Below are positions 1 to 64,000 of a stretch of 64,000 nucleotides of DNA, piece by piece. The notes below the pieces were generated by a model that ran no database searches, was not told where the DNA came from, and saw only the letters and a list, made by a program, of their open reading frames with translations. Both the position numbers and the translations under genes were made by a program. The DNA is taken from positions 1-64,000 of the forward strand of contig JAJZAN010000001.1 in the NCBI GenBank assembly GCA_021799435.1, written 5' to 3'. The DNA is from Bacillota bacterium. Lineage in GTDB: Bacteria; Bacillota; Sulfobacillia; Sulfobacillales; Sulfobacillaceae. Numbering within the stretch: position 1 is the first letter of the stretch; the number at the start of each line of letters is the position of its first letter.

Positions 1-115
1 GGTGCCCGGAAGGCCCCGGGAGTCGCCACGCCCGATCTGGGCTCCGTGCGACCGCGGCCCCCGCGCGCCCTAAATGGCAAGATATTCCTGCGCGTGGGTA
101 AAGATTAGATACGCG

Positions 116-526
116 CTAAGGAGTTCCACCGAGTTCCGTTAGAGGGTGGACAAAGGAAATGGCTCTGAGGGTCTCCAACGTCGTATGGACATCCTGCCCG
201 TCGCCATCTTCGCTAGGCCACCGGCCATCGTCCTGTTGCAATACATCCAGTTTACTAAGCGAGTCGGCAATCACGGGGGAGTGAGGCGCAACGCCCATGA
301 CACAGAGGCAGTTAATCATCCACGCGAAGTGGCTGGCCTCCAGTTCCGATGGTCGCAGCCGGAGACGATCCATCAGTTGCTGCGCGCGTGGCTTATCTCC
401 CAGCCCGAAGAGTAATCCAGCGGTGAGCCAATAGGCATGGAGAAAAGACGGGATCTGGCCATGAGGACCAACATGGGCGGTGAGGAATTGTTGAATGAGG
501 GGCAACGCCGGGTACGACGGCTGCAT
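116..526 (-). CDS. Prenyltransferase/terpene-cyclase-repeat-like small protein
   Basis: Predicted 136-residue protein of unknown function. The C-terminal half has a QDDGRWPSEDGDGQD stretch followed by a helical segment, which resembles the repeats of squalene-hopene cyclases and protein prenyltransferases (alpha/alpha toroid fold). One or two repeats are far too few for a cyclase, so it may be a remnant or a small helical-repeat protein. Start is ATG at 526; a GTG at 529 is equally possible. An AGAGGTG lies almost touching either start, so the ribosome site is poor. Two inverted repeats sit just upstream (545-583). It follows the ftsH-like gene but is separated from it by a terminator. Confidence 0.5.
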   Translation of the reverse strand: MQPSYPALPLIQQFLTAHVGPHGQIPSFLHAYWLTAGLLFGLGDKPRAQQLMDRLRLRPSELEASHFAWMINCLCVMGVAPHSPVIADSLSKLDVLQQDDGRWPSEDGDGQDVHTTLETLRAISFVHPLTELGGTP

Positions 527-544
527 CACCTCTGCCCATATTTT

Positions 545-583
545 ATCACGTCATTGTGATCCCGCCCGCGACCACCGCGGGCG
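545..583 (-). promoter_or_regulatory. Paired inverted repeats upstream of the 116-526 gene
   Basis: Two adjacent palindromes are directly visible. ATCAC-N6-GTGAT occupies 545-560. CGCCCGCG, a 5-nt loop and CGCGGGCG occupy 563-583. The first has the size and spacing of a dimeric repressor or CRP/FNR-class operator. The second would form a very stable RNA hairpin, but no T-run follows it. Assignment as regulatory is inference. Confidence 0.3.
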
Positions 584-796
584 TTAGACGCATTTTCTGC
601 AAATAACTAACCGGTCCATTAACATTAGGGTTTGCTCGCGCCAAGCGGGCAGTGGAGTCCGTCTCCACAAATTCACCCAGCGGGCGAATCGCAACCTGTC
701 GAGTACCGCCCTCACACTCCAACTGTGGTCGAACTCGCCGCAGAGGGTGGTTTGGACTAATAAACGGGGAATTCCAACCTCAGATTGCACTTAGCC

Positions 797-835
797 AAAA
801 AGAGAGACCGCCGACATCGAAAGGATGCCGACGGT
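797..835 (-). terminator. Rho-independent terminator of the ftsH-like gene
   Basis: Read on the minus strand, a 12-bp stem (two G-U pairs, 5-nt loop region) at 807-835 is followed by CTCTCTTTTT. It begins about 20 bases past the ftsH-like stop codon. Confidence 0.8.
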
Positions 836-853
836 CCGAAGAGCGACCTTGAT

Positions 854-2320
854 CTAGGCGACTAACTCCCGCACCGCGTCACCGGGCAGCGTTTCCTGGT
901 CCATGAGCAAGTCGGCCAGGTGAGTCAGGGCCTCCCGGTGGGTCTCAACCAGCTCGTCCACGATTTCCTGGGAATCGCGGATAATTTCATGCACCGTTTG
1001 ATAAAGCACCTCCGGCGACAAGGCCTCCTCTTGGACCACGCCGAGAGATGACAATCCGGCCGTCACCATGCGACGCGCAATATCCCACGCCTTTTCGAAG
1101 TCGTTGGCCGCCCCCGTGCTCTGCTCCCCCAGCAGCAAGCGCTCGGCGGTGGAACCTGCTAAACATACCGCAATGTCTGCTTTCAGTTCCGAGACCGTTT
1201 GCAGCAACCGGTCATCTTGGGGCGCCTGTCGCACAAAGCCCAGCGCCATACCCCGCGGGGCGATGGTGATAGAGGATACCGAGCCGGGATTGACGAGTTC
1301 TCCCACGATGGCATGGCCGCCCTCATGAATCGCAACCCGGTACAATTCCTTTTGCTCCAAGTGCCTATCCAGCTTCTCCCCCAACAGTACTTTGTCAATG
1401 GCCGCCTTGAAGTGGCCCTGGTCGATGGCCATGGTGTCCTCCCGGAGGGCCAAAATAGCGGCCTCGTTGCACACGCTCTCCAAATGAGCTCCCGAAAAGC
1501 CAAAGGTCTCAAGCGCGATGCGGCTCAAATCCACATTATCCGACAACGGCTTGTTGCGCGTGTGGAGCAACAAAATCGCTTCACGTCCCTGGCGGTCCGG
1601 CAAATCTACCCGCACCGTCCGGTCAAAACGTCCAGGCCTGAGCAGGGCCGGATCAATCAGATCGGCCCGGTTAGTGGCGGCCATCACCAAAATCCGCACC
1701 TCGTCGTCCGTCGCCATACCATCCATCTCCACCAACAGCTGGTTTAGGGTCTGGTCGTATTCCAAATGACTCTGGTGCTGGCCTCGCCGGCCCGCCATCA
1801 CTTCAATTTCATCAATGAAGATAACGGCGGAATTCAGATTTTCCCGGCGGGCGATCTGCCGCGCCTCTTTGAACAACTGCCGGACCCGCTGCGCCCCTAC
1901 TCCTGCATACATCTCCACAAACTCGGAGCCCGAGGATGCCAAAAAGACGGAGTCGGTATAGTTTGCCGCGGCCTTGGCCAAAAGCGTTTTTCCGGTTCCT
2001 GGCGGCCCCGTCAGCAAAATCCCTTTCAAAGGGCGAATGCCTAACCGCTCAATATCGTCCGGGCGCAGGACAAATTCCAACGCTTCAATCAACTCGTTTT
2101 TAGCCGTGTGCTGCCCGCCGATATCCGTAAACGACACCGTGGAGCGCGTGCCGACCTCCAACTTGCGCCGGCTGCCGAGATTCATGCGCGACAGCATGCC
2201 ACTGGCCAGCAGCACGCCGGCCAACGCCGCCAGCAGCAACAGGGGCCATATATTCACGCCTTGGATCCCCAAAAAAATAAGGACCGCAACCACGACACCT
2301 GCACCGATCTCTTTAAGCAT
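854..2320 (-). CDS. Short FtsH-like ATP-dependent zinc metalloprotease
   Basis: Membrane-bound AAA+ protease of the FtsH family, 488 residues against roughly 600-650 usual. Residues 5-45 form two hydrophobic segments with only a few residues between them, so the normal extracytoplasmic domain is missing. Then come Walker A GPPGTGKT (105-112), Walker B VIFIDE (166-171), the second region of homology ending RPGRFDR (228-234), zinc site HEGGH (332-336; HEAGH in typical FtsH) and the third ligand Asp-407 in the NDFEKA segment. Start ATG 2320 is fixed by GGAGGAAG upstream; a longer in-frame reading has no ribosome site. It overlaps the upstream membrane-protein gene by 8 nt, which implies translational coupling. 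A terminator follows. Likely a paralogue with a narrower role than the housekeeping FtsH. Confidence 0.9.
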   Translation of the reverse strand: MLKEIGAGVVVAVLIFLGIQGVNIWPLLLLAALAGVLLASGMLSRMNLGSRRKLEVGTRSTVSFTDIGGQHTAKNELIEALEFVLRPDDIERLGIRPLKGILLTGPPGTGKTLLAKAAANYTDSVFLASSGSEFVEMYAGVGAQRVRQLFKEARQIARRENLNSAVIFIDEIEVMAGRRGQHQSHLEYDQTLNQLLVEMDGMATDDEVRILVMAATNRADLIDPALLRPGRFDRTVRVDLPDRQGREAILLLHTRNKPLSDNVDLSRIALETFGFSGAHLESVCNEAAILALREDTMAIDQGHFKAAIDKVLLGEKLDRHLEQKELYRVAIHEGGHAIVGELVNPGSVSSITIAPRGMALGFVRQAPQDDRLLQTVSELKADIAVCLAGSTAERLLLGEQSTGAANDFEKAWDIARRMVTAGLSSLGVVQEEALSPEVLYQTVHEIIRDSQEIVDELVETHREALTHLADLLMDQETLPGDAVRELVA

Positions 2321-2831
2321 GGCTGCTTCCTCCAATCTCAATCGGCTGGACATCGTACAGTACAGACTGCTGCTGATGCCACGTGATGTAGACATGATGG
2401 CTGTCCAGTTCGACCGCCGCCCGGGCACCGTCAGTCGCAGCCTGGGCCTCAAGACTTTGCTTCATAGCGACATACTGGCCGGTCGCTTCACCCTGAGCGA
2501 TCACGAAGGCGGCGTTTTCCGCCAACCGGTTTAACGTGGCGTTGCTGTGGCTTTTCAGAACAATTTTGGTTGGCGCGTGACCCAGCGCTCGAGTTGCGGC
2601 CGTGGTGACGCTCTGGTAGACCGTCATCAAATCGGCGCCGTTTTTCACGCGCACGGTCACCACATCGCCCTGAAGATTGGCGTGCGTGACTCCCTGAATG
2701 GTCCCCAAATTGGACATTAATGGCGAATCCACAATCGTGGTCCGGTAGAGTTTCTCTCCACCCAGGAGAACGCCCAGCGTCATCACTAAAGAAATCACAG
2801 CCACTAAAATCTGTTTTGCGGAAACTTTCAT
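2313..2831 (-). CDS. Single-pass membrane protein of unknown function, coupled to ftsH-like gene
   Basis: 172 residues. Residues 6-25 form one N-terminal transmembrane segment or uncleaved signal anchor, and the rest is soluble and probably extracytoplasmic. I recognise no domain. The protein is Ala/Val/Thr-rich, with a central predicted helix rich in Ala and Gln. The ribosome site AAGGAGG is 7 nt before the ATG. Its 3' end overlaps the ftsH-like start by 8 nt. A cofactor, adaptor or substrate-binding partner supplying the external part that this FtsH lacks is an attractive inference, but nothing in the sequence proves it. Confidence 0.75.
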   Translation of the reverse strand: MKVSAKQILVAVISLVMTLGVLLGGEKLYRTTIVDSPLMSNLGTIQGVTHANLQGDVVTVRVKNGADLMTVYQSVTTAATRALGHAPTKIVLKSHSNATLNRLAENAAFVIAQGEATGQYVAMKQSLEAQAATDGARAAVELDSHHVYITWHQQQSVLYDVQPIEIGGSSHA

Positions 2832-2882
2832 AGGGCGCCTCCTTCACGGTTCGACACGAATCGTGGGCAGTATAACATGAAA

Positions 2883-2902
2883 GACGCGGCCAAAGCCGCG
2901 TC
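2883..2902 (-). terminator. Hairpin terminator downstream of pgsA
   Basis: Minus-strand GACGCGGC-TTTG-GCCGCGTC is a perfect 8-bp stem. It is followed by only TTTC, so it is a modest intrinsic terminator. It separates pgsA from the membrane protein/ftsH-like pair. Confidence 0.55.
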
Positions 2903-2936
2903 AATGCTTGTCTCTATTGGCATTGCCATCCAGCCC

Positions 2937-3452
2937 TCACACCTCGATATGAGGCCAATAATCCCGGATGTACTCCACCCCTGTCCAGACCGTCAACACC
3001 GCCGATAGAATCAACAAACTCAGCGGGATCCATCCGCTCAGCACACTGGCGGCACCGACCGCGAACAACTGCCCCAGTGTCTTCCACTTAGCGAGCGGGC
3101 GCGCCGGCATGCTAACCCCATGCTTCAGCACCGACCGCAATGTTGTAACCGCCAACTCGCGCGTCACCACAACCGCCATCCACCATACCGCCAACCGATG
3201 ATCAAAAACCAGCACTGAAGCCGTGACCAAAACCAACAGTTTGTCCGCCAAGGGATCCACGTACGCGCCGAACCGGCTGGTCTGATTCAAGTAGCGCGCT
3301 ACGCGGCCGTCCGCGACGTCGGTCAATCCCGCTATCACAAACACCGCCACGCCGACCCAATGCCATGCCAACGCCGGTGACAGCCACATCGCGGCAATCA
3401 CCGGCGTAAGCAAAACACGGCTAAAGGTAAGCCAATCGGCCAGTTTAACCAA
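2937..3452 (-). CDS. pgsA: CDP-diacylglycerol-glycerol-3-phosphate 3-phosphatidyltransferase
   Basis: Integral membrane enzyme, 171 residues, that makes phosphatidylglycerophosphate, the committed step to phosphatidylglycerol. The CDP-alcohol phosphotransferase signature is complete: D-x2-D-G-x2-A-R, spacer, G-x3-D-x3-D (LTDVADGRVAR ... GAYVDPLAD). Several hydrophobic helices surround it. The start lies inside the end of rimO (8-nt overlap). The rimO-pgsA pairing also occurs in Bacillus-type genomes. Length is normal for the family. Confidence 0.93.
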   Translation of the reverse strand: MVKLADWLTFSRVLLTPVIAAMWLSPALAWHWVGVAVFVIAGLTDVADGRVARYLNQTSRFGAYVDPLADKLLVLVTASVLVFDHRLAVWWMAVVVTRELAVTTLRSVLKHGVSMPARPLAKWKTLGQLFAVGAASVLSGWIPLSLLILSAVLTVWTGVEYIRDYWPHIEV

Positions 3453-4764
3453 CGTCAGGCTCAGCCATCAAGTCATATTCTTTGACAGCTGTAATGCGGG
3501 CGGGGACAATTTGCCCCACCTCGAACCGGCCTTTGACATAGGTGACGCCGTCGATGCCGGGCGCGTCGGTTGCGCCTCGACCCACACTGACGGTGTCGCC
3601 CACCTCTTCAATAATAGTGGGATGTACTTGGCCGATGTGGCGGCCTCGGATTCCGCCCACCAAGCGCCGCTGCAGGAGCATGGCCTGACGCCGCCGGCTC
3701 TGTTTGACCTCGTCGGGTACCGGATCACCGAGCCCTTCGGCCCGGGTACCCTCTTCCGGCGAGTAGGTAAAGATGCCAACATGGTCAAATCGCATTGCCT
3801 CAATAAATTCCAAGAGACTCGCGTGATGTTCCTCGGTCTCCCCCGGGAACCCCACGATAAACGTTGTGCGCAAGGTCACATCGGGCACGGCATCGCGTAC
3901 CATTCCCAGCACGCGCTCGGTCTTCTCACGGCGAAAAGGGCGGCCCATGTGCTTCAGCAAGTCTGGATGGGCGTGCTGGAGCGGCATATCCAAATACGGA
4001 GCCACCACAGGCAGATCCCGCATGGCCCGCACCAGCTCTGGCGTGACCTGAGTAGGATAGCTGTACATCAACCGGACAAACAGCAGGTCCGGGATCTCTT
4101 GCAGCGCATAGAGCAACCGCGGCAGTTCCGGATGTCCATACAAGTCGTGACCCCAAATTGTGGAATCCTGGGCGATGAGAACGAGTTCCCTCACCCCCTG
4201 GGCCACCAGCTGGCGCGCCTCCCTGACAATGTCAGCCAAAGGCCGGCTGCGATAACCTCCACGCATTTGCGGAATGGCGCAAAAGGCACAGCTATGGTCG
4301 CAGCCCTCGGCAATTTTTAAATAGGCCGTATATTTGGGGGTGGTTAGACGCCGCGGGCGTTCTACGCCGCTGACCGGCATCTCTCCCCAGAATCCAGGAT
4401 GGCTGCCCTCCAGCGCACCCTCCACGGCCTCCACAATCCGATGGAACTCTCCCGTGCCGACCATGGCATCCACTTCCGGCAAATCGTCCCACAGGTGCTG
4501 CTGATAGCGTTGCGACAGGCATCCCGCCATCACCAGAGCCTTCAACTGCCCCGTTTCGCGAAACCGGTTCATTTCCAATATGGTATCGATCGACTCTTGT
4601 TTGGCAGCATCAATAAAACCACACGTGTTGACGATGAGCACCTCGGCCTCTGAGGCGGACGGGGTCAGTTGATAACCCGCCTCTTCCAACAGTCCTAACA
4701 TTACCTCTGAGTCCACGCGATTTTTCGGACATCCGAGACTCACCATACCCACCTTGGCGGCCAT
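3445..4764 (-). CDS. rimO: Ribosomal protein S12 methylthiotransferase
   Basis: Radical-SAM enzyme that adds a methylthio group to an aspartate of ribosomal protein S12. The N-terminal MTTase domain has Cys-12, Cys-48 and Cys-82 for the auxiliary cluster. The radical-SAM motif CDHSCAFC (155-162) carries the SAM-binding cluster, and a C-terminal TRAM domain follows. 439 residues, normal length. Start ATG 4764 is chosen because GAGGTGAT sits 7 nt upstream. Two earlier in-frame ATGs overlap or precede this site. Confidence 0.94.
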   Translation of the reverse strand: MAAKVGMVSLGCPKNRVDSEVMLGLLEEAGYQLTPSASEAEVLIVNTCGFIDAAKQESIDTILEMNRFRETGQLKALVMAGCLSQRYQQHLWDDLPEVDAMVGTGEFHRIVEAVEGALEGSHPGFWGEMPVSGVERPRRLTTPKYTAYLKIAEGCDHSCAFCAIPQMRGGYRSRPLADIVREARQLVAQGVRELVLIAQDSTIWGHDLYGHPELPRLLYALQEIPDLLFVRLMYSYPTQVTPELVRAMRDLPVVAPYLDMPLQHAHPDLLKHMGRPFRREKTERVLGMVRDAVPDVTLRTTFIVGFPGETEEHHASLLEFIEAMRFDHVGIFTYSPEEGTRAEGLGDPVPDEVKQSRRRQAMLLQRRLVGGIRGRHIGQVHPTIIEEVGDTVSVGRGATDAPGIDGVTYVKGRFEVGQIVPARITAVKEYDLMAEPDVG

Positions 4765-4998
4765 GCTGCTCATCACCTCGCCCGTTATCATAGCCTACCA
4801 AACTGAGAAAAGAAAGAGAGGCGGGTCGATATCCGCATATTGCGCTCCGTGCCATACCGGCGCAGGCGAGCGCCTTTTATCCCCATTCGGCCCACGGGCT
4901 CCAACGGGACAATTGCTACAAATTGGCTGGGCCAGGAACGTTCTGTCCGGCCGGCGGGGCACGTACATTACATCAGCAAAGCGCGAGGAGGACAAATT

Positions 4999-5763
4999 GT
5001 GCGTATTTATACTGTTCCGCACCATTGGATCCGCCGTACTGTGACTACCGCTATTATGCTGATGCTGGTGTTTATGGCCCTCGGTGTCCTATATCGGCCC
5101 GGCCCCTCGTTGGGCGTCCAAGCGCCGCTCAAACCCGCCGACCGGTACTCCCTAAGAGATGTCGTCACGACTCAGAAAGTGGCTGCACTAACCTTCGACA
5201 TCTCCTGGGGAACCGTCATGCCGACGAAAGTTTTCGATATCCTAGAACGCGATCACGTGGCGGCCACCTTTTTCGTGTCAGGGCCCTGGGCCAAGCAAAA
5301 CGCCGCCTTAGTCAAAGCCATGGCGAATGCAGGCTATGAGGTTGAGTCCCACGGCTGGGCCCACGTGAACTACACCGGCCTCTCCAACGCCGGGGTTCAA
5401 GAGAACATCCAAAAGGCAGGGCAGGTCATCAAAGATATTACGGGCCAGGCTCCCACCTTTGTTCGGCCGCCCAATGGAGATTTTAGTCCCCGGACCATTG
5501 CGGCCGCGAAACAGATCGGCTACACCACCGTCACTTGGGGCACGGACTCGCTGGACTGGATGAATCCCGGGGTTGGCACCATCATCCGCCGGGTGGTGAC
5601 ACGCATCCATCCCGGAGACATTGTCCTGATGCACGCCTCCGACACCTGCAAACAGACCGACCTCGCACTGCCCACAATCATTCAGGACCTGAAGCAAAAG
5701 GGCTACCAACTCGTGACGATGAAAAAGCTTCTGACTTATGGCGCTCCCAACTATCGGGGATGA
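4999..5763 (+). CDS. pdaB: PdaB-like sporulation polysaccharide deacetylase
   Basis: NodB-fold protein of 254 residues with one N-terminal transmembrane segment (about 13-32), so the domain faces outside or the intermembrane space of the forespore. The family signature LTFDISWG (64-71) replaces the classical TFDDG, as in Bacillus PdaB, which is needed for spore maintenance. SHGWAH and RPPNGDF are further metal/active-site motifs. Start GTG 4999 is fixed by AGGAGG 7 nt upstream; the frame is open further back without a ribosome site. Its last 13 nt overlap the convergent dacF-like gene. Enzymatic activity is uncertain in this subfamily. Confidence 0.85.
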   Translation: MRIYTVPHHWIRRTVTTAIMLMLVFMALGVLYRPGPSLGVQAPLKPADRYSLRDVVTTQKVAALTFDISWGTVMPTKVFDILERDHVAATFFVSGPWAKQNAALVKAMANAGYEVESHGWAHVNYTGLSNAGVQENIQKAGQVIKDITGQAPTFVRPPNGDFSPRTIAAAKQIGYTTVTWGTDSLDWMNPGVGTIIRRVVTRIHPGDIVLMHASDTCKQTDLALPTIIQDLKQKGYQLVTMKKLLTYGAPNYRG

Positions 5764-6890
5764 CGATAAAAGAGCCAGTCCCAGAATCGCGCCGGCGCCA
5801 GTTTCTTCCTGACTGCTTGAACGGGATACAAGCCAATCCGGATGGGTGGCTGGGCGGGCGGGGTGACGGTCACGAACCCCGCCCGTTGTCGCGGAGAGAG
5901 TGGCGCTTCGAGACGCTCCGGAACATCCATGCTGGTCTCATAGCTGCCATTGGCGGGCAGATCCACCCAAATCGAGCGGTGTGCAACCAGTGTGGTTGTC
6001 GACGGATTGCCAGACGACACAGGCCGCTGGATCAGACCTTCTCCCGCCGACACTGCCTTGACCGGACTCCACGCAGCAAATCCCCAGTTCAACAGTGAGC
6101 TGGCGTCTTGCCATCGGTCGGGGCTATTGAGGACCACCGCAATCAGCTGGCGATTGTCCCGGGTCGCGGACGCCACCAAGCACTTGCCGGCCGCCGACGT
6201 GGTCCCCGTTTTCACCCCGTCGGCCCCCGGGAACCCGTACAGCAATTGGTTGGTGGTGTTGATGGTGCGCTTCCTGTGCCTGGTGAGTTCCGTAATCTGC
6301 TGTTCCTGGCTCTTCACGATCTCCTGAAACAACGGCATGCGCAGCGCCGTACGGGCTATCAGGGACAAATCGTAAGCGGAACTATAGTGCCCCGGCCGGG
6401 TTAGTCCATGGGTATTTTCGAACGAGGTGTTGAAGGCTCCCAACTGCTGAGCTTTGACATTCATCTCCGCCACAAAACGCTCGACACTCCCGGCCTCGCT
6501 TTCGGCCAAGGCGACCGACGCATCGTTGCCGGACCGCAAGAGCAGTCCCTTCAATAAGTCGAGACGGGTGTACTGCTGGCCTTGGCCAATATGCAGGGAG
6601 GACCCGGTCGTGTAGTCCGCCCGTTTGGAGACCGTCACCACGCGATTCAAATCGCCATGTTCAATGACCAGCAGCGCGGTCATCATTTTGGTTAGCGAGG
6701 CCGGATCCATTTGTCGAAAGGCATTCTTCTCGTACAAGATGGCCCCGGTTCGCGCATTGACCAAAATGGCCGCACGGGCTCCGAGGTCGGGTGGCAGCCC
6801 ACTGGGCTTCTTGGCCGCCATGGCTGCCCCAGGCCAGATAATCGACAGCATCGCGGTCGCAGCAACCGCCAGTGTCCATTGTTTCAGCAT
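5751..6890 (-). CDS. dacF: D-alanyl-D-alanine carboxypeptidase (DacF/DacB type)
   Basis: Penicillin-binding protein 5 family enzyme that trims stem peptides of peptidoglycan. 379 residues, with a signal peptide (about 1-25, AMA-A cleavage). Catalytic triad motifs are S65-LTK, S120-GN and K227-TG, followed by a C-terminal PBP5-type domain. Start ATG 6890 follows AGGAGG by 9 nt. A sigma-E-like promoter candidate lies at 6922-6951, and the neighbour is a sporulation deacetylase. A role in cortex or germ-cell-wall modification is therefore likely, but a vegetative role is not excluded. Confidence 0.9.
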   Translation of the reverse strand: MLKQWTLAVAATAMLSIIWPGAAMAAKKPSGLPPDLGARAAILVNARTGAILYEKNAFRQMDPASLTKMMTALLVIEHGDLNRVVTVSKRADYTTGSSLHIGQGQQYTRLDLLKGLLLRSGNDASVALAESEAGSVERFVAEMNVKAQQLGAFNTSFENTHGLTRPGHYSSAYDLSLIARTALRMPLFQEIVKSQEQQITELTRHRKRTINTTNQLLYGFPGADGVKTGTTSAAGKCLVASATRDNRQLIAVVLNSPDRWQDASSLLNWGFAAWSPVKAVSAGEGLIQRPVSSGNPSTTTLVAHRSIWVDLPANGSYETSMDVPERLEAPLSPRQRAGFVTVTPPAQPPIRIGLYPVQAVRKKLAPARFWDWLFYRHPR

Positions 6891-6921
6891 ATGAGCGGGC
6901 CTCCTGAGCGAATTCACCTCG

Positions 6922-6951
6922 CTAGTATGGCCCGCCGACTGAGGGTTATGA
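6922..6951 (-). promoter_or_regulatory. Candidate sigma-E-like promoter of dacF
   Basis: On the minus strand TCATAAC (-35) and CATACTAG (-10) are separated by 15 nt. The Bacillus sigma-E consensus is KMATATT-N14-CATACAnT. The match is partial at both boxes. The predicted start of transcription would fall about 25 nt before the ribosome site. Confidence 0.35.
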
Positions 6952-7851
6952 GTGCTGGAAGGTGAGATTGATGACTTGCTGCCCGGGGTCGGGCAATGAG
7001 ACCGCCCGGCCGTTGACTACGACGCTGGCGAGACGAGTACCCAGCCGCACTTTGACGCTGGAACCGGCGGTAATGTCCAAGGTTTGCCCGGCATGGTAAG
7101 TCACACCATAGGGATTAGAGGTCACCCCGTTTTTCCACACTTCGACCCAGCAGGATCCTGTGAAGCTCAAATGCACGGCTACCGGACTTTGACTGACGCT
7201 GTAAACAACGCTGGTGTTGCCGCCCCCCAGCACGTGATTAGATGTCAAAGTGACCGCAGAGGACGGCGAGGATGACACACGAGGGTGGCTCTTCGAGGCT
7301 GACGGACTTTTAGACGAATGGGGGTGAGGATGCTTCACCGACACTGACGGTGTGCGGGATGCGCCGGGATCGGCCGTGGTGACCGGCTTACTCTTCGGCA
7401 TCATGTACAACCCCAGCACAAACAGAATGGCCAACACCACGGCAGCCCCAAGGACCACCCGCCCCGAACCCTGTGGTCCGCTAACAGCCGCCTGCCTGCT
7501 GCGACGACTCGGATGGGGAGAGGCCGTCCGTTGAACCGGCGCACCACTCCGCCGCTGCCGAGTCGGAGTCGGAGCGGTGTGCGTGGGCGGTGCGGAAGAT
7601 TGTTGCTTGGCGGCCAATCGCTTGCGGTACTGTACCAATTGCTCCGCGTCCGCATCCAAATAACGCGCATAACTCTTCAAAAACCCTTGCCCGTAGATCT
7701 CCCCGGGCAGGCGCTCCCAAGCATCATCCTCCAACGCCTTCAGGTAATCCTCACGAATATGCAGGTCTTGGCTGATTTCAGGGATTGTCAAGCGCCGCCG
7801 GGTTCGGGCGCTCTTCAAAAACTCGCCAATGCTAATCGACTGCTCGTCCAC
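6946..7851 (-). CDS. RodZ-like helix-turn-helix membrane protein
   Basis: 301 residues. Residues 1-75 form an HTH_25/Xre-like domain (EFLKSARTRRRLTIPEISQ ... GFLKSYARYLD) as in RodZ. A basic/Pro-rich linker follows, then one transmembrane helix (about 131-151), a Ser/Pro/Lys-rich stretch, and a C-terminal beta domain of the DUF4115 type. RodZ couples the MreB cytoskeleton to elongation-mode wall synthesis, and Firmicute relatives include YmfM. Start is GTG with GGGAGGGGG 9 nt upstream. It lies between asnS and dacF, which supports a cell-envelope role. Confidence 0.8.
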   Translation of the reverse strand: MDEQSISIGEFLKSARTRRRLTIPEISQDLHIREDYLKALEDDAWERLPGEIYGQGFLKSYARYLDADAEQLVQYRKRLAAKQQSSAPPTHTAPTPTRQRRSGAPVQRTASPHPSRRSRQAAVSGPQGSGRVVLGAAVVLAILFVLGLYMMPKSKPVTTADPGASRTPSVSVKHPHPHSSKSPSASKSHPRVSSSPSSAVTLTSNHVLGGGNTSVVYSVSQSPVAVHLSFTGSCWVEVWKNGVTSNPYGVTYHAGQTLDITAGSSVKVRLGTRLASVVVNGRAVSLPDPGQQVINLTFQHS

Positions 7852-7876
7852 TCCCAGTGTCCCCCTCCCTTAACGG

Positions 7877-9175
7877 CTACGGCCAGACCCGGTTCAAGGT
7901 ACGGGCAAACGGAATGGTTTCGCGCACATGTTCCAGCCCGCAAATCCATGCCACCACCCGCTCTAGGCCCAGTCCAAATCCACTATGCGGGACCGTCCCA
8001 TAGCGTCTCAGATCAACATACCAGCTGTAGTCCTGGGGGTCCATGTTATTTTCTTCAAGACGCTGTAACAGCAGGTCCAGATCATGGATGCGCTGACTGC
8101 CCCCAATGATTTCCCCGTACCCCTCCGGTGCCAGCAAGTCCGCCGCCAGCACGACATCCGGCCGATTGGGATCGGGCTGCATGTAAAAGGCCTTAAAGGC
8201 CTTGGGGAAATGCGTCAAGAACACGGGTTTTTCAAACATCGCCGCCAACGCCGTTTCGTGAGGAGCTCCCAAATCCTCACCCCACTCGAGGGGCATGTCC
8301 ACGCGTTTGAGCCGTTCCAGCGCCGCGTCGTAGGTAATGCGGGGGAAGGGCGGCACGACCTGCTCGAGCACTCCCATGTCCCGCTCCAACTGGACTAAAT
8401 CCGCCCGATTATGGGTAAGGACATCTTTCACGACGTGACTCAACAGATTCTCCTGCCAGATCAGATTTTCTTCGAAGTCGCAGAAGGCCATCTCGGGCTC
8501 CACCATCCAGAACTCCGTCAAGTGGCGACGGGTCTTCGACTTTTCGGCCCGAAAGGTGGGACCAAAGGAATATACCCGGCCCAGTGCCATGGCCAGAGCT
8601 TCCATGTACAATTGTCCAGACTGCGACAAGAAGGCCGGCTCGCCGAAATAGTCGATACCAAAGAGTGTTGTGGTCCCCTCGGCGGCCGCCGGCGTCAAAA
8701 TCGGCGGGTCAGCCACGACAAACCCGTGGTCATCGAGGAAATTGCGGATAGCATGTATGATGCGGGCCCGCACCCGCAGGATGGCAGCTTGACGGGAACT
8801 GCGCACCCACAGGTGGCGATGCTCCATAAGGAAGTCTACCCCGTGCTCCTTGGGCTGAATGGGATAGGACGGAGCGGGGGACAATCGCTCCAGACTGGTG
8901 ACATCCAGTTCCACCCCTGATGGGGCCCGCTGGTCGGCACGGACCAAGCCGCGAATCGCTACAGCACTCTCCAGTTCCAGTTCGTCGAACGCGTCAATCC
9001 CCATCGGAGCCGCCGTCAAATTGGCTGGCTTGATAACGGCCTGAACGGTTCCGGTACCATCCCTGAGAATCATGAAGTGAATTTTTCCGGAGGACCGAAA
9101 GTGCGTCATCCAACCGCGCACGTCTACTTCCTCGCCCACGTGCTGCGCCAGGTCCCGAATCGAATAGATCGCCAT
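7877..9175 (-). CDS. asnS: Asparaginyl-tRNA synthetase
   Basis: Class II aminoacyl-tRNA synthetase of the AspRS/AsnRS group, 432 residues. An N-terminal OB-fold anticodon domain (about 1-110, [18 protein letters not shown]) precedes the catalytic core with motif 2 ([21 protein letters not shown]) and motif 3 ([12 protein letters not shown]). The Asn-type ending is short, about 430 residues. AspRS of bacteria is about 590 with a GAD insert, which is absent here. The ATG shares its A with the TGA of the upstream acyl-CoA dehydrogenase (TGATG), so translation is probably coupled. Confidence 0.93.
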
Positions 9176-10344
9176 CAATTCTTCCCCTTCTGGAGTAGAT
9201 TGCGGAAGATCACCAGACGTTGAATCTGGTTGGTTCCCTCGTAAATCTGGGTAATCTTGGCATCCCGCATCATCCGTTCGACGGGATAATCGCGCACGTA
9301 GCCATAACCGCCGAATAGTTGCACGGCATCGGTTGTGACCTTCATGGCGGTGTCGGAGCACATGAGTTTAGCCATGGCCGAATAGCGCGTCACCTCCGGA
9401 GACGAGACCGCGTCGAACCCGGCTGTCTCCACCACCTCCGCGGCCTTATAGAGCAAGTGGCGGCTTGCCTCAATTTGGGTCTCCATGTCGGCCAGCATAA
9501 ATTGAATGGCCTCCTGGTCGGCCAATGGGCGGCCAAATTGGCGCCGCTGCAACAAATGTTCCAACGTAACATCCAGTGCCCCCTGCGCAATACCCAACGC
9601 CTGGGAGGCAATCCCAGGCCGGGTGCGGTCCAGCGTCCGCATGGCGATCTTAAAGCCATTGCCTTCCTGTTCCAGCAAGTTCTCCGCGGGCACCCGCACA
9701 TCATCAAAGTTTAGCATGGCAGTTTGCGATCCACGAATGCCCATCTTCTCCTCGATGCGTCCCACGGAGAGCCCGCTGGACTCCCCATCGACGACAAAGG
9801 CCGATACCCCGCGGACCCCGGCCTCGGGATTGGTGGAGGCGAACACCACCAGGGTCTTCGCCAGTCCGCCGTTGGTGATAAAGACCTTGGTACCGGTAAT
9901 GCGATATGTATCCCCATCTTTAATGGCACGAGTCTTGGTGCCGCCGGCGTCTGAACCCGCTTCGGGTTCGGTGAGAGCAAATGCCGACAGCTTCTTCCCG
10001 GAGGCAATATCCGGAATGAAGCGCGCCTTTTGTTCGCGCGTGCCGCCGACCAGGATGGGCATGGCTCCCAAGTGCTGCGCGGCGATAATGAGGCTCGAGG
10101 TCGCACAGACTCGCGCCACCTCTTCAACGGCCAAGCAAAAGGTGAGGAGATCCGCACCGCCGCCCCCAAATTCCTCCGGCATCCCCACGCCGATGAGTCC
10201 ATACTCCGAAAATAATTCTGCGATATCCCAGGGGAATTCTCCCGTCCGATCAATCTCGGCTGCGCGCGGCAGCACACGTTCCACGGCCAAGCGGCGCACG
10301 GTGTCACGAAATAGTTGTTGTTCCTCGGTCAGTTGATATGTCAT
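9175..10344 (-). CDS. Acyl-CoA dehydrogenase
   Basis: FAD-dependent acyl-CoA dehydrogenase, 389 residues, standard length. It has the signature [18 protein letters not shown] in the middle domain. The C-terminal helical domain has [10 protein letters not shown], where the Glu is the catalytic base position of short/medium-chain enzymes. It would oxidise an acyl-CoA to the 2-enoyl-CoA and pass electrons to ETF. Substrate chain length cannot be read from the sequence. It stands without other beta-oxidation genes and overlaps asnS by one base, an odd pairing of fatty-acid and translation genes. Confidence 0.92.
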
Positions 10345-10457
10345 GCTCTACACTCCCGCTTCAAAGTGTGGCCATCTGTCGGCACGAACTTCCGTCCCAG
10401 GGCCAGGCCTCATTCCCTTGCTTCCATGATACAATAACCAGAAAGAGGTGACTGCGA

Positions 10458-11048
10458 ATGCCTGCTCGCGAGACCTTCAGCATGTCGTTGGTGCCCATTT
10501 CCGAGGTCGTGTTTCCCGGAATCGTCTCCACAGTCCTGTTGCGGCCCAAGGCGTTCAGCGCCGCGATCCGCGTGGCAGTCGCCCAGGATCACAGCATGGT
10601 ATTCGCCCTGGAACGGAACGATCGTGAACCCGCGACCATTGCCACCACCGGCCGAGTCTTGGACGTCGCCGAAAGCCCGGAAGGCACCCACCTGACCCTC
10701 GCTGGCATCCAGCGAACCCACATGCTCTCCTATCGCCACCAAGGCAACGGCCTGATTGGCCAGTTTCGATATGCCGCCGACACAGAAGAAACGATTCCGC
10801 CGCTGCTCTTGGAAGAAGCCTGGGCCTTGGCATCGGAGCTGTGGGCCATGCTAAGCCCCGATTCGGGCCATGCCCCGCTTCCCCAAAATGCGGCCTTGTT
10901 GTCCTATTGGATTGCCGCGCACGTCCCGCTGAACGCCCCTACCCAGCAGGAGCTGTTGGAGATTACCACCAGCCGTGGACGGCTGGCCAAAGAGGTCTCG
11001 CTGATGCGCACGCTGTTGGATGGTCTCCGCACCGAGCACAGCAGCTAG
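10458..11048 (+). CDS. Stand-alone LON substrate-binding-domain protein
   Basis: 196 residues resembling only the N-terminal LON (PUA-like) domain of Lon protease. It opens with the family-type VPISEVVFPGIVSTVLLRPKA and contains an AGIQRTHMLS strand. There is no AAA or protease part. Such free LON domains occur in many bacteria with unproven roles in protein quality control. AGAGGTGA sits 6 nt before the ATG. The stop codon TAG overlaps the convergent gene's TAG in a shared CTAG. Confidence 0.8.
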   Translation: MPARETFSMSLVPISEVVFPGIVSTVLLRPKAFSAAIRVAVAQDHSMVFALERNDREPATIATTGRVLDVAESPEGTHLTLAGIQRTHMLSYRHQGNGLIGQFRYAADTEETIPPLLLEEAWALASELWAMLSPDSGHAPLPQNAALLSYWIAAHVPLNAPTQQELLEITTSRGRLAKEVSLMRTLLDGLRTEHSS

Positions 11049-12400
11049 CCGTCGTTGGTGCTCCGCCAAGTCTCCACCGCTGGGATTAAAATCTGGGCAA
11101 TCCACGTAGTCCAGTATTGACGATCGTGGCTCAGACGCTTGAAGCGGCTCTCCCTCGCCCACTCGTTCATAGGAATTGGCGACGCGCCTTCCAACGCGAT
11201 GCCAATGTTGCCGGGGTGCGCCCGTGTTGGCCACTCCACCTGAATTTCCACCCCGTCGTGCGACCGCACCACCCAAAGGCCGGGCTGTGAGGCCCACCGC
11301 CAAATCGACCACCCCTCCGGCGGGCGCACACGCCGGGCCGGCGACACCAGATTCACTGGCCAAGGATACTGCTTCAAAAAAGCCGCCAGACGCTCCGACT
11401 CGACATGCCGGGAAGCCTCGGCTTGGAGCTGTTGCCAGCGGTCTTCGGCTTCAGTCCCTCGAACCAGAGGACGGATTTGAAGAATCGGGATTTGACGACG
11501 CTCCTGCTGCAATGCCCGCCAACTCTCTGTCGAAAGCGGCTGGCGCGGGTTGTACGTGGCTTCCAAACGGCTTCCGCGCTGCACCCGCCGAAGAGTCATG
11601 ACCGTCCCCCACTCCGGACTCCAAGCGGGAATCTGCCAGGTGGCGTGTGCCCTCAAGTGAGTGGGTTCAGGCGTCTGGCTCAATCGGTCCAACCAGTATC
11701 GCCCGTCCCCTTGGACCGTCAGATCGCAGGTGATGTAGCGGGCTTTTATGCCCAGCAGCTGTTCCTCAGCCGGAGCCTTCTCCTGCAACCATTTCACCCG
11801 CACAGGCCGAGCGCCCAGCCGTTCGGACAGCCGTACCCATAAATTCATCAGAGTTTCCCTGGAACCCGCCACCGCGGGGTCGGCGTTGAGCGTGCCTTCT
11901 TCCCACCCGGTAGCCCAGCTGCGATTGACGCCCATTCCCCAGGCCAGCCGACGGGCCGTTTGCAACCGGTTGTCAGCCCACCACTCCAGTTCATCCTGGT
12001 TGGTCCAGCTGGCGGGATCCCAGACGTCCTCGACCAAGGCCCACAGCCAGGATTCCCGGGAAGCGCGGATGATGACCTGCTCTGCCGTCCATCCAACCCA
12101 AGCGTCGTCTCCACAGGGAATCCAGACCCGTTCCGGTCCCATCTCAGCCAAAAAACGCACCAAATAATTCCATGTCACCGTGATATCCATGGGATCCAGC
12201 CAGGCGTCGATGGCCAGGGGTTTAGATTGATGCTGCAGCCACGGTTCCAGCGCGCGTACCGTACGGGAGCGCAACGTCAGACGCCGAGCCACAATATCTT
12301 TGCCCAATGTGTCCAGCCAATGCTCAGTCGATACGGCATCCTGCCAGAAAGCGTGGGTGCCAGTCCGAGGAGCCTCCGAAAACTGTGCCAAATACCGCAT
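11045..12400 (-). CDS. Tryptophan-rich protein of unknown function
   Basis: 451 residues, not recognised. I count about 35 Trp (near 8 percent, several times a usual proteome), spread through the whole length, with clusters such as ESWLWALVEDVW and ELEWWAD. No signal peptide, transmembrane helix or nucleotide-binding motif is visible, and it is Arg-rich and Lys-poor. Start ATG 12400 follows AGAGGTCGGTGA; the frame is open to 12520 with another ATG at 12463 lacking a better site. It is divergent from the FMN reductase. The frame is clean and uses ordinary codons, so I take it as a real gene. Confidence 0.7.
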   Translation of the reverse strand: MRYLAQFSEAPRTGTHAFWQDAVSTEHWLDTLGKDIVARRLTLRSRTVRALEPWLQHQSKPLAIDAWLDPMDITVTWNYLVRFLAEMGPERVWIPCGDDAWVGWTAEQVIIRASRESWLWALVEDVWDPASWTNQDELEWWADNRLQTARRLAWGMGVNRSWATGWEEGTLNADPAVAGSRETLMNLWVRLSERLGARPVRVKWLQEKAPAEEQLLGIKARYITCDLTVQGDGRYWLDRLSQTPEPTHLRAHATWQIPAWSPEWGTVMTLRRVQRGSRLEATYNPRQPLSTESWRALQQERRQIPILQIRPLVRGTEAEDRWQQLQAEASRHVESERLAAFLKQYPWPVNLVSPARRVRPPEGWSIWRWASQPGLWVVRSHDGVEIQVEWPTRAHPGNIGIALEGASPIPMNEWARESRFKRLSHDRQYWTTWIAQILIPAVETWRSTNDG

Positions 12401-12581
12401 GGTCACCGACCTCTGTTGGTGTGTTGCTAACCTGTGTGGAACCTGAGCCGTGTATTCCTCCATTATACAGATCTGTTCGGGGAGGAGACAGTCGGCAGCG
12501 CGTAAAGCCCAGGGCCTCATTGTGCTAGTCTCACCGTTATGGAAATCCCCCGTTGTGGTAGCCTACACTGGGGGTGTACGC

Positions 12582-13190
12582 ATGAAGGTTGTCCTGCTCT
12601 CCGGCGCCATCGTCGGGGCGCGAACCCGCTCCACACTGCGCGAAGCGCAGAAGGTGCTCACGGAACGATACCCGGACGTCTCGTCAGAGTGGCTGGATTT
12701 GGCTCAATATGATGTCCAATTTAGTGACGGCCGCACGTACTGGGATTACGAATTCACCAGCGACACGCGCCATGTGGCAAAGACCGTGCTGGAGGCCGAC
12801 GCCTTGATCGTTGCCTCCCCCATCTACCAAGCTTCGATGCCCGCACCGCTCAAAAATGTCTTCGACTTGCTGCCCCGTCGGGCCCTGCGGGATACCGTGG
12901 CGAGCCTCTTAATTAATGCCGGATCAGCGCGCCACTATCTGGTTCCCGAACAACAATTCAAACCGGTGCTCGGATACCTGGGAGCCCAAATTGTCCAGCA
13001 TTACGTGTACGTCGAGGATCAGGACTTTGACGACGAAGCGCACATCGTCAACCCGAACGTCCTGCTGCGCATTCGGCGACTAGTGGAGGATACCGTGGCG
13101 CTCGCCAATCTCTACCGAAACATGCGGGACGAAACGCCTGTCTGGTACGAGGCAGGTCATGATCCGGCCGAGCTGGAGGACAATCCCTAG
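12582..13190 (+). CDS. NADPH-dependent FMN reductase family flavoprotein
   Basis: 202 residues with a flavodoxin-like fold. An N-terminal strand MKVVLLSGAIVGARTRS ends in a phosphate-binding loop (the usual form is GS-x-R/S-x-S). SPIYQASMPAPLKNVFDLL is the flavin/dimer segment typical of the SsuE/ArsH/NQR group. Start ATG 12582 has GGGGGTG nearby. It probably reduces FMN or quinones using NAD(P)H, but the specific partner is unknown. No sulfonate or arsenic genes flank it. Confidence 0.85.
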   Translation: MKVVLLSGAIVGARTRSTLREAQKVLTERYPDVSSEWLDLAQYDVQFSDGRTYWDYEFTSDTRHVAKTVLEADALIVASPIYQASMPAPLKNVFDLLPRRALRDTVASLLINAGSARHYLVPEQQFKPVLGYLGAQIVQHYVYVEDQDFDDEAHIVNPNVLLRIRRLVEDTVALANLYRNMRDETPVWYEAGHDPAELEDNP

Positions 13191-13222
13191 AATTCGCCGG
13201 GGCCATGAGGGGGTCGTAACAA

Positions 13223-13246
13223 GACCCCGGCCCAGCGGTCGGGGTC
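13223..13246. terminator. Hairpin between convergent genes
   Basis: GACCCCG, about 10 nt of loop and CGGGGTC lie between the stops of the FMN reductase (+) and prkA (-). There is no clear T-run on either side, so bidirectional termination is only probable. Confidence 0.45.
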
Positions 13247-13254
13247 AGATACAA

Positions 13255-15150
13255 TCAGCGGCTTAGGAGTGTCCCCACATACTGCAGGATTGCCTGGCTG
13301 CATTCTGCGCAGTATCCGTCGTGGTCGATGAGGCGCGCAGCGACATCGTTCAGCTTTTTCAGTTGTTCCTGATCCGGCGTGCGGGTTGACGTTGTGACTT
13401 TCACCACGTTCTTCAAGTCATTGAACAGCTTGGTCTCGATTGCCTGCTTAAGGCCGCTGTGGGACTGGTAGTCAAAACGCTTGTTGTGTCGGGCCAGGGT
13501 GGAGATGCGGATCAGAATTTCCTCGCGAAACGCGCGCTTGGCGTTCTCGGTGATCCCAATCTGCTCCTCAATGGAGCGCATCAGCTTTTCATCCGGTTCC
13601 AATTCCTCGTCCGTGATGGGATCGGTCAGTTTGCTCTTATTGACGTAGGCCTCGGCGTTGTCGAGGTAGTTATTGAGGAGCGCCTGGGCTGACTCCTCAA
13701 AGGAATATACAAAGGCCTTCTGTACCTCAATCTTGGCCATCTCGTCATATTCCTTGCGGGTCTCATAGATGAGGTTCAAGAGACGCTCACGTTCCTCGTC
13801 GTCCAGTCCGGTGTGCTGCTCTAATCCATCCTTCAGGGTTTTCAGAGCGTCCAGGGGATTGATGCAGGTCACCCCGGAGCGCACCAAGGCCGTCGACAGC
13901 CGATTGATGACATAACGCGGCGAAATCCCATCCATGCCCTCCAGAGGAAACTCTTCCCGAAGCTCCCGGATATCCTTGGTGGTGTAGCCCTCGACGGATT
14001 CTCCGTCCAACAGCCGCAGCTTCTTCACGAGCGACATGCCCTGCTTCTTCGACTCCTTAAGCCGCGACAGCACCGCGAACATGCTCGCCACCCGCAGAGT
14101 GTGCGGAGCCAAGTGCACATCCTTCAATCCCGACTCGGTAATCAGCTTTTCGTAAATGTGGGTCTCTTCAGATACCGTTAGGTTGTAGGGCACCCGCACC
14201 AAAATCATGCGGTCCCGAAGCGCCTCATTCTTTTTGTTCTCCACAAAGTGCAGATACTCACTCTCGTTGGTGTGCGAGACGATTACCTCATCAGCGTAAA
14301 TCATCGAGAAACGGCCCGTCTTGATGTTCTGTTCCTGAGAGAGGGTGAGCAGGCCATAGAGAAACTTCTCGTCACTTTTCAGCATCTCGATGAACTCCAT
14401 CAGCCCCCGGTTGGCGATGTTGAGTTCTCCATCAAATCGATAGGCGCGGGGATCAGACTCCGATCCGTACTCACCGATAGTGGCCAGGTCAATGGAACCT
14501 GTCAACTCACTAATATCCTGGCTCTTGGGATCGCTCGGGGAAAAGGTGCCGATCCCCACCCGCATCTTCTCGGAGAACACAATGCGCTCCACCGGCACAT
14601 TATCGATGTGGCCGTGGTACACTTCGTCGAGCCGCTGTCGGCACACCGGGCACAAGTCTCCTTCGATATAAATGCCATACTCCGCCAAGATGTCGGGCCG
14701 CAGGGCATCCGGAATCAAGTGCAGGGGTTCTTCGTGCATAGGGCATTCCCGAATTGCGTAAGCCGCGCCTTGGTCTGTTTTGGAGTAGTTTTCCAGCCCG
14801 CGCTTGAGCAGCGCCACCAGTGTGGATTTCCCGCCTCCCACCGGTCCCATGAGGAGCAGGATGCGCTTTCGCACCTCCAGGCGCTGGGCCGCCGAATGGA
14901 AGTAATCCACCAATTGATCGAGGGCGTGCTCCAATCCGAACATTTCGCCTTCAAAAAACCGATAGCGGCGCCCACCCTCGGGGGTGGTGTCGATGCCGTG
15001 GTCGGCGATCATATCGTAAATGCGCGCGTGCGACAGGCGGGCCAGGCGAGGCTGCTCGCGCACGCGGTTGAAGTATTCTCGAAAGGTTCCCTGCCATTTC
15101 AGCTCGCTTTCCTGGCTATGGAAGGCTTCCAGACGTTCCCACAGATCCAT
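13255..15150 (-). CDS. prkA: PrkA family AAA+ serine protein kinase
   Basis: 631 residues, normal for PrkA. The N-terminal PrkA AAA domain has Walker A GPVGGGKS (102-109), and the C-terminal domain was described as kinase-like. In Bacillus PrkA acts in sporulation and stress and has been linked to sigma-K; protease activity has also been reported for the family. ATG 15150 is preceded by AGGGAGGG. It is the last gene after yhbH and spoVR, 71 nt beyond the spoVR stop, and the three proteins are a well-known co-occurring set. Confidence 0.94.
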   Translation of the reverse strand: MDLWERLEAFHSQESELKWQGTFREYFNRVREQPRLARLSHARIYDMIADHGIDTTPEGGRRYRFFEGEMFGLEHALDQLVDYFHSAAQRLEVRKRILLLMGPVGGGKSTLVALLKRGLENYSKTDQGAAYAIRECPMHEEPLHLIPDALRPDILAEYGIYIEGDLCPVCRQRLDEVYHGHIDNVPVERIVFSEKMRVGIGTFSPSDPKSQDISELTGSIDLATIGEYGSESDPRAYRFDGELNIANRGLMEFIEMLKSDEKFLYGLLTLSQEQNIKTGRFSMIYADEVIVSHTNESEYLHFVENKKNEALRDRMILVRVPYNLTVSEETHIYEKLITESGLKDVHLAPHTLRVASMFAVLSRLKESKKQGMSLVKKLRLLDGESVEGYTTKDIRELREEFPLEGMDGISPRYVINRLSTALVRSGVTCINPLDALKTLKDGLEQHTGLDDEERERLLNLIYETRKEYDEMAKIEVQKAFVYSFEESAQALLNNYLDNAEAYVNKSKLTDPITDEELEPDEKLMRSIEEQIGITENAKRAFREEILIRISTLARHNKRFDYQSHSGLKQAIETKLFNDLKNVVKVTTSTRTPDQEQLKKLNDVAARLIDHDGYCAECSQAILQYVGTLLSR

Positions 15151-15221
15151 GATATTTCCCTCCCTTTCACGCAACCGTCCACGGTCGATGGATTTCACAC
15201 GTCATCTATTGGCCTCAAAGG

Positions 15222-16544
15222 CTAGAGCATCACTTTGGTATCCGACTTGCCGTCATAAGATAGAATCAGCCGTTTGTCGTCATGCCGCGTTTCCAGATGC
15301 ACGGGCCGTCCCCAAATCTGATGGACGGAATGCAAAGCCCTCTCGGCATAGGGCACATCCAAATCCACCCCTTCATGGCGATGGATGAGGTACAACTCGC
15401 CCCGCTGATTGAAGTCGCCGTCATCCACATGGATGACCGGAATCCCCCCGTGCACCAGTTCGCGCACCAGCCGGTCGCGCACCATCTCCAGCGCACGGCT
15501 CTTCAAGACCACCTTGTCGTCCTGGGCTCCATAGACGATGAGGTGGAGAGAATCGACCACCTCTTCGGTCAGATAATTGCGGACAAATGACACGTCGTCG
15601 TCAACGGTGCGGACCAGAAACAAGGCATCCAGCCCTTCCCGCTGCTCCAAGTCACGGTAGATGGCATAGCCGAGCGCGTACGGGTTGATTTGATACATCA
15701 TGGGCGCGGTGACTTGACTGTGTAGGCGCGCGAAATCCAGATAATCATCGTCTGTCAAGCGCAATTCCCGCATCAGAGTGGCGTGCCAATAGCTGGCCCA
15801 ACCTTCATTCATAATCTTGGTACGGATTTGGGGCCAGAAGTAAATCATTTCATCGCGCACCATGCCGACGATGTCCCGCTGCCAATCGTCTAAGTGACGG
15901 CTCTCCTGCATGAGAAACAGGAGCAGGTCGTCAGCGGCCTCCGAATGCCGCACCTCCCGGACCCCGGACTCTTCTGCCTCCCAGTCCCACCTCTGCCGCT
16001 CCCGCCCACGCGGCACTTGAGGCACGCGCTCGCGAGGCGGGATACTGGGTCCCCGCGGACTCACATGCTCTTCCAAGGCCAGCACAGCATCCAAGAACGA
16101 TTCCACGCGGTCGCGGCCCACCTCGAACTCATATTGGCGCACGCGCTCGGCATGACGGGAGACCACGTCCACCATGTCCTGAGGCGTATGCTGAAAGCAT
16201 TGATTGTGGCGGAAAAAGTCCACGTGGCCCATCACATGCGCGCGCACGAAGGTATTTTCCAGCTCCGTATTGGAGTCTAGAAGAAACGCGTAGGCGGGAT
16301 TCGAGTTAATGACCATCTCATAGAGCTTGTTAAGCCCATAATCGTATCGAGTCTTCATGGCGTGGTAAGCCTTGCCGTACGACCAGTGCGACATCCGCCC
16401 GGGAATGAGATACGCGGCAAATTCGTACAGAACCGAAGCCGGCACACTTTCAAATATCACCGGGTAGGGGTCAAGTCCCCGTGCACGGGCTAAATCCCAA
16501 ATCTCTTGGTCAGTCGGATAGGCCTTGGAGCGTACGTTTGCCAT
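15222..16544 (-). CDS. spoVR: SpoVR family protein
   Basis: 440 residues, close to the usual ~470. It carries the SpoVR hallmark segments SHWSYGKAYHAMKTRYDYGLNKLYEMVINSNP-type N-terminus (split here only for length), a His-rich MGHVDFFRHN region, and a conserved C-terminal part. In Bacillus SpoVR affects cortex formation; in other bacteria it accompanies yeaH/yeaG in stress response. AAGGAGG lies 7 nt before the ATG. It starts 2 nt after the yhbH stop, so it is co-transcribed. Confidence 0.93.
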   Translation of the reverse strand: MANVRSKAYPTDQEIWDLARARGLDPYPVIFESVPASVLYEFAAYLIPGRMSHWSYGKAYHAMKTRYDYGLNKLYEMVINSNPAYAFLLDSNTELENTFVRAHVMGHVDFFRHNQCFQHTPQDMVDVVSRHAERVRQYEFEVGRDRVESFLDAVLALEEHVSPRGPSIPPRERVPQVPRGRERQRWDWEAEESGVREVRHSEAADDLLLFLMQESRHLDDWQRDIVGMVRDEMIYFWPQIRTKIMNEGWASYWHATLMRELRLTDDDYLDFARLHSQVTAPMMYQINPYALGYAIYRDLEQREGLDALFLVRTVDDDVSFVRNYLTEEVVDSLHLIVYGAQDDKVVLKSRALEMVRDRLVRELVHGGIPVIHVDDGDFNQRGELYLIHRHEGVDLDVPYAERALHSVHQIWGRPVHLETRHDDKRLILSYDGKSDTKVML

Positions 16545-16546
16545 CG

Positions 16547-17680
16547 CTATCCCTCCTTGCGCGGAAAGAAGGTCTTCAAGGCAGGGTACACATCTTGACG
16601 CTGGGTAATGGTCACCGTCTTGAATCGAGGATGTTGGATACGGCTGAACGCTGACATGAGGGTGCTGGTGTAGCCCCCTTCACGGATCTCGCCATAGCCG
16701 AACACGTTTACCTGAGGCAGCAACGATTCTAAAATGTCTACGGTCCGGCGATTGTCAGCGTCCGACCAATTGTCCCCGTCCGAGAAGTGAATGGGATACA
16801 CGTTCCACCGTTCTGGAGAATACCGAGTCTGAATGACTTCCTGACACAGTTGGTAGACTGAGGACACCTTGGTCCCGCCGCTTTCCCCCAATTGAAAGAA
16901 CTCTTCCTCGGTCACCTCACGGGCTTGTGTGTGATGGACCAAGAAAACCACCTCGACCGAGCGGTACTGCGTGCGCAGAAACTTCAGCATCCAGAAGGCA
17001 AACGTGCGGGCCATCATCTTTTTGAAGTCCCCCATGGATCCAGAGATATCGCGCATGGCAATAATGACGGCATTATCTTCTGGCTGGGGCTCATCAATCC
17101 AGGTCTTAAAACGCAGGTCCGAGTCGCGCCAATCTCCGACTCGAGCAGGTCCGTTGCGGGCATTGCGAAGCAGGTTTTGACGCAAGCTGCGGCGCTTGTC
17201 AAGATTGCCCATCAGCCCCTTAGGACTGATATCCTTGAACTTCCAGGTTGGTTCAGGAATGGTCGCCATGGGCTTAGGCTTCAAATAGGGCAAGCCGAGC
17301 TCGTCGAACAAGAGGCCGGCAATGTCATCCAATGTCACTTCAGCCTCGATGTAATCCACTCCCGGCATTTCTCCGGGGAGGTCACCCTGACCCTCTCCTG
17401 GTCCGGACTTGGGCAGGCGCCCTAGCACGTCGCCGGGTTTTCCGTCCCCTTGGTCCTGCCCCACGCGGTCTCCCTGCCAGGGATGGAAGCGGAACTTATA
17501 CTGTTCCAGCGAGCGAATCGGCACCCGCAGCACATGCTTCCCATCGGACGCGATAATCGCCTCTTCGGACACCAAATCTGGCAGGCGCGCTTTGAGGGCT
17601 TCTTTAATCTTCTCTAAATGGCGCCGCTGGTCAGTGGCCCCCTTGCGCTGGAGCGACCAATCCGGCACGAACCCTGCCAT
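16547..17680 (-). CDS. yhbH: YhbH/YeaH family (DUF444) stress/sporulation protein
   Basis: 377 residues with a von Willebrand A-like core. MRDISGSMGDFKKMM is a MIDAS-type DxSxS motif, preceded by a Gly/Asp-rich linker (about 85-115). ATG 17680 is chosen because AAGGGAGGTG ends 6 nt upstream; a GTG three codons earlier overlaps this site. It is first in yhbH-spoVR-prkA. Related operons (yeaGH-ycgB, prkA-yhbH) respond to starvation, but no molecular function is established. Confidence 0.93.
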   Translation of the reverse strand: MAGFVPDWSLQRKGATDQRRHLEKIKEALKARLPDLVSEEAIIASDGKHVLRVPIRSLEQYKFRFHPWQGDRVGQDQGDGKPGDVLGRLPKSGPGEGQGDLPGEMPGVDYIEAEVTLDDIAGLLFDELGLPYLKPKPMATIPEPTWKFKDISPKGLMGNLDKRRSLRQNLLRNARNGPARVGDWRDSDLRFKTWIDEPQPEDNAVIIAMRDISGSMGDFKKMMARTFAFWMLKFLRTQYRSVEVVFLVHHTQAREVTEEEFFQLGESGGTKVSSVYQLCQEVIQTRYSPERWNVYPIHFSDGDNWSDADNRRTVDILESLLPQVNVFGYGEIREGGYTSTLMSAFSRIQHPRFKTVTITQRQDVYPALKTFFPRKEG

Positions 17681-17825
17681 AGTGGACACCTCCCTTCTTT
17701 GGAGAGTGATCCATCCTATGCGTGATTCGGCCTAATTTTGCCCCAATACCGCAAAAAATGCGCCCGTCCGCCTCAAGTCGCCACGCCTTGTCTTACAGTT
17801 CGAGGCGACTGCCTGCCTGCGGCAA

Positions 17826-20000
17826 TTAGACCTCGGGAGCGATCTCCTGGTCTCCCTCCAGGAGTTCCTGGTACTGGACCTCCGTCAAGTACACATCCCG
17901 GGGTCGGGCGCCGTCTACTGGTCCTATATATCCGCGTGCTTCCATGGCGTCGATAAGCCGTGCCGCCCGGGTGTATCCGATCCGCATGCGCCGCTGCAGC
18001 ATGGAGGTCGAAGCTTGTCGGCTTTCCACCACAATCCGAAGTGCATCCATAAAGAGGCTGTCCGTTTCTTCCCGTGGTTGGCTCGTCTCGACGGGCGCGG
18101 AGAAGTCTGGCGGCGTGTCCTGATCGGGCGGCGGTTCGGCATGCTCCCTTAAATATTTCACCACCGTCTCGATTTCCCTTTCGGTGACAAACGCACCCTG
18201 TACCCGAAGCGGCTTCGCTGATCCCACCGGGGAATAGAGCATATCGCCCCGTCCCAGCAGCTTCTCGGCCCCGGCCGTGTCCAGAATGGTGCGGGAATCC
18301 ACTTGGCTGGACACCGCAAAGGCAATGCGGGAGGGGATGTTGGCTTTGATGGTTCCCGTAATCACGTCCACGGAGGGCCGCTGTGTGGCCACCACCAGAT
18401 GCAGACCGGCCGCTCGTGCCATCTGCGCCAAGCGTGCAATGGACTCTTCGACGTCCTGCGGCGCCACCATCATCAAGTCGGCCAGCTCATCAATAATGAT
18501 GACAATCAAGGGCAAATGTTCGTCGCCGACCTGATTGAACCGGGTCACGTCCCGCACCTTGTGGGCGGCAAAGAGACGATAGCGCCGCTCCATCTCCTGT
18601 ACAGCCCAGCGCAGCGCCCCCGCTGCCTTCTTGGGCTCGGTCACCACCGGGCTGATGAGGTGAGGCACCCCATTGTAGACCGACAGTTCTACAACCTTTG
18701 GGTCGATCAGCAAAAGACGGACCACATCGGGACTGGACCGGTACAAGAGACTGGTAATCAGCACGTTGATGAGGACGCTTTTGCCGGAACCGGTAGCCCC
18801 TGCCACCAACAGGTGCGGCATCTGCTCCAGCCGCGCCACGATGGGGGTCCCGGCCACATCGCGGCCCAGGACCACCGACACGGGCGACTCCGATTCCGTA
18901 AAGGCGGAGCTTTCCAACACATCGCGCAGCAACACCGCCGAGATCTGGTCGTTGGGCACCTCAATGCCAATGGCCGACTTGCCCGGAATTGGCGCCTCGA
19001 TGCGGACTCCCGTCGCCGCCAAAGAGAGGGCAATGTCGTCAGCCAAGTTTACAATCCGAGATACCTTGACCCCAGGCGGAGGCACCACCTCAAACCGTGT
19101 GATGGCCGGTCCCTGACTCACTTCACTCAACCGAGCCTCGATGCCGAATTGCCGCAACGAGTCTATTAAAATCCGCCCACGCTCTTCTGGGCCTGGACCA
19201 CGGCCACTGCCTCTGGTCCCACTGGGCGGTGTCAGCAGCGCCAGGGGCGGCGGAAGATAGGGCTGGCCACTCTTGGTAAACACCGGCGGCTGGATGGCTT
19301 CGGACGGCGGCTTGTCCACGACCGCCTTAGGAGCGGGCGGCGGCCCCTCCTCCATAGCCTCGAGCACCACGGGCCGCGGGGACGGTTTGGGCCGGGGCGA
19401 GGTTCTCTTAGCAGCGGCAGGGCGCGACGCGGGCTTCACGGGAGCGGGACTGGGCTCCAAGGGGAAAACCCAGTCTCGGACCCACAACACCACACGCACC
19501 AACCCGCGCAACACCCCCTTGAGGACCGCCACAGCCCCTTGTGAAAACTGGCGTCCACCGGCCATGAGGCTTCCCCCCGTGACCAGCATGCCGCCCAGAA
19601 TCACGAGCACAATCCCGACAATCACCGACCCCGGCTGTCCCAGCCCTAGGGCGATGAGGTGGAGCAGGTGAAATCCCAGCCACCCGCCCGCTGCCCGGCC
19701 CCCAAATCCAAACAGCACGGTCACCCCGAAGTAGGCCAGCACCACTCCCCAGGCCCGGAGCTGGCGGCTCAAACTGGGTTGGTTATACAAACGCAATAGG
19801 CCAGTCACCATAATGGCAGCCGGCACCACCCAAGCCAGATACCCAAAGACATAGGCAAGTCCGCGGCCAAAATCCCGGCCCAACACCCCGCTGTGCGGGA
19901 ACGCCAACGACAAGTAACCCAAAATGCCCAGCGCAACCAGCACCACGCCAGCCATTTCCCGCCGCATGTCACCCGTCAACTGCTTTAACAACGCGCCCAC
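17826..20000 (-). CDS. spoIIIE: DNA translocase FtsK/SpoIIIE
   Basis: Septal DNA pump of 724 residues. Four to five N-terminal membrane helices (about 15-145) lead into a Pro/Ala/Lys-rich linker (180-260), the FtsK motor with Walker A GATGSGKS (401-408) and Walker [12 protein letters not shown], and a C-terminal winged-helix gamma domain that reads orienting sequences (last ~65 residues). Start GTG 20000 lies 2 nt past the uppP stop, with GGGGGATAG upstream. The open frame runs 143 codons further, but that part is only a shadow of uppP. In spore formers it moves the chromosome into the forespore; it may also serve vegetative division. Confidence 0.94.
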
Positions 20001-20002
20001 CG

Positions 20003-20770
20003 CTATCCCCCAATAAGCCACACAGCCACGGCCGCAGCCGCCGTGTAAATCCCCATGGCGCGCCAGGCGCGAGACTGCTGGACAATCCCTTTGACCCATT
20101 GTATCGCAACCACACCAGTCACCGCAGCCAGCAGAGCAGCCAAAATCAAGAGTGACCACGAGACACCGGGGTGACTCATGGCTCCGAACTCGAACAGGGA
20201 GGCCCCGACGACGGCCGGGATGGCCATCAAAAAGGAAAACTGGGCGGCATCCTCCCCTTTGACACCAACCGCCCGAGCCATAGCGATGGTGGTTCCGGAA
20301 CGGGATAGTCCCGGCCACAACGCCAGGGCCTGTGCGCAGCCAATGACCGCGGCTTGCCACCACCGCATCTCTTCCAGTGGGCGGCCGCTTCTCGCGATGG
20401 GCGTCGCCCACAAGAGCACGGTGGTACACATCCAGCCCACCGCCACCGCTCCCACGGTAAAATATTGCTCCACCACATGCCCCAATAGGAGCCCAGCCCC
20501 CGCGGCAGGCACCGACGCCGCTGTCAAAAGCCCCATCAGACGCCAGGCCGCTCGCCTGCCTTGGGCGAGCTCCTTCAACCAGCGCCCAATCCAGCGCCGG
20601 TAGGCCCAGAGCACGGCGGCCAGGGTCCCTAGGTGCAGGGCCACCTCCAAAGCGGCTCCCGGAGACGCCACCCCCAAAATGGTTTTCAACACAATCAAAT
20701 GGCCTGAGGAACTAACCGGCAAGAACTCCGTCAGCCCCTGCAAAGCCCCTAATCCAAGAACCGACCACAT
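20003..20770 (-). CDS. uppP: Undecaprenyl-diphosphatase
   Basis: Membrane phosphatase of the BacA/UppP family, 255 residues, that recycles the C55 lipid carrier for peptidoglycan and gives bacitracin resistance. Motif 1 [15 protein letters not shown] (about 11-25) and motif 2 PGLSRSGTT are intact, with about eight hydrophobic helices. Start ATG 20770 is preferred over ATG 20776 because GGGGGG is then 6 nt away. It is tightly followed by spoIIIE. Confidence 0.93.
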
Positions 20771-21216
20771 CGCCATCCCCCCGTACTACGATGGTATCGG
20801 CGGCTGGGACAATTCATGACGGCCAGTCCTGGCTGGGGATCGCCTCTCGCATGCGGGCGGGGCAGACGCGAAAGGGAATTCGAACGGATAGTTATGGAGG
20901 TGTCTCGAGGCTCTCCGAAGAGAGTTTGAAGGCTGGCGTATCCTCGTTATGGGCCAAGAACAAACGATGCGCACGGCCCGGAGTCAAACCCCTCTCCCGG
21001 ACCCCAAGGAACACCGGCACAGCATCCGCCGGCCGCTCCAAGGGCCTTCGCTTGGCTCCGGATAATCTCACCCGCCGTGGGCCACTCACCTAGTCACCGA
21101 CCGGCGCTCCAATCCAGGGGCAATGGGGCATGCACCGCGCCGCTCGCATGCCATCGGCAACTACAGCGCGTTAAAGCGGAACAACAGATTCCAACCCGGG
21201 GTCGCTTGGAGCGGCC
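20771..21216. other. 446-nt intergenic region without identifiable genes
   Basis: I looked for tRNA arms, small structured RNAs, coding frames with ribosome sites and remnants of transposases, and support none. Short frames on both strands read as Arg/Pro/Ser-rich noise. It should contain the promoter of uppP-spoIIIE and the end of the lysR transcript. It marks one edge of the lysR-TDT insertion. Confidence 0.5.
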
Positions 21217-22122
21217 CTATTCGCGCTTATGGCGTATCGCCACGTCGAGTCTGAGTTGCTCCACCAACTGGGCGGCGCGCAACGACAGATCCTTGCCCGA
21301 CGTGACCACTTCCAGCGTCCGGTGCAAGTCGAGCCCGTCGACCGGCATGGACACCACCCCGGAAACCCGCACCTCCTCCGCATCGAGGACGGAACGCGAG
21401 ACCACACTGACGCCGACGTTGTTGGCGACCATGGCAATAATGGACCGCAGAGAGGACAACTGCATCATGACATTCAAGGCGTGCACCGAGAACCCGGCGC
21501 GCTCGAGCGCGCGTTCGAACACGCGCCGGGTCCCCGAACCCTCTTCTCTCAGGATCCAATCCAGAGCGGCCAGCTCTGACGCCTCGATGGCGGTGCGGCG
21601 GGCCCAGGGATGACGGTGGGACATAATCAACACCAACTCATCTGTCCAGAGTCTCTCGGACGACAGTGCTCCTCGCGTGCCCGCCCCCTCGATAATGCCG
21701 ACGTCAACCGTTCCGTCTGCCACCCGTTCAATGACATCCTGGCTGTTGGTCATGATGAGGTGGATGCGAGTCTCGGGCCATTTGTCGCGAAATCGCCCCA
21801 GGGGCTGGGGCAAAAACAACTCCGCCGCAGTGTGAGAGGCGGCGATGCCGACCCGAGCGGCTCCCTCTTGTTCCGCCCTTACATCCCGTACTGTTTTGTT
21901 CCAGAGGGCCTCCATTTCTTCCGCGGCTTGCAAGAGCGCCACCCCGCTGGATGTTAAATCCATGCCGCGACTGCCACGTACAAACAATGTGGCCCCTAAA
22001 TCACGCTCCAATGCGGCAATTTGCGCGGACACCGACGAAGCAGCCAGGTTGAGACGCTTGCTGGCCTGGGTCAACTGTCCCGTCCGCGCTACCGCAAGAA
22101 ATGCAAAAAGACGCGGATCCAA
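21217..22122 (-). CDS. LysR family transcriptional regulator
   Basis: 301 residues. The N-terminal winged helix (FLAVARTGQLTQASKRLNLAASSVSAQIAALERDLG, first ~60 residues) is followed by a LysR substrate-binding domain. TTG 22122 is the chosen start: GGAGGAGAGG precedes it at normal spacing and the protein then opens MDPRLFAF, as LysR proteins do. The frame is open 19 codons further. It is divergent from the TDT transporter with 126 nt between, the classical LysR arrangement, so it probably controls that exporter. The effector is unknown. Confidence 0.9.
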   Translation of the reverse strand: MDPRLFAFLAVARTGQLTQASKRLNLAASSVSAQIAALERDLGATLFVRGSRGMDLTSSGVALLQAAEEMEALWNKTVRDVRAEQEGAARVGIAASHTAAELFLPQPLGRFRDKWPETRIHLIMTNSQDVIERVADGTVDVGIIEGAGTRGALSSERLWTDELVLIMSHRHPWARRTAIEASELAALDWILREEGSGTRRVFERALERAGFSVHALNVMMQLSSLRSIIAMVANNVGVSVVSRSVLDAEEVRVSGVVSMPVDGLDLHRTLEVVTSGKDLSLRAAQLVEQLRLDVAIRHKRE

Positions 22123-22248
22123 GCCACCCTCTCCTCCGTTCGAAATTGGCCAAAGCGCGTTAGGAATAACGAAACGCACCCCGCCTAGTTTCTCCCTATC
22201 ATATCGCTAACGCTCACGATTCTTTTATAAATTGCGGAGGGATGCGAG

Positions 22249-23352
22249 TTGCGCCTAATCAAGGGATTCACCCCAAATTGGTTCACTGCTGGCATGGGGA
22301 CGGGCATCGTGGCCTTGGATGCCTACTTGCTGCCGGCCGGACCCCAATGGATGAAGACAGCGGGCACGTCGCTGTGGTTTCTCAACATGGCCTTAGTCGG
22401 TACGCTCATTGTGTTGATGGGTCTGCGAGGCATCGTCGATCCCCGGGGCGTCAAGCGGGTCTTTACGGACCCATTGCACTCCATGTTTTTTGGCGCCATC
22501 CCTATGGCCATGACCACGGTCGTTAATGGATTTTTTGACATGGGTCCCCACTTGTTTGGGGCCGAATCCTACCACATTGGGGCGGTCCTGTGGGTGGTAA
22601 ACGCCGCCATCGCCGTAGCTTCCGGGTTTGTTGTGCCATTCCTCATGTTCATTAGCCACGACCATGCCCTGTCAGGCATGACGGCCGTTTGGCTGATGCC
22701 CATTGTTCCCGCCGAAGTTGTCGCCGCGTCAAGCGGTCTCATGCTGCCGCACATCGCGAACCTGGCACTGCAGCAAGACCTTTTCGTGGGCACCATTGTC
22801 TTGTGGGCCTTTAGCGTGCCCATGGCATTCTTGCTGCTCGGCACACTTTTTGTGCGGCTCGCTTTGCATCACTTGCCGCCGCGAGAGTTGGCGATCTCGA
22901 CGTGGATTACCCTGGGAACCATCGGAACTGGCATCATGGGCCTCATGCTGGTGGCTAAGGATGCGTCGCTGGTGTATCCTTCGCTGGCCCCAAGCATTGC
23001 CGGCACGGCCACGTTTGCCTCCATCGTTTTCTGGGGCTTAGGCATATGGTGGCTGGTGCACAGTTTCTTAATCACCGGTTACTATCTATGGACCAAGACC
23101 TTGCGCTTCAACTTGGGCTGGTGGGGCTTGACCTTCCCTTTGGGCGTGTTCGTGGGAGGAACCGACCTCTTGTATCACGCTTTGGGAACGGGCCTGTTCC
23201 GCGGGGCAGCTCTGGGATTCTTCGTCCTTTTGGCGCTGTTTTGGCTGCTGGTGGCGTCCCTCACGGTCCATCATCTGACAACACTGCGCCGTGCCCGCAA
23301 GGCACCGGCCGACAACGTCTCTGCCTTCGACGACGACGAAGCGGTGGTATAA
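22249..23352 (+). CDS. TDT family (SLAC1/TehA/Mae1-like) transporter
   Basis: 367 residues with about ten hydrophobic helices, and the family-type opening FTPNWFTAGMGTGIVALD. Members export sulfite (Ssu1), malate, tellurite or chloride, and the substrate cannot be read here. Sulfite or C4-dicarboxylate efflux is plausible for a sulfur-metabolising host, but that is inference. TTG 22249 is the start, with GGAGGG 7 nt upstream. The C-terminal tail is acidic. A divergent LysR regulator adjoins it. Confidence 0.87.
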   Translation: MRLIKGFTPNWFTAGMGTGIVALDAYLLPAGPQWMKTAGTSLWFLNMALVGTLIVLMGLRGIVDPRGVKRVFTDPLHSMFFGAIPMAMTTVVNGFFDMGPHLFGAESYHIGAVLWVVNAAIAVASGFVVPFLMFISHDHALSGMTAVWLMPIVPAEVVAASSGLMLPHIANLALQQDLFVGTIVLWAFSVPMAFLLLGTLFVRLALHHLPPRELAISTWITLGTIGTGIMGLMLVAKDASLVYPSLAPSIAGTATFASIVFWGLGIWWLVHSFLITGYYLWTKTLRFNLGWWGLTFPLGVFVGGTDLLYHALGTGLFRGAALGFFVLLALFWLLVASLTVHHLTTLRRARKAPADNVSAFDDDEAVV

Positions 23353-23451
23353 ACTTCCCAGCCCCGTCGAGAGCATGGAGCTCCCATGCCCACAGCGGAA
23401 TTAAAGAGGGTTGACCCAAAAGTGATTCCCGTTTTGGGCCAGCCCTTGTCT

Positions 23452-23661
23452 TTACATCAACTGGATCGGCATATTGGGCTGAAAATTGGGATCCAAATAA
23501 TCAGCCGGATCGGTCGACAACAGCCGCTCCACACGCATCGTGCCAAAGTCGTCACGGCGAACCAGGCACAGCCGGCCCTCAAGCCACAGGGCCTTCAGGA
23601 ACAGATCCTCCTTGGAATCCGGAAATATATCCTCGCCGGAGAGCGGCGTATACAACACCAT
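23452..23661 (-). CDS. ylzJ: YlzJ-like small protein
   Basis: 69 residues beginning MVLYTPLSGEDIF, matching the N-terminal hallmark of the YlzJ family (M-I/V-L-Y-T-P). Function unknown; in Bacillus it lies next to tepA and spoIIIE. AAGGAGGG is 5 nt before the ATG. It starts 21 nt after the tepA stop, so it is in the same transcript. The downstream spoIIIE of the Bacillus order is here displaced by the LysR/TDT pair. Confidence 0.8.
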   Translation of the reverse strand: MVLYTPLSGEDIFPDSKEDLFLKALWLEGRLCLVRRDDFGTMRVERLLSTDPADYLDPNFQPNMPIQLM

Positions 23662-23682
23662 GAGATCCCTCCTTCTCGCACT

Positions 23683-24432
23683 CTAGTGCGGTTTGGCCTC
23701 GCGATGGCCTTTTTTCTTGCGGCCTTCGCGCGGGGGCAATAATTCATACATTTTCTTTAAAGCATCCTCGATGCCCCCCACTTGATCAATTAAGTGAACC
23801 TCCACCGCGTCCTGCCCCACCAGCACCGTGCCGATGTCCCGTGCCAATTCTCCCGTGCGAAACATCAACTCGCGGAAGGTATGTTCATCGATATGGGAAT
23901 GCTGGGTCACGAACCGCACCACCCGGTCCTGCATCTTGTCCAGATATTCGTAGGTTTGCGGCACACCAATGACCAAGCCGTTCATGCGGATAGGATGGAT
24001 GGTCATCGTGGCCGTCGGCGCGATGAAGCTGTAGTCGGCCGCGACGGCTACGGGGACGCCAATAGAGTGTCCCCCGCCGAGTACCAGTGATACCGTGGGC
24101 TTGGACAGACTGGCAATCATCTCGGAGAGTGCCAGTCCGGCTTCGACATCGCCGCCCACGGTGTTAAGTACCAACAACAGCCCTTCGATATCGGGGTTTT
24201 CTTCGATGGCGACCAATTGAGGAATCACGTGCTCGTACTTGGTGGTCTTATTCTGAGATGGCAGCACCACATGCCCCTCGATTTGGCCGATAATCACCAA
24301 GGTCTGAATGGGCGACTTCTGCGTCGGAAGACGGGTGGTCCCGAATTCCGTGATGTTTTCGGCAACGTCCTGCTTGCCCTTCTTGCGGGGCTCGGGCTCA
24401 GCCTCCATGATTAAGCGCTGTCGATGGCGCAT
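23683..24432 (-). CDS. tepA: ClpP-like translocation-enhancing protein TepA
   Basis: 249 residues, cytosolic ClpP/crotonase-fold serine protease relative. The nucleophile motif is GGGHSIGVP, followed by [18 protein letters not shown] with the catalytic-type His. The family (Bacillus TepA/YmfB) degrades signal peptides or aids export, and its place in the spoIIIE region is conserved. GAGGAGG sits before ATG 24432. It is divergent from ytrH with 92 nt between, which must hold both promoters. Confidence 0.88.
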
Positions 24433-24524
24433 TTTGCTCCTCCTCTCAACTCACTGGGTATTGTGTCTTTCTGCGGGTGTTATTAGACAAACCCCGGCAT
24501 AAGTTGAGACGAGGAGGTGTGCGC

Positions 24525-24863
24525 ATGCGGTGGTGGATGACAGCCCCCAAAATCGCCACTCTGGTGTCGCCGCCCTTGTTTCTAGCCCTCGGCGTCACCT
24601 TGGGCGGCGGGCTGATGGGCGCGTTGGGACAGTGGATTGGCGGTCACCCAGGCCAAGCTGACGCCAGCCAAATCGCTTTCCGCATCCGGATCTGGGCGGT
24701 AGCCGTCGCTATCGGCGGCACCTTGACGGCTTTGGAAAACTTTGAAAAAAGCGTGTCCACCAAAGCCATGCTGGACCTGGTCAAGGGCAGTCTGACGCTC
24801 TTGGCAGCCTATGCCGGGGCCGCGTTGGGATATTGGCTGTTGCGGTGGTGGATGATGCCATGA
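24525..24863 (+). CDS. ytrH: YtrH family sporulation membrane protein
   Basis: 112 residues (Bacillus YtrH 113) with three hydrophobic helices and a glycine-rich first helix (LALGVTLGGGLMGALGQW). YtrH is a sigma-E-regulon mother-cell membrane protein needed for normal spore cortex. GAGGAGGTG lies 5 nt before the ATG. The gene overlaps ytrI by ATGA. Confidence 0.85.
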   Translation: MRWWMTAPKIATLVSPPLFLALGVTLGGGLMGALGQWIGGHPGQADASQIAFRIRIWAVAVAIGGTLTALENFEKSVSTKAMLDLVKGSLTLLAAYAGAALGYWLLRWWMMP

Positions 24864-25330
24864 GCCGGGACCTGCGTTCTGTCGCCGGCCTCATCCTGGG
24901 CGTTGCCCTGGGCAGTGCAGCGGTACAATCCCATACGTGGCAGATGCGCCACATCCTCACCACAGAAGCCCGACTCTCTCACCTGGACGCCCAGCATTGG
25001 CGACAAGAGTCCCTGCGCCTTCGAGACCAATTGGCCCTCATCAATCGCAAAAGCGAGCGCCAAACCTATGTGCAGACGGTCAATTTAGAAGTCATAAAAA
25101 GTCCAGTGCCGCTCATCGATGTCGAGGCGGCACTGGAACCGTATACCGAATCCTTATTGGGTGTATCGCTGGCATCTGTCAAACTGTCCCTCATCTACCA
25201 GTTGTTCGAACACCGACGCCTGGTGCTGGGCAGTCACGTCTACCAGGTCAGCGTCAAGGCCCTGCTGGTCGCCCCCGACGTCACCATCCTCCTGCATTTG
25301 CATCCACTTGGCCGAAGCCATGCGTCTTAG
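24860..25330 (+). CDS. ytrI: YtrI-like sporulation membrane protein
   Basis: 156 residues: one N-terminal transmembrane helix (about 6-24), a short coiled coil rich in Leu/Arg/Gln (about 37-65), and a C-terminal globular part. The layout and position directly after ytrH (4-nt ATGA overlap) match Bacillus ytrI, which is sigma-E-dependent and required for efficient sporulation. Sequence similarity by eye is weak, so the name rests mainly on context. Its stop lies 3 nt from the convergent rnj stop. Confidence 0.75.
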   Translation: MSRDLRSVAGLILGVALGSAAVQSHTWQMRHILTTEARLSHLDAQHWRQESLRLRDQLALINRKSERQTYVQTVNLEVIKSPVPLIDVEAALEPYTESLLGVSLASVKLSLIYQLFEHRRLVLGSHVYQVSVKALLVAPDVTILLHLHPLGRSHAS

Positions 25331-25333
25331 GCT

Positions 25334-27007
25334 TTAGACCTCCATGATAATGGGCAGAATCATGGGACGCCGTTTGGTCTTTTCCCACAGAAAACGACCC
25401 AAGGTTTCCCGCACCGCCGACTTGATAGCCGACCATTCCGACAAGTTGTTGCCTTCCAACTGCGTCAAAGCGGTCTTTACCCGCTGACGCGCCTCGTCCA
25501 ACAACGCCTCGGATTCGCGGACATAAACAAACCCGCGGGAGACAATGTCAGGACCCGACACCATCAACCCGTTTTGGGCGTCCATACCCACCACCACGAT
25601 AAGAATTCCATCGTTGGAGAGTTGCTTGCGGTCGCGCAGCACAATATTGCCTACGTCGCCCACCCCAACACCGTCCACGAGCACTTTACCGGACGGAACG
25701 GATCCCACAATGGCGCCGCTCTCCTTGGTGAACTCGAACACGGAGCCATTCTCGCCGATTAAAATGTGAGAAGGCTCAATGCCGACCTCCCGGGCCAACT
25801 GCGCGTTGTGGACCAGGTGCCGGTACTCACCGTGCACCGGCACAAAATATTGCGGCCGCACCAGGTTCATCATCAGTTTAAGCTCTTCCTGGCAAGCGTG
25901 TCCCGAGACGTGGATATTGGAAGCCGACCCGTACACCACGTGGGCACCCAATCGATATAAGTTGTCGATGGTGCGGGATACATACTTCTCGTTTCCAGGA
26001 ATGGCGGTCGCCGAGATGACAACCGTGTCGCCCGGCACGATCGTCACCTTGCGGTGATCGGCCGTCGACATACGCGTCAACGCGGACATCGGCTCGCCTT
26101 GAGATCCGGTCGTCACGATCACAATTTGCTCCGCGGGCAGCTTCTTGACCTCTTCAATATCCATCCAGGTTCCCGGGGGAAACTCCAAGTACCCGAGTTC
26201 GATAGCCTTTTGCACCACGTTCTCCATGCTGCGTCCCACGACCGCGACACGCCGATGGTGCCGAACCGCCGCCTCAACGACTTGGCGAATACGGTGCACC
26301 TGAGAGGCAAAGGAGGCCACAATAACGCGTCCCTCAGCCCCTTCGATAACCCGGTCGAACGTCTTGCCCACCGTCTTTTCCGATGGCGTATAGCCCGGTC
26401 GCTCGGCGTTGGTGCTGTCCGCCAGCAACAGCAGTACGCCTTCTTTTCCAACCTCCGCCAAACGGTGGAAATCCGCTACATGCCCGTCAACCGGCGTGTG
26501 GTCAAACTTGAAGTCTCCTGTGTGCACGACGGTCCCCACAGGACTCTTAATGATGAGACCGGTCGCATCAGGAATGGAGTGGTTAACCCGAAAGTGTTCC
26601 ACCGAGAAGCTGCCCGCCCGCACCACTTCGCCCGGCGTTAATGGCCGCGAGGCCGGATGCAGACTGAGCTGATGCTCCTGCAGTTTCAATTCCACCATGC
26701 CGAGGGTCAAGCGCGCGCCATAAACCGGCACACTCATTTGACGCAGCACATAGGGCAACGCCCCGATGTGGTCTTCGTGGCCGTGGGTCAGAAAAATACC
26801 GCGAATGCGGTCCTTGTTCTCCAGCAAAAAGCTGATGTCGGGCAATACAATGTCAATCCCGGGCATGTCCTCCTCCGGGAAAGCCAAACCTGAGTCAATC
26901 AAAATAATGTCATTGCCGTGAACTAGCGCGGCCATGTTTTTGCCAATTTCTCCAAGTCCGCCCAACGGAATGAACTGGAGTTTTCCGGCACCGAGTTTGG
27001 CTGCCAG
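25334..27007 (-). CDS. rnj: Ribonuclease J
   Basis: Metallo-beta-lactamase/beta-CASP nuclease (endo- and 5'-3' exonuclease) for mRNA decay and 16S/23S processing, 557 residues. HGHEDHIG (about 75-82) is motif II, and the C-terminal RNase J domain follows. Start is the odd point. A near-perfect GAGGAGGTG (27014-27022) is followed at 6 nt by an in-frame CTG (27007) and by no ATG/GTG/TTG at usable distance. An in-frame GTG (27016) lies inside the ribosome site, and an ATG (27058) lies inside a terminator hairpin without a ribosome site. I favour CTG. The position after dapA is conserved in Bacillus (ymfA/rnjB). Confidence 0.93.
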   Translation of the reverse strand: MAAKLGAGKLQFIPLGGLGEIGKNMAALVHGNDIILIDSGLAFPEEDMPGIDIVLPDISFLLENKDRIRGIFLTHGHEDHIGALPYVLRQMSVPVYGARLTLGMVELKLQEHQLSLHPASRPLTPGEVVRAGSFSVEHFRVNHSIPDATGLIIKSPVGTVVHTGDFKFDHTPVDGHVADFHRLAEVGKEGVLLLLADSTNAERPGYTPSEKTVGKTFDRVIEGAEGRVIVASFASQVHRIRQVVEAAVRHHRRVAVVGRSMENVVQKAIELGYLEFPPGTWMDIEEVKKLPAEQIVIVTTGSQGEPMSALTRMSTADHRKVTIVPGDTVVISATAIPGNEKYVSRTIDNLYRLGAHVVYGSASNIHVSGHACQEELKLMMNLVRPQYFVPVHGEYRHLVHNAQLAREVGIEPSHILIGENGSVFEFTKESGAIVGSVPSGKVLVDGVGVGDVGNIVLRDRKQLSNDGILIVVVGMDAQNGLMVSGPDIVSRGFVYVRESEALLDEARQRVKTALTQLEGNNLSEWSAIKSAVRETLGRFLWEKTKRRPMILPIIMEV

Positions 27008-27013
27008 ATCTGC

Positions 27014-27022
27014 CACCTCCTC
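27014..27022 (-). promoter_or_regulatory. Near-perfect Shine-Dalgarno of rnj deciding a CTG start
   Basis: GAGGAGGTG pairs over nine bases with the 16S 3' end. The only in-frame start-like codon at 5-12 nt is CTG at 27005-27007. Confidence 0.55.
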
Positions 27023-27035
27023 ATTTTTGACAACA

Positions 27036-27068
27036 CACAACAAAATGCCCCTAGTCATCCGACTAGGG
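27036..27068 (-). terminator. Intrinsic terminator between dapA and rnj
   Basis: Minus-strand CCCTAGTC-GGAT-GACTAGGG, an 8-bp perfect stem, is followed by GCATTTTGTTG. It ends about 15 nt before the rnj ribosome site, so it may act as a partial terminator or attenuator for rnj read-through. Confidence 0.65.
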
Positions 27069-27203
27069 ACTTATGCCAGGGGTCATGCCAACCAAACCGC
27101 TTCTCCTGGCTCCGCCCGTGAACATGCCAGCAGTCGGTCTTTTATTTCCCTCCGAGCAAAAGTCGTCGGGACCATTATAACGTGAACCTGGAGCGATTGC
27201 AAT

Positions 27204-28103
27204 CTAAGCGGGTCGTGCCTCCTGGGCTGCCAGAGCTTCCTGATAGGCCGTCCAGAGCCCCTGAAAACGCTCGTCAGGCAGCATGGTCAGAGGCGGACGC
27301 AATCCGCCCACGTCCCACCCCATCCGGTTCATAAGCCACTTTAACGGGATAGGATTGGATTCGCAGAAGAGCTGATTGGCGAGCGGCCAAAAGATCTCGT
27401 GCCAGTGCACGGCTGCATGGTGGTCGCCGGCCTGCCACGCCAACGCCAGCCGGGCCATCAAAGGCGCCGCCACATGCGAGGCCACGGATACCACGCCCGA
27501 CGCTCCGACTGCCAAGCTTGGCAAAAATAAGGCATCATCTCCGCTGTAGAGCCGTACATCGTCGGGCAGAACTCGATGCATGGCAATGAGGGCGGTAATC
27601 GTACCGGCCGCCTCCTTGACCGCCGCCACATTCTCTGCCCGCCGCTTGACCGCCAAGACCGTCTCCGGACGGACCTGCACCCCGGTGCGACCCGGCACAT
27701 CGTAAATCATCACTGGCTTGGTGGTCCGGCGGGCCGCTTCCACAAAATGTTCCACCAATCCCTCGTGAGGCGGTTTGTTGTAATACGGAGAGACAATCAG
27801 CATTCCGTCGGCTCCCCATGCGTCGGCCGCCTCTGTCAGCTTCCAGGTTTCACGGCTGTCATTGCTTCCCGTACCGACCCACACGGGCACTTCCGGCGGA
27901 AGAGTCTGACGGACGGCGCGAAATAGCGCCTCGCGTTCCTCCAAGCTGAGAGCAAACGCTTCTCCCGTCGAGCCCGCTACAACAAAGCCGCCGGACCCTT
28001 GTCCCCAAAGACTTTGGGCGAGCTCGGCGGCTTTCTGGACATTGACGCGTCCCTCATCGTCATAGGGCGTGATGAGGGCAGTGATGATGTCTGGCCACTT
28101 CAT
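27204..28103 (-). CDS. dapA: 4-hydroxy-tetrahydrodipicolinate synthase
   Basis: Condenses pyruvate with aspartate semialdehyde, the branch point to lysine, diaminopimelate and dipicolinate. 299-residue TIM barrel with GSTGE (44-48), Tyr-134 in YDVPGRTG and Schiff-base Lys-163 in AAVKEA. The ATG overlaps the dapG stop (ATGA, 4 nt). Co-location with spoVF means the dipicolinate precursor is made from the same operon in the mother cell. Confidence 0.95.
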   Translation of the reverse strand: MKWPDIITALITPYDDEGRVNVQKAAELAQSLWGQGSGGFVVAGSTGEAFALSLEEREALFRAVRQTLPPEVPVWVGTGSNDSRETWKLTEAADAWGADGMLIVSPYYNKPPHEGLVEHFVEAARRTTKPVMIYDVPGRTGVQVRPETVLAVKRRAENVAAVKEAAGTITALIAMHRVLPDDVRLYSGDDALFLPSLAVGASGVVSVASHVAAPLMARLALAWQAGDHHAAVHWHEIFWPLANQLFCESNPIPLKWLMNRMGWDVGGLRPPLTMLPDERFQGLWTAYQEALAAQEARPA

Positions 28104-29332
28104 AACGACGGCACCTCCCGGTCCAAACCAAACTGCTGGTGCAGCGCCCGCACTGCCGCCTCCATGTCTTTCTTTTCCAACAGGAGGGTGATGGTGGCAT
28201 GCGAGTCAGCCGACTGCAGCACCCGAATGCGTTCCCGCGACAGGGCTTCCATCACACGCCCGACCACTCCCGGCAGGCCTTCGATGGCGGATCCCACCAC
28301 CGACACCTTGGCTCGGTCGTCATAGACCTGAAACGGAAACTCCAGTTCTTCCAACACGTCTCCGACAAGGTGGCGCACGTCAGACTTGACACAGAAAAAC
28401 ACATGGTCTGGGAACATGTTGATGAGGTCCACTGACACGCCCCGGCGGCCCAGCAAATCGAATAGCCGATACGTCCAACCCGCATCATCAGACGGGCCAG
28501 TCACCTGGAATTGGATTAATTCCCGCAGTTGCGTTACCCCGGTCACGGCGTGGTCGGGATCGCGATGTGCCCAGGAATCCAAGAGCCGGCGTCCCGGCCC
28601 CACCAGGGTGCCCGCCCCCTCCGAAAATGTAGACCGCACGCGGACCGACACGGAAAATTGCCGCGCCAGTTCCACAGCCCGCGGGTGGATAACCCGAGCG
28701 CCCAGATTCGCCAATTGGAATACCTCGTGATAATCCATCTCGCGAATGGTGCGCGCTTCGGGAACAATCCGCGGGTCGGCCGTTTTGATGCCATCCACAT
28801 CCGTAAAAATCTCAACCACCTCCGCACCCAAGGCAGCTCCCAAGGCTACGGCCGTGGTGTCGCTGCCGCCCCGTCCCAACGTCGTCACCAGGCCATCAGA
28901 GCCAAGACCCTGAAAGCCTGCCACCACAGGAATCCGCCCGGCCCGGAGCGACTCCAGCAGTCGAGCGGGATCCAACTTCATAATCTGCGCGTCACCGTGG
29001 CAGTCATCGGTGTGAATCCCGGCCTGCCCACCTGTCATAACCTCTGGTTGCAGACCCGCCTCCCGCAAGTGGCCCGCCATCACCACAGACGAGATAATCT
29101 CTCCGCAATGCACCAATAAGTCGCTCTCGACGGCCGGTGGCTGCGGCAATGCCTGCATGAGGCTGAGCAACGTATCGGTGGCATAGGCATCGCCGGAGCG
29201 ACCCATGGCCGACACCACCACCACCGGATTCATTCCATCTTCGACTGCCTGCAGTACCCATGCCGTCACCACTCGCCGCTGCTCGGGCCCGCGCACCGAG
29301 GTTCCACCGAACTTCTGTACGACAATCCGCAT
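28100..29332 (-). CDS. dapG: Aspartate kinase
   Basis: Phosphorylates aspartate, first step of the aspartate family pathway. 410 residues: KFGGTSV at residues 6-12, a kinase domain with the GRGGSDT substrate loop, and two C-terminal ACT domains for feedback control. In Bacillus the homologue in this locus (DapG) responds to diaminopimelate. ATG 29332 shares its A with the asd TAA. Confidence 0.94.
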   Translation of the reverse strand: MRIVVQKFGGTSVRGPEQRRVVTAWVLQAVEDGMNPVVVVSAMGRSGDAYATDTLLSLMQALPQPPAVESDLLVHCGEIISSVVMAGHLREAGLQPEVMTGGQAGIHTDDCHGDAQIMKLDPARLLESLRAGRIPVVAGFQGLGSDGLVTTLGRGGSDTTAVALGAALGAEVVEIFTDVDGIKTADPRIVPEARTIREMDYHEVFQLANLGARVIHPRAVELARQFSVSVRVRSTFSEGAGTLVGPGRRLLDSWAHRDPDHAVTGVTQLRELIQFQVTGPSDDAGWTYRLFDLLGRRGVSVDLINMFPDHVFFCVKSDVRHLVGDVLEELEFPFQVYDDRAKVSVVGSAIEGLPGVVGRVMEALSRERIRVLQSADSHATITLLLEKKDMEAAVRALHQQFGLDREVPSL

Positions 29333-30351
29333 TATCGCGCACCCCCGAGACCCCAACGCGGGCCGAGTTGCTGCATGATTTCAATGGCGTTGGTCGCTGC
29401 TCCGCGCCGCAAATTGTCGGACACCACAAACAGATGCAGACCCTTGGGCTCGTGCACATCAGCCCGAATTCGGCCCACCCATACTTCGTCAGTTCCCGCC
29501 GCATCGCGCGGCGTTGGCACCAGACCGCGTGCCGGATCGTCCACGATCCGCACAGAGCGGCCCTCACTGAGCACGGCCCGCACCTGGTCAAGGGTCCACG
29601 GCTCACGAGTCTCGACATACACCGATTCGGCGTGACCCACATAAACCGGCACCCGCACGGCCGTGGCACTGAGCCGCACCGGCTGGTCCATGATTTTGCT
29701 GGTCTCCCGCATCAGCTTCCATTCTTCGCCTGTGTAATCCTGATCCATGAACTGGTCGCAATACGGCAGCACATTGTGAGCGATGGGGACGGGATACACC
29801 TCTGGATCCCCCAGGCCCTCGCCCTCGACCTGCCGACGAGTTTGCTGTTCCAATTCCTCGACCGCCTCCCGCCCCGTCCCCGAGACCGCTTGGTAGGTGG
29901 ACACAATCACCCGTTCCAGACCAAACCGGCGCGCCAACGGTGCTAGGGCCACCACCAGCTGAATGGTGGAGCAATTGGGGCTGGCAATAATGCGCGCATC
30001 CCCGACCGCGTCGCCATTCACCTCAGGCACCACCAAAGGCACTGTGGGATCCATCCGAAATCGGCTCGACTTATCAATGACGGTAACGCCGGCCAAGGCA
30101 GCCTTCGGGGCGTATTCATCGCTGACCGCATTGCCCGCCGCGAAGAAGGCGACGTCTACGCGCGACCAGTCCATTGAAGCCACGGGCTCGACCTCAATAG
30201 ATTGGCCGCGGAACACGACCGTGCGTCCACCGCCTTGCCGTGCCAAGGCCACCAACGACTGAACCGGTACCCGGTGTTCGTCCAGCACCTCCAAAATCGT
30301 CTGCCCCACCAATCCGGTGGCACCGACGACCGCTATCCGATATCCTGACAC
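29332..30351 (-). CDS. asd: Aspartate-semialdehyde dehydrogenase
   Basis: NADPH-dependent reduction of aspartyl phosphate. 339 residues with GATGLVG (10-16), the NADP loop, and catalytic Cys-127 in SPNCSTIQ. Start GTG 30351 is preferred because AAGGAG is about 10 nt away; another GTG at 30360 is only one or two bases from that site. It is followed without gap by dapG and dapA. Confidence 0.94.
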   Translation of the reverse strand: MSGYRIAVVGATGLVGQTILEVLDEHRVPVQSLVALARQGGGRTVVFRGQSIEVEPVASMDWSRVDVAFFAAGNAVSDEYAPKAALAGVTVIDKSSRFRMDPTVPLVVPEVNGDAVGDARIIASPNCSTIQLVVALAPLARRFGLERVIVSTYQAVSGTGREAVEELEQQTRRQVEGEGLGDPEVYPVPIAHNVLPYCDQFMDQDYTGEEWKLMRETSKIMDQPVRLSATAVRVPVYVGHAESVYVETREPWTLDQVRAVLSEGRSVRIVDDPARGLVPTPRDAAGTDEVWVGRIRADVHEPKGLHLFVVSDNLRRGAATNAIEIMQQLGPRWGLGGAR

Positions 30352-30370
30352 CGGCCTCACACTCCTTGAG

Positions 30371-30961
30371 TTATTTCCAGGGAACCAAAATTGGCTGAAT
30401 CTGCTCGCCCTTTACTGCATGCTGGATACTCTCCACCGCCAATTCCAAGTGCGCGTCTAACGAGCGGGGTTTGTTGACCGGATCATCCTGACCGAACGGC
30501 ACAAAGAAAATGTTCCGACTCGACAACAGACGCCCCAAGTTCATGGCGTTCATCCCCAATAGGTCGTTGGAGGTAATCGCCAACAGAACCGGCCGCCCGT
30601 TCCGGAGTTGCGCCTTGACAGCCATGGTCACGGGGGAATCATTGATGGCGTTGGCCAATTTCGCCAACGTGTTGCCGGTGCACGGCATCACCATGACCAC
30701 GTCAAACCAATGTTTTGGTCCGCTGGGTTCGACATCCGGAATCGACAGCAGCATGTCGTGATTGGCAGCTTCTGTAATGGCTTCCCGCCAGTGCTCTGGC
30801 GTGCCGAAGCGCGTTTTTACACTCAAAATGCTGTGCGACACAATAGGGGTGACTTCCGCCCCTGCACTCACTAACTCCTCTATTGTAGCGACTGCACGAG
30901 CCAAATTACAGTGCGAAGCCGCCATTGCGAGGCCAATGCGAACTCCCGACAATCTTTTCAT
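30371..30961 (-). CDS. spoVFB: Dipicolinate synthase subunit B
   Basis: 196 residues, flavoprotein (UbiX/Pan-like) fold, with PCTGNTLAKLANAINDSPVTMA characteristic of SpoVFB (shown in part). With SpoVFA it oxidises dihydrodipicolinate to dipicolinic acid, the Ca-chelating spore-core solute. The ATG lies 56 nt inside spoVFA in another frame and has its own ribosome site GAGGAGTGGG there. Confidence 0.94.
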   Translation of the reverse strand: MKRLSGVRIGLAMAASHCNLARAVATIEELVSAGAEVTPIVSHSILSVKTRFGTPEHWREAITEAANHDMLLSIPDVEPSGPKHWFDVVMVMPCTGNTLAKLANAINDSPVTMAVKAQLRNGRPVLLAITSNDLLGMNAMNLGRLLSSRNIFFVPFGQDDPVNKPRSLDAHLELAVESIQHAVKGEQIQPILVPWK

Positions 30962-31799
30962 CTTCCCACTCCTCTTCTAACACCAAGCCGAGAGTCTCCC
31001 ACACGATTTCTGCAGCGCGAACAGGCGCCACCTTTCCCGGAATGCTCAGGATTTGCTGATAGCGCTGACGGACCTCAGGGTTAGCTCGAATGTCCCCCGT
31101 CAAGCCACCTGGAATGGACGCCAGATCGATGACCCACTCCGGCCCGGCGGGCTGAAACCATGAAGCATCGAGGACAGGAGCCGGCGCGGTGTTGAAGACG
31201 CCGTCCAAGAGCGGTCTCGGCGCGATATCCAAGGGATAGGCAGGATGACCCATAGCCCGTGCCATGGCGCGTTTTTCCCCGAGACGTTCGAACACGACCA
31301 CTCGGGCCCCGTAACGCTCCAGACGGTTGGCCAGGACCGAGCCGACCCGGCCATAGCCGATGATGCCAATGGGGCGATCGAACAAGGTGTATCCGGAAAG
31401 ACCAATGGCGGCCTTCAACGCACCTTCCGCCGTAGGGATGGCGTTCAGCCACATGAAACTGGATTCCATGCGGTACTGGACGGTGCGAATCCCGAGGCTG
31501 TCGCATCGCCTCACAATCGGATCCGCAATCAGACCGGCAGCCAACAGGGCACCAGGCCCCATTCGCTCCAAGAGATCCCCGGACAACACCGCCTCCCCTT
31601 CGATGACGGTCATTCTGCCGTCCGCATCGATTCCGGTCATGGGTCCAATCAGAACATCGGGCGGCGGATCAGCCGCTTGAAACGGGGGAACGGCGGTGGT
31701 CTCCAATCCCCACCCTCGGACGTGATATCCGCGGTCTCGAAGCATTTGGCAAAGCCAAATATCGCGGGTGTCTCCGCCCGCCACCACAATGTTGCGCAT
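30906..31799 (-). CDS. spoVFA: Dipicolinate synthase subunit A
   Basis: 297 residues: an N-terminal domain with VVAGGDTRD and a central Rossmann motif GIIGYGRVGSVLANRL of the D-2-hydroxyacid dehydrogenase type. ATG 31799 follows GGGAGTGA by 5 nt. A sigma-K-like promoter (31831-31858) lies about 25 nt before the ribosome site, as expected for a late mother-cell gene. The 3' end overlaps spoVFB by 56 nt. Confidence 0.94.
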   Translation of the reverse strand: MRNIVVAGGDTRDIWLCQMLRDRGYHVRGWGLETTAVPPFQAADPPPDVLIGPMTGIDADGRMTVIEGEAVLSGDLLERMGPGALLAAGLIADPIVRRCDSLGIRTVQYRMESSFMWLNAIPTAEGALKAAIGLSGYTLFDRPIGIIGYGRVGSVLANRLERYGARVVVFERLGEKRAMARAMGHPAYPLDIAPRPLLDGVFNTAPAPVLDASWFQPAGPEWVIDLASIPGGLTGDIRANPEVRQRYQQILSIPGKVAPVRAAEIVWETLGLVLEEEWEDEKIVGSSHWPRNGGFAL

Positions 31800-31830
31800 G
31801 CTGTTCACTCCCACTTTTTCACTCCCGCTG

Positions 31831-31858
31831 TATCATACGGGGGCTCCTGGGGAGGGGT
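31831..31858 (-). promoter_or_regulatory. Sigma-K-like promoter of spoVFA
   Basis: Minus-strand AC (31857-31858), 17 nt, then CGTATGATA (31831-31839). The Bacillus sigma-K consensus is AC-N16/17-CATAnnnTA; one base of the -10 differs. spoVF is known to be sigma-K-dependent in Bacillus. Predicted transcription start is near 31824. Confidence 0.55.
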
Positions 31859-31954
31859 GAGTCCATCAGAAAAGGATTTTCACAAGGGAAATTTTCGAGG
31901 ACTGGCGCAATAAGCCGCCGCGAAGTTCACGCAGATCTGCCGCCAGCATGGGCG

Positions 31955-31987
31955 CACAAAGAGGCGGCCGCCCCTTGCGGGACGGCC
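31955..31987 (-). terminator. Terminator of the general stress protein gene
   Basis: Minus-strand 9-bp stem GGCCGTCCC/GGGGCGGCC with a GCAA tetraloop (31966-31987) is followed by GCCTCTTTG. It lies 10 nt past the stop and insulates spoVFA from its upstream neighbour. Confidence 0.7.
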
Positions 31988-31997
31988 TTGGGACAAC

Positions 31998-32477
31998 CTA
32001 GTGCACGTAGATATCGCGAGCGCCTCGGTGCTGCAACAGTTGCTTGGTCTTGTCAACCTGGTCATCGTCCGCTTTGACCAAAACCAGCATCCGACCCTTC
32101 TTCACATCTTCCTCGAGGTGCTGACTCTCTTGACGGGGAATGCCATAATCCATGAACGCCCCCACCAATCCTCCGGCCGCCGCGCCAGTCAGCGTAGCCG
32201 CGAGCGGGCCCATGGCCAAAATCGGACCGACGCCGGGAATGGCCAGAGCACCTGCACTGGCCAAGAGGCCTACCGCACCGCCAGCGGCCGATCCCCACCC
32301 AATGCCGCTGGACAGGTCATGCGTGCCATGACCTGTCGGGTGTCCTTTCTCCGTATGGCCATCACGACGGGCGACCACCGAAATGTTCTTGTCGGACACC
32401 CCCTGGTGTTCCAGGTCATGGACAGCCTGGTCGGCAGCCTGGTGATCATGAAACGATCCCACAACTGTTTTAGACAT
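31998..32477 (-). CDS. General stress protein (GSP17M/YflT-like N-terminus with glycine-zipper core)
   Basis: 159 residues. The N-terminal ~40 residues resemble the GSP17M domain (VVGSFHDHQAADQAVHDLEHQGV). A His/Gly-rich spacer, an Ala/Gly-zipper hydrophobic core of two helices (about 60-108), and a basic/acidic C-terminus with VLVKADDDQVDKTKQLL follow. Membrane association is likely, function unknown. ATG 32477 has GGGGGCG upstream. It is inserted between ymxH and spoVFA, and it has its own terminator. Confidence 0.8.
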   Translation of the reverse strand: MSKTVVGSFHDHQAADQAVHDLEHQGVSDKNISVVARRDGHTEKGHPTGHGTHDLSSGIGWGSAAGGAVGLLASAGALAIPGVGPILAMGPLAATLTGAAAGGLVGAFMDYGIPRQESQHLEEDVKKGRMLVLVKADDDQVDKTKQLLQHRGARDIYVH

Positions 32478-32545
32478 CAAAACGCCCCCTTTTCATATCT
32501 GCCATGCCTGGCTAGTTTTTGAATGTGGGGGCGTTGCTCACTCGT

Positions 32546-32803
32546 TCAGTTTCCTCCAGAAGTGCCGATCTTTGGCACGTCAGCCATGTCGACAATCATC
32601 ACTTCAGGTCCCACGCGCCGGATAGCCTGCCAGGGAATCTCGATTTTTTGACCCCGGTTCATATGGCCGCGCTGGGGCACCAATATCGCTTCTATCGCGC
32701 CGGTCTCCGGATTGATCACGAGGTCGCTGTCTCCCAGCGAACCCAGTCGGCCACCGTTGGTGAGATTGATGATGTCTTTTGAGGCAAGTTCGCTCATCCG
32801 CAT
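32546..32803 (-). CDS. ymxH: YlmC/YmxH family PRC-barrel sporulation protein
   Basis: 85 residues forming a single PRC-barrel-like domain: MRMSELASKDIINLTNGGRLG, then beta strands ending in a short Gly/Ser tail. The family includes Bacillus YmxH (in this locus) and YlmC. Function unknown, with RNA- or membrane-complex roles suggested for PRC barrels. AAGGAGG lies 8 nt upstream of ATG 32803; the open frame continues upstream without support. Confidence 0.85.
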   Translation of the reverse strand: MRMSELASKDIINLTNGGRLGSLGDSDLVINPETGAIEAILVPQRGHMNRGQKIEIPWQAIRRVGPEVMIVDMADVPKIGTSGGN

Positions 32804-32847
32804 CTGATGCCCCTCCTTCAAGAGAGGGTATGTCGGCCTGACCGCGT

Positions 32848-33219
32848 TCAGACCTCGGGCTCCCCCAGCGCATAACCGGCTTTCTCCGACAGCCCTTGCT
32901 GACGTCGGAAGTTTTCTTGATTCTTTTTCAAATAGCCTTGATAGAGCTGCTCGGCATCCAGTCCCGCATCCAAACACATACTGATAAAAAAGTGCAGCAC
33001 GTCCACTAGTTCCTCGTGCAACTTGGCCGGCTCGATCGGGGCGGGATTCTTCCACCACTTGTAGCGTGCCTCTTCCAGAACCTCGCCCAATTCCACCATC
33101 AGCGCCATGGCTTCTTTTTGAATCCAGGCTCCCGCATCAGCCTCTAGTTGGCGATCGTGACGAATCTGATCGTTAAACGCTTTCTGCCAGTGAAAAATCT
33201 GTTCCAATCGGTCGCTCAT
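32848..33219 (-). CDS. Dimeric all-alpha dUTP diphosphatase (MazG-like)
   Basis: 123 residues of helical NTP-pyrophosphohydrolase type. The metal-binding motif EKEAMALMVELGEVLEE-type helix and a later HEELVDVLHFFISMCLDAGL helix give the E-x2-E ... E-x2-D pattern of dUTPase_2/MazG. WWKNP between the helices is typical of this subgroup. It would keep dUTP low. Start ATG overlaps the mlpA stop (ATGA). Its presence inside the spoVF locus is not part of the Bacillus order. Confidence 0.87.
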   Translation of the reverse strand: MSDRLEQIFHWQKAFNDQIRHDRQLEADAGAWIQKEAMALMVELGEVLEEARYKWWKNPAPIEPAKLHEELVDVLHFFISMCLDAGLDAEQLYQGYLKKNQENFRRQQGLSEKAGYALGEPEV

Positions 33220-34481
33220 GACGGCAGCTCCTCATTCATAATGCCCATGCGGACGCAATCAGCCGCTTCCAGCGGCCCGGCTGCAGCCAAGGCTTGGGAT
33301 CCGCCATCAACCCACACCTGGGCTTGGCGGCGCACATCCTCCATCGTGACTCGGCCCAACTCGTCCGCCACCGCGCTCAAAGCTGGGGCACGGCGCTGCT
33401 CCAATCCATACCGTCCGAGACGCATGACCCGTGCATCGGGCGTTTCCTGGTTCATAACCAGCACCGTGTTCAAGGTCACCCGCGTGTGTTCAAGCTCCTC
33501 TTCCTGTGGACCGTTGGCTGCCAGACTGGCCATCTCTTCCTGCACCGCGGTCCATGCCTCTCCGACCCGCTGTGGCGCGAGACCCAAGTAGGTCACCATG
33601 TCGCCGAAGTCATCTTCGGGCGAGTAATGGGTGGCCACCGTGTACACCAGACCCTCCTCCTCACGCAGACGCTGCCACAGCCTGGAGGTATTCTGCCCCC
33701 CCAGGAGGGATGCCATCATCAAAGCGGACGCGTAGCGCCGATCATACCGACTGGGTGCGGGAACGGCCAACGCCAGTTTGCACTGCTCCCACTCGCACAA
33801 TCGGACCAAGCGACGGGGAGCAAAACGAGGAGGCTGGCGCCGCTTGGGCAGGCGCGGGGAATCGCCGCAAGCACCTCCGAAGTCCTCATGAACGCGCGCT
33901 GCCAGCTTTTCCGCTGATCCCCCAGATGCTGCAAATACCATCGTCTGGGGTTGGTAATGGCGGTCAAAAAACGCCCGCAAGCTCTCCGCATCAATGTCGG
34001 CCAACGACGCGGAAGTGCCCAGGATATCATGCGTGTAGGCGGGATCCTCATACAACGCCTCACTCACGAGCGTATCCAGCACCTCGTCCGGGTCGTCCAG
34101 GCTCTCATGCATTTCTTCCAGCACGACATTCTTTTCCTTGGCCAAGTCCTCGGGCCGAAGCCACGGCTGCTGCACCATTTCTCTTAGGAGAAGGTATGCC
34201 CGTTCGGCCTCGGAATCCAGGACCTTGGCATAAAAGCAGGTATAGTCTCGGGTGGTGAACGCGTTGATGTCTGCCCCCAACCGATCCATTTGCCGGGCGA
34301 TGGCCCGGTAGTCTAAGGAGCCGGCGCCCTTAAACAGCAAGTGCTCCAACAGATGGGCCATCCCCCACTCTCTCGGCTCTTCGTCTCGGCTGCCCACGCC
34401 AATAAAGAACGCCAAAGCGGTGGTGCCGACAGACGGGACGTCGTCATGCACCACCGTGAGTCCTGCGGATGTGTGTGTCAA
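33216..34481 (-). CDS. mlpA: M16 family zinc peptidase (MlpA/YmxG)
   Basis: 421 residues, insulinase/processing-peptidase fold. Inverted zinc motif HLLEH (43-47) and the distal Glu near 122-123 (VVLEEMHESLDDP) are present, followed by the M16 C-terminal domain. Start is TTG 34481, about 17 nt from a GAGGAGG, so initiation is not certain; an in-frame CTG is 2 nt from the same site. Conserved between ylxY and ymxH in spore formers. Confidence 0.91.
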   Translation of the reverse strand: MTHTSAGLTVVHDDVPSVGTTALAFFIGVGSRDEEPREWGMAHLLEHLLFKGAGSLDYRAIARQMDRLGADINAFTTRDYTCFYAKVLDSEAERAYLLLREMVQQPWLRPEDLAKEKNVVLEEMHESLDDPDEVLDTLVSEALYEDPAYTHDILGTSASLADIDAESLRAFFDRHYQPQTMVFAASGGSAEKLAARVHEDFGGACGDSPRLPKRRQPPRFAPRRLVRLCEWEQCKLALAVPAPSRYDRRYASALMMASLLGGQNTSRLWQRLREEEGLVYTVATHYSPEDDFGDMVTYLGLAPQRVGEAWTAVQEEMASLAANGPQEEELEHTRVTLNTVLVMNQETPDARVMRLGRYGLEQRRAPALSAVADELGRVTMEDVRRQAQVWVDGGSQALAAAGPLEAADCVRMGIMNEELPS

Positions 34482-34534
34482 AAATTCGATTGCAGTTCCT
34501 CCTCGCCTCCGTCTCTTGAGTTCATCTTACAACA

Positions 34535-35275
34535 TTACCCGTCTGTGCGCGGAGTCCCCATCCTCAAGAGCTGGCTCACCGTCACGAGATGAAACCCCTT
34601 GTCCTTCAGAGCTTGAATGATCTGCGGCAGAGCTTCGACCGTCCGGTTGGTGGGATGCATCAACACAATACCGCCGTTTTGAGCCTTTTGACTCACCTTA
34701 TTCACCATGTAGGCGGGCGAGGAGGTGGGCCGCCAGTCAATCGTATCGATGGTCCACATGACCAGCGTCATGTGGTCGGCGGCGGCGGCCCTTAAAACGG
34801 TCTGATTGAACTCGCCATATGGTGGGGCATAGACAGCCGGCCGCACTTGAGTGATGGCCTGGACCATTCGGTTGGTGCGCTCGATATCCTGCACGTTGCC
34901 CTCGTATCCCAGTTGGTTGGGGTGCCGGTGATTCCAACCGTGATTGCCCAATTCGTCGCCTTGCGTCTTCATTTGCTTGACCAATTCGGGATGCGCCTCG
35001 GCCCAAGCGCCGCCCACCATAAAGGTAGCCGGCACATGGGCGTCCTTTAGTTCCTGCATCAATTGGGGAACGAATTCGGTCCCCCACACGACATTAATAG
35101 TCAGCGCCATAGCGTGTTGCGGGGTCTCCACCCGATAGACCGGAATGGGCACCTCCGGGGAACCGCTGGCGCGAAGCAACCGGGGATTGATCAGCCCCGC
35201 AGCGAGCACCAAAACCGTGACCAGCAGGAGCAGCCGAACCATGGGTCCCCTCAACGATATGACACGAAAGTGCAT
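34535..35275 (-). CDS. ylxY: YlxY-like polysaccharide deacetylase family sporulation protein
   Basis: 246 residues with one N-terminal transmembrane segment (about 13-30) and a NodB domain. The usual TFDD motif reads TINVVWG (59-65), so the catalytic/metal Asp pair is absent. NHGWNH and YAPPYGEF are kept. This matches the YlxY subfamily, which is thought to be non-catalytic or altered. ATG 35275 follows GGGGGAATTTTG. It lies between pnp and mlpA as in Bacillus. Confidence 0.88.
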   Translation of the reverse strand: MHFRVISLRGPMVRLLLLVTVLVLAAGLINPRLLRASGSPEVPIPVYRVETPQHAMALTINVVWGTEFVPQLMQELKDAHVPATFMVGGAWAEAHPELVKQMKTQGDELGNHGWNHRHPNQLGYEGNVQDIERTNRMVQAITQVRPAVYAPPYGEFNQTVLRAAAADHMTLVMWTIDTIDWRPTSSPAYMVNKVSQKAQNGGIVLMHPTNRTVEALPQIIQALKDKGFHLVTVSQLLRMGTPRTDG

Positions 35276-35334
35276 CAAAATTCCCCCTAGTTGTCCCTAT
35301 ATGTCGGAGGCGGACAAGATAGAACGTTGTCCCC

Positions 35335-36459
35335 TCAGCCCGTGGTGCCGGAATGGCGTGACGCGGGATGTTTCAGTACGGCTCCTCCGCTCTTGCGGAT
35401 AAAGTAGGCGCGCAGGGTATTTTCGGCCGGTTTTCCGCGCAAGGTGTAGCCATTGTCATCGACACCCCCTTGCCAATGGGGATTGGAGGGATTGGCCCAC
35501 CAAAACCACATAATTCCTTTCACCCACGGTCTCTGCCACAATGTTTGGAAGGTCGCCTGATAGAGGCGCTGCTGGAGTGCCGGGTTGGCCGGCTGATTTG
35601 GATACCAAGCGCCCGGCATGGCTGCCGCGCCATTTTCAGACGGATATCCAAGTTCTGTGATCACCAGGGGCTTTTGAGACAATCCCGCTTGGACACGCCA
35701 TGCTTCGACTTGGTTGGCCGCCCGATTCCATCCGGCTTCAAGCTGGCTCGCCGTCGGGTTAGCGGCCTCACTAAGCGGAAAGTACGCATCGATACCGACG
35801 TCATCGAGCTGCTTCCAGAACGTCACGTGCTGGTAGGTGGTATAGTCGGCGCCATACGTGATCGGGCCGTGATACCATCGGCGGGCCAATTGGATGGCAT
35901 GGACCCAGTCGGCACGGTAGGCCGGTACGGTATCCATGCTGTCAAACTCATCGCCGATGGCCAGTAAATCCACGTGATCGGCTTGGGCGAGTTTGGCATA
36001 GTGAATCAGGTAGGTGTCAAAGCTCCGAAACCAGGCGGTGGGATCGCTGGGATGAAACAGTGCCTGCCAGCCGCTGCCCTGCATGGAATTCACAAATGGG
36101 TCCAAAAATACCCGCATGCCTTCATGGTGCGCCAGCGCGATCAGCCGATTGACACTGCCATCCGTCGGCGTCTTTTGGGGACTTGGCTTGATGACAGTGG
36201 AGGCATTGGTATATTGAAACCAGGCCACTTGAATGGAAAGCCAATTAACACCGTCCTGGTGAAGATGCATAATCGCGTCTCGGACTTGCGCGCCCGCGAA
36301 CACCCCAGGCGTATAACCAGCCTCCGTCATGCCCTGCATCTTGGCGCTGAGCGGCGGCAACGCTACCGGCCTGGGCGCGGGTGCGGCCGAAAACCCGCCA
36401 CACCCACTGGCCAAGAGCGCCAACCCTGCCGCGGCACCATCCCACCATCCTGCCCTCAT
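35335..36459 (-). CDS. Lipoprotein with GH113-like (mannanase) TIM barrel
   Basis: 374 residues. Lipobox LASGC near residue 20 indicates an exported, lipid-anchored protein. The barrel has IGDEFDS (likely acid/base Glu) and VITELGYPS (likely nucleophile Glu), plus FDTYLIHYAKLAQADHVDLLAIG, characteristic of family GH113/TIM-barrel-like hydrolases such as beta-mannanase of Alicyclobacillus. Substrate unproven. ATG 36459 follows AAAGGCGGGA. It sits between ylxY and the pnp operon, where Bacillus has no such gene. Confidence 0.78.
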   Translation of the reverse strand: MRAGWWDGAAAGLALLASGCGGFSAAPAPRPVALPPLSAKMQGMTEAGYTPGVFAGAQVRDAIMHLHQDGVNWLSIQVAWFQYTNASTVIKPSPQKTPTDGSVNRLIALAHHEGMRVFLDPFVNSMQGSGWQALFHPSDPTAWFRSFDTYLIHYAKLAQADHVDLLAIGDEFDSMDTVPAYRADWVHAIQLARRWYHGPITYGADYTTYQHVTFWKQLDDVGIDAYFPLSEAANPTASQLEAGWNRAANQVEAWRVQAGLSQKPLVITELGYPSENGAAAMPGAWYPNQPANPALQQRLYQATFQTLWQRPWVKGIMWFWWANPSNPHWQGGVDDNGYTLRGKPAENTLRAYFIRKSGGAVLKHPASRHSGTTG

Positions 36460-36886
36460 GCTGTCCCGCCTTTACTGAATTTGGCGGTATGATTCCCCTA
36501 TTGCCTATCCAGCATGTAACCGTCATCACGGCAGGTGCCAGAGTGGTGGCCCGTGTGCCACGCGGTCGCGTTCCATCAAGGCTGTGTGACCATCCCGGCG
36601 TGGGGAAACAACTGCGGACAGTTTCCGCGCGGCTTTCCGGTTTCCGCATCGACATGTTCGGCATAGCGCTTCAACTCCGCAGCCAAGCCCTGTCCGGAGA
36701 TAGACGCGCTCTAGCCAGAAGCCCGCCCAGGGGACAAAAACCCGCCCCGGGGTACGTTCCAGCAGACGGCAAAAAACCGCGTCTCCGTCGAAACGCGGCC
36801 AGGAAAGCCATTCTACCACCCAATCGGCGACACCAGAACTTCGGTGCAACGGTTGGAAAGAAGTCCATAAAAGGGCCGACTCGCAG
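36460..36886. other. 427-nt gap with terminator and a short peptide-like frame
   Basis: It holds the strong terminator of rpsO-pnp-nfo (36771-36798) and a minus-strand frame at 36576-36710 whose last ~36 codons look protein-like but lack a clear ribosome site. The rest, which should contain the lipoprotein/ylxY promoter, shows nothing I can name. Confidence 0.5.
36771..36798 (-). terminator. Strong rho-independent terminator of the pnp-nfo transcript
   Basis: Minus-strand 9-bp stem CCGCGTTTC/GAGACGCGG with a GACG loop runs straight into TTTTTTGCC. Confidence 0.88.
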
Positions 36887-37723
36887 CTATACCTCCTGGC
36901 TCAGCCCTTCAATCGTCTCCAAGTCTGCGGTGCGCTGCCCGATGTCTCGGCCTGGGGTTTCCAAAATTAAAGGACAGCTCGTGTCCTTCGCCCAGACCAA
37001 AATCTGTTGCAGCGCAGCAGCCCCGAGCACGCCTTCCAAGAGGTGTGCGTGACGATCACGATGAGAGCCGACGGGATAAAGGCTATCGTTCAAATGAATG
37101 CCCGCAACCCGCCGTACACCAACATTTTTCTCAATCAGCTCGAATAGCTTCATCGTGTCGTCCCGGCTCTTTAACGGATGTCCCGACGCCATAGCATGCG
37201 CCGTGTCCAGCATGAGTCCCACACGGCGGGTTAGACCCAGCGACTGAAAGATAGCGCCCAGTTCCTCCCAAGTCGCCCCTAGTTCCCGTCCCTGCCCGGC
37301 CGTATTCTCAATCAGCACCCGACCTGGTGCTTCGAGCATCTCCACAACCGTGCCCACAAAGGCTGCCTTCGCCGCCTCCCGGCCCAAGTCTGTCTGCCAA
37401 TGACCCGGGTGGAGCACGACATAGTCGCCTGACAACCGCTTGGCTCGGCGCATCTCCTGTTTGAGCGCACTGCGCGCCCGCTGCAGTTTCTCGGAATCCA
37501 AAGCCGCCGGATTGACAAAGTACGGCGCATGGACGTACAACACCTCAATCCCGGCAGCCCGCAAGACCGGTTTTAAGCTGTTGGCCTTGGGCAGGCCCTT
37601 GCTCTGTCCTCCCACGGGACTGCGGCTAAACACTTGCAATGCACGAAGGCCGGCATCGCCGGCCTCCCGAATCGCCACTTCATATCCCCGTGCCTGTGAA
37701 ACCTGAGCCCCGAGACGGATCAC
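36887..37723 (-). CDS. nfo: Endonuclease IV (AP endonuclease)
   Basis: DNA base-excision-repair enzyme that cuts at abasic sites, 278 residues, TIM barrel. It opens with LGAQVS. Zinc ligand motifs are [29 protein letters not shown] plus [10 protein letters not shown], and LETPG. GTG 37723 overlaps the pnp stop by 4 nt (GTGA), so the two are translationally coupled. A strong terminator follows. Confidence 0.92.
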
Positions 37724-39918
37724 CGCATATCTCGCCGCGGTCCTGGGCCGTTGCGGCGCGGAGGCCGACGGTCGGGACGCGGGCCACGCTCCGCCCCTGC
37801 CGGCACCGTTTCGAGTCCCTCCGGCTTTGGCAGCAGTTCTTTGTGGGACAAGTTGACGCGGCCCATATTGTCAATCTCCACCACTTTCACCTCAAGGGTG
37901 TCGCCGACTTGCACCACATCCTCGACCTTCCCTACGCGCTGATGCGCCAACTGCGAAATATGCACCAGACCCTCTTTGCCAGGCAATATTTCCACAAAGG
38001 CGCCGAAGTTCATCAGGCGGGTCACCCGTCCCGTGTAGACCTGGCCGACCTCCACACTCCGTGTGAGATCCTGGATCATCTGCATAGCCCGCTGACCGGC
38101 TTCTTGATTTATCGCGGCGATGTAGATGGTGCCATCATCCTGAATGTCGATGTCCACCTTCTTGTCGCCAACCTTGGTGGCGTCGATAATCTTGTTGATG
38201 GTTTTGCCTCCAGGGCCGATTACCTCGCGGATCTTGTCCGGATCGATGTGGATGGTGATAATCCGGGGCGCATGGGGCGACAGTACAGCGCGCGGTTCCG
38301 GAATGATTTCCAGCATCCGACCGAGAATGTACAGCCGTGCGGCCCGGGCCTGCGCTAATGCCTGCTCTAGAATCTCGCGGTCCAAACCATGAATCTTGAT
38401 GTCCATCTGAATGGCGGTAATGCCTTCGCGGGTCCCCGCCACTTTGAAATCCATGTCGCCCAAAAAGTCTTCCAGCCCTTGGATGTCGGTCAAAATCGCA
38501 TAGCCGGCCTCGTCCTTCACCAACCCCATAGCGATCCCGGCGACCGGCGCCTTAATGGGCACCCCGCCATCCATTAGAGCCAGGGTGCTGCCGCAGACGG
38601 AAGCCATGGAACTGGAGCCGTTCGACTCCAGAATGTCGGAGACTAGCCGCAATGCGTAAGGGAACTCCTCTTCGGGCGGGATCACCGGCTCCAGCGCCCG
38701 CTCAGCCAAAGCCCCGTGCCCAATGGCGCGGCGGTTCGGTCCTCGCATAGGGCCTGTCTCCCCGGTAGCAAAAGGCGGGAAGTTGTAATGATGCATGTAA
38801 CGTTTGGACTCTTCCTCGCCAATTCCATCCAGCATCTGCTGGTCCGAGAGCGGCCCCAGCGTCATCGCCGTCAGGGCCTGGGTTTGTCCACGGGTAAATA
38901 GGCCGGTACCGTGAACCCGTGGCAAGACCCCCACATCAATGGTCAGCGGCCGGATCTCCGTGAAGGTGCGGCCGTCGGGCCGAATCTTCTCGTGGATAAT
39001 GGCGTAGCGAACCACTTTTTTCAACTGCGCCTTCAACACCGCCGCGATTAAATCGGTCTCGTCTGGGAATTCCTCTTGCAGCACCGCTGTCACTTCCTGA
39101 TTGACAGCGTCGATTTGACCTTCCCGGGTTTCCTTGTCGGCTGCCCGCATAGCCGCCTTGAGGGGCTCTTCCGCGAGCTGTTTGGCACGCGCCACCAACG
39201 ACTCCGAAGCCAAGTGCAACGGGAAGTCTCGCTTGGCCTTGCCGGCCTTTGCCTGAAAAGCTCGAATGCCTTCGATAATGCGGCGGATTTCTGCATGACC
39301 AAACAGGATGGCATTCAGCATCTCATCTTCGGTAATGACCGAGGCGCCGGCTTCAATCATGAGAATGGCGTCATAGGTACCCGCAATCATGAGCTTCAAC
39401 CGGCTCTGCGCCGACTGCTCGGAGGTAGGATTGATGACGAACTCGCCGTCCACCATCCCCACTTCCACCGCACCAATGGGACCTTCAAAAGGAATGTCGC
39501 TTAAACTTAAGGCTGCCGAAGCGCCAATCATGCCGCAAACTTCGGGCGAATAATCGTGGTCCACTGACAGGACACTCGCTACCACGTGCACATCGTTGCG
39601 GAATCCGTCCGGAAACAAGGGACGAATGGGACGGTCTGTCAGCCGTGCCGCCAAGATAGCCTTCTCACTGGGACGACCCTCACGTTTGATGTAACCTCCG
39701 GGGATCTTGCCCACCGAATACATACGCTCTTCGTAGTCCACCGTCAACGGAAAAAAGTCAATGCCCATGCGCGGTGCCCTAGACGCTGTGGCCGTAACCA
39801 GGACAACCGTCTCGCCGTATCGCACCACCACTGCACCGTTGGCTTGGCGCGCCATCCGCCCCGTTTCCAGGGACATTACGCGGCCGCCAACAACTATGTC
39901 TTGTGTCTGGATTTCCAT
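37720..39918 (-). CDS. pnp: Polyribonucleotide nucleotidyltransferase
   Basis: Phosphorolytic 3'-5' exoribonuclease, 732 residues. Two RNase PH domains flank a helical domain, followed by KH ([12 protein letters not shown]) and S1 ([20 protein letters not shown]) RNA-binding domains and a basic Arg/Pro-rich tail. ATG 39918 has GGGGGAACAT upstream. The rpsO-pnp order is conserved across bacteria. Confidence 0.95.
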
Positions 39919-39952
39919 ATGTTCCCCCTGCCTCACCACACTCGAGGTTTAA

Positions 39953-39977
39953 CAAAAGAGCGGGGGATGCCCGCTCT
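39953..39977 (-). terminator. Terminator-like hairpin between rpsO and pnp
   Basis: Minus-strand AGAGCGGG-CATCC-CCCGCTCT is followed by TTTTGTTAA. The stem starts inside the rpsO stop codon. It probably gives partial termination and sets the rpsO:pnp ratio. Confidence 0.72.
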
Positions 39978-40245
39978 ATCGACGTAACCCAAGCCGTTTG
40001 ATCACCGCGTGGTAGCGCTCGTTATCTTTGTCTTTCAGATAGTTGAGTAGTGCGCGGCGATGCCCTACCATCTTCAACAACCCACGACGGGAGTGATGGT
40101 CCTTCTTGTGTGTTTTCAGGTGCTCGGTGAGTTCGGTAATGCGTTCCGTCAAGAGCGCAATTTGAACCTCCGGCGACCCCGTGTCCGATTCATGCAGCCG
40201 GTAAGCCGCAATGATGGCCTGCTTCTTGTCTTCTTCCAGGGCCAT
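39976..40245 (-). CDS. rpsO: 30S ribosomal protein S15
   Basis: 89 residues, exact family length. Contains the [13 protein letters not shown] and [25 protein letters not shown]-type core (abbreviated) that binds the 16S central domain. ATG 40245 is preferred over ATG 40251 because GGAGGT is then 6 nt upstream. Confidence 0.97.
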
Positions 40246-40269
40246 CGTCATACCTCCCTTCTCCCAAAT

Positions 40270-40470
40270 CTAGTGCAGCTGGATGGAAACAGGCTCGTCC
40301 TCTTCCGCCAGCAGCGACAACAGGGCGTCTTGGTAGGCTTGGACGGCTGGTTGGGGCACTCCGGCCCGTCGATACAGCTCTTCTAATTCCCGCTGTAGAC
40401 GCTTAAACTGTCCTGTCACGCAAATGGTCGAAACTTTGGACACCATTGCACGCCAAGTATCGGAATGCAC
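40270..40470 (-). CDS. Small protein of unknown function upstream of rpsO
   Basis: 66 residues from GTG 40470, which has GGGGGCG 5-7 nt upstream. The middle is a charged helix (FKRLQRELEELYRRAG) and the C-terminus is acidic. No family recognised. A sigma-A-like promoter (40499-40528) would start the transcript about 22 nt before it, so it is the first gene of the rpsO-pnp-nfo unit. It could be a leader peptide or a small regulator; the frame also extends to ATG 40500 without a ribosome site. Confidence 0.55.
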   Translation of the reverse strand: MHSDTWRAMVSKVSTICVTGQFKRLQRELEELYRRAGVPQPAVQAYQDALLSLLAEEDEPVSIQLH

Positions 40471-40498
40471 AAATACGCCCCCAATCCAAAGACACTTC

Positions 40499-40528
40499 AT
40501 TCTATCACAGGGGATTTTTCCAAGGCAA
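40499..40528 (-). promoter_or_regulatory. Sigma-A-like promoter of the rpsO-pnp unit
   Basis: Minus-strand TTGCCT (40523-40528), 18 nt, TAGAAT (40499-40504). It lies immediately downstream of the ribF stop. Confidence 0.55.
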
Positions 40529-40529
40529 G

Positions 40530-41462
40530 TCAGCGGCTAGTTTCGAGCCACCCAGCGGCCTGCTCAACGTCCTTGCGAATCTGGGCACTCAGAGCCTCTG
40601 GACTCTCAAAGCGTTGTTCCGGACGCAGGTAGCGCCCCATTTCAAACCGCACCACGTCCCCGTAATGGTCGAACCCGAGCGGTTCCAGGGCATGGACCTC
40701 CAAACTGGGCTCGGTCCCTCCGAAGGTGGGTCTCACACCCCAGTTGGCCACGGCGCCAAACCGTGTCCCCCGCACCCACACCCGTCCAGCATAGACTCCA
40801 TACGGACCCATAACCTGATCGGAGGGCACGGTAAGATTCAAGGTTGGCGCTCCCAAATCGCGCCCGCGTTGATCGCCGGACGATACGGCGCTCTCCACCA
40901 GGTAGGGGTGCCCTAACAGCTCGGCCGCTTCCTCCATGGCTCCCTCCCGAATCAAGGTCCGAATGCGAGAACTGGATACGGATGTCCCTCCAAAGGAATC
41001 GGCGTAGGGATCCACAATGGTCACAGGAATGTGTTGGTCTTGGCCCCAGGCGCGAAGCATCGCCCCGTTGCCGAGGCCCCCACGGCCGAAGGTAAAGTTG
41101 AAGCCCACGACCACGTGGGCAGCTTTCAACCGATCGCGCAAAATCTCATTCAAGAAACCTAGGGCATCCATTTGGGCGAACGCTGGGGTAAACGGCAACA
41201 CCGACACCGCGTCGACTCCCAATCGGGCCAGCAACTCCCACTTCAAAGCGCCTGGCGTCAGAAGGAACCGATCCGCGGGCCGTCCCAGAACCACGGCCGG
41301 GTGGGGCTCAAACGTCACCACGCGCATGCCCAGTCCGCCCTGAGCGGCCTCGTCCTGGGCCCGGGCAATTAAATGCTGGTGTCCGCGGTGAACCCCGTCG
41401 AAGTTGCCGATGGTGAGCACCGACCGATCCTGAGGTTCGACTAAGCCCTCCAATACATGCAT
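40530..41462 (-). CDS. ribF: Bifunctional riboflavin kinase / FAD synthetase
   Basis: 310 residues. The N-terminal FAD synthetase domain has GNFDGVHRGHQ (nucleotidyltransferase HxGH-like) and SSSRIR. The C-terminal flavokinase beta barrel has GAPTLNL (PTxN motif). It makes FMN and FAD. AGGAGG lies 7 nt before the ATG, and the start shares a base with the truB stop. truB-ribF pairing is conserved. Confidence 0.94.
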   Translation of the reverse strand: MHVLEGLVEPQDRSVLTIGNFDGVHRGHQHLIARAQDEAAQGGLGMRVVTFEPHPAVVLGRPADRFLLTPGALKWELLARLGVDAVSVLPFTPAFAQMDALGFLNEILRDRLKAAHVVVGFNFTFGRGGLGNGAMLRAWGQDQHIPVTIVDPYADSFGGTSVSSSRIRTLIREGAMEEAAELLGHPYLVESAVSSGDQRGRDLGAPTLNLTVPSDQVMGPYGVYAGRVWVRGTRFGAVANWGVRPTFGGTEPSLEVHALEPLGFDHYGDVVRFEMGRYLRPEQRFESPEALSAQIRKDVEQAAGWLETSR

Positions 41463-42328
41463 TACGTTCCCTCCTTGAAAACCAGCCGATAGCGGTACGG
41501 GGGGCCTTCAACAATGGCCGCCAACCGTCCTTCAACAGTTAGGGCCAAGATGCCCAAGCGGTCCTCAGGCAATTTCTCCAGAACCCGCACGTCGCCGTTC
41601 TGGACGCGATCAAACTCCGGCGCTGTCAATGGGTATCGCGGCACGCCATCCAACACCGTGTCCCAGCTCTGCAAGTGCCGCTCCCATCCCGATTCCAAGT
41701 CTTCCAGAGTCGCCGCCCCGGCCTCTGTCCACCGTCCCACCTGGATCCGGGCCAGCTTCTTCAAGTGTGCCGCCACTCCCAAAATCTCCGCCCAATCCCG
41801 CACCAACGCCCGAATATAGGTGCCAGATCCGACCTCTGCGCGAAAACGCCAGCCGCCCTCGACCACCTCAATCGCCTCGAGAGGCTCAATTCGAACCCGG
41901 CGCGGGGCCGGCCACACGGTCTGGTTCTCGCGGACCGCCTGATATTGCCGTACGCCCCCAATTTTCAACGCCGACACTTGCGGAGGAATTTGCCATACAC
42001 TGCCGCTTAGCCAACGTGCGGCCTCCTCCACAGCGCCCCCGGGCAACTCCCACCCTTGAGACCGGGCGGTGACTCGCCCCGCGGCGTCCCCGGTGTGGGT
42101 GGACGTGCCCACCTCCACCCATGCTTCGTAGATTTTGGGTTCCCCCGGTACGTACGGCAACAGCCGAGTGGCGGATCCCACCGCCATCGGCAACACCCCC
42201 ACAGCATCCGGGTCCAAGGTCCCCGCATGACCGATTTGCCGTATCCCAAGAATCCGACGAACCCGGCCCACAGCTTGACTCGAGGTCAAGCCGGCCGGCT
42301 TCCATATGTTTAAAAACCCGCTATTCAT
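41462..42328 (-). CDS. truB: tRNA pseudouridine-55 synthase
   Basis: 288 residues. Catalytic Asp in GTLDPDAVGVLP, with the family opening GFLNIWKPAGLTSSQAV. It isomerises U55 of the T-loop. ATG 42328 lies inside the end of nrnA (8-nt overlap) with only GGAAG as ribosome site, so coupling to nrnA is likely. The C-terminal PUA-like part is short. Confidence 0.93.
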   Translation of the reverse strand: MNSGFLNIWKPAGLTSSQAVGRVRRILGIRQIGHAGTLDPDAVGVLPMAVGSATRLLPYVPGEPKIYEAWVEVGTSTHTGDAAGRVTARSQGWELPGGAVEEAARWLSGSVWQIPPQVSALKIGGVRQYQAVRENQTVWPAPRRVRIEPLEAIEVVEGGWRFRAEVGSGTYIRALVRDWAEILGVAAHLKKLARIQVGRWTEAGAATLEDLESGWERHLQSWDTVLDGVPRYPLTAPEFDRVQNGDVRVLEKLPEDRLGILALTVEGRLAAIVEGPPYRYRLVFKEGT

Positions 42329-43307
42329 CAGCTTCCGGTGCCAATTCCCGGCGTACCGCCTCGGCCACCTCATCTAATACCCCGGTCACAACTGCCGCTC
42401 CCGCGTACTCATGTCCTCCCCCACCGAAGCGAGCCGCCAGCTCCGCAGCGTTCCATGGGGACCGGCCCCGCCAACTGACCTTGACATGCTGGCCATCTGC
42501 GCTTTCGCGCGCCAGAAAGGCCACTTCAACGCTCTCCACACTCATCAGATGATGCACAACCGTATCAACCCCTGCGTCATCAACGGCATACTCTTCCATG
42601 GCTGTCCTGGGTACCCTCAGCCAGGCAAAGCGCCCATCTGCACTAAAAGTCACGTGGCCAAACGCCCAGCCTAGAAACCGCAGCTCGCACGCCGAGCGAC
42701 TATCCCAGATTTTTCGATTGACATCGGCCAGATCCATGCCCGACTCCTGAACCAGCCAATGGACCGTATCGAGGGTTTGAGGCGCGGTGTTGACCTGCCG
42801 GAATGACAAGGTGTCTGTACTGATAGCAGTATAAAGGCCCACAGCCTCATCGGCCGTGATGCCCCAGCCCGCCTCTCGAATCAACTCGCCAACCATTTCC
42901 CCGGTCGAACTCATGTGACTCTCGACCCAGTTAATGGTGCCGAATTGGGGGTTTTTGCTATGGTGGTCAATATTAATGAGCGGAATGTGATGCAAAGAAC
43001 AATGAGTCCAGAGGGCCTCAGGAGCGCCCATTCGGGAAGCCGCACCGCAATCGACAGCGACCACCGTGTCAAAATCGTCGAGGGCCACCTTGTTCCAGGT
43101 GCGCACGGAAGCAATCTCGGGCAAAAATCCCAGCCGTGCCGGGACCTGGTCCGCCACGACCCAAGTCACGGAACGGCCCAACCGCCGAAGAGCCAGCCCC
43201 AAAGCCACAGCCGATCCAGCACTGTCGCCATCCGGACTGGCGTGCATCACAATCAGCACCCGGCGGGCTTGTTCCAACGCGGATAGCACCGCGGATTTAG
43301 GTGTCAT
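42321..43307 (-). CDS. nrnA: DHH-family nanoRNase / pAp phosphatase
   Basis: 328 residues. DHH motifs ASPDGDS, DCGAASR and NIDHHSKN, then a DHHA1 domain with GGGGHEYAGA. It degrades 2-5-nt RNAs and 3'-phosphoadenosine 5'-phosphate, and related proteins hydrolyse pApA/c-di-AMP products. ATG 43307 is chosen for its spacing to AAGGA; an ATG at 43316 touches that site. It overlaps rbfA by 11 nt. Confidence 0.92.
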   Translation of the reverse strand: MTPKSAVLSALEQARRVLIVMHASPDGDSAGSAVALGLALRRLGRSVTWVVADQVPARLGFLPEIASVRTWNKVALDDFDTVVAVDCGAASRMGAPEALWTHCSLHHIPLINIDHHSKNPQFGTINWVESHMSSTGEMVGELIREAGWGITADEAVGLYTAISTDTLSFRQVNTAPQTLDTVHWLVQESGMDLADVNRKIWDSRSACELRFLGWAFGHVTFSADGRFAWLRVPRTAMEEYAVDDAGVDTVVHHLMSVESVEVAFLARESADGQHVKVSWRGRSPWNAAELAARFGGGGHEYAGAAVVTGVLDEVAEAVRRELAPEADE

Positions 43308-43656
43308 GGCCGCCATCCTTGGGCAAGGACCGCATCAAGTTTTGAATGTGCATCGATTCCGCTATCCCCGAGTCCTCGCGAAAGATCAATTCCGGAGCCT
43401 TTCGGAGGCCCAGCCGCCGCGCCACTTCGCCCCGAAGGAATCCAGCGGCCTTTTTCAATCCGGCGAGGCTCGCTTCCCGCTCCTCGGCTTGTCCCATCAC
43501 GCTGACAAAGGCGCGCGCGATGCTCAGATCGCGCGACACCTCCACCCGCGTAACACTGACGAATCCTATTCTAGGGTCCTTCACTTCCGTGAGCAGCATC
43601 TGCCCTAACTCTCGCTGCATCAACTGTGCGACCCGTTCCGCCCGAGACTGGTTCAT
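43297..43656 (-). CDS. rbfA: Ribosome-binding factor A
   Basis: 119 residues, KH-like fold, needed for 30S maturation and cold growth. N-terminal RAERVAQLMQRELGQMLLTEVKDPR and the VSVTRVEVSRDLS strand are typical. AGAGGG precedes the ATG. Standard position after infB. Confidence 0.94.
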   Translation of the reverse strand: MNQSRAERVAQLMQRELGQMLLTEVKDPRIGFVSVTRVEVSRDLSIARAFVSVMGQAEEREASLAGLKKAAGFLRGEVARRLGLRKAPELIFREDSGIAESMHIQNLMRSLPKDGGHDT

Positions 43657-43668
43657 GGCAATCCCTCT

Positions 43669-46326
43669 TTAGCTCGCTTTAACTTCTTCCTGCGTGTAGA
43701 CCTCGAAGATGTCCCCCACTTTAATGTCGTTGAACTTCTCGAGGCCTATTCCACACTCGTAGCCGCTGGCGACTTCGCGGACATCATCCTTGAAGCGCTT
43801 CAGCGATGCGATGCCACCCTCGTGAATGACCGCGCCGTCGCGGATCACCCGGACTTGACCAGAGCGCAGAATCTTGCCCTCTGTGACGTAGCAACCGCCC
43901 ACCGCTCCGACTTTAGGAACCCGAAAGACCTCACGCACTTCGGCGCGACCCAAGAACAGTTCTTGGAACTTGGGAGCCAAAAGACCCGTCAAGGCCTGTT
44001 TGACGTCATCCAAAACCTCATAAATAATCCGGTACTGACGGACGTCGACATGCTCCCGTTCCGCCAACTGCCGAGCTTTGGACTCGATACCGACGCCGAA
44101 GCCAATGATGATAGCCCCGGAGGCCTGAGCCAGCATCACGTCAGACTCTGTGACCGACCCCACTCCGGTGTGCAGTACCCGCACCCGAACCTCCTCGTTG
44201 GAGAGTTTGGCCACGGATTGGGCCAACGCTTCCGCCGATCCATGCACGTCGGCCTTGATCACCAAGTTCAAATCACGCATCGCTTCGTCCTTCAGGCGCT
44301 GGTAAAATTCGTCCAGCGATACGCCCCGGTTGCCGACCTCAGTGGACGCCCGGGTGCGGCTGGCGCGAGCATCGGCGATGCTCTTGGCTTGCCGCTCGTC
44401 TTCCAAAATGACGAAGTCGTCGCCCGCTTCAGGTAGTTGGTTGAAACCCAAGACCTCAACCGGCATCGATGGGCCGACTTCCTTGACCCGCTCGCCCCGG
44501 TCGTTGATAAGCGCCCGCACCCGTCCATACACGGCACCCGACAGGAAGACGTCTCCTACGTGCAACGTTCCGCGGTTGACCAGAACCGTTGCCACAGGAC
44601 CCCGACCCCGGTCCAACTGCGCCTCAATGATGGTCCCGGATGCACTGCGACTGGGGTTCGCCTTCAACTCCATAATGTCCGCCTGCAACAACAGAGCCTC
44701 CAGCAACTTGTCGATTCCTTCCCCGGTCCGGGCCGAGACCGGCACCATAATGGTGTCACCGCCCCATTCCTCCGAGACCAGTCCATATTCCGTCAAGTCG
44801 GTCCGGACGCGGTCGGCGGTGGCTTCCGGCAAGTCAATCTTGTTGATGGCGACCACGATGGGCACATTGGCCGCCTTGGCGTGGTTGATGGCCTCAATGG
44901 TCTGCGGCATCACGCCGTCATTGGCCGCTACCACCAAGACCGCAATATCCGTGACTTGCGCCCCTCGAGCGCGCATGGCTGTGAAAGCTTCGTGACCGGG
45001 GGTATCCAAAAACACCACCGACCGGCCTTGCCATTCGATTACCGACGCACCAATGTGCTGCGTGATTCCACCAGCCTCGCTGGCCGTCACACGGGACGAT
45101 CGAATTTTGTCCAACAGCGAGGTCTTGCCGTGGTCCACGTGGCCCATTACCGTGACCACCGGGGGACGCTCCTCCAGCTCGTGCTCCTGGTCTTCCTCAC
45201 CTTGGATTAAAATCTCCTCGCGCTCCTCAACCGAGGCGCGCTCTTCAACTTCCGCTCCCAGTTCCTGGGCGACAATGACGGCGGTTTCCTTATCAATCTC
45301 GTTGTTGACGCCAACCATGACACCCAAAGCAATGAGCCGCTTAATCAGATCCGTCGCCTTGGCGCCCAATTGCTCCGCCAAGTCCTTTACGATGATCGGA
45401 CCGCTAATAACCACTCGGCGCTGTACAGGCGGCATCTGCGCTTCCGCGTGATGCTGTTGACTCTTGTGTCCTTTCTTGCGCCGATTGCCAAAGTCCCGAT
45501 CGTCCATCCAGTTGCGATTGCCGCGCCGACCCTCAAATGTGTTGGTGGTCCGCTTGTCGCGGAAATTGTTGTTGGTGGTGCGGCGGTTCTGGTCCTTGCC
45601 CGGCCGCGCCGTCGTGGTCGACGGCGGCGGCGGAACGACCAAGGGCCTGTTGCCGCCCCGGTTCGGGGCACCGCCACCCGGCCTGCCGCCGGCGCCTGCT
45701 GGGCGGGGCGGGCCGCCCGGACGCGGGGCACCGCCTGGGCGGGGGGCACCGCCTGGGCGGGGTGCTCCGCCCGGCCGCGGGCCTGCGTTGTTGTATCCCG
45801 GACGCGGTCCGGAAGACGGCCGTTGCTGGCCTCCGCCCATGGGACGCGCGCCCGGAGGACCGCTGCGACGCGGATCCTCGCTGCGAGGTCCCGACGAGTT
45901 GGGATACCGTGACCCAGCCCCGCCCTGAGGGCGCGGATTGCCGGGCTGATAGGGTCGACCCGTGGGACCAGGGCCATGGCCAGACGAATTGTACGGTCGT
46001 GCGTTACTCCGATCGGCGGGGGTCGTCCGGTCGGCGGCGGGGGGCCGATTTTCGGGGTTCGCGGGCCGCGGCGGGGCGGGATGCGCCGTCGGAGGCGCGC
46101 TGGGCCGCGCCGGTGCGGGTTTCGGCTCCGGCTTGGGTTCTGGCGGCAGCTTCCCCTCCATGATGTCGCGCACTGTCTTCACGGCCTCCGGCTCCACGGT
46201 GCTCATGTGGTTTTTGATGTTTTCGACCTTGAGTCGGTGCAGCAGATCGATGAGTCGCCGACTGTCCAGTTTGAGTTCCTTGGCCAGTTCGTAAACCCTG
46301 ACTTTGTCCTTGTCTTTTTCTGTCAA
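43669..46326 (-). CDS. infB: Translation initiation factor IF-2
   Basis: 885 residues. N-terminal IF2N helical domain ([21 protein letters not shown]), a long Pro/Arg/Gly-rich linker with 18-bp tandem repeats, a second IF2N-like segment, then the G domain with [16 protein letters not shown] and NKID, and the C-terminal domains that bind fMet-tRNA. Start TTG 46326 follows GGGGGG by 7 nt. The ribosome site and the first ~100 codons lie inside the reading frame of ylxQ as sequenced. Confidence 0.95.
45722..45775. repeat. 18-bp tandem repeats within infB linker
   Basis: Three near-identical 18-bp units encode R-P-G-G-A-P hexapeptides in the IF-2 linker, with further degenerate units on both sides. 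Such GC-rich repeats expand and contract readily. Confidence 0.8.
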
Positions 46327-46645
46327 AACTAATCCCCCCTGAGCTTTTTCGCATCTCCTCGAGAATTCGAGCGCCAAACTTTTCATCCAATATCGCAAGC
46401 ACCGCGTGCGGCCCCATCCCGATGGCGTGACCGAGCTCCGCCTTGGATCCGATGCGCACAACGGGTACGCCCAAGTCCTGGGCCCACAAGTGATACTTGC
46501 GGTATAGCGATGGTCCAGCGTCTTCGGCCAACACCAGCAGCCGAGCCTCCTCGCGTTTCATCGCCAAACTGGCCTGGTTTTCGCCTGGAGCGACTTTCCC
46601 GGCTTTCTTGGCCAGCCCCAATAAGTTAGTCCATCGTTCACTCAT
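46004..46645 (-). CDS. ylxQ: YlxQ, L7Ae-like ribosome-associated protein (frame runs on into infB)
   Basis: The first ~104 residues are a complete L7Ae/L30e-type RNA-binding protein (LLGLAKKAGKVAPGENQ ... GHAIGMGPHAVLAILDEKFG), the size of Bacillus YlxQ. As sequenced the frame does not stop there but continues 320 nt into infB as a Gln/Arg/Ala-rich shadow. One extra G in the six-G run at 46334-46339 would give a TAG two codons later and a normal protein ending near 46331. The long C-terminus is therefore suspect. ATG overlaps the ylxR stop (ATGA). Confidence 0.8.
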   Translation of the reverse strand: MSERWTNLLGLAKKAGKVAPGENQASLAMKREEARLLVLAEDAGPSLYRKYHLWAQDLGVPVVRIGSKAELGHAIGMGPHAVLAILDEKFGARILEEMRKSSGGISFDRKRQGQSQGLRTGQGTQTGQSATHRSAAPTQGRKHQKPHEHRGAGGREDSARHHGGEAAARTQAGAETRTGAAQRASDGASRPAAAREPRKSAPRRRPDDPRRSE

Positions 46646-46911
46646 GCACTGGTCCCATCCAATCGGCGCAGTTCCTCGACCAGTTCGTCTGTCAGCGGCA
46701 CCTCCAGTGCCCGCTCTAGACGGTGAGTCTTCAGCGCCTTTTCCACACAGTCGGCCGCCGGACACAAATAGGCTCCACGGCCTGACACTTTGCCGCGCCG
46801 GTCCACCAGCAACTGCCCGTCAACCGTCCGCACCACCCGGACCAATTCACGCTTGGAGCGGGTCGTCATGCAGGCTACGCAGGTGCGCATGGGCACTTTG
46901 CGTACGGTCAT
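46642..46911 (-). CDS. ylxR: YlxR / RNase P modulator RnpM
   Basis: 89 residues: VPMRTCVACMTTRSKREL (the C-x2-C-containing YlxR signature) and GRGAYLCP. The family binds the RNase P RNA and nucleoid. GGAGG is 9 nt before ATG 46911, which overlaps the nusA stop by 4 nt. Confidence 0.92.
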   Translation of the reverse strand: MTVRKVPMRTCVACMTTRSKRELVRVVRTVDGQLLVDRRGKVSGRGAYLCPAADCVEKALKTHRLERALEVPLTDELVEELRRLDGTSA

Positions 46912-47960
46912 GACCAAAATCCTCCCCGATCCATCTGCGACTCGGAACGCAGGTCAACGCGCCATCCGGTCAATTTGGCGGCCAGCCGCGCGTTTTGACC
47001 CTCCTTGCCAATCCCCAGCGACAGCTGGTTGTCCGGCACAATGGCACGCGCTGAACGCGTTGTCTCGTCAATCTCCACCTCCGTCACATGAGCTGGCGAC
47101 AAGGCGTTGGACACAAACACCGCGGGGTCGGGATCCCACGCAATAATATCGAGCTTTTCACCCTTCAACTCGTTAACAATAGCTTGAACCCGTTGACCCT
47201 TGGCACCCACACAAGCACCCACCGGATCCACGTTCGGGTCTTCTGCCCACACCGCAATCTTGGTGCGCGCACCAGCTTCCCGAGCCACGCCGCGAATTTC
47301 CACCACGCCGTCATGAATTTCCGGCACTTCCAATTCGAACAGTCGACGAATCAATCCAGGATGACTGCGGGATAAATAGACCTGCGGGCCTTTCGTGGTC
47401 TTCTTGACTTCCACCACGTAGAGCTTCACACGCTCATTGGGGCGCAGAATCTCCCCCGGCACTTGCTCACTGGGCATCAAAATAGCCTCTGTGCGACCCA
47501 AATCAATAAAAACCAGGCCGCGCTCGACGCGTTGCACCATCCCCGTCACAATGTCGCCTTCGCGCCCCGAGTATTCGTCATAGATCATGCCGCGCTCGGC
47601 TTCGCGAATGCGTTGCACAATGACCTGCTTGGCAGTCTGAGCCGCAATCCGGCCAAAATTCTTGGGGGTGATTTCAAACTCAACGATGTCGCCCTCAGCA
47701 GCTCCAGGCTGAACCTCGCGAGCCTCGTCGGCGCTGACTTCGAGACGATGGTCCTCCACGTTCGCCACCACGGTCTTTTGTGCAAAAACCTCGGTCGCAC
47801 CGGTTTCACGGTTAATTTGTACCCGCACATTCTGCGCTGATCCAAAATTGCGGCGATACGCAGAAATTAAGGCTGACTCAATGGCCTGAAACAGGACCTC
47901 CTTGTCAACCCCTTTTTCACGCTCTAAATCTTCGAGCGCGACCATCAACTCGCTGTTCAT
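46908..47960 (-). CDS. nusA: Transcription termination/antitermination factor NusA
   Basis: 350 residues, the short Gram-positive form: NusA N-terminal domain (NSELMVALEDLEREKGVDKE), S1, then two KH domains (GACVGAKGQRVQAI; SLGIGKEGQNARLAAKL). No C-terminal acidic repeats. AAGGGGG precedes ATG 47960. The usual upstream gene rimP is absent. A promoter and a leader terminator hairpin lie upstream, where NusA itself could act. Confidence 0.95.
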   Translation of the reverse strand: MNSELMVALEDLEREKGVDKEVLFQAIESALISAYRRNFGSAQNVRVQINRETGATEVFAQKTVVANVEDHRLEVSADEAREVQPGAAEGDIVEFEITPKNFGRIAAQTAKQVIVQRIREAERGMIYDEYSGREGDIVTGMVQRVERGLVFIDLGRTEAILMPSEQVPGEILRPNERVKLYVVEVKKTTKGPQVYLSRSHPGLIRRLFELEVPEIHDGVVEIRGVAREAGARTKIAVWAEDPNVDPVGACVGAKGQRVQAIVNELKGEKLDIIAWDPDPAVFVSNALSPAHVTEVEIDETTRSARAIVPDNQLSLGIGKEGQNARLAAKLTGWRVDLRSESQMDRGGFWS

Positions 47961-48001
47961 CCGCCGAATCCCCCTTAAACCGTCGTCAGCCCTTGTCAAG
48001 C

Positions 48002-48029
48002 GAAAAGAGTGGGCTCAAGCTCCCCACTC
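48002..48029 (-). terminator. Intrinsic terminator hairpin in the nusA leader
   Basis: Minus-strand GAGTGGG, 9-nt loop, CCCACTC, then TTTTCG. It lies between the promoter at 48087-48115 and nusA, so it is either an attenuator of the nusA operon or the end of MFS/polC transcripts. Confidence 0.65.
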
Positions 48030-48086
48030 CGAGTCACCGACTAGACTCCCAGTCTCGGGCCCATAAAGCCCTTCATCCTACGGATT

Positions 48087-48115
48087 ATCATACCATAACG
48101 ACAGTCTGCTCACAA
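48087..48115 (-). promoter_or_regulatory. Sigma-A promoter of the nusA operon
   Basis: TTGTGA (48110-48115), 17 nt, TATGAT (48087-48092) on the minus strand. The -35 overlaps the MFS stop codon. Predicted leader is about 120 nt. Confidence 0.7.
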
Positions 48116-49300
48116 CTTCTGGGAATCGGGTCGCCATGGTTTCCAAATCACCGCGGCGCCGATGGTCGTGACCATCAGCACGGCTGCTCCCAAGATAAAC
48201 GGGTGATTGGGATGCCCGACGAGCAAGGGGCCGCTGGCCAAAGCCAGCACCGCCGCTCCCAAGGTTCCGCTGGCCTGGAACCAGCCTTGCACCGCCCCGT
48301 GGAGGTCCTCCGGCGCGCGGGTCATCACGGAAGCCGAGAGCGCCGGGCCGATAAGGCTCATAGCGGCTGCTTCCAGCACCGAAACCCAAATCGAAAGCCA
48401 CGCCGACCGCGAGATGACATAAAAGCCCACTGTCAATGTCTCCAGAGCCAGCCCCGCCACCATCAATCCGCGCCGCCCCGCTCGATCGGCGGCTCTCCCC
48501 CCGAACAGTTGCAGCAACAGCAAAGGGCCGCTAAACAACGTAAAGGATAGCCCAATCACCCATTTGCTGGCCCCTAAATACTGCATGTAGAGACTCCATG
48601 CGGTGTCGTACATGCCGGTCAGCCCCATCCAGGCAAACATCACCCAGAAATATGGCCACAACGTACCCAGCAGCGGCCTTACAGTGTGTGCCGCCAAGCG
48701 TTGGCGCTGAACTTTTGGCCGTCCTGCCGGCAGCAGCAGCAGGCTCACCAGAGTTGCCGCGGCATTGAGTCCCACCCCAATGGCAAACGGTGCGGACAGT
48801 CCCCACGCGGCGCCCGCCAATCCCCCCAGCATCGGCCCGACCGCGAATCCGGCGCTGCCCGCGGCCCCCATAAGGCCATAGGCTCGGCCGCGGCGCTCTT
48901 CCGGCACCAAATCCGCCACCAGGGCGTTGGCGGCGGGCACCACCGCCGCGCTCCCCAAACCCTGCAAAATGCGGCAGAGAATGTACCACCACGGCGCCGC
49001 ATGGACCAAAAATCCCGCCGTTCCCAAAGATTCCAGCACGCCCCCGGCGACCATGAAAAACTTCCGGCCCCAGCGGTCAGCGAGCGGCCCTGCTCCCATC
49101 TGCCCAAGAAAAGAAACGGCCGCATAGGCCGCCGCCATCGCCCCCATGTCCGCCAAAGGGAATCCCCGATGCCGAACAAATTGCGGCAAAAGCGGCAAGA
49201 TGGCGCCAAACCCGCTTTGAACAATAAAGTTGGTGGCCAGGACGGTCCACAGGGCGGAGCTGTAGCGCTCGGCAGGTTGCCCAGTTCTTGAACTCGCCAT
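48110..49300 (-). CDS. MFS transporter (DHA1 drug/sugar exporter type)
   Basis: 396 residues with twelve hydrophobic helices. Motif A GPLADRWGRK (71-80) lies between helices 2 and 3, and GRAADRAGRRG is the matching motif between helices 8 and 9. Substrate unknown; multidrug-type efflux is the common role. ATG shares a base with the polC TAA (TAATG), so it is translated after polC. It occupies the place where rimP normally sits. Confidence 0.88.
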   Translation of the reverse strand: MASSRTGQPAERYSSALWTVLATNFIVQSGFGAILPLLPQFVRHRGFPLADMGAMAAAYAAVSFLGQMGAGPLADRWGRKFFMVAGGVLESLGTAGFLVHAAPWWYILCRILQGLGSAAVVPAANALVADLVPEERRGRAYGLMGAAGSAGFAVGPMLGGLAGAAWGLSAPFAIGVGLNAAATLVSLLLLPAGRPKVQRQRLAAHTVRPLLGTLWPYFWVMFAWMGLTGMYDTAWSLYMQYLGASKWVIGLSFTLFSGPLLLLQLFGGRAADRAGRRGLMVAGLALETLTVGFYVISRSAWLSIWVSVLEAAAMSLIGPALSASVMTRAPEDLHGAVQGWFQASGTLGAAVLALASGPLLVGHPNHPFILGAAVLMVTTIGAAVIWKPWRPDSQKL

Positions 49301-52300
49301 TAAAAAAACCCGAGTTGGCTTGTCTCGCCCAAATCCTTCAGGGCTCCATGCTTGCGCAAAAGTTCCACCACACTCTTCGATATACGGGCCCGCTGACGCA
49401 GATCATCAATAGACAAGAACGGCTGCTCTTGACGCGCCTCAATGATATGCTGGGCGGCGTTCACGCCCAAGCCCGGCAGCGCCGCAAACGGGATAGTGAG
49501 ACCGTCCTGCTCAATGAGAAACTGGGTAGCGTGGGACCGCTCCAAGTCGATGGCGTGAAAGCGAAATCCGCGCGCCAGCATCTCCCGCGCCACTTCGAGC
49601 ACGGTGACCAAATTCTTCTCCTTGGCACTGGCCTCGTTGCCCTTCTCCTCGATGGCAGCCAAGGCTTGGTTGACCCTTTTAGTCCCGCCCAGCACCGCAT
49701 CCGCTTCGAAATCCCCGGCCCGCACGGAGAAGTAGGTGGCGTAATAAGCCAGCGGATGGTGAACCTTGAACCAGGCAATTCGCCATCCCATCATCACGTA
49801 CGCGGCGGCGTGCGCCTTGGGAAACAGATAACTGATGCGACGACACGACTCAATGTACCAGCCCGGCACCCCATGCTCCCGCATCAGGGCCTCCTGGTCG
49901 TCTTTCAAGCCCTTGCCTTTGCGCACCGCCTCGGAGATGGCAAACGCCGTCTTAGGCGCAATCTCCCGGCTGAGAAGATAGGTCATGATATCGTCGCGTG
50001 TGGCGATCACATCCGACAGGGTCGCCGTCTTTTGACGGATAAGTTCCTGCGCGTTGTTAGTCCACACCTCGGTACCGTGCGAGAGACCCGAAATACGCAC
50101 CAATTCGGCGAAGGTCCGCGGCCGAGTGTCCACCAACATCTGGCGTACAAAGCGGGTGCCAAATTCAGGTATGCCCAAACTGCCCACCGGCGTGCCCACA
50201 TCTTCAGGCTTGAGCCCCAGTGCCTTGACATCGCTGAACAGGCTCATCGTCGCCTCATCCTGAAACGGCACCTCTTTGGCGGGAATGTGAGTGAGGTCTT
50301 CCAGCATGCGAATGGCCGTCGGATCATCGTGCCCTAAGAGGTCGAGCTTCAACAGCCGGCCCTCGATGGAATGGTAATCGAAGTGGGTGGTGACCACATC
50401 GGAGTTTTTGTCGTCGGCGGGCCGTTGCACCGGGGTGAAGTGATGAATGTCCTCGTTTTGCGGCACGACCATCAGCCCGCCCGGATGCTGCCCCGTCGTG
50501 CGCTTGACCCCAGTTATGCCGGAGGCGAGCCAATCCACCTCGGCAGGCGAGGGTTCCCGACCGGTCTCACGAGCCCAGGCCTTCACCAGCCCGAAGGCAG
50601 TCTTTTCAGCCACGGTCGCAATGGTGCCAGCGCGAAATACATGCCCTTGACCAAACAACACTTCGGTATAGCGGTGGATCTCCGGCTGATATTCGCCCGA
50701 GAAGTTCAAGTCGATATCGGGTACTTTGTCGCCCTCAAACCCTAAAAACGTTTCGAAAGGAATGTCCTGCCCGTCGCCAATCAGGGACGCGCCACAGGCG
50801 GGGCATGTCTTCGTCGGCAGGTCAAATCCCGAACCCACGTCGCTCACAAACTCCGTGTAACGACATCCCGGACAGCGGTAGTGCGGCGGCAGCGGATTGA
50901 CCTCGGTAATATTCAACAAGGTAGCAACCAATGAGGATCCGACCGAACCGCGGGAACCCACCAGATACCCGTCATCGAGCGACTTCTGCACCAGCCGATG
51001 GGCGATGTAATAGATACTGGAAAACCCATTGGAGACAATCGAGTGGACCTCTTTCTGCAGACGTGCCTCCACGATGTCCGGCAGCGGGTCGCCGTACAGG
51101 CTCCGGGCCTGGCTGTAGGGTACCTCCGAGACAACCTGCTCGGCTTCCGGCAAATTAGGCGAGAAGAGACCGCTGGGTACGGGCTGCACCGGCTCGATCT
51201 GATCCACCACGGCCTCCGGAGCCTCGTAGATGACCCATTCGCGATCACGAGCGTCGAGAAAGCTCAGCTCTCCCTCCATCTCCACAGCGGTCCGCAAGTA
51301 GAGGTCATCCAAGCGGTTGTGCAGCTCCCCCTTGGCTGTGGCGGCCAAAATGTCGCGATACACCCGATGGTCAGGACGGAGATAGTGCGCATCGGACACT
51401 GCCGCAACCCACTTGTGGGATTTGCGGCCCCAATGGATAATGTCCTGGATATAATGCTGCACCGCTTCTTCTCCGTCCAGGAACCCATCATCCATCATCC
51501 CGGCGGCCGCTGCCGGCGGCACCACTTCCCAATAATCATAAAACGAGGCCAGCGCCTCGAGATCGGCGTCGGATGCTCCACGGAACACGGCCTCGGCGAT
51601 CTCGCCCTCATGAAACGGCGATCCCACCAGCCACCCGTCCCGGCCTTCGGCAATGAGTCGACGGGGCACCCGCGGCACACGATGGTAATAGGTGAGGTGC
51701 GATTCAGACACCAGCCGATACAGAGCCGAAACCCCGGTCGGATTCTTCACCAACAGCGTCACGGGTGTGGGACGACCGACACTGTGCGGTACGGGCAGGG
51801 CACGGCCTGGGGTTAGTGGACCATGCATCTCGGCACACTCCTCGAGCAGCCGCAGGGCCAGCCGAGCCGTGGCCTCCGCGTCGGCCAACGCCCGGTGGTG
51901 CTGAGTCAAGGAAATTTTAAAATGGTCGGTTAGGGGCCCCAGTCCATGGCTTTTCATGTGCGGCAACACCGCCCGGGCCAGCGCCAAAGTATCCAGCACC
52001 AACGGGTCAAACGAGACATCCGGATAAATCTGGCGATGTCCCCGGCCCAGAAATCCCATATCGAAGCGAGCATTGTGAGCAGCCAGCACCGCGCCCTCGG
52101 CAAATGTCCAAAAGTCCTGCCACATCTCGGATTCCGAGACACCGTCCTGGAGCTCCTCGTCGCGGATCCCCGTAATCCGCCGCGTAGAGCTGGAGATGGT
52201 GCGGGTGGGGCGCACCAGGCGGTGGAAAGTCTCCACAATCTCGCCCCCCACCACCTTGACTGCTCCGAGTTCGATGACCTGATGCGAGCGCGGACTTAAA

Positions 52301-53436
52301 CCCGTCGTCTCCACGTCCACCACCACCAGCGGCGCTTGAGTCCAGTCCTCGCCGCTCGGGCCGCTCAACGGCACGGTTTCGGTGTCCACCATGTAGACCT
52401 CAACACCGTAGATGGGCCGCACACCCGTCGTCTTGGCCAGCGCCTCCGCTTCCGGGTATGTCTGCACCACCCCATGATCCAAAATCGCTAAAGCAGGCAT
52501 CCCTGCATCGCGGGCCGCCTGAAATAAATCTTTGGGCGCAATCAACCCATCCATGGAACTCATCTTACTGTGCGCATGAAGTTCGATGCGGGGCCGTGGA
52601 TCCTTGGGCATCGTGACTGGCGCCTCGATGGGGCCTCCGGCCTTGACCCGGAGAACCACTTCCTCGGTAAACTTGTCCACTTCCAAGTTCCCCTGCGCGG
52701 CCAGGAAGGTGCCCACTGGCCACAAATCGTCGGGGTAGCGGTTGGAACCGCGCCGTTCCGTGAACTTCAGCCGGAGCGCACCCTTGTCATCGGTAATAGT
52801 CCATGTCCAGTGACGCGCGCCATCCCGTCCCTCGCGAAAGTCCCGATGAAAAACGCGGCCCCGCACAATCGCTTCCCCACCACTGCCCACATCTGTCAAA
52901 GGCTGAGCCGCCTCGGCGTTGACGGGCCGGCCAATAATTTCCGGCGCGCTGGCCGCCCCTTTGATTTCCATTTGCACCGGCTCGTCCGGCTGGGGCGGGG
53001 GCAGCTCAGCCAACTGCACTTCCACTGCCGCGCTGGCCAGACCCTCTACCTCGTGAGCCAAGCGTACACTCCCGCCCCATTTCTCGAACAACGTCTTAGC
53101 GAGCAGGTTGGGCAAATGCAACACCAAGGTGTGCCCATCCCAATCCATTGGGCCATCACCTAACAGCGCCGCCAGAGCGGGCTGGCTCCGCGCCACCGCA
53201 GCCTTCACTGCCGTCCGGACATCCTGTGGCTCCGCGTCGGGCCGAAATGCGACCTCGACACCCCACGTCTCGGCCAGTTCACGCGCCAGGGAGGCCAGAT
53301 CCATCCCCTCGGCAGGCCTGTCCCCTTGGTAATAAATCGTGAGAAGCCCGGCCTCCAGACAAGCGCGCACAGCACGAAGCGGCACCTCGTCCCATCCCTG
53401 GGCCTGCTGCCACTCTTCAAATCGGTTGTCAGACAT
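49300..53436 (-). CDS. polC: DNA polymerase III alpha subunit, Gram-positive PolC type
   Basis: Replicative polymerase, 1378 residues (Bacillus 1437). N-terminal region, OB fold (about 188-270), PHP domain starting RIELHAHSKMSSMDG (284-297) interrupted by a DEDD proofreading exonuclease (VVVDVETTG, Asp-374 and Glu-376), a Cys4 zinc segment (CPGCRYTEF ... CPACG), the polymerase palm with PDIDLNFSGEYQ, and C-terminal HhH/tau-binding parts. GAGGTG precedes the ATG. Confidence 0.96.
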   Translation of the reverse strand: MSDNRFEEWQQAQGWDEVPLRAVRACLEAGLLTIYYQGDRPAEGMDLASLARELAETWGVEVAFRPDAEPQDVRTAVKAAVARSQPALAALLGDGPMDWDGHTLVLHLPNLLAKTLFEKWGGSVRLAHEVEGLASAAVEVQLAELPPPQPDEPVQMEIKGAASAPEIIGRPVNAEAAQPLTDVGSGGEAIVRGRVFHRDFREGRDGARHWTWTITDDKGALRLKFTERRGSNRYPDDLWPVGTFLAAQGNLEVDKFTEEVVLRVKAGGPIEAPVTMPKDPRPRIELHAHSKMSSMDGLIAPKDLFQAARDAGMPALAILDHGVVQTYPEAEALAKTTGVRPIYGVEVYMVDTETVPLSGPSGEDWTQAPLVVVDVETTGLSPRSHQVIELGAVKVVGGEIVETFHRLVRPTRTISSSTRRITGIRDEELQDGVSESEMWQDFWTFAEGAVLAAHNARFDMGFLGRGHRQIYPDVSFDPLVLDTLALARAVLPHMKSHGLGPLTDHFKISLTQHHRALADAEATARLALRLLEECAEMHGPLTPGRALPVPHSVGRPTPVTLLVKNPTGVSALYRLVSESHLTYYHRVPRVPRRLIAEGRDGWLVGSPFHEGEIAEAVFRGASDADLEALASFYDYWEVVPPAAAAGMMDDGFLDGEEAVQHYIQDIIHWGRKSHKWVAAVSDAHYLRPDHRVYRDILAATAKGELHNRLDDLYLRTAVEMEGELSFLDARDREWVIYEAPEAVVDQIEPVQPVPSGLFSPNLPEAEQVVSEVPYSQARSLYGDPLPDIVEARLQKEVHSIVSNGFSSIYYIAHRLVQKSLDDGYLVGSRGSVGSSLVATLLNITEVNPLPPHYRCPGCRYTEFVSDVGSGFDLPTKTCPACGASLIGDGQDIPFETFLGFEGDKVPDIDLNFSGEYQPEIHRYTEVLFGQGHVFRAGTIATVAEKTAFGLVKAWARETGREPSPAEVDWLASGITGVKRTTGQHPGGLMVVPQNEDIHHFTPVQRPADDKNSDVVTTHFDYHSIEGRLLKLDLLGHDDPTAIRMLEDLTHIPAKEVPFQDEATMSLFSDVKALGLKPEDVGTPVGSLGIPEFGTRFVRQMLVDTRPRTFAELVRISGLSHGTEVWTNNAQELIRQKTATLSDVIATRDDIMTYLLSREIAPKTAFAISEAVRKGKGLKDDQEALMREHGVPGWYIESCRRISYLFPKAHAAAYVMMGWRIAWFKVHHPLAYYATYFSVRAGDFEADAVLGGTKRVNQALAAIEEKGNEASAKEKNLVTVLEVAREMLARGFRFHAIDLERSHATQFLIEQDGLTIPFAALPGLGVNAAQHIIEARQEQPFLSIDDLRQRARISKSVVELLRKHGALKDLGETSQLGFF

Positions 53437-53462
53437 TTGTACACCTCAAAAATATAATGGCG

Positions 53463-54095
53463 TTAGACGCGGGGGATCTCGCGGATGATTTCCCAGTACA
53501 TACGCATGCGGGCCGAAAATCCTTTAACCAAACCGAGTTTTTCCTCTTTGACCACTTGCGTCACATCGTGCAGCACTACTTCACGGGGCTGAATGCCCAT
53601 GCGCTTTAACTGCCGGTGCAACTGCAGTTCGACTCCATATCCGGACATGTCGATATGTTCAAATCCGACCAGCAATTGCCGCCTCAGGGCGCGCTGGCCG
53701 GACAAGAACGGCGCGACCGCCTGAGCCCAGTCGGTCGAGGCCCGCCCGCCCTCAAATATTCCTACGGTAGCCTCCGAGTCGCCGCTCAAAACCGGTACCA
53801 CCAACTCGCGAACATGATCGACGGTCAAGCCAACCAAGTCGGCATCCAAGAACAGCACCACGTCGCCATGCGCGATAGACGCGCCGGCCTTCATGGCGCC
53901 GCCCTTGCCTTGGTTTTCGGGCAGTGACAGGACGATCGCGCCGTTTTGGCGCGCCACATCCGCCGTGTTGTCGAGCGACCCGTCATCCACCACAATAATT
54001 TCGTAGATTTCCGGGACCTCTTTCAATACGTGAAGAACCGAGGCGACATTCTGCGCTTCGTTATATGCGGGTATAATTGCCGAGACTCGGTTCAT
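53463..54095 (-). CDS. Family 2 glycosyltransferase
   Basis: 210 residues, GT-A fold only: SAIIPAYNEAQNV, VVDDGSLDNT, then DADLVGL as the DxD metal site. No membrane anchor. Acceptor and sugar unknown; such short GT2 proteins resemble dolichyl-phosphate-mannose or glucosylglycerate-type synthases. Two adjacent ATGs exist; ATG 54095 has the better spacing to AGGGGTGG. It lies between proS and polC. Confidence 0.85.
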   Translation of the reverse strand: MNRVSAIIPAYNEAQNVASVLHVLKEVPEIYEIIVVDDGSLDNTADVARQNGAIVLSLPENQGKGGAMKAGASIAHGDVVLFLDADLVGLTVDHVRELVVPVLSGDSEATVGIFEGGRASTDWAQAVAPFLSGQRALRRQLLVGFEHIDMSGYGVELQLHRQLKRMGIQPREVVLHDVTQVVKEEKLGLVKGFSARMRMYWEIIREIPRV

Positions 54096-54136
54096 CATCC
54101 CACCACCCCTACCACCACTAGATGCCAGACTCGTCT

Positions 54137-55567
54137 TTAATATGCACGAGCAAACAGCATCCGCTCTGTCGAAGGCTGTCCGCAGACCACGCAGCCCGTG
54201 CCGAGCGGCTGGCGGTCCAGCGGCAAACAGCGGATTGTCATGCCGGTGGCCTCCTTGAGCTGATCGGCGCAACCCCCACGGCCGCACCAGTCGCCTTCAA
54301 AGAATCCTCGGTATCCATATTCTTCCGCCTGCCGATAATTTTCAACCACCACCGTATGGCTCTTCTGATGTTCCAGCGCCTGCTGGAACAAGGTGTGCTG
54401 GATGTCGTCCAAGCGTTGACGAACCGTCTCGGCGATGCCCGCCGCCGGCACTGGGGTCTTCTCGCCGGTGTCACGGCGCGCCAGCATCACCGACTGGTTG
54501 GCCATATCCCGCAGGCCTACCTCGAGGCGAATCGGGACGCCCCGCATTTCCCAGTCGTTGTACTTATAGCCGGGTGTGAATTCGGGACGGTCATCCACCC
54601 GTACGCGGAACTCCCGGCCGAGTTCGTCAGCGATGTTCTTGACGTACGCCGACACGGCTTCCGCGTCCTTGTTTTTGGCAATCGGAACAATGACGACCTG
54701 AATAGGCGCCACCCGAGGCGGCATCCGCAATCCTTTGTCATCGCCATGCACCATAATCAAGCCGCCAATCATGCGGGTCGAGGCGCCCCAAGACGTTGTC
54801 CATCCGTACTTGCGGACCCCGTCCTCATCCAGATACTGAATGTCAAACGCTTTGGCAAAGTTTTGTCCTAGGAAATGTGAGGTGGCAATCTGCAGAGCCC
54901 GGCCGTCCCCCATCAACGCTTCCAAGGTATACGTCTCCACCGCGCCGGCAAATCGCTCGCCCGCACTCTTCCGCCCCGGCACCACTGGGATGGCCAGTTC
55001 GTCCTCGATGACCTTGCGATAAATTTCCAACTGCTGCATGGTTTCCTGCTCCGCCTCTTCGGCAGTCCGATGCACGGTGTGGCCTTCCTGCCACAAAAAC
55101 TCCGTGGTGCGGAGAAACGGTCGCGTGGCCTTCTCCCACCGCACCACGTTGGACCATTGATTCATGAGCACTGGCAAGTCCCGGTAGCTTTGAATCCACT
55201 TGGAATACATGGAACCAATAATCGTCTCAGAGGTGGGACGCACGGCCAGTCTCTCAGCCAAGGGTTCCCCCCCGCCAATGGTGACCCAAGCCACCTCGGG
55301 GGAGAAGCCCTCGACGTGCTCAGCCTCGCGCAAGAGAAGATTCTCCGGAATCAAGAGCGGGAAATAGGCGTTTTCGTGCCCGGTGGCTCGAAACTCCCGG
55401 TTCATGGCGTCCTGGATAAATTCCCAAATACGGTAGCCATACGGCTTAATCACCATGAACCCTTTGATGGGAGCGTAGTCCACCATGTCCGCCTTCTTGA
55501 TGACGTCCACGTACCATTGTGAGTAATCCTGTGATTTCGGGGTAATCTCCTTAAGCACGTTCTCCAC
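54137..55567 (-). CDS. proS: Prolyl-tRNA synthetase, archaeal/eukaryal-like (type 3)
   Basis: Class II synthetase, 476 residues, without the YbaK-like editing insert of the 570-residue bacterial form. Motif 2 has FLRTTEFLWQEGHT. The C-terminal zinc-binding domain has Cys-Gly pairs (CGRGGC ... CVVCG) and the protein ends in Tyr, as in type 3 ProRS. GTG 55567 is the start, with AGGAGG 9 nt upstream, 17 nt inside ispG. Confidence 0.93.
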   Translation of the reverse strand: MENVLKEITPKSQDYSQWYVDVIKKADMVDYAPIKGFMVIKPYGYRIWEFIQDAMNREFRATGHENAYFPLLIPENLLLREAEHVEGFSPEVAWVTIGGGEPLAERLAVRPTSETIIGSMYSKWIQSYRDLPVLMNQWSNVVRWEKATRPFLRTTEFLWQEGHTVHRTAEEAEQETMQQLEIYRKVIEDELAIPVVPGRKSAGERFAGAVETYTLEALMGDGRALQIATSHFLGQNFAKAFDIQYLDEDGVRKYGWTTSWGASTRMIGGLIMVHGDDKGLRMPPRVAPIQVVIVPIAKNKDAEAVSAYVKNIADELGREFRVRVDDRPEFTPGYKYNDWEMRGVPIRLEVGLRDMANQSVMLARRDTGEKTPVPAAGIAETVRQRLDDIQHTLFQQALEHQKSHTVVVENYRQAEEYGYRGFFEGDWCGRGGCADQLKEATGMTIRCLPLDRQPLGTGCVVCGQPSTERMLFARAY

Positions 55568-56618
55568 GCGCTCGAACCTCCTCAGCGGCATCCTGTATTT
55601 CTTTCCACAACTCTTCCACCATGTCTTCCTGTTCCACCCGGCGCACGATCTCGCCATGCCGGAAGATGAGGCCCATATTCTTGCCGCCGGCCAAACCCAC
55701 GTCCGCTTCGCGAGCTTCACCCGGTCCATTCACAGCACATCCCATGACCGCCACCGTGATAGGCTCCTGAATGGTGGCCATACGCTTCTCCAACTCATTG
55801 GTTACTGGCCACATGTCAAACTGCAGTCGTCCGCAGGTCGGGCAGGCCACCAGATTGGCGCCGCGGTCGCGCAGCTTCAAGCTCTTCAGAATCTCCCAGG
55901 CGACGCGGATTTCCTCTTCACCGGGGGCTGTCAACGAAATGCGAATCGTGTCGCCTATCCCTTCAGACAACAACGTGCCAATCCCAACGGCCGACTTGAT
56001 GGTGCCTTGAAATAAGGTACCGGCTTCCGTAACGCCCAGATGCAGGGGATAGTTATAGCGCTTGGCCATGAGGCGATAGGCCGCCAGCATGGTAGGGACA
56101 TCCGACGCTTTCAGGGACACCACAATATTGTCATAGTCGACATCGTTCAAAATTTGGATGTGTTGGGCCGCCGAGGTCACCATCGCCTCCGCCGTCCGGC
56201 CCAGATCGTGCAAGAGCCCCTTCTCAATGGACCCGGAGTTCACCCCGATGCGAATGGGAATGTCTTTCTCCTTCGCCGCCTGCACAACCTTTTCGACCCG
56301 CTCCCGGCTTCCAATGTTGCCCGGATTGAGCCGCAGTTTGTCCACGCCTTGGCGAATCACTTCCAGGGCCAGTCGATAGTCGAAATGAATGTCGGCCACA
56401 ACAGGGATGGGTGAATGACGGACAATCTCGCCAACCGCCTGGGCGGCTTCCATATCGGGAACCGCCACCCGCACAATCTCACATCCCACATCCACATAGC
56501 GGCGAATCTCGTCCACGGTGCTCTTGACATCCCGGGTGTCGGACTTTGTCATTCCTTGCACCCGCACCGGAGCGCCGCCGCCAATGGTCACATCGCGCAC
56601 TTTTACCTGTTTTGTCAT
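55551..56618 (-). CDS. ispG: 4-hydroxy-3-methylbut-2-en-1-yl diphosphate synthase
   Basis: Fe-S enzyme of the MEP isoprenoid pathway, 355 residues, bacterial short form. The TIM barrel begins with VRVQGMTKSDTRD. Cluster ligands are in ACPTCGR and MGCAVNGPGE, plus the Glu that follows. AAAGGAG lies before the ATG. The pathway partner dxr is two genes upstream. Confidence 0.95.
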   Translation of the reverse strand: MTKQVKVRDVTIGGGAPVRVQGMTKSDTRDVKSTVDEIRRYVDVGCEIVRVAVPDMEAAQAVGEIVRHSPIPVVADIHFDYRLALEVIRQGVDKLRLNPGNIGSRERVEKVVQAAKEKDIPIRIGVNSGSIEKGLLHDLGRTAEAMVTSAAQHIQILNDVDYDNIVVSLKASDVPTMLAAYRLMAKRYNYPLHLGVTEAGTLFQGTIKSAVGIGTLLSEGIGDTIRISLTAPGEEEIRVAWEILKSLKLRDRGANLVACPTCGRLQFDMWPVTNELEKRMATIQEPITVAVMGCAVNGPGEAREADVGLAGGKNMGLIFRHGEIVRRVEQEDMVEELWKEIQDAAEEVRARGERA

Positions 56619-56710
56619 GCTTTGCTCCTTTGTCCGTGCTCGAGCCGACTAAAATTTGGAGGAAATCCTCCCTCTGTCATCTTAGCATCACCATTGAGCC
56701 CATACCAGCT

Positions 56711-57736
56711 TCAGCCCAGATGCAGATAGTGCACGATATCGTGATAGGTCACAAAAACCACGAACAACAGAAGAAACGCCATGCCCACCAAGTGAATCAT
56801 ATTCTCTCGATTGGGATCCATGGCGCGCCTCCTGACCCCTTCCACGGCCAGCAAGGCGAGCTTGCTGCCATCCAGGACGGGAATGGGCAGGATGTTGAAC
56901 AGCCCTAGGTTGGCGGACAACACGGCAGCCAGCATAAACAGCCGCGCCCAGCCCTGATGGGCCGCTTGCCCGATCGTGACGGCAATCCCCACTGGACCCA
57001 TTAAGTCAAAGCGTGTGCGGCCCGTAATCAAGAGGAAAAGTTGGACGAACCAGCCCCCTGTCATCTGCACGGTTTGTACCACACCCGTCTTAATGGACGT
57101 CAAGAATCCCATATGGACTGCGCGCGTGGCCATCTGAATGCCGATCAAGTAGGCTTTTTGCGCCTTGTCCCAGCGAGTCCTCACCGGAAGGGTGAGATGC
57201 TGCCCATGGCGCACGACAGTAATTTGCATCACCTGTTTGGCATGACGGCTGATGGCGTGAGTCAAAGCTTGCATGGAGGTGATGCGATGGCCATCAATCG
57301 CCACAATCCGATCCCCTGGCTTCAATCCAGCCGCATCGGCTGGGAAGTGCGGAATGAGGTGGGCAATCGTCGTGGTAGCCACCGGCACGCCGACAGGTCC
57401 GAAGAGCAGGGTAAACAGCACGAACGCCAGCACCAAATTCATCACCGGGCCTGCGAAGATCACCAAAAACCGCTGCCAAAGCGGTCGATTGGCGTATTCG
57501 TCGGGATCGCTGGATCGCTCGCCGTCCATGCCTGCCAGCCGTACGTAGCCCCCCAAGGGGATGATGCGGAGCGAATATTCGGTTTGCCCGAAGCGATGGG
57601 AGAAAATGTGGGGGCCGAATCCCAAAGAATATTCGTCCACCCGCATTCCGAATGATTTAGCCACCAAAAAGTGACCCAGCTCGTGTACTGCAATCAGGAC
57701 CCCAAACACCACAACCCAGACCACCAATGTGAGCAT
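56711..57736 (-). CDS. rseP: Site-2 intramembrane zinc protease RseP/RasP
   Basis: 341 residues. HELGH (about 18-22) lies in the first helix, and a PDZ domain (around 125-185, AAGLKPGDRIVAIDG) and the second active-site motif in NILPIPVLDGSKL follow. Four transmembrane helices. It cleaves anti-sigma factors and signal-peptide remnants; in Bacillus it acts on RsiW and cell-division substrates. AAAGGAGG precedes the ATG. dxr-rseP order is conserved. Confidence 0.93.
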   Translation of the reverse strand: MLTLVVWVVVFGVLIAVHELGHFLVAKSFGMRVDEYSLGFGPHIFSHRFGQTEYSLRIIPLGGYVRLAGMDGERSSDPDEYANRPLWQRFLVIFAGPVMNLVLAFVLFTLLFGPVGVPVATTTIAHLIPHFPADAAGLKPGDRIVAIDGHRITSMQALTHAISRHAKQVMQITVVRHGQHLTLPVRTRWDKAQKAYLIGIQMATRAVHMGFLTSIKTGVVQTVQMTGGWFVQLFLLITGRTRFDLMGPVGIAVTIGQAAHQGWARLFMLAAVLSANLGLFNILPIPVLDGSKLALLAVEGVRRRAMDPNRENMIHLVGMAFLLLFVVFVTYHDIVHYLHLG

Positions 57737-57748
57737 TCGCTGCCTCCT

Positions 57749-58912
57749 TTATTTCGGCCCCTTCGCCGATGTCCCGATGCGGGCCGCTACACGCTGACGT
57801 CCCCAGCGATCGGCCTCCAGCACGTCGTCCAAGCTAGCCATAGTCCCAACGCCGGCATAGTCGGCCAAGGTGTCCTCCACAGTCTGGGCGATGTCCAAAA
57901 AGCTAATGCGCCGCTCCAAAAATGCCTGCACCGCCACCTCGTTGGCGGCGTTCAGCACAGTCGGGTACAAACCGCCCTGTTCTCCCGCCTGTCGCGCCAG
58001 GGCCAGCAGTCGAAAGGTGTCCAAGTCAGGTTCCGCGAACTCCAACTGTTGACCCGGCCATAAAAACGCCGGGACATCTAGAGGCCACCGTTCCGGCCAC
58101 GACATCGCCACCTGAACCGGCACCCGCATGTCGGGAAATCCGCACTGCGCCATGGTCGCTCCATCGACAAACTCCACCATAGAGTGAATGACGCTCTGGG
58201 GATGAACCACCACATCAATGACGTCATAGCTGACCCGGAACAGATGATGGGCCTCGATGACCTCCAAGCCCTTATTCATCAAGGTGGCCGAATCGATCGT
58301 GATCTTGGGACCCATGGACCAATTGGGATGCTTGAGCGCTTCCTCGACGGTCACGTGCTGCAGTTCATTCCGCGTTCGCCCACGAAACGGTCCGCCTGAG
58401 CAAGTCAGGATGATGCGTCGAAACGGTTCCCCTGACCCTAGACACTGGAAGATGGCGGAATGCTCGCTGTCTACCGGAATAATCCGAGCTCCCGCGCGAT
58501 CGGCCGTTCGGGTCACCAGATCCCCTGCCGCCACGAGCGTTTCCTTGTTGGCCAGCATGACCGTCATACCGCGCTCCAAGGCCGCCATGGTCGGGGCCAA
58601 TCCAGCGAAACCGCTCATGGCAGCCAGCACGTGCGTGGCGTCGGCCCCGCGCACCGCGTCCAGAGTCTCCGACCACCCTCCCAGGATTTCGGGACCCGGC
58701 TTCCCTGCCACCTTTTGACTCAACCGTCGCGCCGCGTCGGCATCCGTGAGCGCGATCCATCGCGCCCCCATGCGGATCCCCATCTCCCAGAGTCGCTCGG
58801 CATCCTGGCGAGCGACCAGCCCGTCAACCGCCACCCGGTCAGCGTGCTGTTCAAAGACACTGTAGGCACTTTGGCCCACCGACCCGGTGGCGCCCAACAC
58901 GACCATTCTCAT
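57749..58912 (-). CDS. dxr: 1-deoxy-D-xylulose 5-phosphate reductoisomerase
   Basis: NADPH- and metal-dependent second enzyme of the MEP pathway, 387 residues. LGATGSVGQS NADPH loop, LANKETLVAAG, PVDSEHSAIFQCL metal/substrate loop, and HPNWSMGPKITIDSATLMNKGLE-type segment (in part). ATG 58912 is chosen by spacing to AGGTGGG; a GTG four codons earlier overlaps that site. Confidence 0.95.
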   Translation of the reverse strand: MRMVVLGATGSVGQSAYSVFEQHADRVAVDGLVARQDAERLWEMGIRMGARWIALTDADAARRLSQKVAGKPGPEILGGWSETLDAVRGADATHVLAAMSGFAGLAPTMAALERGMTVMLANKETLVAAGDLVTRTADRAGARIIPVDSEHSAIFQCLGSGEPFRRIILTCSGGPFRGRTRNELQHVTVEEALKHPNWSMGPKITIDSATLMNKGLEVIEAHHLFRVSYDVIDVVVHPQSVIHSMVEFVDGATMAQCGFPDMRVPVQVAMSWPERWPLDVPAFLWPGQQLEFAEPDLDTFRLLALARQAGEQGGLYPTVLNAANEVAVQAFLERRISFLDIAQTVEDTLADYAGVGTMASLDDVLEADRWGRQRVAARIGTSAKGPK

Positions 58913-58931
58913 TTTGCTTCCCACCTCTAGT

Positions 58932-59972
58932 TTACCCTCTAACTGATGGCCCGCTGTATCGCGAAGCCTGCCTGATGGCGTTGAACATCACCGCTGTGAT
59001 GGGACCTATCAGCACCCCGGAACCACCGAACAAACGAATCCCCATATACAGGGAAAATAATACCACGAGCGGGTGGAGCCCGGTGCCGCGCCCGACCAAC
59101 CGCGGCTCCACCAGTTGACGCACCATGGCCACCCCGGCCAGAACCGCCAGCAAGTGCACTGCCATGGCCGCGTGCCCAGACAGCATGGCCACCATGGCCC
59201 AAGGCACCAGCAGCATCGTCGGCCCCATGAACGGCACGAGGTCCAGAAGTCCGGCCGTCAGTCCCACCAGCACCGCGTAGGGTGCGCCAATGACCAGCAG
59301 ACCGCCCATCGTGGCGAGTCCCGTTAAGGACACCAGAGCAAACTGGGCCCTCAGGTATCCCCACAGACCCCCGGTCATAGCCAGCGTGAGTCGCCCCATC
59401 CGAGGACGAAGAAATGGCGGACTTAGTTGCTTCACCTGCCGTAGAACCACCGTTTGGTCCCTCAGCATGAAGAAGGCGGCCACCGATGCCACAATCATCA
59501 CCAGCGCCATCTCTGGCAGTTGCAAAAGACCATGGGCTACGGTTCTGCCCATGGCCGCCGCTACGTTGTACAGGGAGTGCATCTCCGTCCCGAGGTTGGC
59601 GTTGCCCAGTCCCAGCTGCTCCCGCAGTTGGTTCCATTGCTTCAGATAGCGCGCCACTTGGCCCGGCCGATCGAGGAAATGCGGCATGCGATGGCTAATC
59701 TGCACCAACTCGGCCGCCAGCAGAGTGAACACGGCGCCCGATAGCAGCACCAGTCCTCCCAATGCCCCACCCAGTGCCGTCAAAACAGCCCCAGTTCGCC
59801 TGAATCCCCACGACTCGAGCCGTTCCACCACAGGCATCACCATGGCCGTTAAAATCACTGCCAGCACAAACGGCAACAGGTACCACACCAGCCAACGCCA
59901 AAAGACGTAGGCGGCACCCGCCAACGCCACCCAAATGACTACCTGCTGCCAGTAACGACCCGGCTCGTGCAT
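58932..59972 (-). CDS. AI-2E/PerM family permease (YtvI-like)
   Basis: 346 residues with about eight hydrophobic helices. The arrangement is N-terminal two helices, a soluble loop (about 85-150), and a C-terminal bundle with GLLDLVPFMGPTMLLVPWA, the PFxGP-type family motif. Members include YtvI (sporulation) and Na+/H+ antiporter-like proteins; the transport substrate is unknown. GAGGTGAG lies 2-4 nt before the ATG. Not a normal resident of the cdsA-dxr interval. Confidence 0.83.
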   Translation of the reverse strand: MHEPGRYWQQVVIWVALAGAAYVFWRWLVWYLLPFVLAVILTAMVMPVVERLESWGFRRTGAVLTALGGALGGLVLLSGAVFTLLAAELVQISHRMPHFLDRPGQVARYLKQWNQLREQLGLGNANLGTEMHSLYNVAAAMGRTVAHGLLQLPEMALVMIVASVAAFFMLRDQTVVLRQVKQLSPPFLRPRMGRLTLAMTGGLWGYLRAQFALVSLTGLATMGGLLVIGAPYAVLVGLTAGLLDLVPFMGPTMLLVPWAMVAMLSGHAAMAVHLLAVLAGVAMVRQLVEPRLVGRGTGLHPLVVLFSLYMGIRLFGGSGVLIGPITAVMFNAIRQASRYSGPSVRG

Positions 59973-59986
59973 AGCTCACCTCGGAG

Positions 59987-60772
59987 CTAACTTATGCCCA
60001 AGCCTCGCAATAAATAATAGGCAAATGGCAAGGCCAGCAAGACCGAGTCAAATCGGTCCAAAATGCCGCCATGCCCGGGGAGCAGGCCGCCCGAATCCTT
60101 CACGCCTACATAGCGCTTAAACTCGGACTCCAGCAGATCGCCAACCACGCCGACGGCGGCCACCACCAAGGCAAAGAGGGCTCCCTGCAGCGCCTGCGCG
60201 TGCACAATCGGCGCTGCCAGCGCACCGGCGATGACCGCGGACAACACCCCGGCAATGGTGCCCTCCCACGTCTTGGCTGGACTCACATGCACCATCAGTT
60301 TGTGGCGCCCAAAGCGGCTGCCCGCAAAATAGGCCATGGCGTCCGATATCCACATCAAGATGAAGAAGAAAAATACCAGTCGGCGGCCATCCGCCATCTC
60401 CCGCAGAGCAATCAAAAACACAAATAAAAGCCCAATGTACAGGCTTCCCCAAGTGGTTGTGATGGCACCTTCAAAACTGGATGCGCGCCGTCCCAGCACG
60501 ACCGCCCCCAGGACTACCACCAAGAGACCGGCCAACAGCCCCCATGCCAACGGCAGGTGGAATGCTTGGCACGCCAATAAAGCCCACACCCAGAACAGAC
60601 TCATGCGGGCAAAATACGGCATCTTTTTAGCCAGGAACATTCGTTCCGCTTCGTATACGGCCGCCGCCTCGAAGATTGCGGTGGCCGCAATCAGGGGCCA
60701 CCCTCCCAAATACATCAGCACCAGCAAAATGGGAATCCCGATGGCGGCCGTGATGACACGACGCACAAGCAC
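59987..60772 (-). CDS. cdsA: Phosphatidate cytidylyltransferase
   Basis: Makes CDP-diacylglycerol for all phospholipids, including the PgsA substrate encoded elsewhere in this window. 261 residues, about eight membrane helices, C-terminal signature VKDSGGLLPGHGGILDRFDS. GTG 60772 with AGGAG 10 nt upstream. uppS-cdsA order is conserved. Confidence 0.94.
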   Translation of the reverse strand: MLVRRVITAAIGIPILLVLMYLGGWPLIAATAIFEAAAVYEAERMFLAKKMPYFARMSLFWVWALLACQAFHLPLAWGLLAGLLVVVLGAVVLGRRASSFEGAITTTWGSLYIGLLFVFLIALREMADGRRLVFFFFILMWISDAMAYFAGSRFGRHKLMVHVSPAKTWEGTIAGVLSAVIAGALAAPIVHAQALQGALFALVVAAVGVVGDLLESEFKRYVGVKDSGGLLPGHGGILDRFDSVLLALPFAYYLLRGLGIS

Positions 60773-60785
60773 GCTGAACCCGCTC

Positions 60786-61520
60786 CTATCCTAATCCGCC
60801 AAACCGACGATGGCGTGATTGGTAATCCCGTATGGCGCGCCGCAACTCCGCCGGGTCAAAATCGGGCCACAGTTTGTCACTGATGAAGATTTCCGCATAG
60901 GCCAGCTGCCACAGCAGAAAATTGGAAATGCGAAACTCGCCGCTCGACCGAATCAGCAGGTCTGGATCGGGCAGTTCCCGCGTATCGAGGTGTGCGGCCA
61001 TGTCAGCCTCTGTCATCCTTGAGCCCGGCGGCGTTTCGTCACGCCAGCGGTTGACTGCTCGCAGAATTTCGTCACGACCTCCGTAGTTCAACGCCAAATT
61101 GAGAATCAGGCGCCGCTCATTCTCGGTCTCATGCTTCGCCCAATCCAAGGACTGTTGGGCCGGTTCAGGCAGTCGACCGATATCGCCGATGGTCCGAATC
61201 TGCACACCCTCGTCCTTAAGCTCATGCGTTTCGGAAGCCACGAATTCCACGACCAACGCCATCAACACGTCCACTTCCTGAGACGGCCGGGTCCAGTTCT
61301 CGGTGGAAAACGCATAGACCGTCAAGGCCTCAATGCCGATCCGCGCCGATTCCTTGACAATTGGCTTTAGCGCTTTGACGCCCTCGCGATGCCCTAAGGT
61401 CCGTTCCATCCCCCGCCGCTGAGCCCAACGTCCATTACCATCCATGATGATTGCGATATGACGCGGCAGGTCGCCGGCAAGAATCGGCTCTTCCTCGTGG
61501 TTCGATTCCTGGTCTTCCAC
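60786..61520 (-). CDS. uppS: Undecaprenyl diphosphate synthase
   Basis: cis-prenyltransferase for the C55 carrier, 244 residues. IIMDGNGRWA with catalytic Asp-27, FSTENW, and the RSSGEFRISNFLLWQ/AYAE pyrophosphate-binding end. GTG 61520 is preferred: AAAGGGG is 6 nt away, while it abuts the ATG at 61526. The N-terminus is Glu-rich. Confidence 0.95.
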   Translation of the reverse strand: MEDQESNHEEEPILAGDLPRHIAIIMDGNGRWAQRRGMERTLGHREGVKALKPIVKESARIGIEALTVYAFSTENWTRPSQEVDVLMALVVEFVASETHELKDEGVQIRTIGDIGRLPEPAQQSLDWAKHETENERRLILNLALNYGGRDEILRAVNRWRDETPPGSRMTEADMAAHLDTRELPDPDLLIRSSGEFRISNFLLWQLAYAEIFISDKLWPDFDPAELRRAIRDYQSRHRRFGGLG

Positions 61521-61545
61521 GGGCATCCCCTTTCTGGCGAAAAGG

Positions 61546-62103
61546 CTATGGAGTCATAATATCCTTTTCGCGTCCCTCCGCCACCTGGTCAAGTTCCTTA
61601 ATATATTGGTCGGTGAGCCGTTGTATGTCGGTCTGGCCGCGCCGCCCCTCATCCTCGGCAATCGTACCGTCCTTCTCAGCCTTCTTCAAGTCGTCCACGG
61701 CATCCCGACGCACGTTGCGAACCGCCACCTTGGCGTCTTCCAACTGCCGCTTCAGCTGTTTGACCAAGTCACGGCGGCGCTCCTCCGTCAAGGCAGGCAC
61801 GCTAACCCTCAAGAGCGGCCCGTCAGAACGCACCGAAACGCCTAAATCGGCCTTCATGATCGCCTTTTCGATGCTCTGGGCAGCCGACTTGTCAAACGGC
61901 TGCACCACGAGAATGCGGGGCTCTGGGGCGCTGATGGACGCCAGATGCTGCAACGGCGTGACAGCCCCGTAGTACTCGACCTGAACCTTCTCCAGCAACG
62001 CGGGATGGGCCCGCCCCGCCCGCATGCCGGCCAGGTCCCGCGTGAAGGACTCCACCGACTTTTGCATTCGGTTCTCCGTGTCCTTAAGAATTTCCTTTAG
62101 CAT
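61546..62103 (-). CDS. frr: Ribosome recycling factor
   Basis: 185 residues, exact family length. [19 protein letters not shown] opening, [19 protein letters not shown] and the coiled-coil end are typical. ATG 62103 follows GGGAGGGCG, inside the last 20 nt of pyrH, so initiation depends on pyrH translation. Confidence 0.96.
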
Positions 62104-62830
62104 GGCGCTCGCCCTCCCCGACATAGGTTCCAATGGATTCGCCCAACACGACCTTCAAAATGTTTCCGTAGGTGTTCATGTTAAACACCACAATGGGAAT
62201 GTTGTTATCCATGCAAAGTGACGTGGCAGTGGCGTCCATCACCTTGAGGTTTTCTTTCAAGACATCCAAGTAGCGGATTTCGTCCAACATGCGCGCATCG
62301 GGATTGGTGCGTGGGTCGGCGTCGTAAACCCCCGCTTCCTTGGTTGCTTTCAGCATGACATCGGCTTCAATCTCAGCTGCACGCAGGGCGGCGGTGGTGT
62401 CGGTGGAGAAGTAAGGATTGCCATTGCCCGCCGCGAAAATAACGACACGGCCCTTTTCCAGGTGCGTCATAGCGCGCCGGCGTATGTACGGCTCCGCCAC
62501 TTCCTTCATCTCAATGGCTGTCTGCACGCGAACCTCCACGCCGTGCTTCTCCAAGGCATCCATCAGGGCCAGCGCGTTGATGACGGTGGCCAGCATCCCC
62601 ATGTAGTCGGCCGTTGCCCGGTCCATGCCCTTGCTGGAACCCGCCTGTCCACGCCAGATGTTGCCGCCGCCAACGACCACGGCGATTTGCACTCCAAAGC
62701 CCAAAACCTCTTTAATTTGACGCGCGATACTATCCACGACCGTAGGATCGATGCCGAACCCCGCCGACCCTGCTAAGGCCTCACCAGAAATCTTTAGGAC
62801 AACTCGCCGATATTTCGGTTGCTGCGCCAC
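62084..62830 (-). CDS. pyrH: UMP kinase
   Basis: 248 residues, amino-acid-kinase fold, hexameric in relatives and regulated by [24 protein letters not shown] and [10 protein letters not shown] motifs are present. GTG 62830 with GAGGGG upstream. It follows the tsf terminator hairpin, so its expression depends on read-through or a local promoter. Confidence 0.95.
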
Positions 62831-62860
62831 CCGCTTGCCCCTCCTCTGGACTTCTTAGAT

Positions 62861-62887
62861 ACAAGAAAAGGGCACATCGTGCCCTTT
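62861..62887 (-). terminator. Terminator between tsf and pyrH
   Basis: Minus-strand AAGGGCAC-GAT-GTGCCCTT followed by TTCTTG, directly after the tsf stop. Confidence 0.7.
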
Positions 62888-62890
62888 GGT

Positions 62891-63505
62891 TCAGGCCTGT
62901 GCGGCCTCCGATTCCTCGCCGCGCTCAAACCGCACGAACCGCCGCACCTGAATTTGCTCACCCAGCCGGGCAATGTGCTCCTTGACCAACTGGTCAATCG
63001 TTTGGTCGGGATTCTTCACGTAAGGCTGCTCCATCAAGCAAACCTCTTTGTAATACTTGTCAATCCGTCCCTGCACCATTTTCTCGACAATCGCTTCCGG
63101 CTTTCCTTCATTGAGAGCCTGAGCCTTGAGCACAGTCTTCTCATGCTCAACCTGCGCTTCCGGCACTTCTTCGCGCCGTACATAGAGCGGCCGTGCGGCA
63201 GCAATGTGCATGGCCACGTCATGCGCCAAATTGCGGAAGTCGTCGGTGTTGGCGACGAAGTCAGTCTCGCAGTTAATTTCCAACAGTACGCCAATCCGGC
63301 CTTGAGAGTGGATGTAGCTCTCCACTAGTCCTTCCGTGGTGCTCCGCCCCGCTTTCTTCGCTGCGGCCGCCAATCCCCGTTCGCGCAGGATGTCTACGGC
63401 GCGGTCCATGTTGCCGTCGGCCTCTTCCAACGCCTTCTTGCATTCCATCATACCGGCGCCTGTCCGCTCCCTCAGCGCCTTTACATCCTGTGCCGAAATT
63501 CCCAC
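62891..63505 (-). CDS. tsf: Elongation factor Ts, short form
   Basis: 204 residues against ~290 in E. coli, similar to the compact EF-Ts of Thermus. N-terminal UBA-like module ([24 protein letters not shown]), then the core with [12 protein letters not shown], which contacts EF-Tu, and one subdomain. GTG 63505 has GAGGAGG at 7 nt; frames further upstream cross the rpsB-tsf hairpin. Confidence 0.94.
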
Positions 63506-63524
63506 CAAACATCCTCCTCGTAAG

Positions 63525-63548
63525 GAAGGCGACCTTGCGGTCGCCTTC
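63525..63548 (-). terminator. Stable hairpin between rpsB and tsf
   Basis: Minus-strand 10-bp perfect stem GAAGGCGACC/GGTCGCCTTC with a GCAA tetraloop. Only CTT follows, so it is a weak terminator or an mRNA-stabilising/processing element. Confidence 0.5.
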
Positions 63549-63569
63549 ATTGTCGTTCTGTCCGGCGCG

Positions 63570-64000
63570 CTATTGAACCGCCTCTTCCTCGACTTCCTCG
63601 TCCTGCGCAGCGGTGGTGTCACCCTGACGCCCTTCAATAAGAGCGTCTGCCATCTTGGATGTCAGAAGACGCACGGCCCGGATGGCGTCGTCGTTGCCGG
63701 GGATTACAAAGTCGATTTCATCGGGGTCGCAGTTGGTGTCTACGATGCCCACAATCGGGATGCCCAATTTGCGACCTTCGGTGACTGCAATGTGCTCCTT
63801 GCGGGGATCCACCACGAACATCGCCTGAGGAAGCTCCCGCATTCCTTCGATGCCGCCCAAATATTTTTCAAGCTTTTCCTTTTGTCGAGTCAAGGTGCTG
63901 ACTTCCTTTTTGGGAAGCCGTTCCCACTGACCCGAGGCCTCTTGCTCCTTCAGCTCGGCCAACCGTTTCACGCGGCGCTTGATAGTGTCAAAGTTTGTCA
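63570..64000 (-). CDS. rpsB: 30S ribosomal protein S2 (C-terminal part, cut by window edge)
   Basis: Only the last ~142 codons are present; the gene continues beyond 64000. The visible part has [47 protein letters not shown] and [14 protein letters not shown] segments of S2 (given in pieces), ending in an acidic tail. It starts the rpsB-tsf-pyrH-frr order. Confidence 0.96.

Follow-up and report, generated by a model that had tools for sequence, protein, structure and literature searches.

Introduction

The window, a 64,000-nt stretch of a Bacillota genome (GCA_021799435.1, contig JAJZAN010000001.1) from the order of Sulfobacillus (Sulfobacillales), contains a nusA operon that begins with nusA itself, behind a leader with a terminator hairpin. 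The locus raises the question of where this leader comes from, what became of rimP, and which protein reads the leader in a genome that has no RimP.

Results

Anatomy of the nusA leader

On the minus strand the genes run in the order proS, glycosyltransferase, polC, MFS transporter, leader, nusA, ylxR, L7Ae-like gene, infB and rbfA (Table 1), where proS, the L7Ae-like gene and infB (IF2) are what we take these frames to be. The initial annotation had described a promoter, a leader of ~120 nt between promoter and nusA, and a 7-bp hairpin followed by TTTT, and each of these elements lies where it had been placed. Transcription is predicted to start at ~48080 on the minus strand. Within the window genome the promoter match is at chance level, with 1 seen against 1.0 expected in 46000–50000. 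The hairpin has an energy of −11.2 kcal/mol, its U-run is separated from the nusA ATG by 42 nt, and its pattern occurs at a single place in the 3.97-Mb genome, the reversed-pattern control occurring at none. A general terminator scan of the window, which allowed loops of up to 8 nt, did not list this hairpin, probably because its 9-nt loop exceeds that limit.

Table 1 Features of the nusA leader and neighbouring genes in the window.
Feature	Position	Strand	Remark
MFS transporter	48110..49300	-	Upstream of leader; outside rimP slot
Promoter, TTGTGA / 17-nt spacer / TATGAT	48087..48115	-	-35 at 48115-48110, -10 at 48092-48087; TG precedes -10; spans MFS stop codon
Short leader RNA, ~78-82 nt	48003..48080	-	Predicted if termination occurs at the U-run, from promoter and terminator positions
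Terminator hairpin, GAGTGGG-GAGCTTGAG-CCCACTC	48007..48029	-	7-bp stem, 9-nt loop GAGCTTGAG
U-run TTTT, then CGCT	48003..48006	-	Sequence; distal part interrupted
Post-terminator element TCGCTTGACAAGGGC	47989..48003	-	15 nt; conserved
Shine-Dalgarno of nusA, AAGGGGG	47970..47976	-	Sequence
nusA (NusA_N, S1, KH_5)	46908..47960	-	350 aa; first gene behind leader; ATG at 47960
ylxR	46642..46917	-	Family match
infB (IF2)	43669..46461	-	Open frame; true start probably inside
rbfA	43297..43656	-	Family match

Folding of the leader, a check proposed in the initial annotation, gave no signal: the entire leader folds no better than shuffled sequences (z = −0.59; 53 of 200 shuffles equal or exceed its stability), and the case for it therefore rests on sequence conservation and not on stability. 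A search of the whole window against Rfam returned no match at gathering score and so does not place the leader among riboswitches, T-boxes or ribosomal-protein leaders; the sole match when 47900–48150 was searched (sR4, E = 3) is at chance level. At the upstream end of the MFS gene, its start codon and the polC stop share one base (49298–49302), and because of this overlap the two are probably translated jointly.

The hairpin is conserved throughout the order

When the leaders of relatives were compared, the stem GAGTGGG/CCCACTC with at least TTT behind it proved unchanged in all 40 genomes of the order with nusA, in a search that required the exact stem followed by a minimum of two or three T and that none of the nusA-bearing genomes failed. 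The pattern is present in 40 of the 42 order genomes, at one place in each and always before nusA, and the reversed pattern is found in none of the 42; the two genomes without the hairpin are 59% and 61% complete and are without a nusA match as well. From the hairpin end to the start of the NusA profile match there are 53–120 nt in all 40.

Identity across the order is 0.76, 0.85 and 0.38 at nusA codon positions 1, 2 and 3, 0.53 in the hairpin loop and 0.39 in the 60 nt upstream, and the longest run of fully invariant columns in the nusA N-terminus is 2, in an alignment selected on the hairpin pattern. Seventeen positions of the leader are constant across 15 genera and three families while adjacent sites vary freely, so that we give almost no credence to the view that the leader is a functionless relic, kept by chance or as a spacer after rimP was lost. 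Loop length ranges from 5 to 13 nt, which breaks the frame of a small ORF across the hairpin; this candidate was rejected.

A scan of the 150 nt that precede the hairpin (maximum score 13, TG counted) finds a promoter-like site scoring at least 9 in 29 of the 40 genomes against 1.9 expected from shuffles, these being related genomes and not 29 independent cases. Its distance from the hairpin is 51–89 nt in 28 of the 29 and 117 nt in one; 11 genomes score below 9, two of them without any consensus promoter. Downstream, the U-run of the Sulfobacillus family (f1) carries a distal interruption, reading UUUUCGCU in 30 of 32 family sequences and UUUCUGCU in the other two. The 20-mer CCCACTCTTTTCGCTTGACA is found in 21 stretches among 84,980 species genomes, a search that may leave out records near the window's genome, and all 21 were matched by eye to family f1; NCBI places Sulfobacillus under Clostridia.

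rimP is absent from the order

The initial annotation had noted that rimP is missing, and had suggested looking for it elsewhere in the genome. RimP_N (PF02576) is found in none of the 42 order genomes and in 17 of 19 other genomes of the class; of the two class genomes without it, one has a contig that begins 193 nt before the nusA match (G053) and the other a weak NusA match under the cut-off (G055). A class-specific, full-length RimP profile yields nothing credible in the order either: it matches in 8 of 42 genomes, always at chance level (E = 0.03–0.98), and the best match covers 52 of 158 positions within a 586-codon frame. RimM, used as a positive control, turns up in 40 of 42. By both profiles rimP is absent from the window genome, which is 90% complete, including the slot between leader and nusA, and the observation of the initial annotation thus extends to the whole order. 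An assembly error as the cause is excluded, since G011, G022, G027, G031 and G035, each assembled in one to three contigs, share the rimP-less arrangement of leader and nusA.

It is very improbable that a RimP too divergent for detection is present and still acts as sensor. Two genomes of the class, G047 and G384, do give weak RimP matches (E = 4e-10 and 2e-8), but the gap between leader and nusA leaves no room for the gene, and the class profile stays at chance in genomes where the RimM control succeeds. These comparisons suggest that the order lost rimP at its base and retained the leader.

The initial annotation had also read the MFS gene as filling the rimP position, and here it needs correction, as the rimP slot runs from the leader to nusA and the MFS gene lies upstream of the leader. 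It is directly upstream in only 21 of 40 order genomes, all of family f1, with polC seen before it in 20 of the 21 (the contig of G028 is too short). In 8 of the 40, among them 5 of the 8 order genomes outside f1, polC runs straight into the leader, ending 107–206 nt before the hairpin without an intervening MFS gene. In the remaining 11 different genes stand there, the MFS match is weak (G038, G039), the MFS gene is displaced (G013) or the contig is too short. Most likely the MFS gene arrived upstream and is not a replacement for rimP.

The leader matches the rimP leaders of the class

Elsewhere in the class, all 17 genomes in which rimP was found have the hairpin before rimP, and in none of 18 does it lie within 200 nt before nusA; rimP occupies the space between leader and nusA. 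Six of the seven stem pairs are invariant in these 17 rimP leaders; the seventh is G-C in 13, A-U in 2 and G-U in 2. A covariance model built solely from the 17 has the nusA leader as its best match in the window (22.8 bits, E = 6.9e-5), followed by the rpsO terminator (14.8 bits) and a match of 13.8 bits, and at all 39 other loci of the order it recovers the leader, with E from 4.8e-7 to 3.7e-3. The separate promoter and the attenuator-type leader proposed in the initial annotation are supported. The rpsO terminator, AGAGCGGG-CATCC-CCCGCTCT-TTT at 39946–39982 on the minus strand, looks like an ordinary terminator.

In a phylum sample of 348 genomes, 335 have RimP and 267 carry the exact hairpin pattern, against ~48 for the control (by eye); the exact stem is missing in the other 81, some whole families included (by eye, the pattern is in 0 of 6 genomes of f36 and 1 of 13 of f41). 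At least 75 sites were listed, of which 49 were usable; 4 lie elsewhere than at rimP, and three of these 4 belong to genomes that also have a site at rimP. Where a listed site could be compared with the position of rimP, the hairpin lies 40–265 nt upstream of rimP in 45 of 46 genomes, and the single exception has a second site outside the listed matches. The rimP leader of G214, GGAGTGGCACGCCACTCC, has the stem changed to GAGTGGC/GCCACTC with pairing kept. By these sequence comparisons, the window leader is the known rimP-leader attenuator, which appears to have been inherited from a rimP-bearing ancestor.

A simpler account would be that the hairpin merely ends the proS–polC–MFS unit and that nusA starts from another site downstream. 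The hairpin is palindromic and stands between two units, and TTGACA follows right after it, as such an account would have it. No −10 is seen 17 nt from TTGACA by eye, however, and we rejected a promoter there; most order genomes have a promoter-like site ahead of the hairpin, the class genomes carry the same hairpin before rimP, and sequence variation would be expected of an ordinary terminator. We regard this account as improbable.

rimP has been lost in other lineages

Thirteen of the 348 phylum-sample genomes are without RimP, three of them in this order. In genus g123 of another class, a lineage found via G154, rimP is found in 0 of 3 genomes (98%, 71% and 84% complete), compared with 15 of 17 among the other members of its family, and the hairpin stands straight before nusA in all three, which points to an independent loss of rimP with the leader kept. 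Genus g48 (family f35; G069, G191 and G292) has rimP in none of its three genomes, and the GAGTGGG hairpin is also absent from them; nusA is preceded by what we take to be an MgtC/SapB-like gene, and the sister genome G214 still has rimP. Because g48 has neither rimP nor the hairpin, nusA can do without the hairpin. The leader has thus outlived rimP in two of three assessable lineages.

In G308, 473 nt separate the leader from nusA and contain no clear rimP frame, and rimP there may be decayed or very divergent; its congeners are G047 and G384, which gave the weak RimP matches. G280, G282, G295, G356 and G386 were excluded from the counts, their nusA match being none, weak or cut at a contig end; in G386 the hairpin pattern does occur, on a contig that lacks a NusA match.

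Sequences around the terminator

Past the terminator, TCGCTTGACANGGGC is present in 25 of 42 order genomes, at one place in each and always right after the hairpin. All of these genomes belong to family f1, and the reversed control occurs at 1 place in the 42. The family alignment demonstrates no constant pairing partner for TCGCTTGACANGGGC, and it is not recognisable as a promoter. Two stems were considered and neither is claimed. CUUGA past the terminator pairs with UUAAG or GUUAG by the Shine-Dalgarno in ~15 of 26 distinct family sequences (fold, by eye), and the alignment consensus gives another four-pair stem, GCUU with GGGC, whose energy is equalled by 1 of 200 column shuffles and whose covariation term is near zero.

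Upstream of the terminator, the alternative fold GAGTC...GACTC proposed in the initial annotation does not hold across relatives, being exact in just 4 of 40 order genomes. Pairing of at least six pairs between the upstream 71 nt and either terminator arm is no commoner than in shuffles, being found in 9 of 40 genomes, against 41% of shuffles, for one arm and in 4 of 40, against 14%, for the other. A stem of at least five pairs ending beside the terminator stem is slightly commoner than expected (16 of 40 against 10.7). No antiterminator thus stands out above chance.

Discussion

Relation to known leaders

Naville and Gautheret described the rimP-leader in 2010 (PMC2965389). By that description it has a G-rich 5′ arm and a C-rich 3′ arm (GGGc...gCCC) and a U-run, in the 5′ UTR of the nusA-infB operon, 4–130 nt before the first gene and with no visible antiterminator. 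The Sulfobacillus leader has this core in GAGTGGG/CCCACTC-TTTT, with g in place of the inner lower-case c, it has the same operon and a spacing within the range, and it likewise has no conserved antiterminator. It differs in its first gene, which is nusA and not rimP, and in the 15-nt element past the terminator, found in family f1 only. The leader is best described as a rimP-less variant and not a full member: the kind of attenuator is already known, and the rimP-less arrangement before nusA is what varies.

NusA autoregulation in B. subtilis was reportedly described by Mondal et al. in 2016, and in E. coli metY and rimP lie upstream of nusA. In the accounts cited here, B. subtilis NusA autoregulates by NusA-stimulated intrinsic termination in a 5′ leader (PMC12288461), a short leader RNA in S. 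agalactiae suggests NusA-stimulated termination (PMC4448216), NusA-dependent terminators have a U-run with distal interruption (PMC8060035), and E. coli NusA lowers expression of its own metY-nusA-infB operon (PMC4448216, PMC2965389). The locus studied here shares with B. subtilis an intrinsic terminator in the 5′ leader of a nusA-containing operon, and would share with E. coli the feedback of NusA on its own operon that we propose; it has the interrupted U-run in the f1 sequences, and the putative upstream promoter and terminator within the leader expected of a NusA-autoregulated attenuator. It differs from B. subtilis, where rimP (ylxS) is given as the first gene (PMC2965389).

A model for control of the operon

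We think it likely that the nusA operon is limited by NusA-stimulated early termination at the retained rimP-leader. The promoter at 48115–48087 would start transcription of the operon, and RNA polymerase would soon reach an intrinsic terminator whose hairpin is modest and whose U-run is short and interrupted. With NusA plentiful, it would help the hairpin to stop transcription, leaving an RNA of ~80 nt; with NusA scarce, polymerase would read through into nusA, ylxR, infB and rbfA. The lack of an antiterminator fits titration by NusA, because titration needs none, and together with the short interrupted U-run and the upstream promoter-like site it fits NusA-stimulated termination. The anatomy of the leader, its conservation, its likeness to the rimP leaders of the class and the absence of rimP are observed, promoter use and termination are proposed, and so is NusA as effector, an effect reported for B. 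subtilis. NusA is the likely limiter of its own operon, as the initial annotation had suggested.

According to its description, NusA is the best candidate regulator of the rimP-leader and RimP a possibility, and the conserved stem argues for a protein that reads the motif (PMC2965389). RimP cannot be the sensor in this order, because rimP is absent while the leader stays, and the rimP-less lineages strike it from the candidates unless it acts only where present. Leader retention excludes RimP here, but leaves room for a different sensor, such as YlxR or YlxQ.

Another product of the operon (YlxR, the L7Ae-like YlxQ, or IF2) could bind the stem-loop and promote or block termination. The stem is conserved in sequence, beyond pairing, which suggests specific recognition, and ylxR is present in the operon. 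To our knowledge Gammaproteobacteria are without ylxR and ylxQ. The leader is nevertheless reported from them (PMC2965389), which counts against either product as sensor. Also against such a sensor, B. subtilis NusA is said in the cited accounts to inhibit the ylxS promoter (PMC6504816, citing Mondal et al. 2016) and to autoregulate by leader termination (PMC12288461). We consider such a sensor unlikely.

A narrower form of the NusA model, which we put forward tentatively and hold to be doubtful, is that polymerase-bound NusA reads the stem by sequence and shape, with or without rimP, and that TCGCTTGACANGGGC, added in the Sulfobacillus family, tunes pausing or nusA translation. Some three quarters of the sampled Bacillota genomes keep all 14 stem bases. 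Reading by sequence becomes less likely because the exact stem is missing from the rest of that sample and one relative pairs with a changed stem.

RimP is reported to be conserved in over 90% outside CPR (PMC12641178) and to occur in few Mollicutes (PMC4014445), and our searches found no literature on RimP in Sulfobacillus. The present cases document RimP loss in bacteria with near-complete genomes of 2.6–5 Mb. As to the regulator, the 2010 description of the rimP-leader left RimP versus NusA open (PMC2965389). As rimP is gone from a whole order and, separately, from one genus with the leader kept, RimP is not a necessary sensor, and the rimP-less leader offers a clean natural system in which to ask what recognises this conserved stem.
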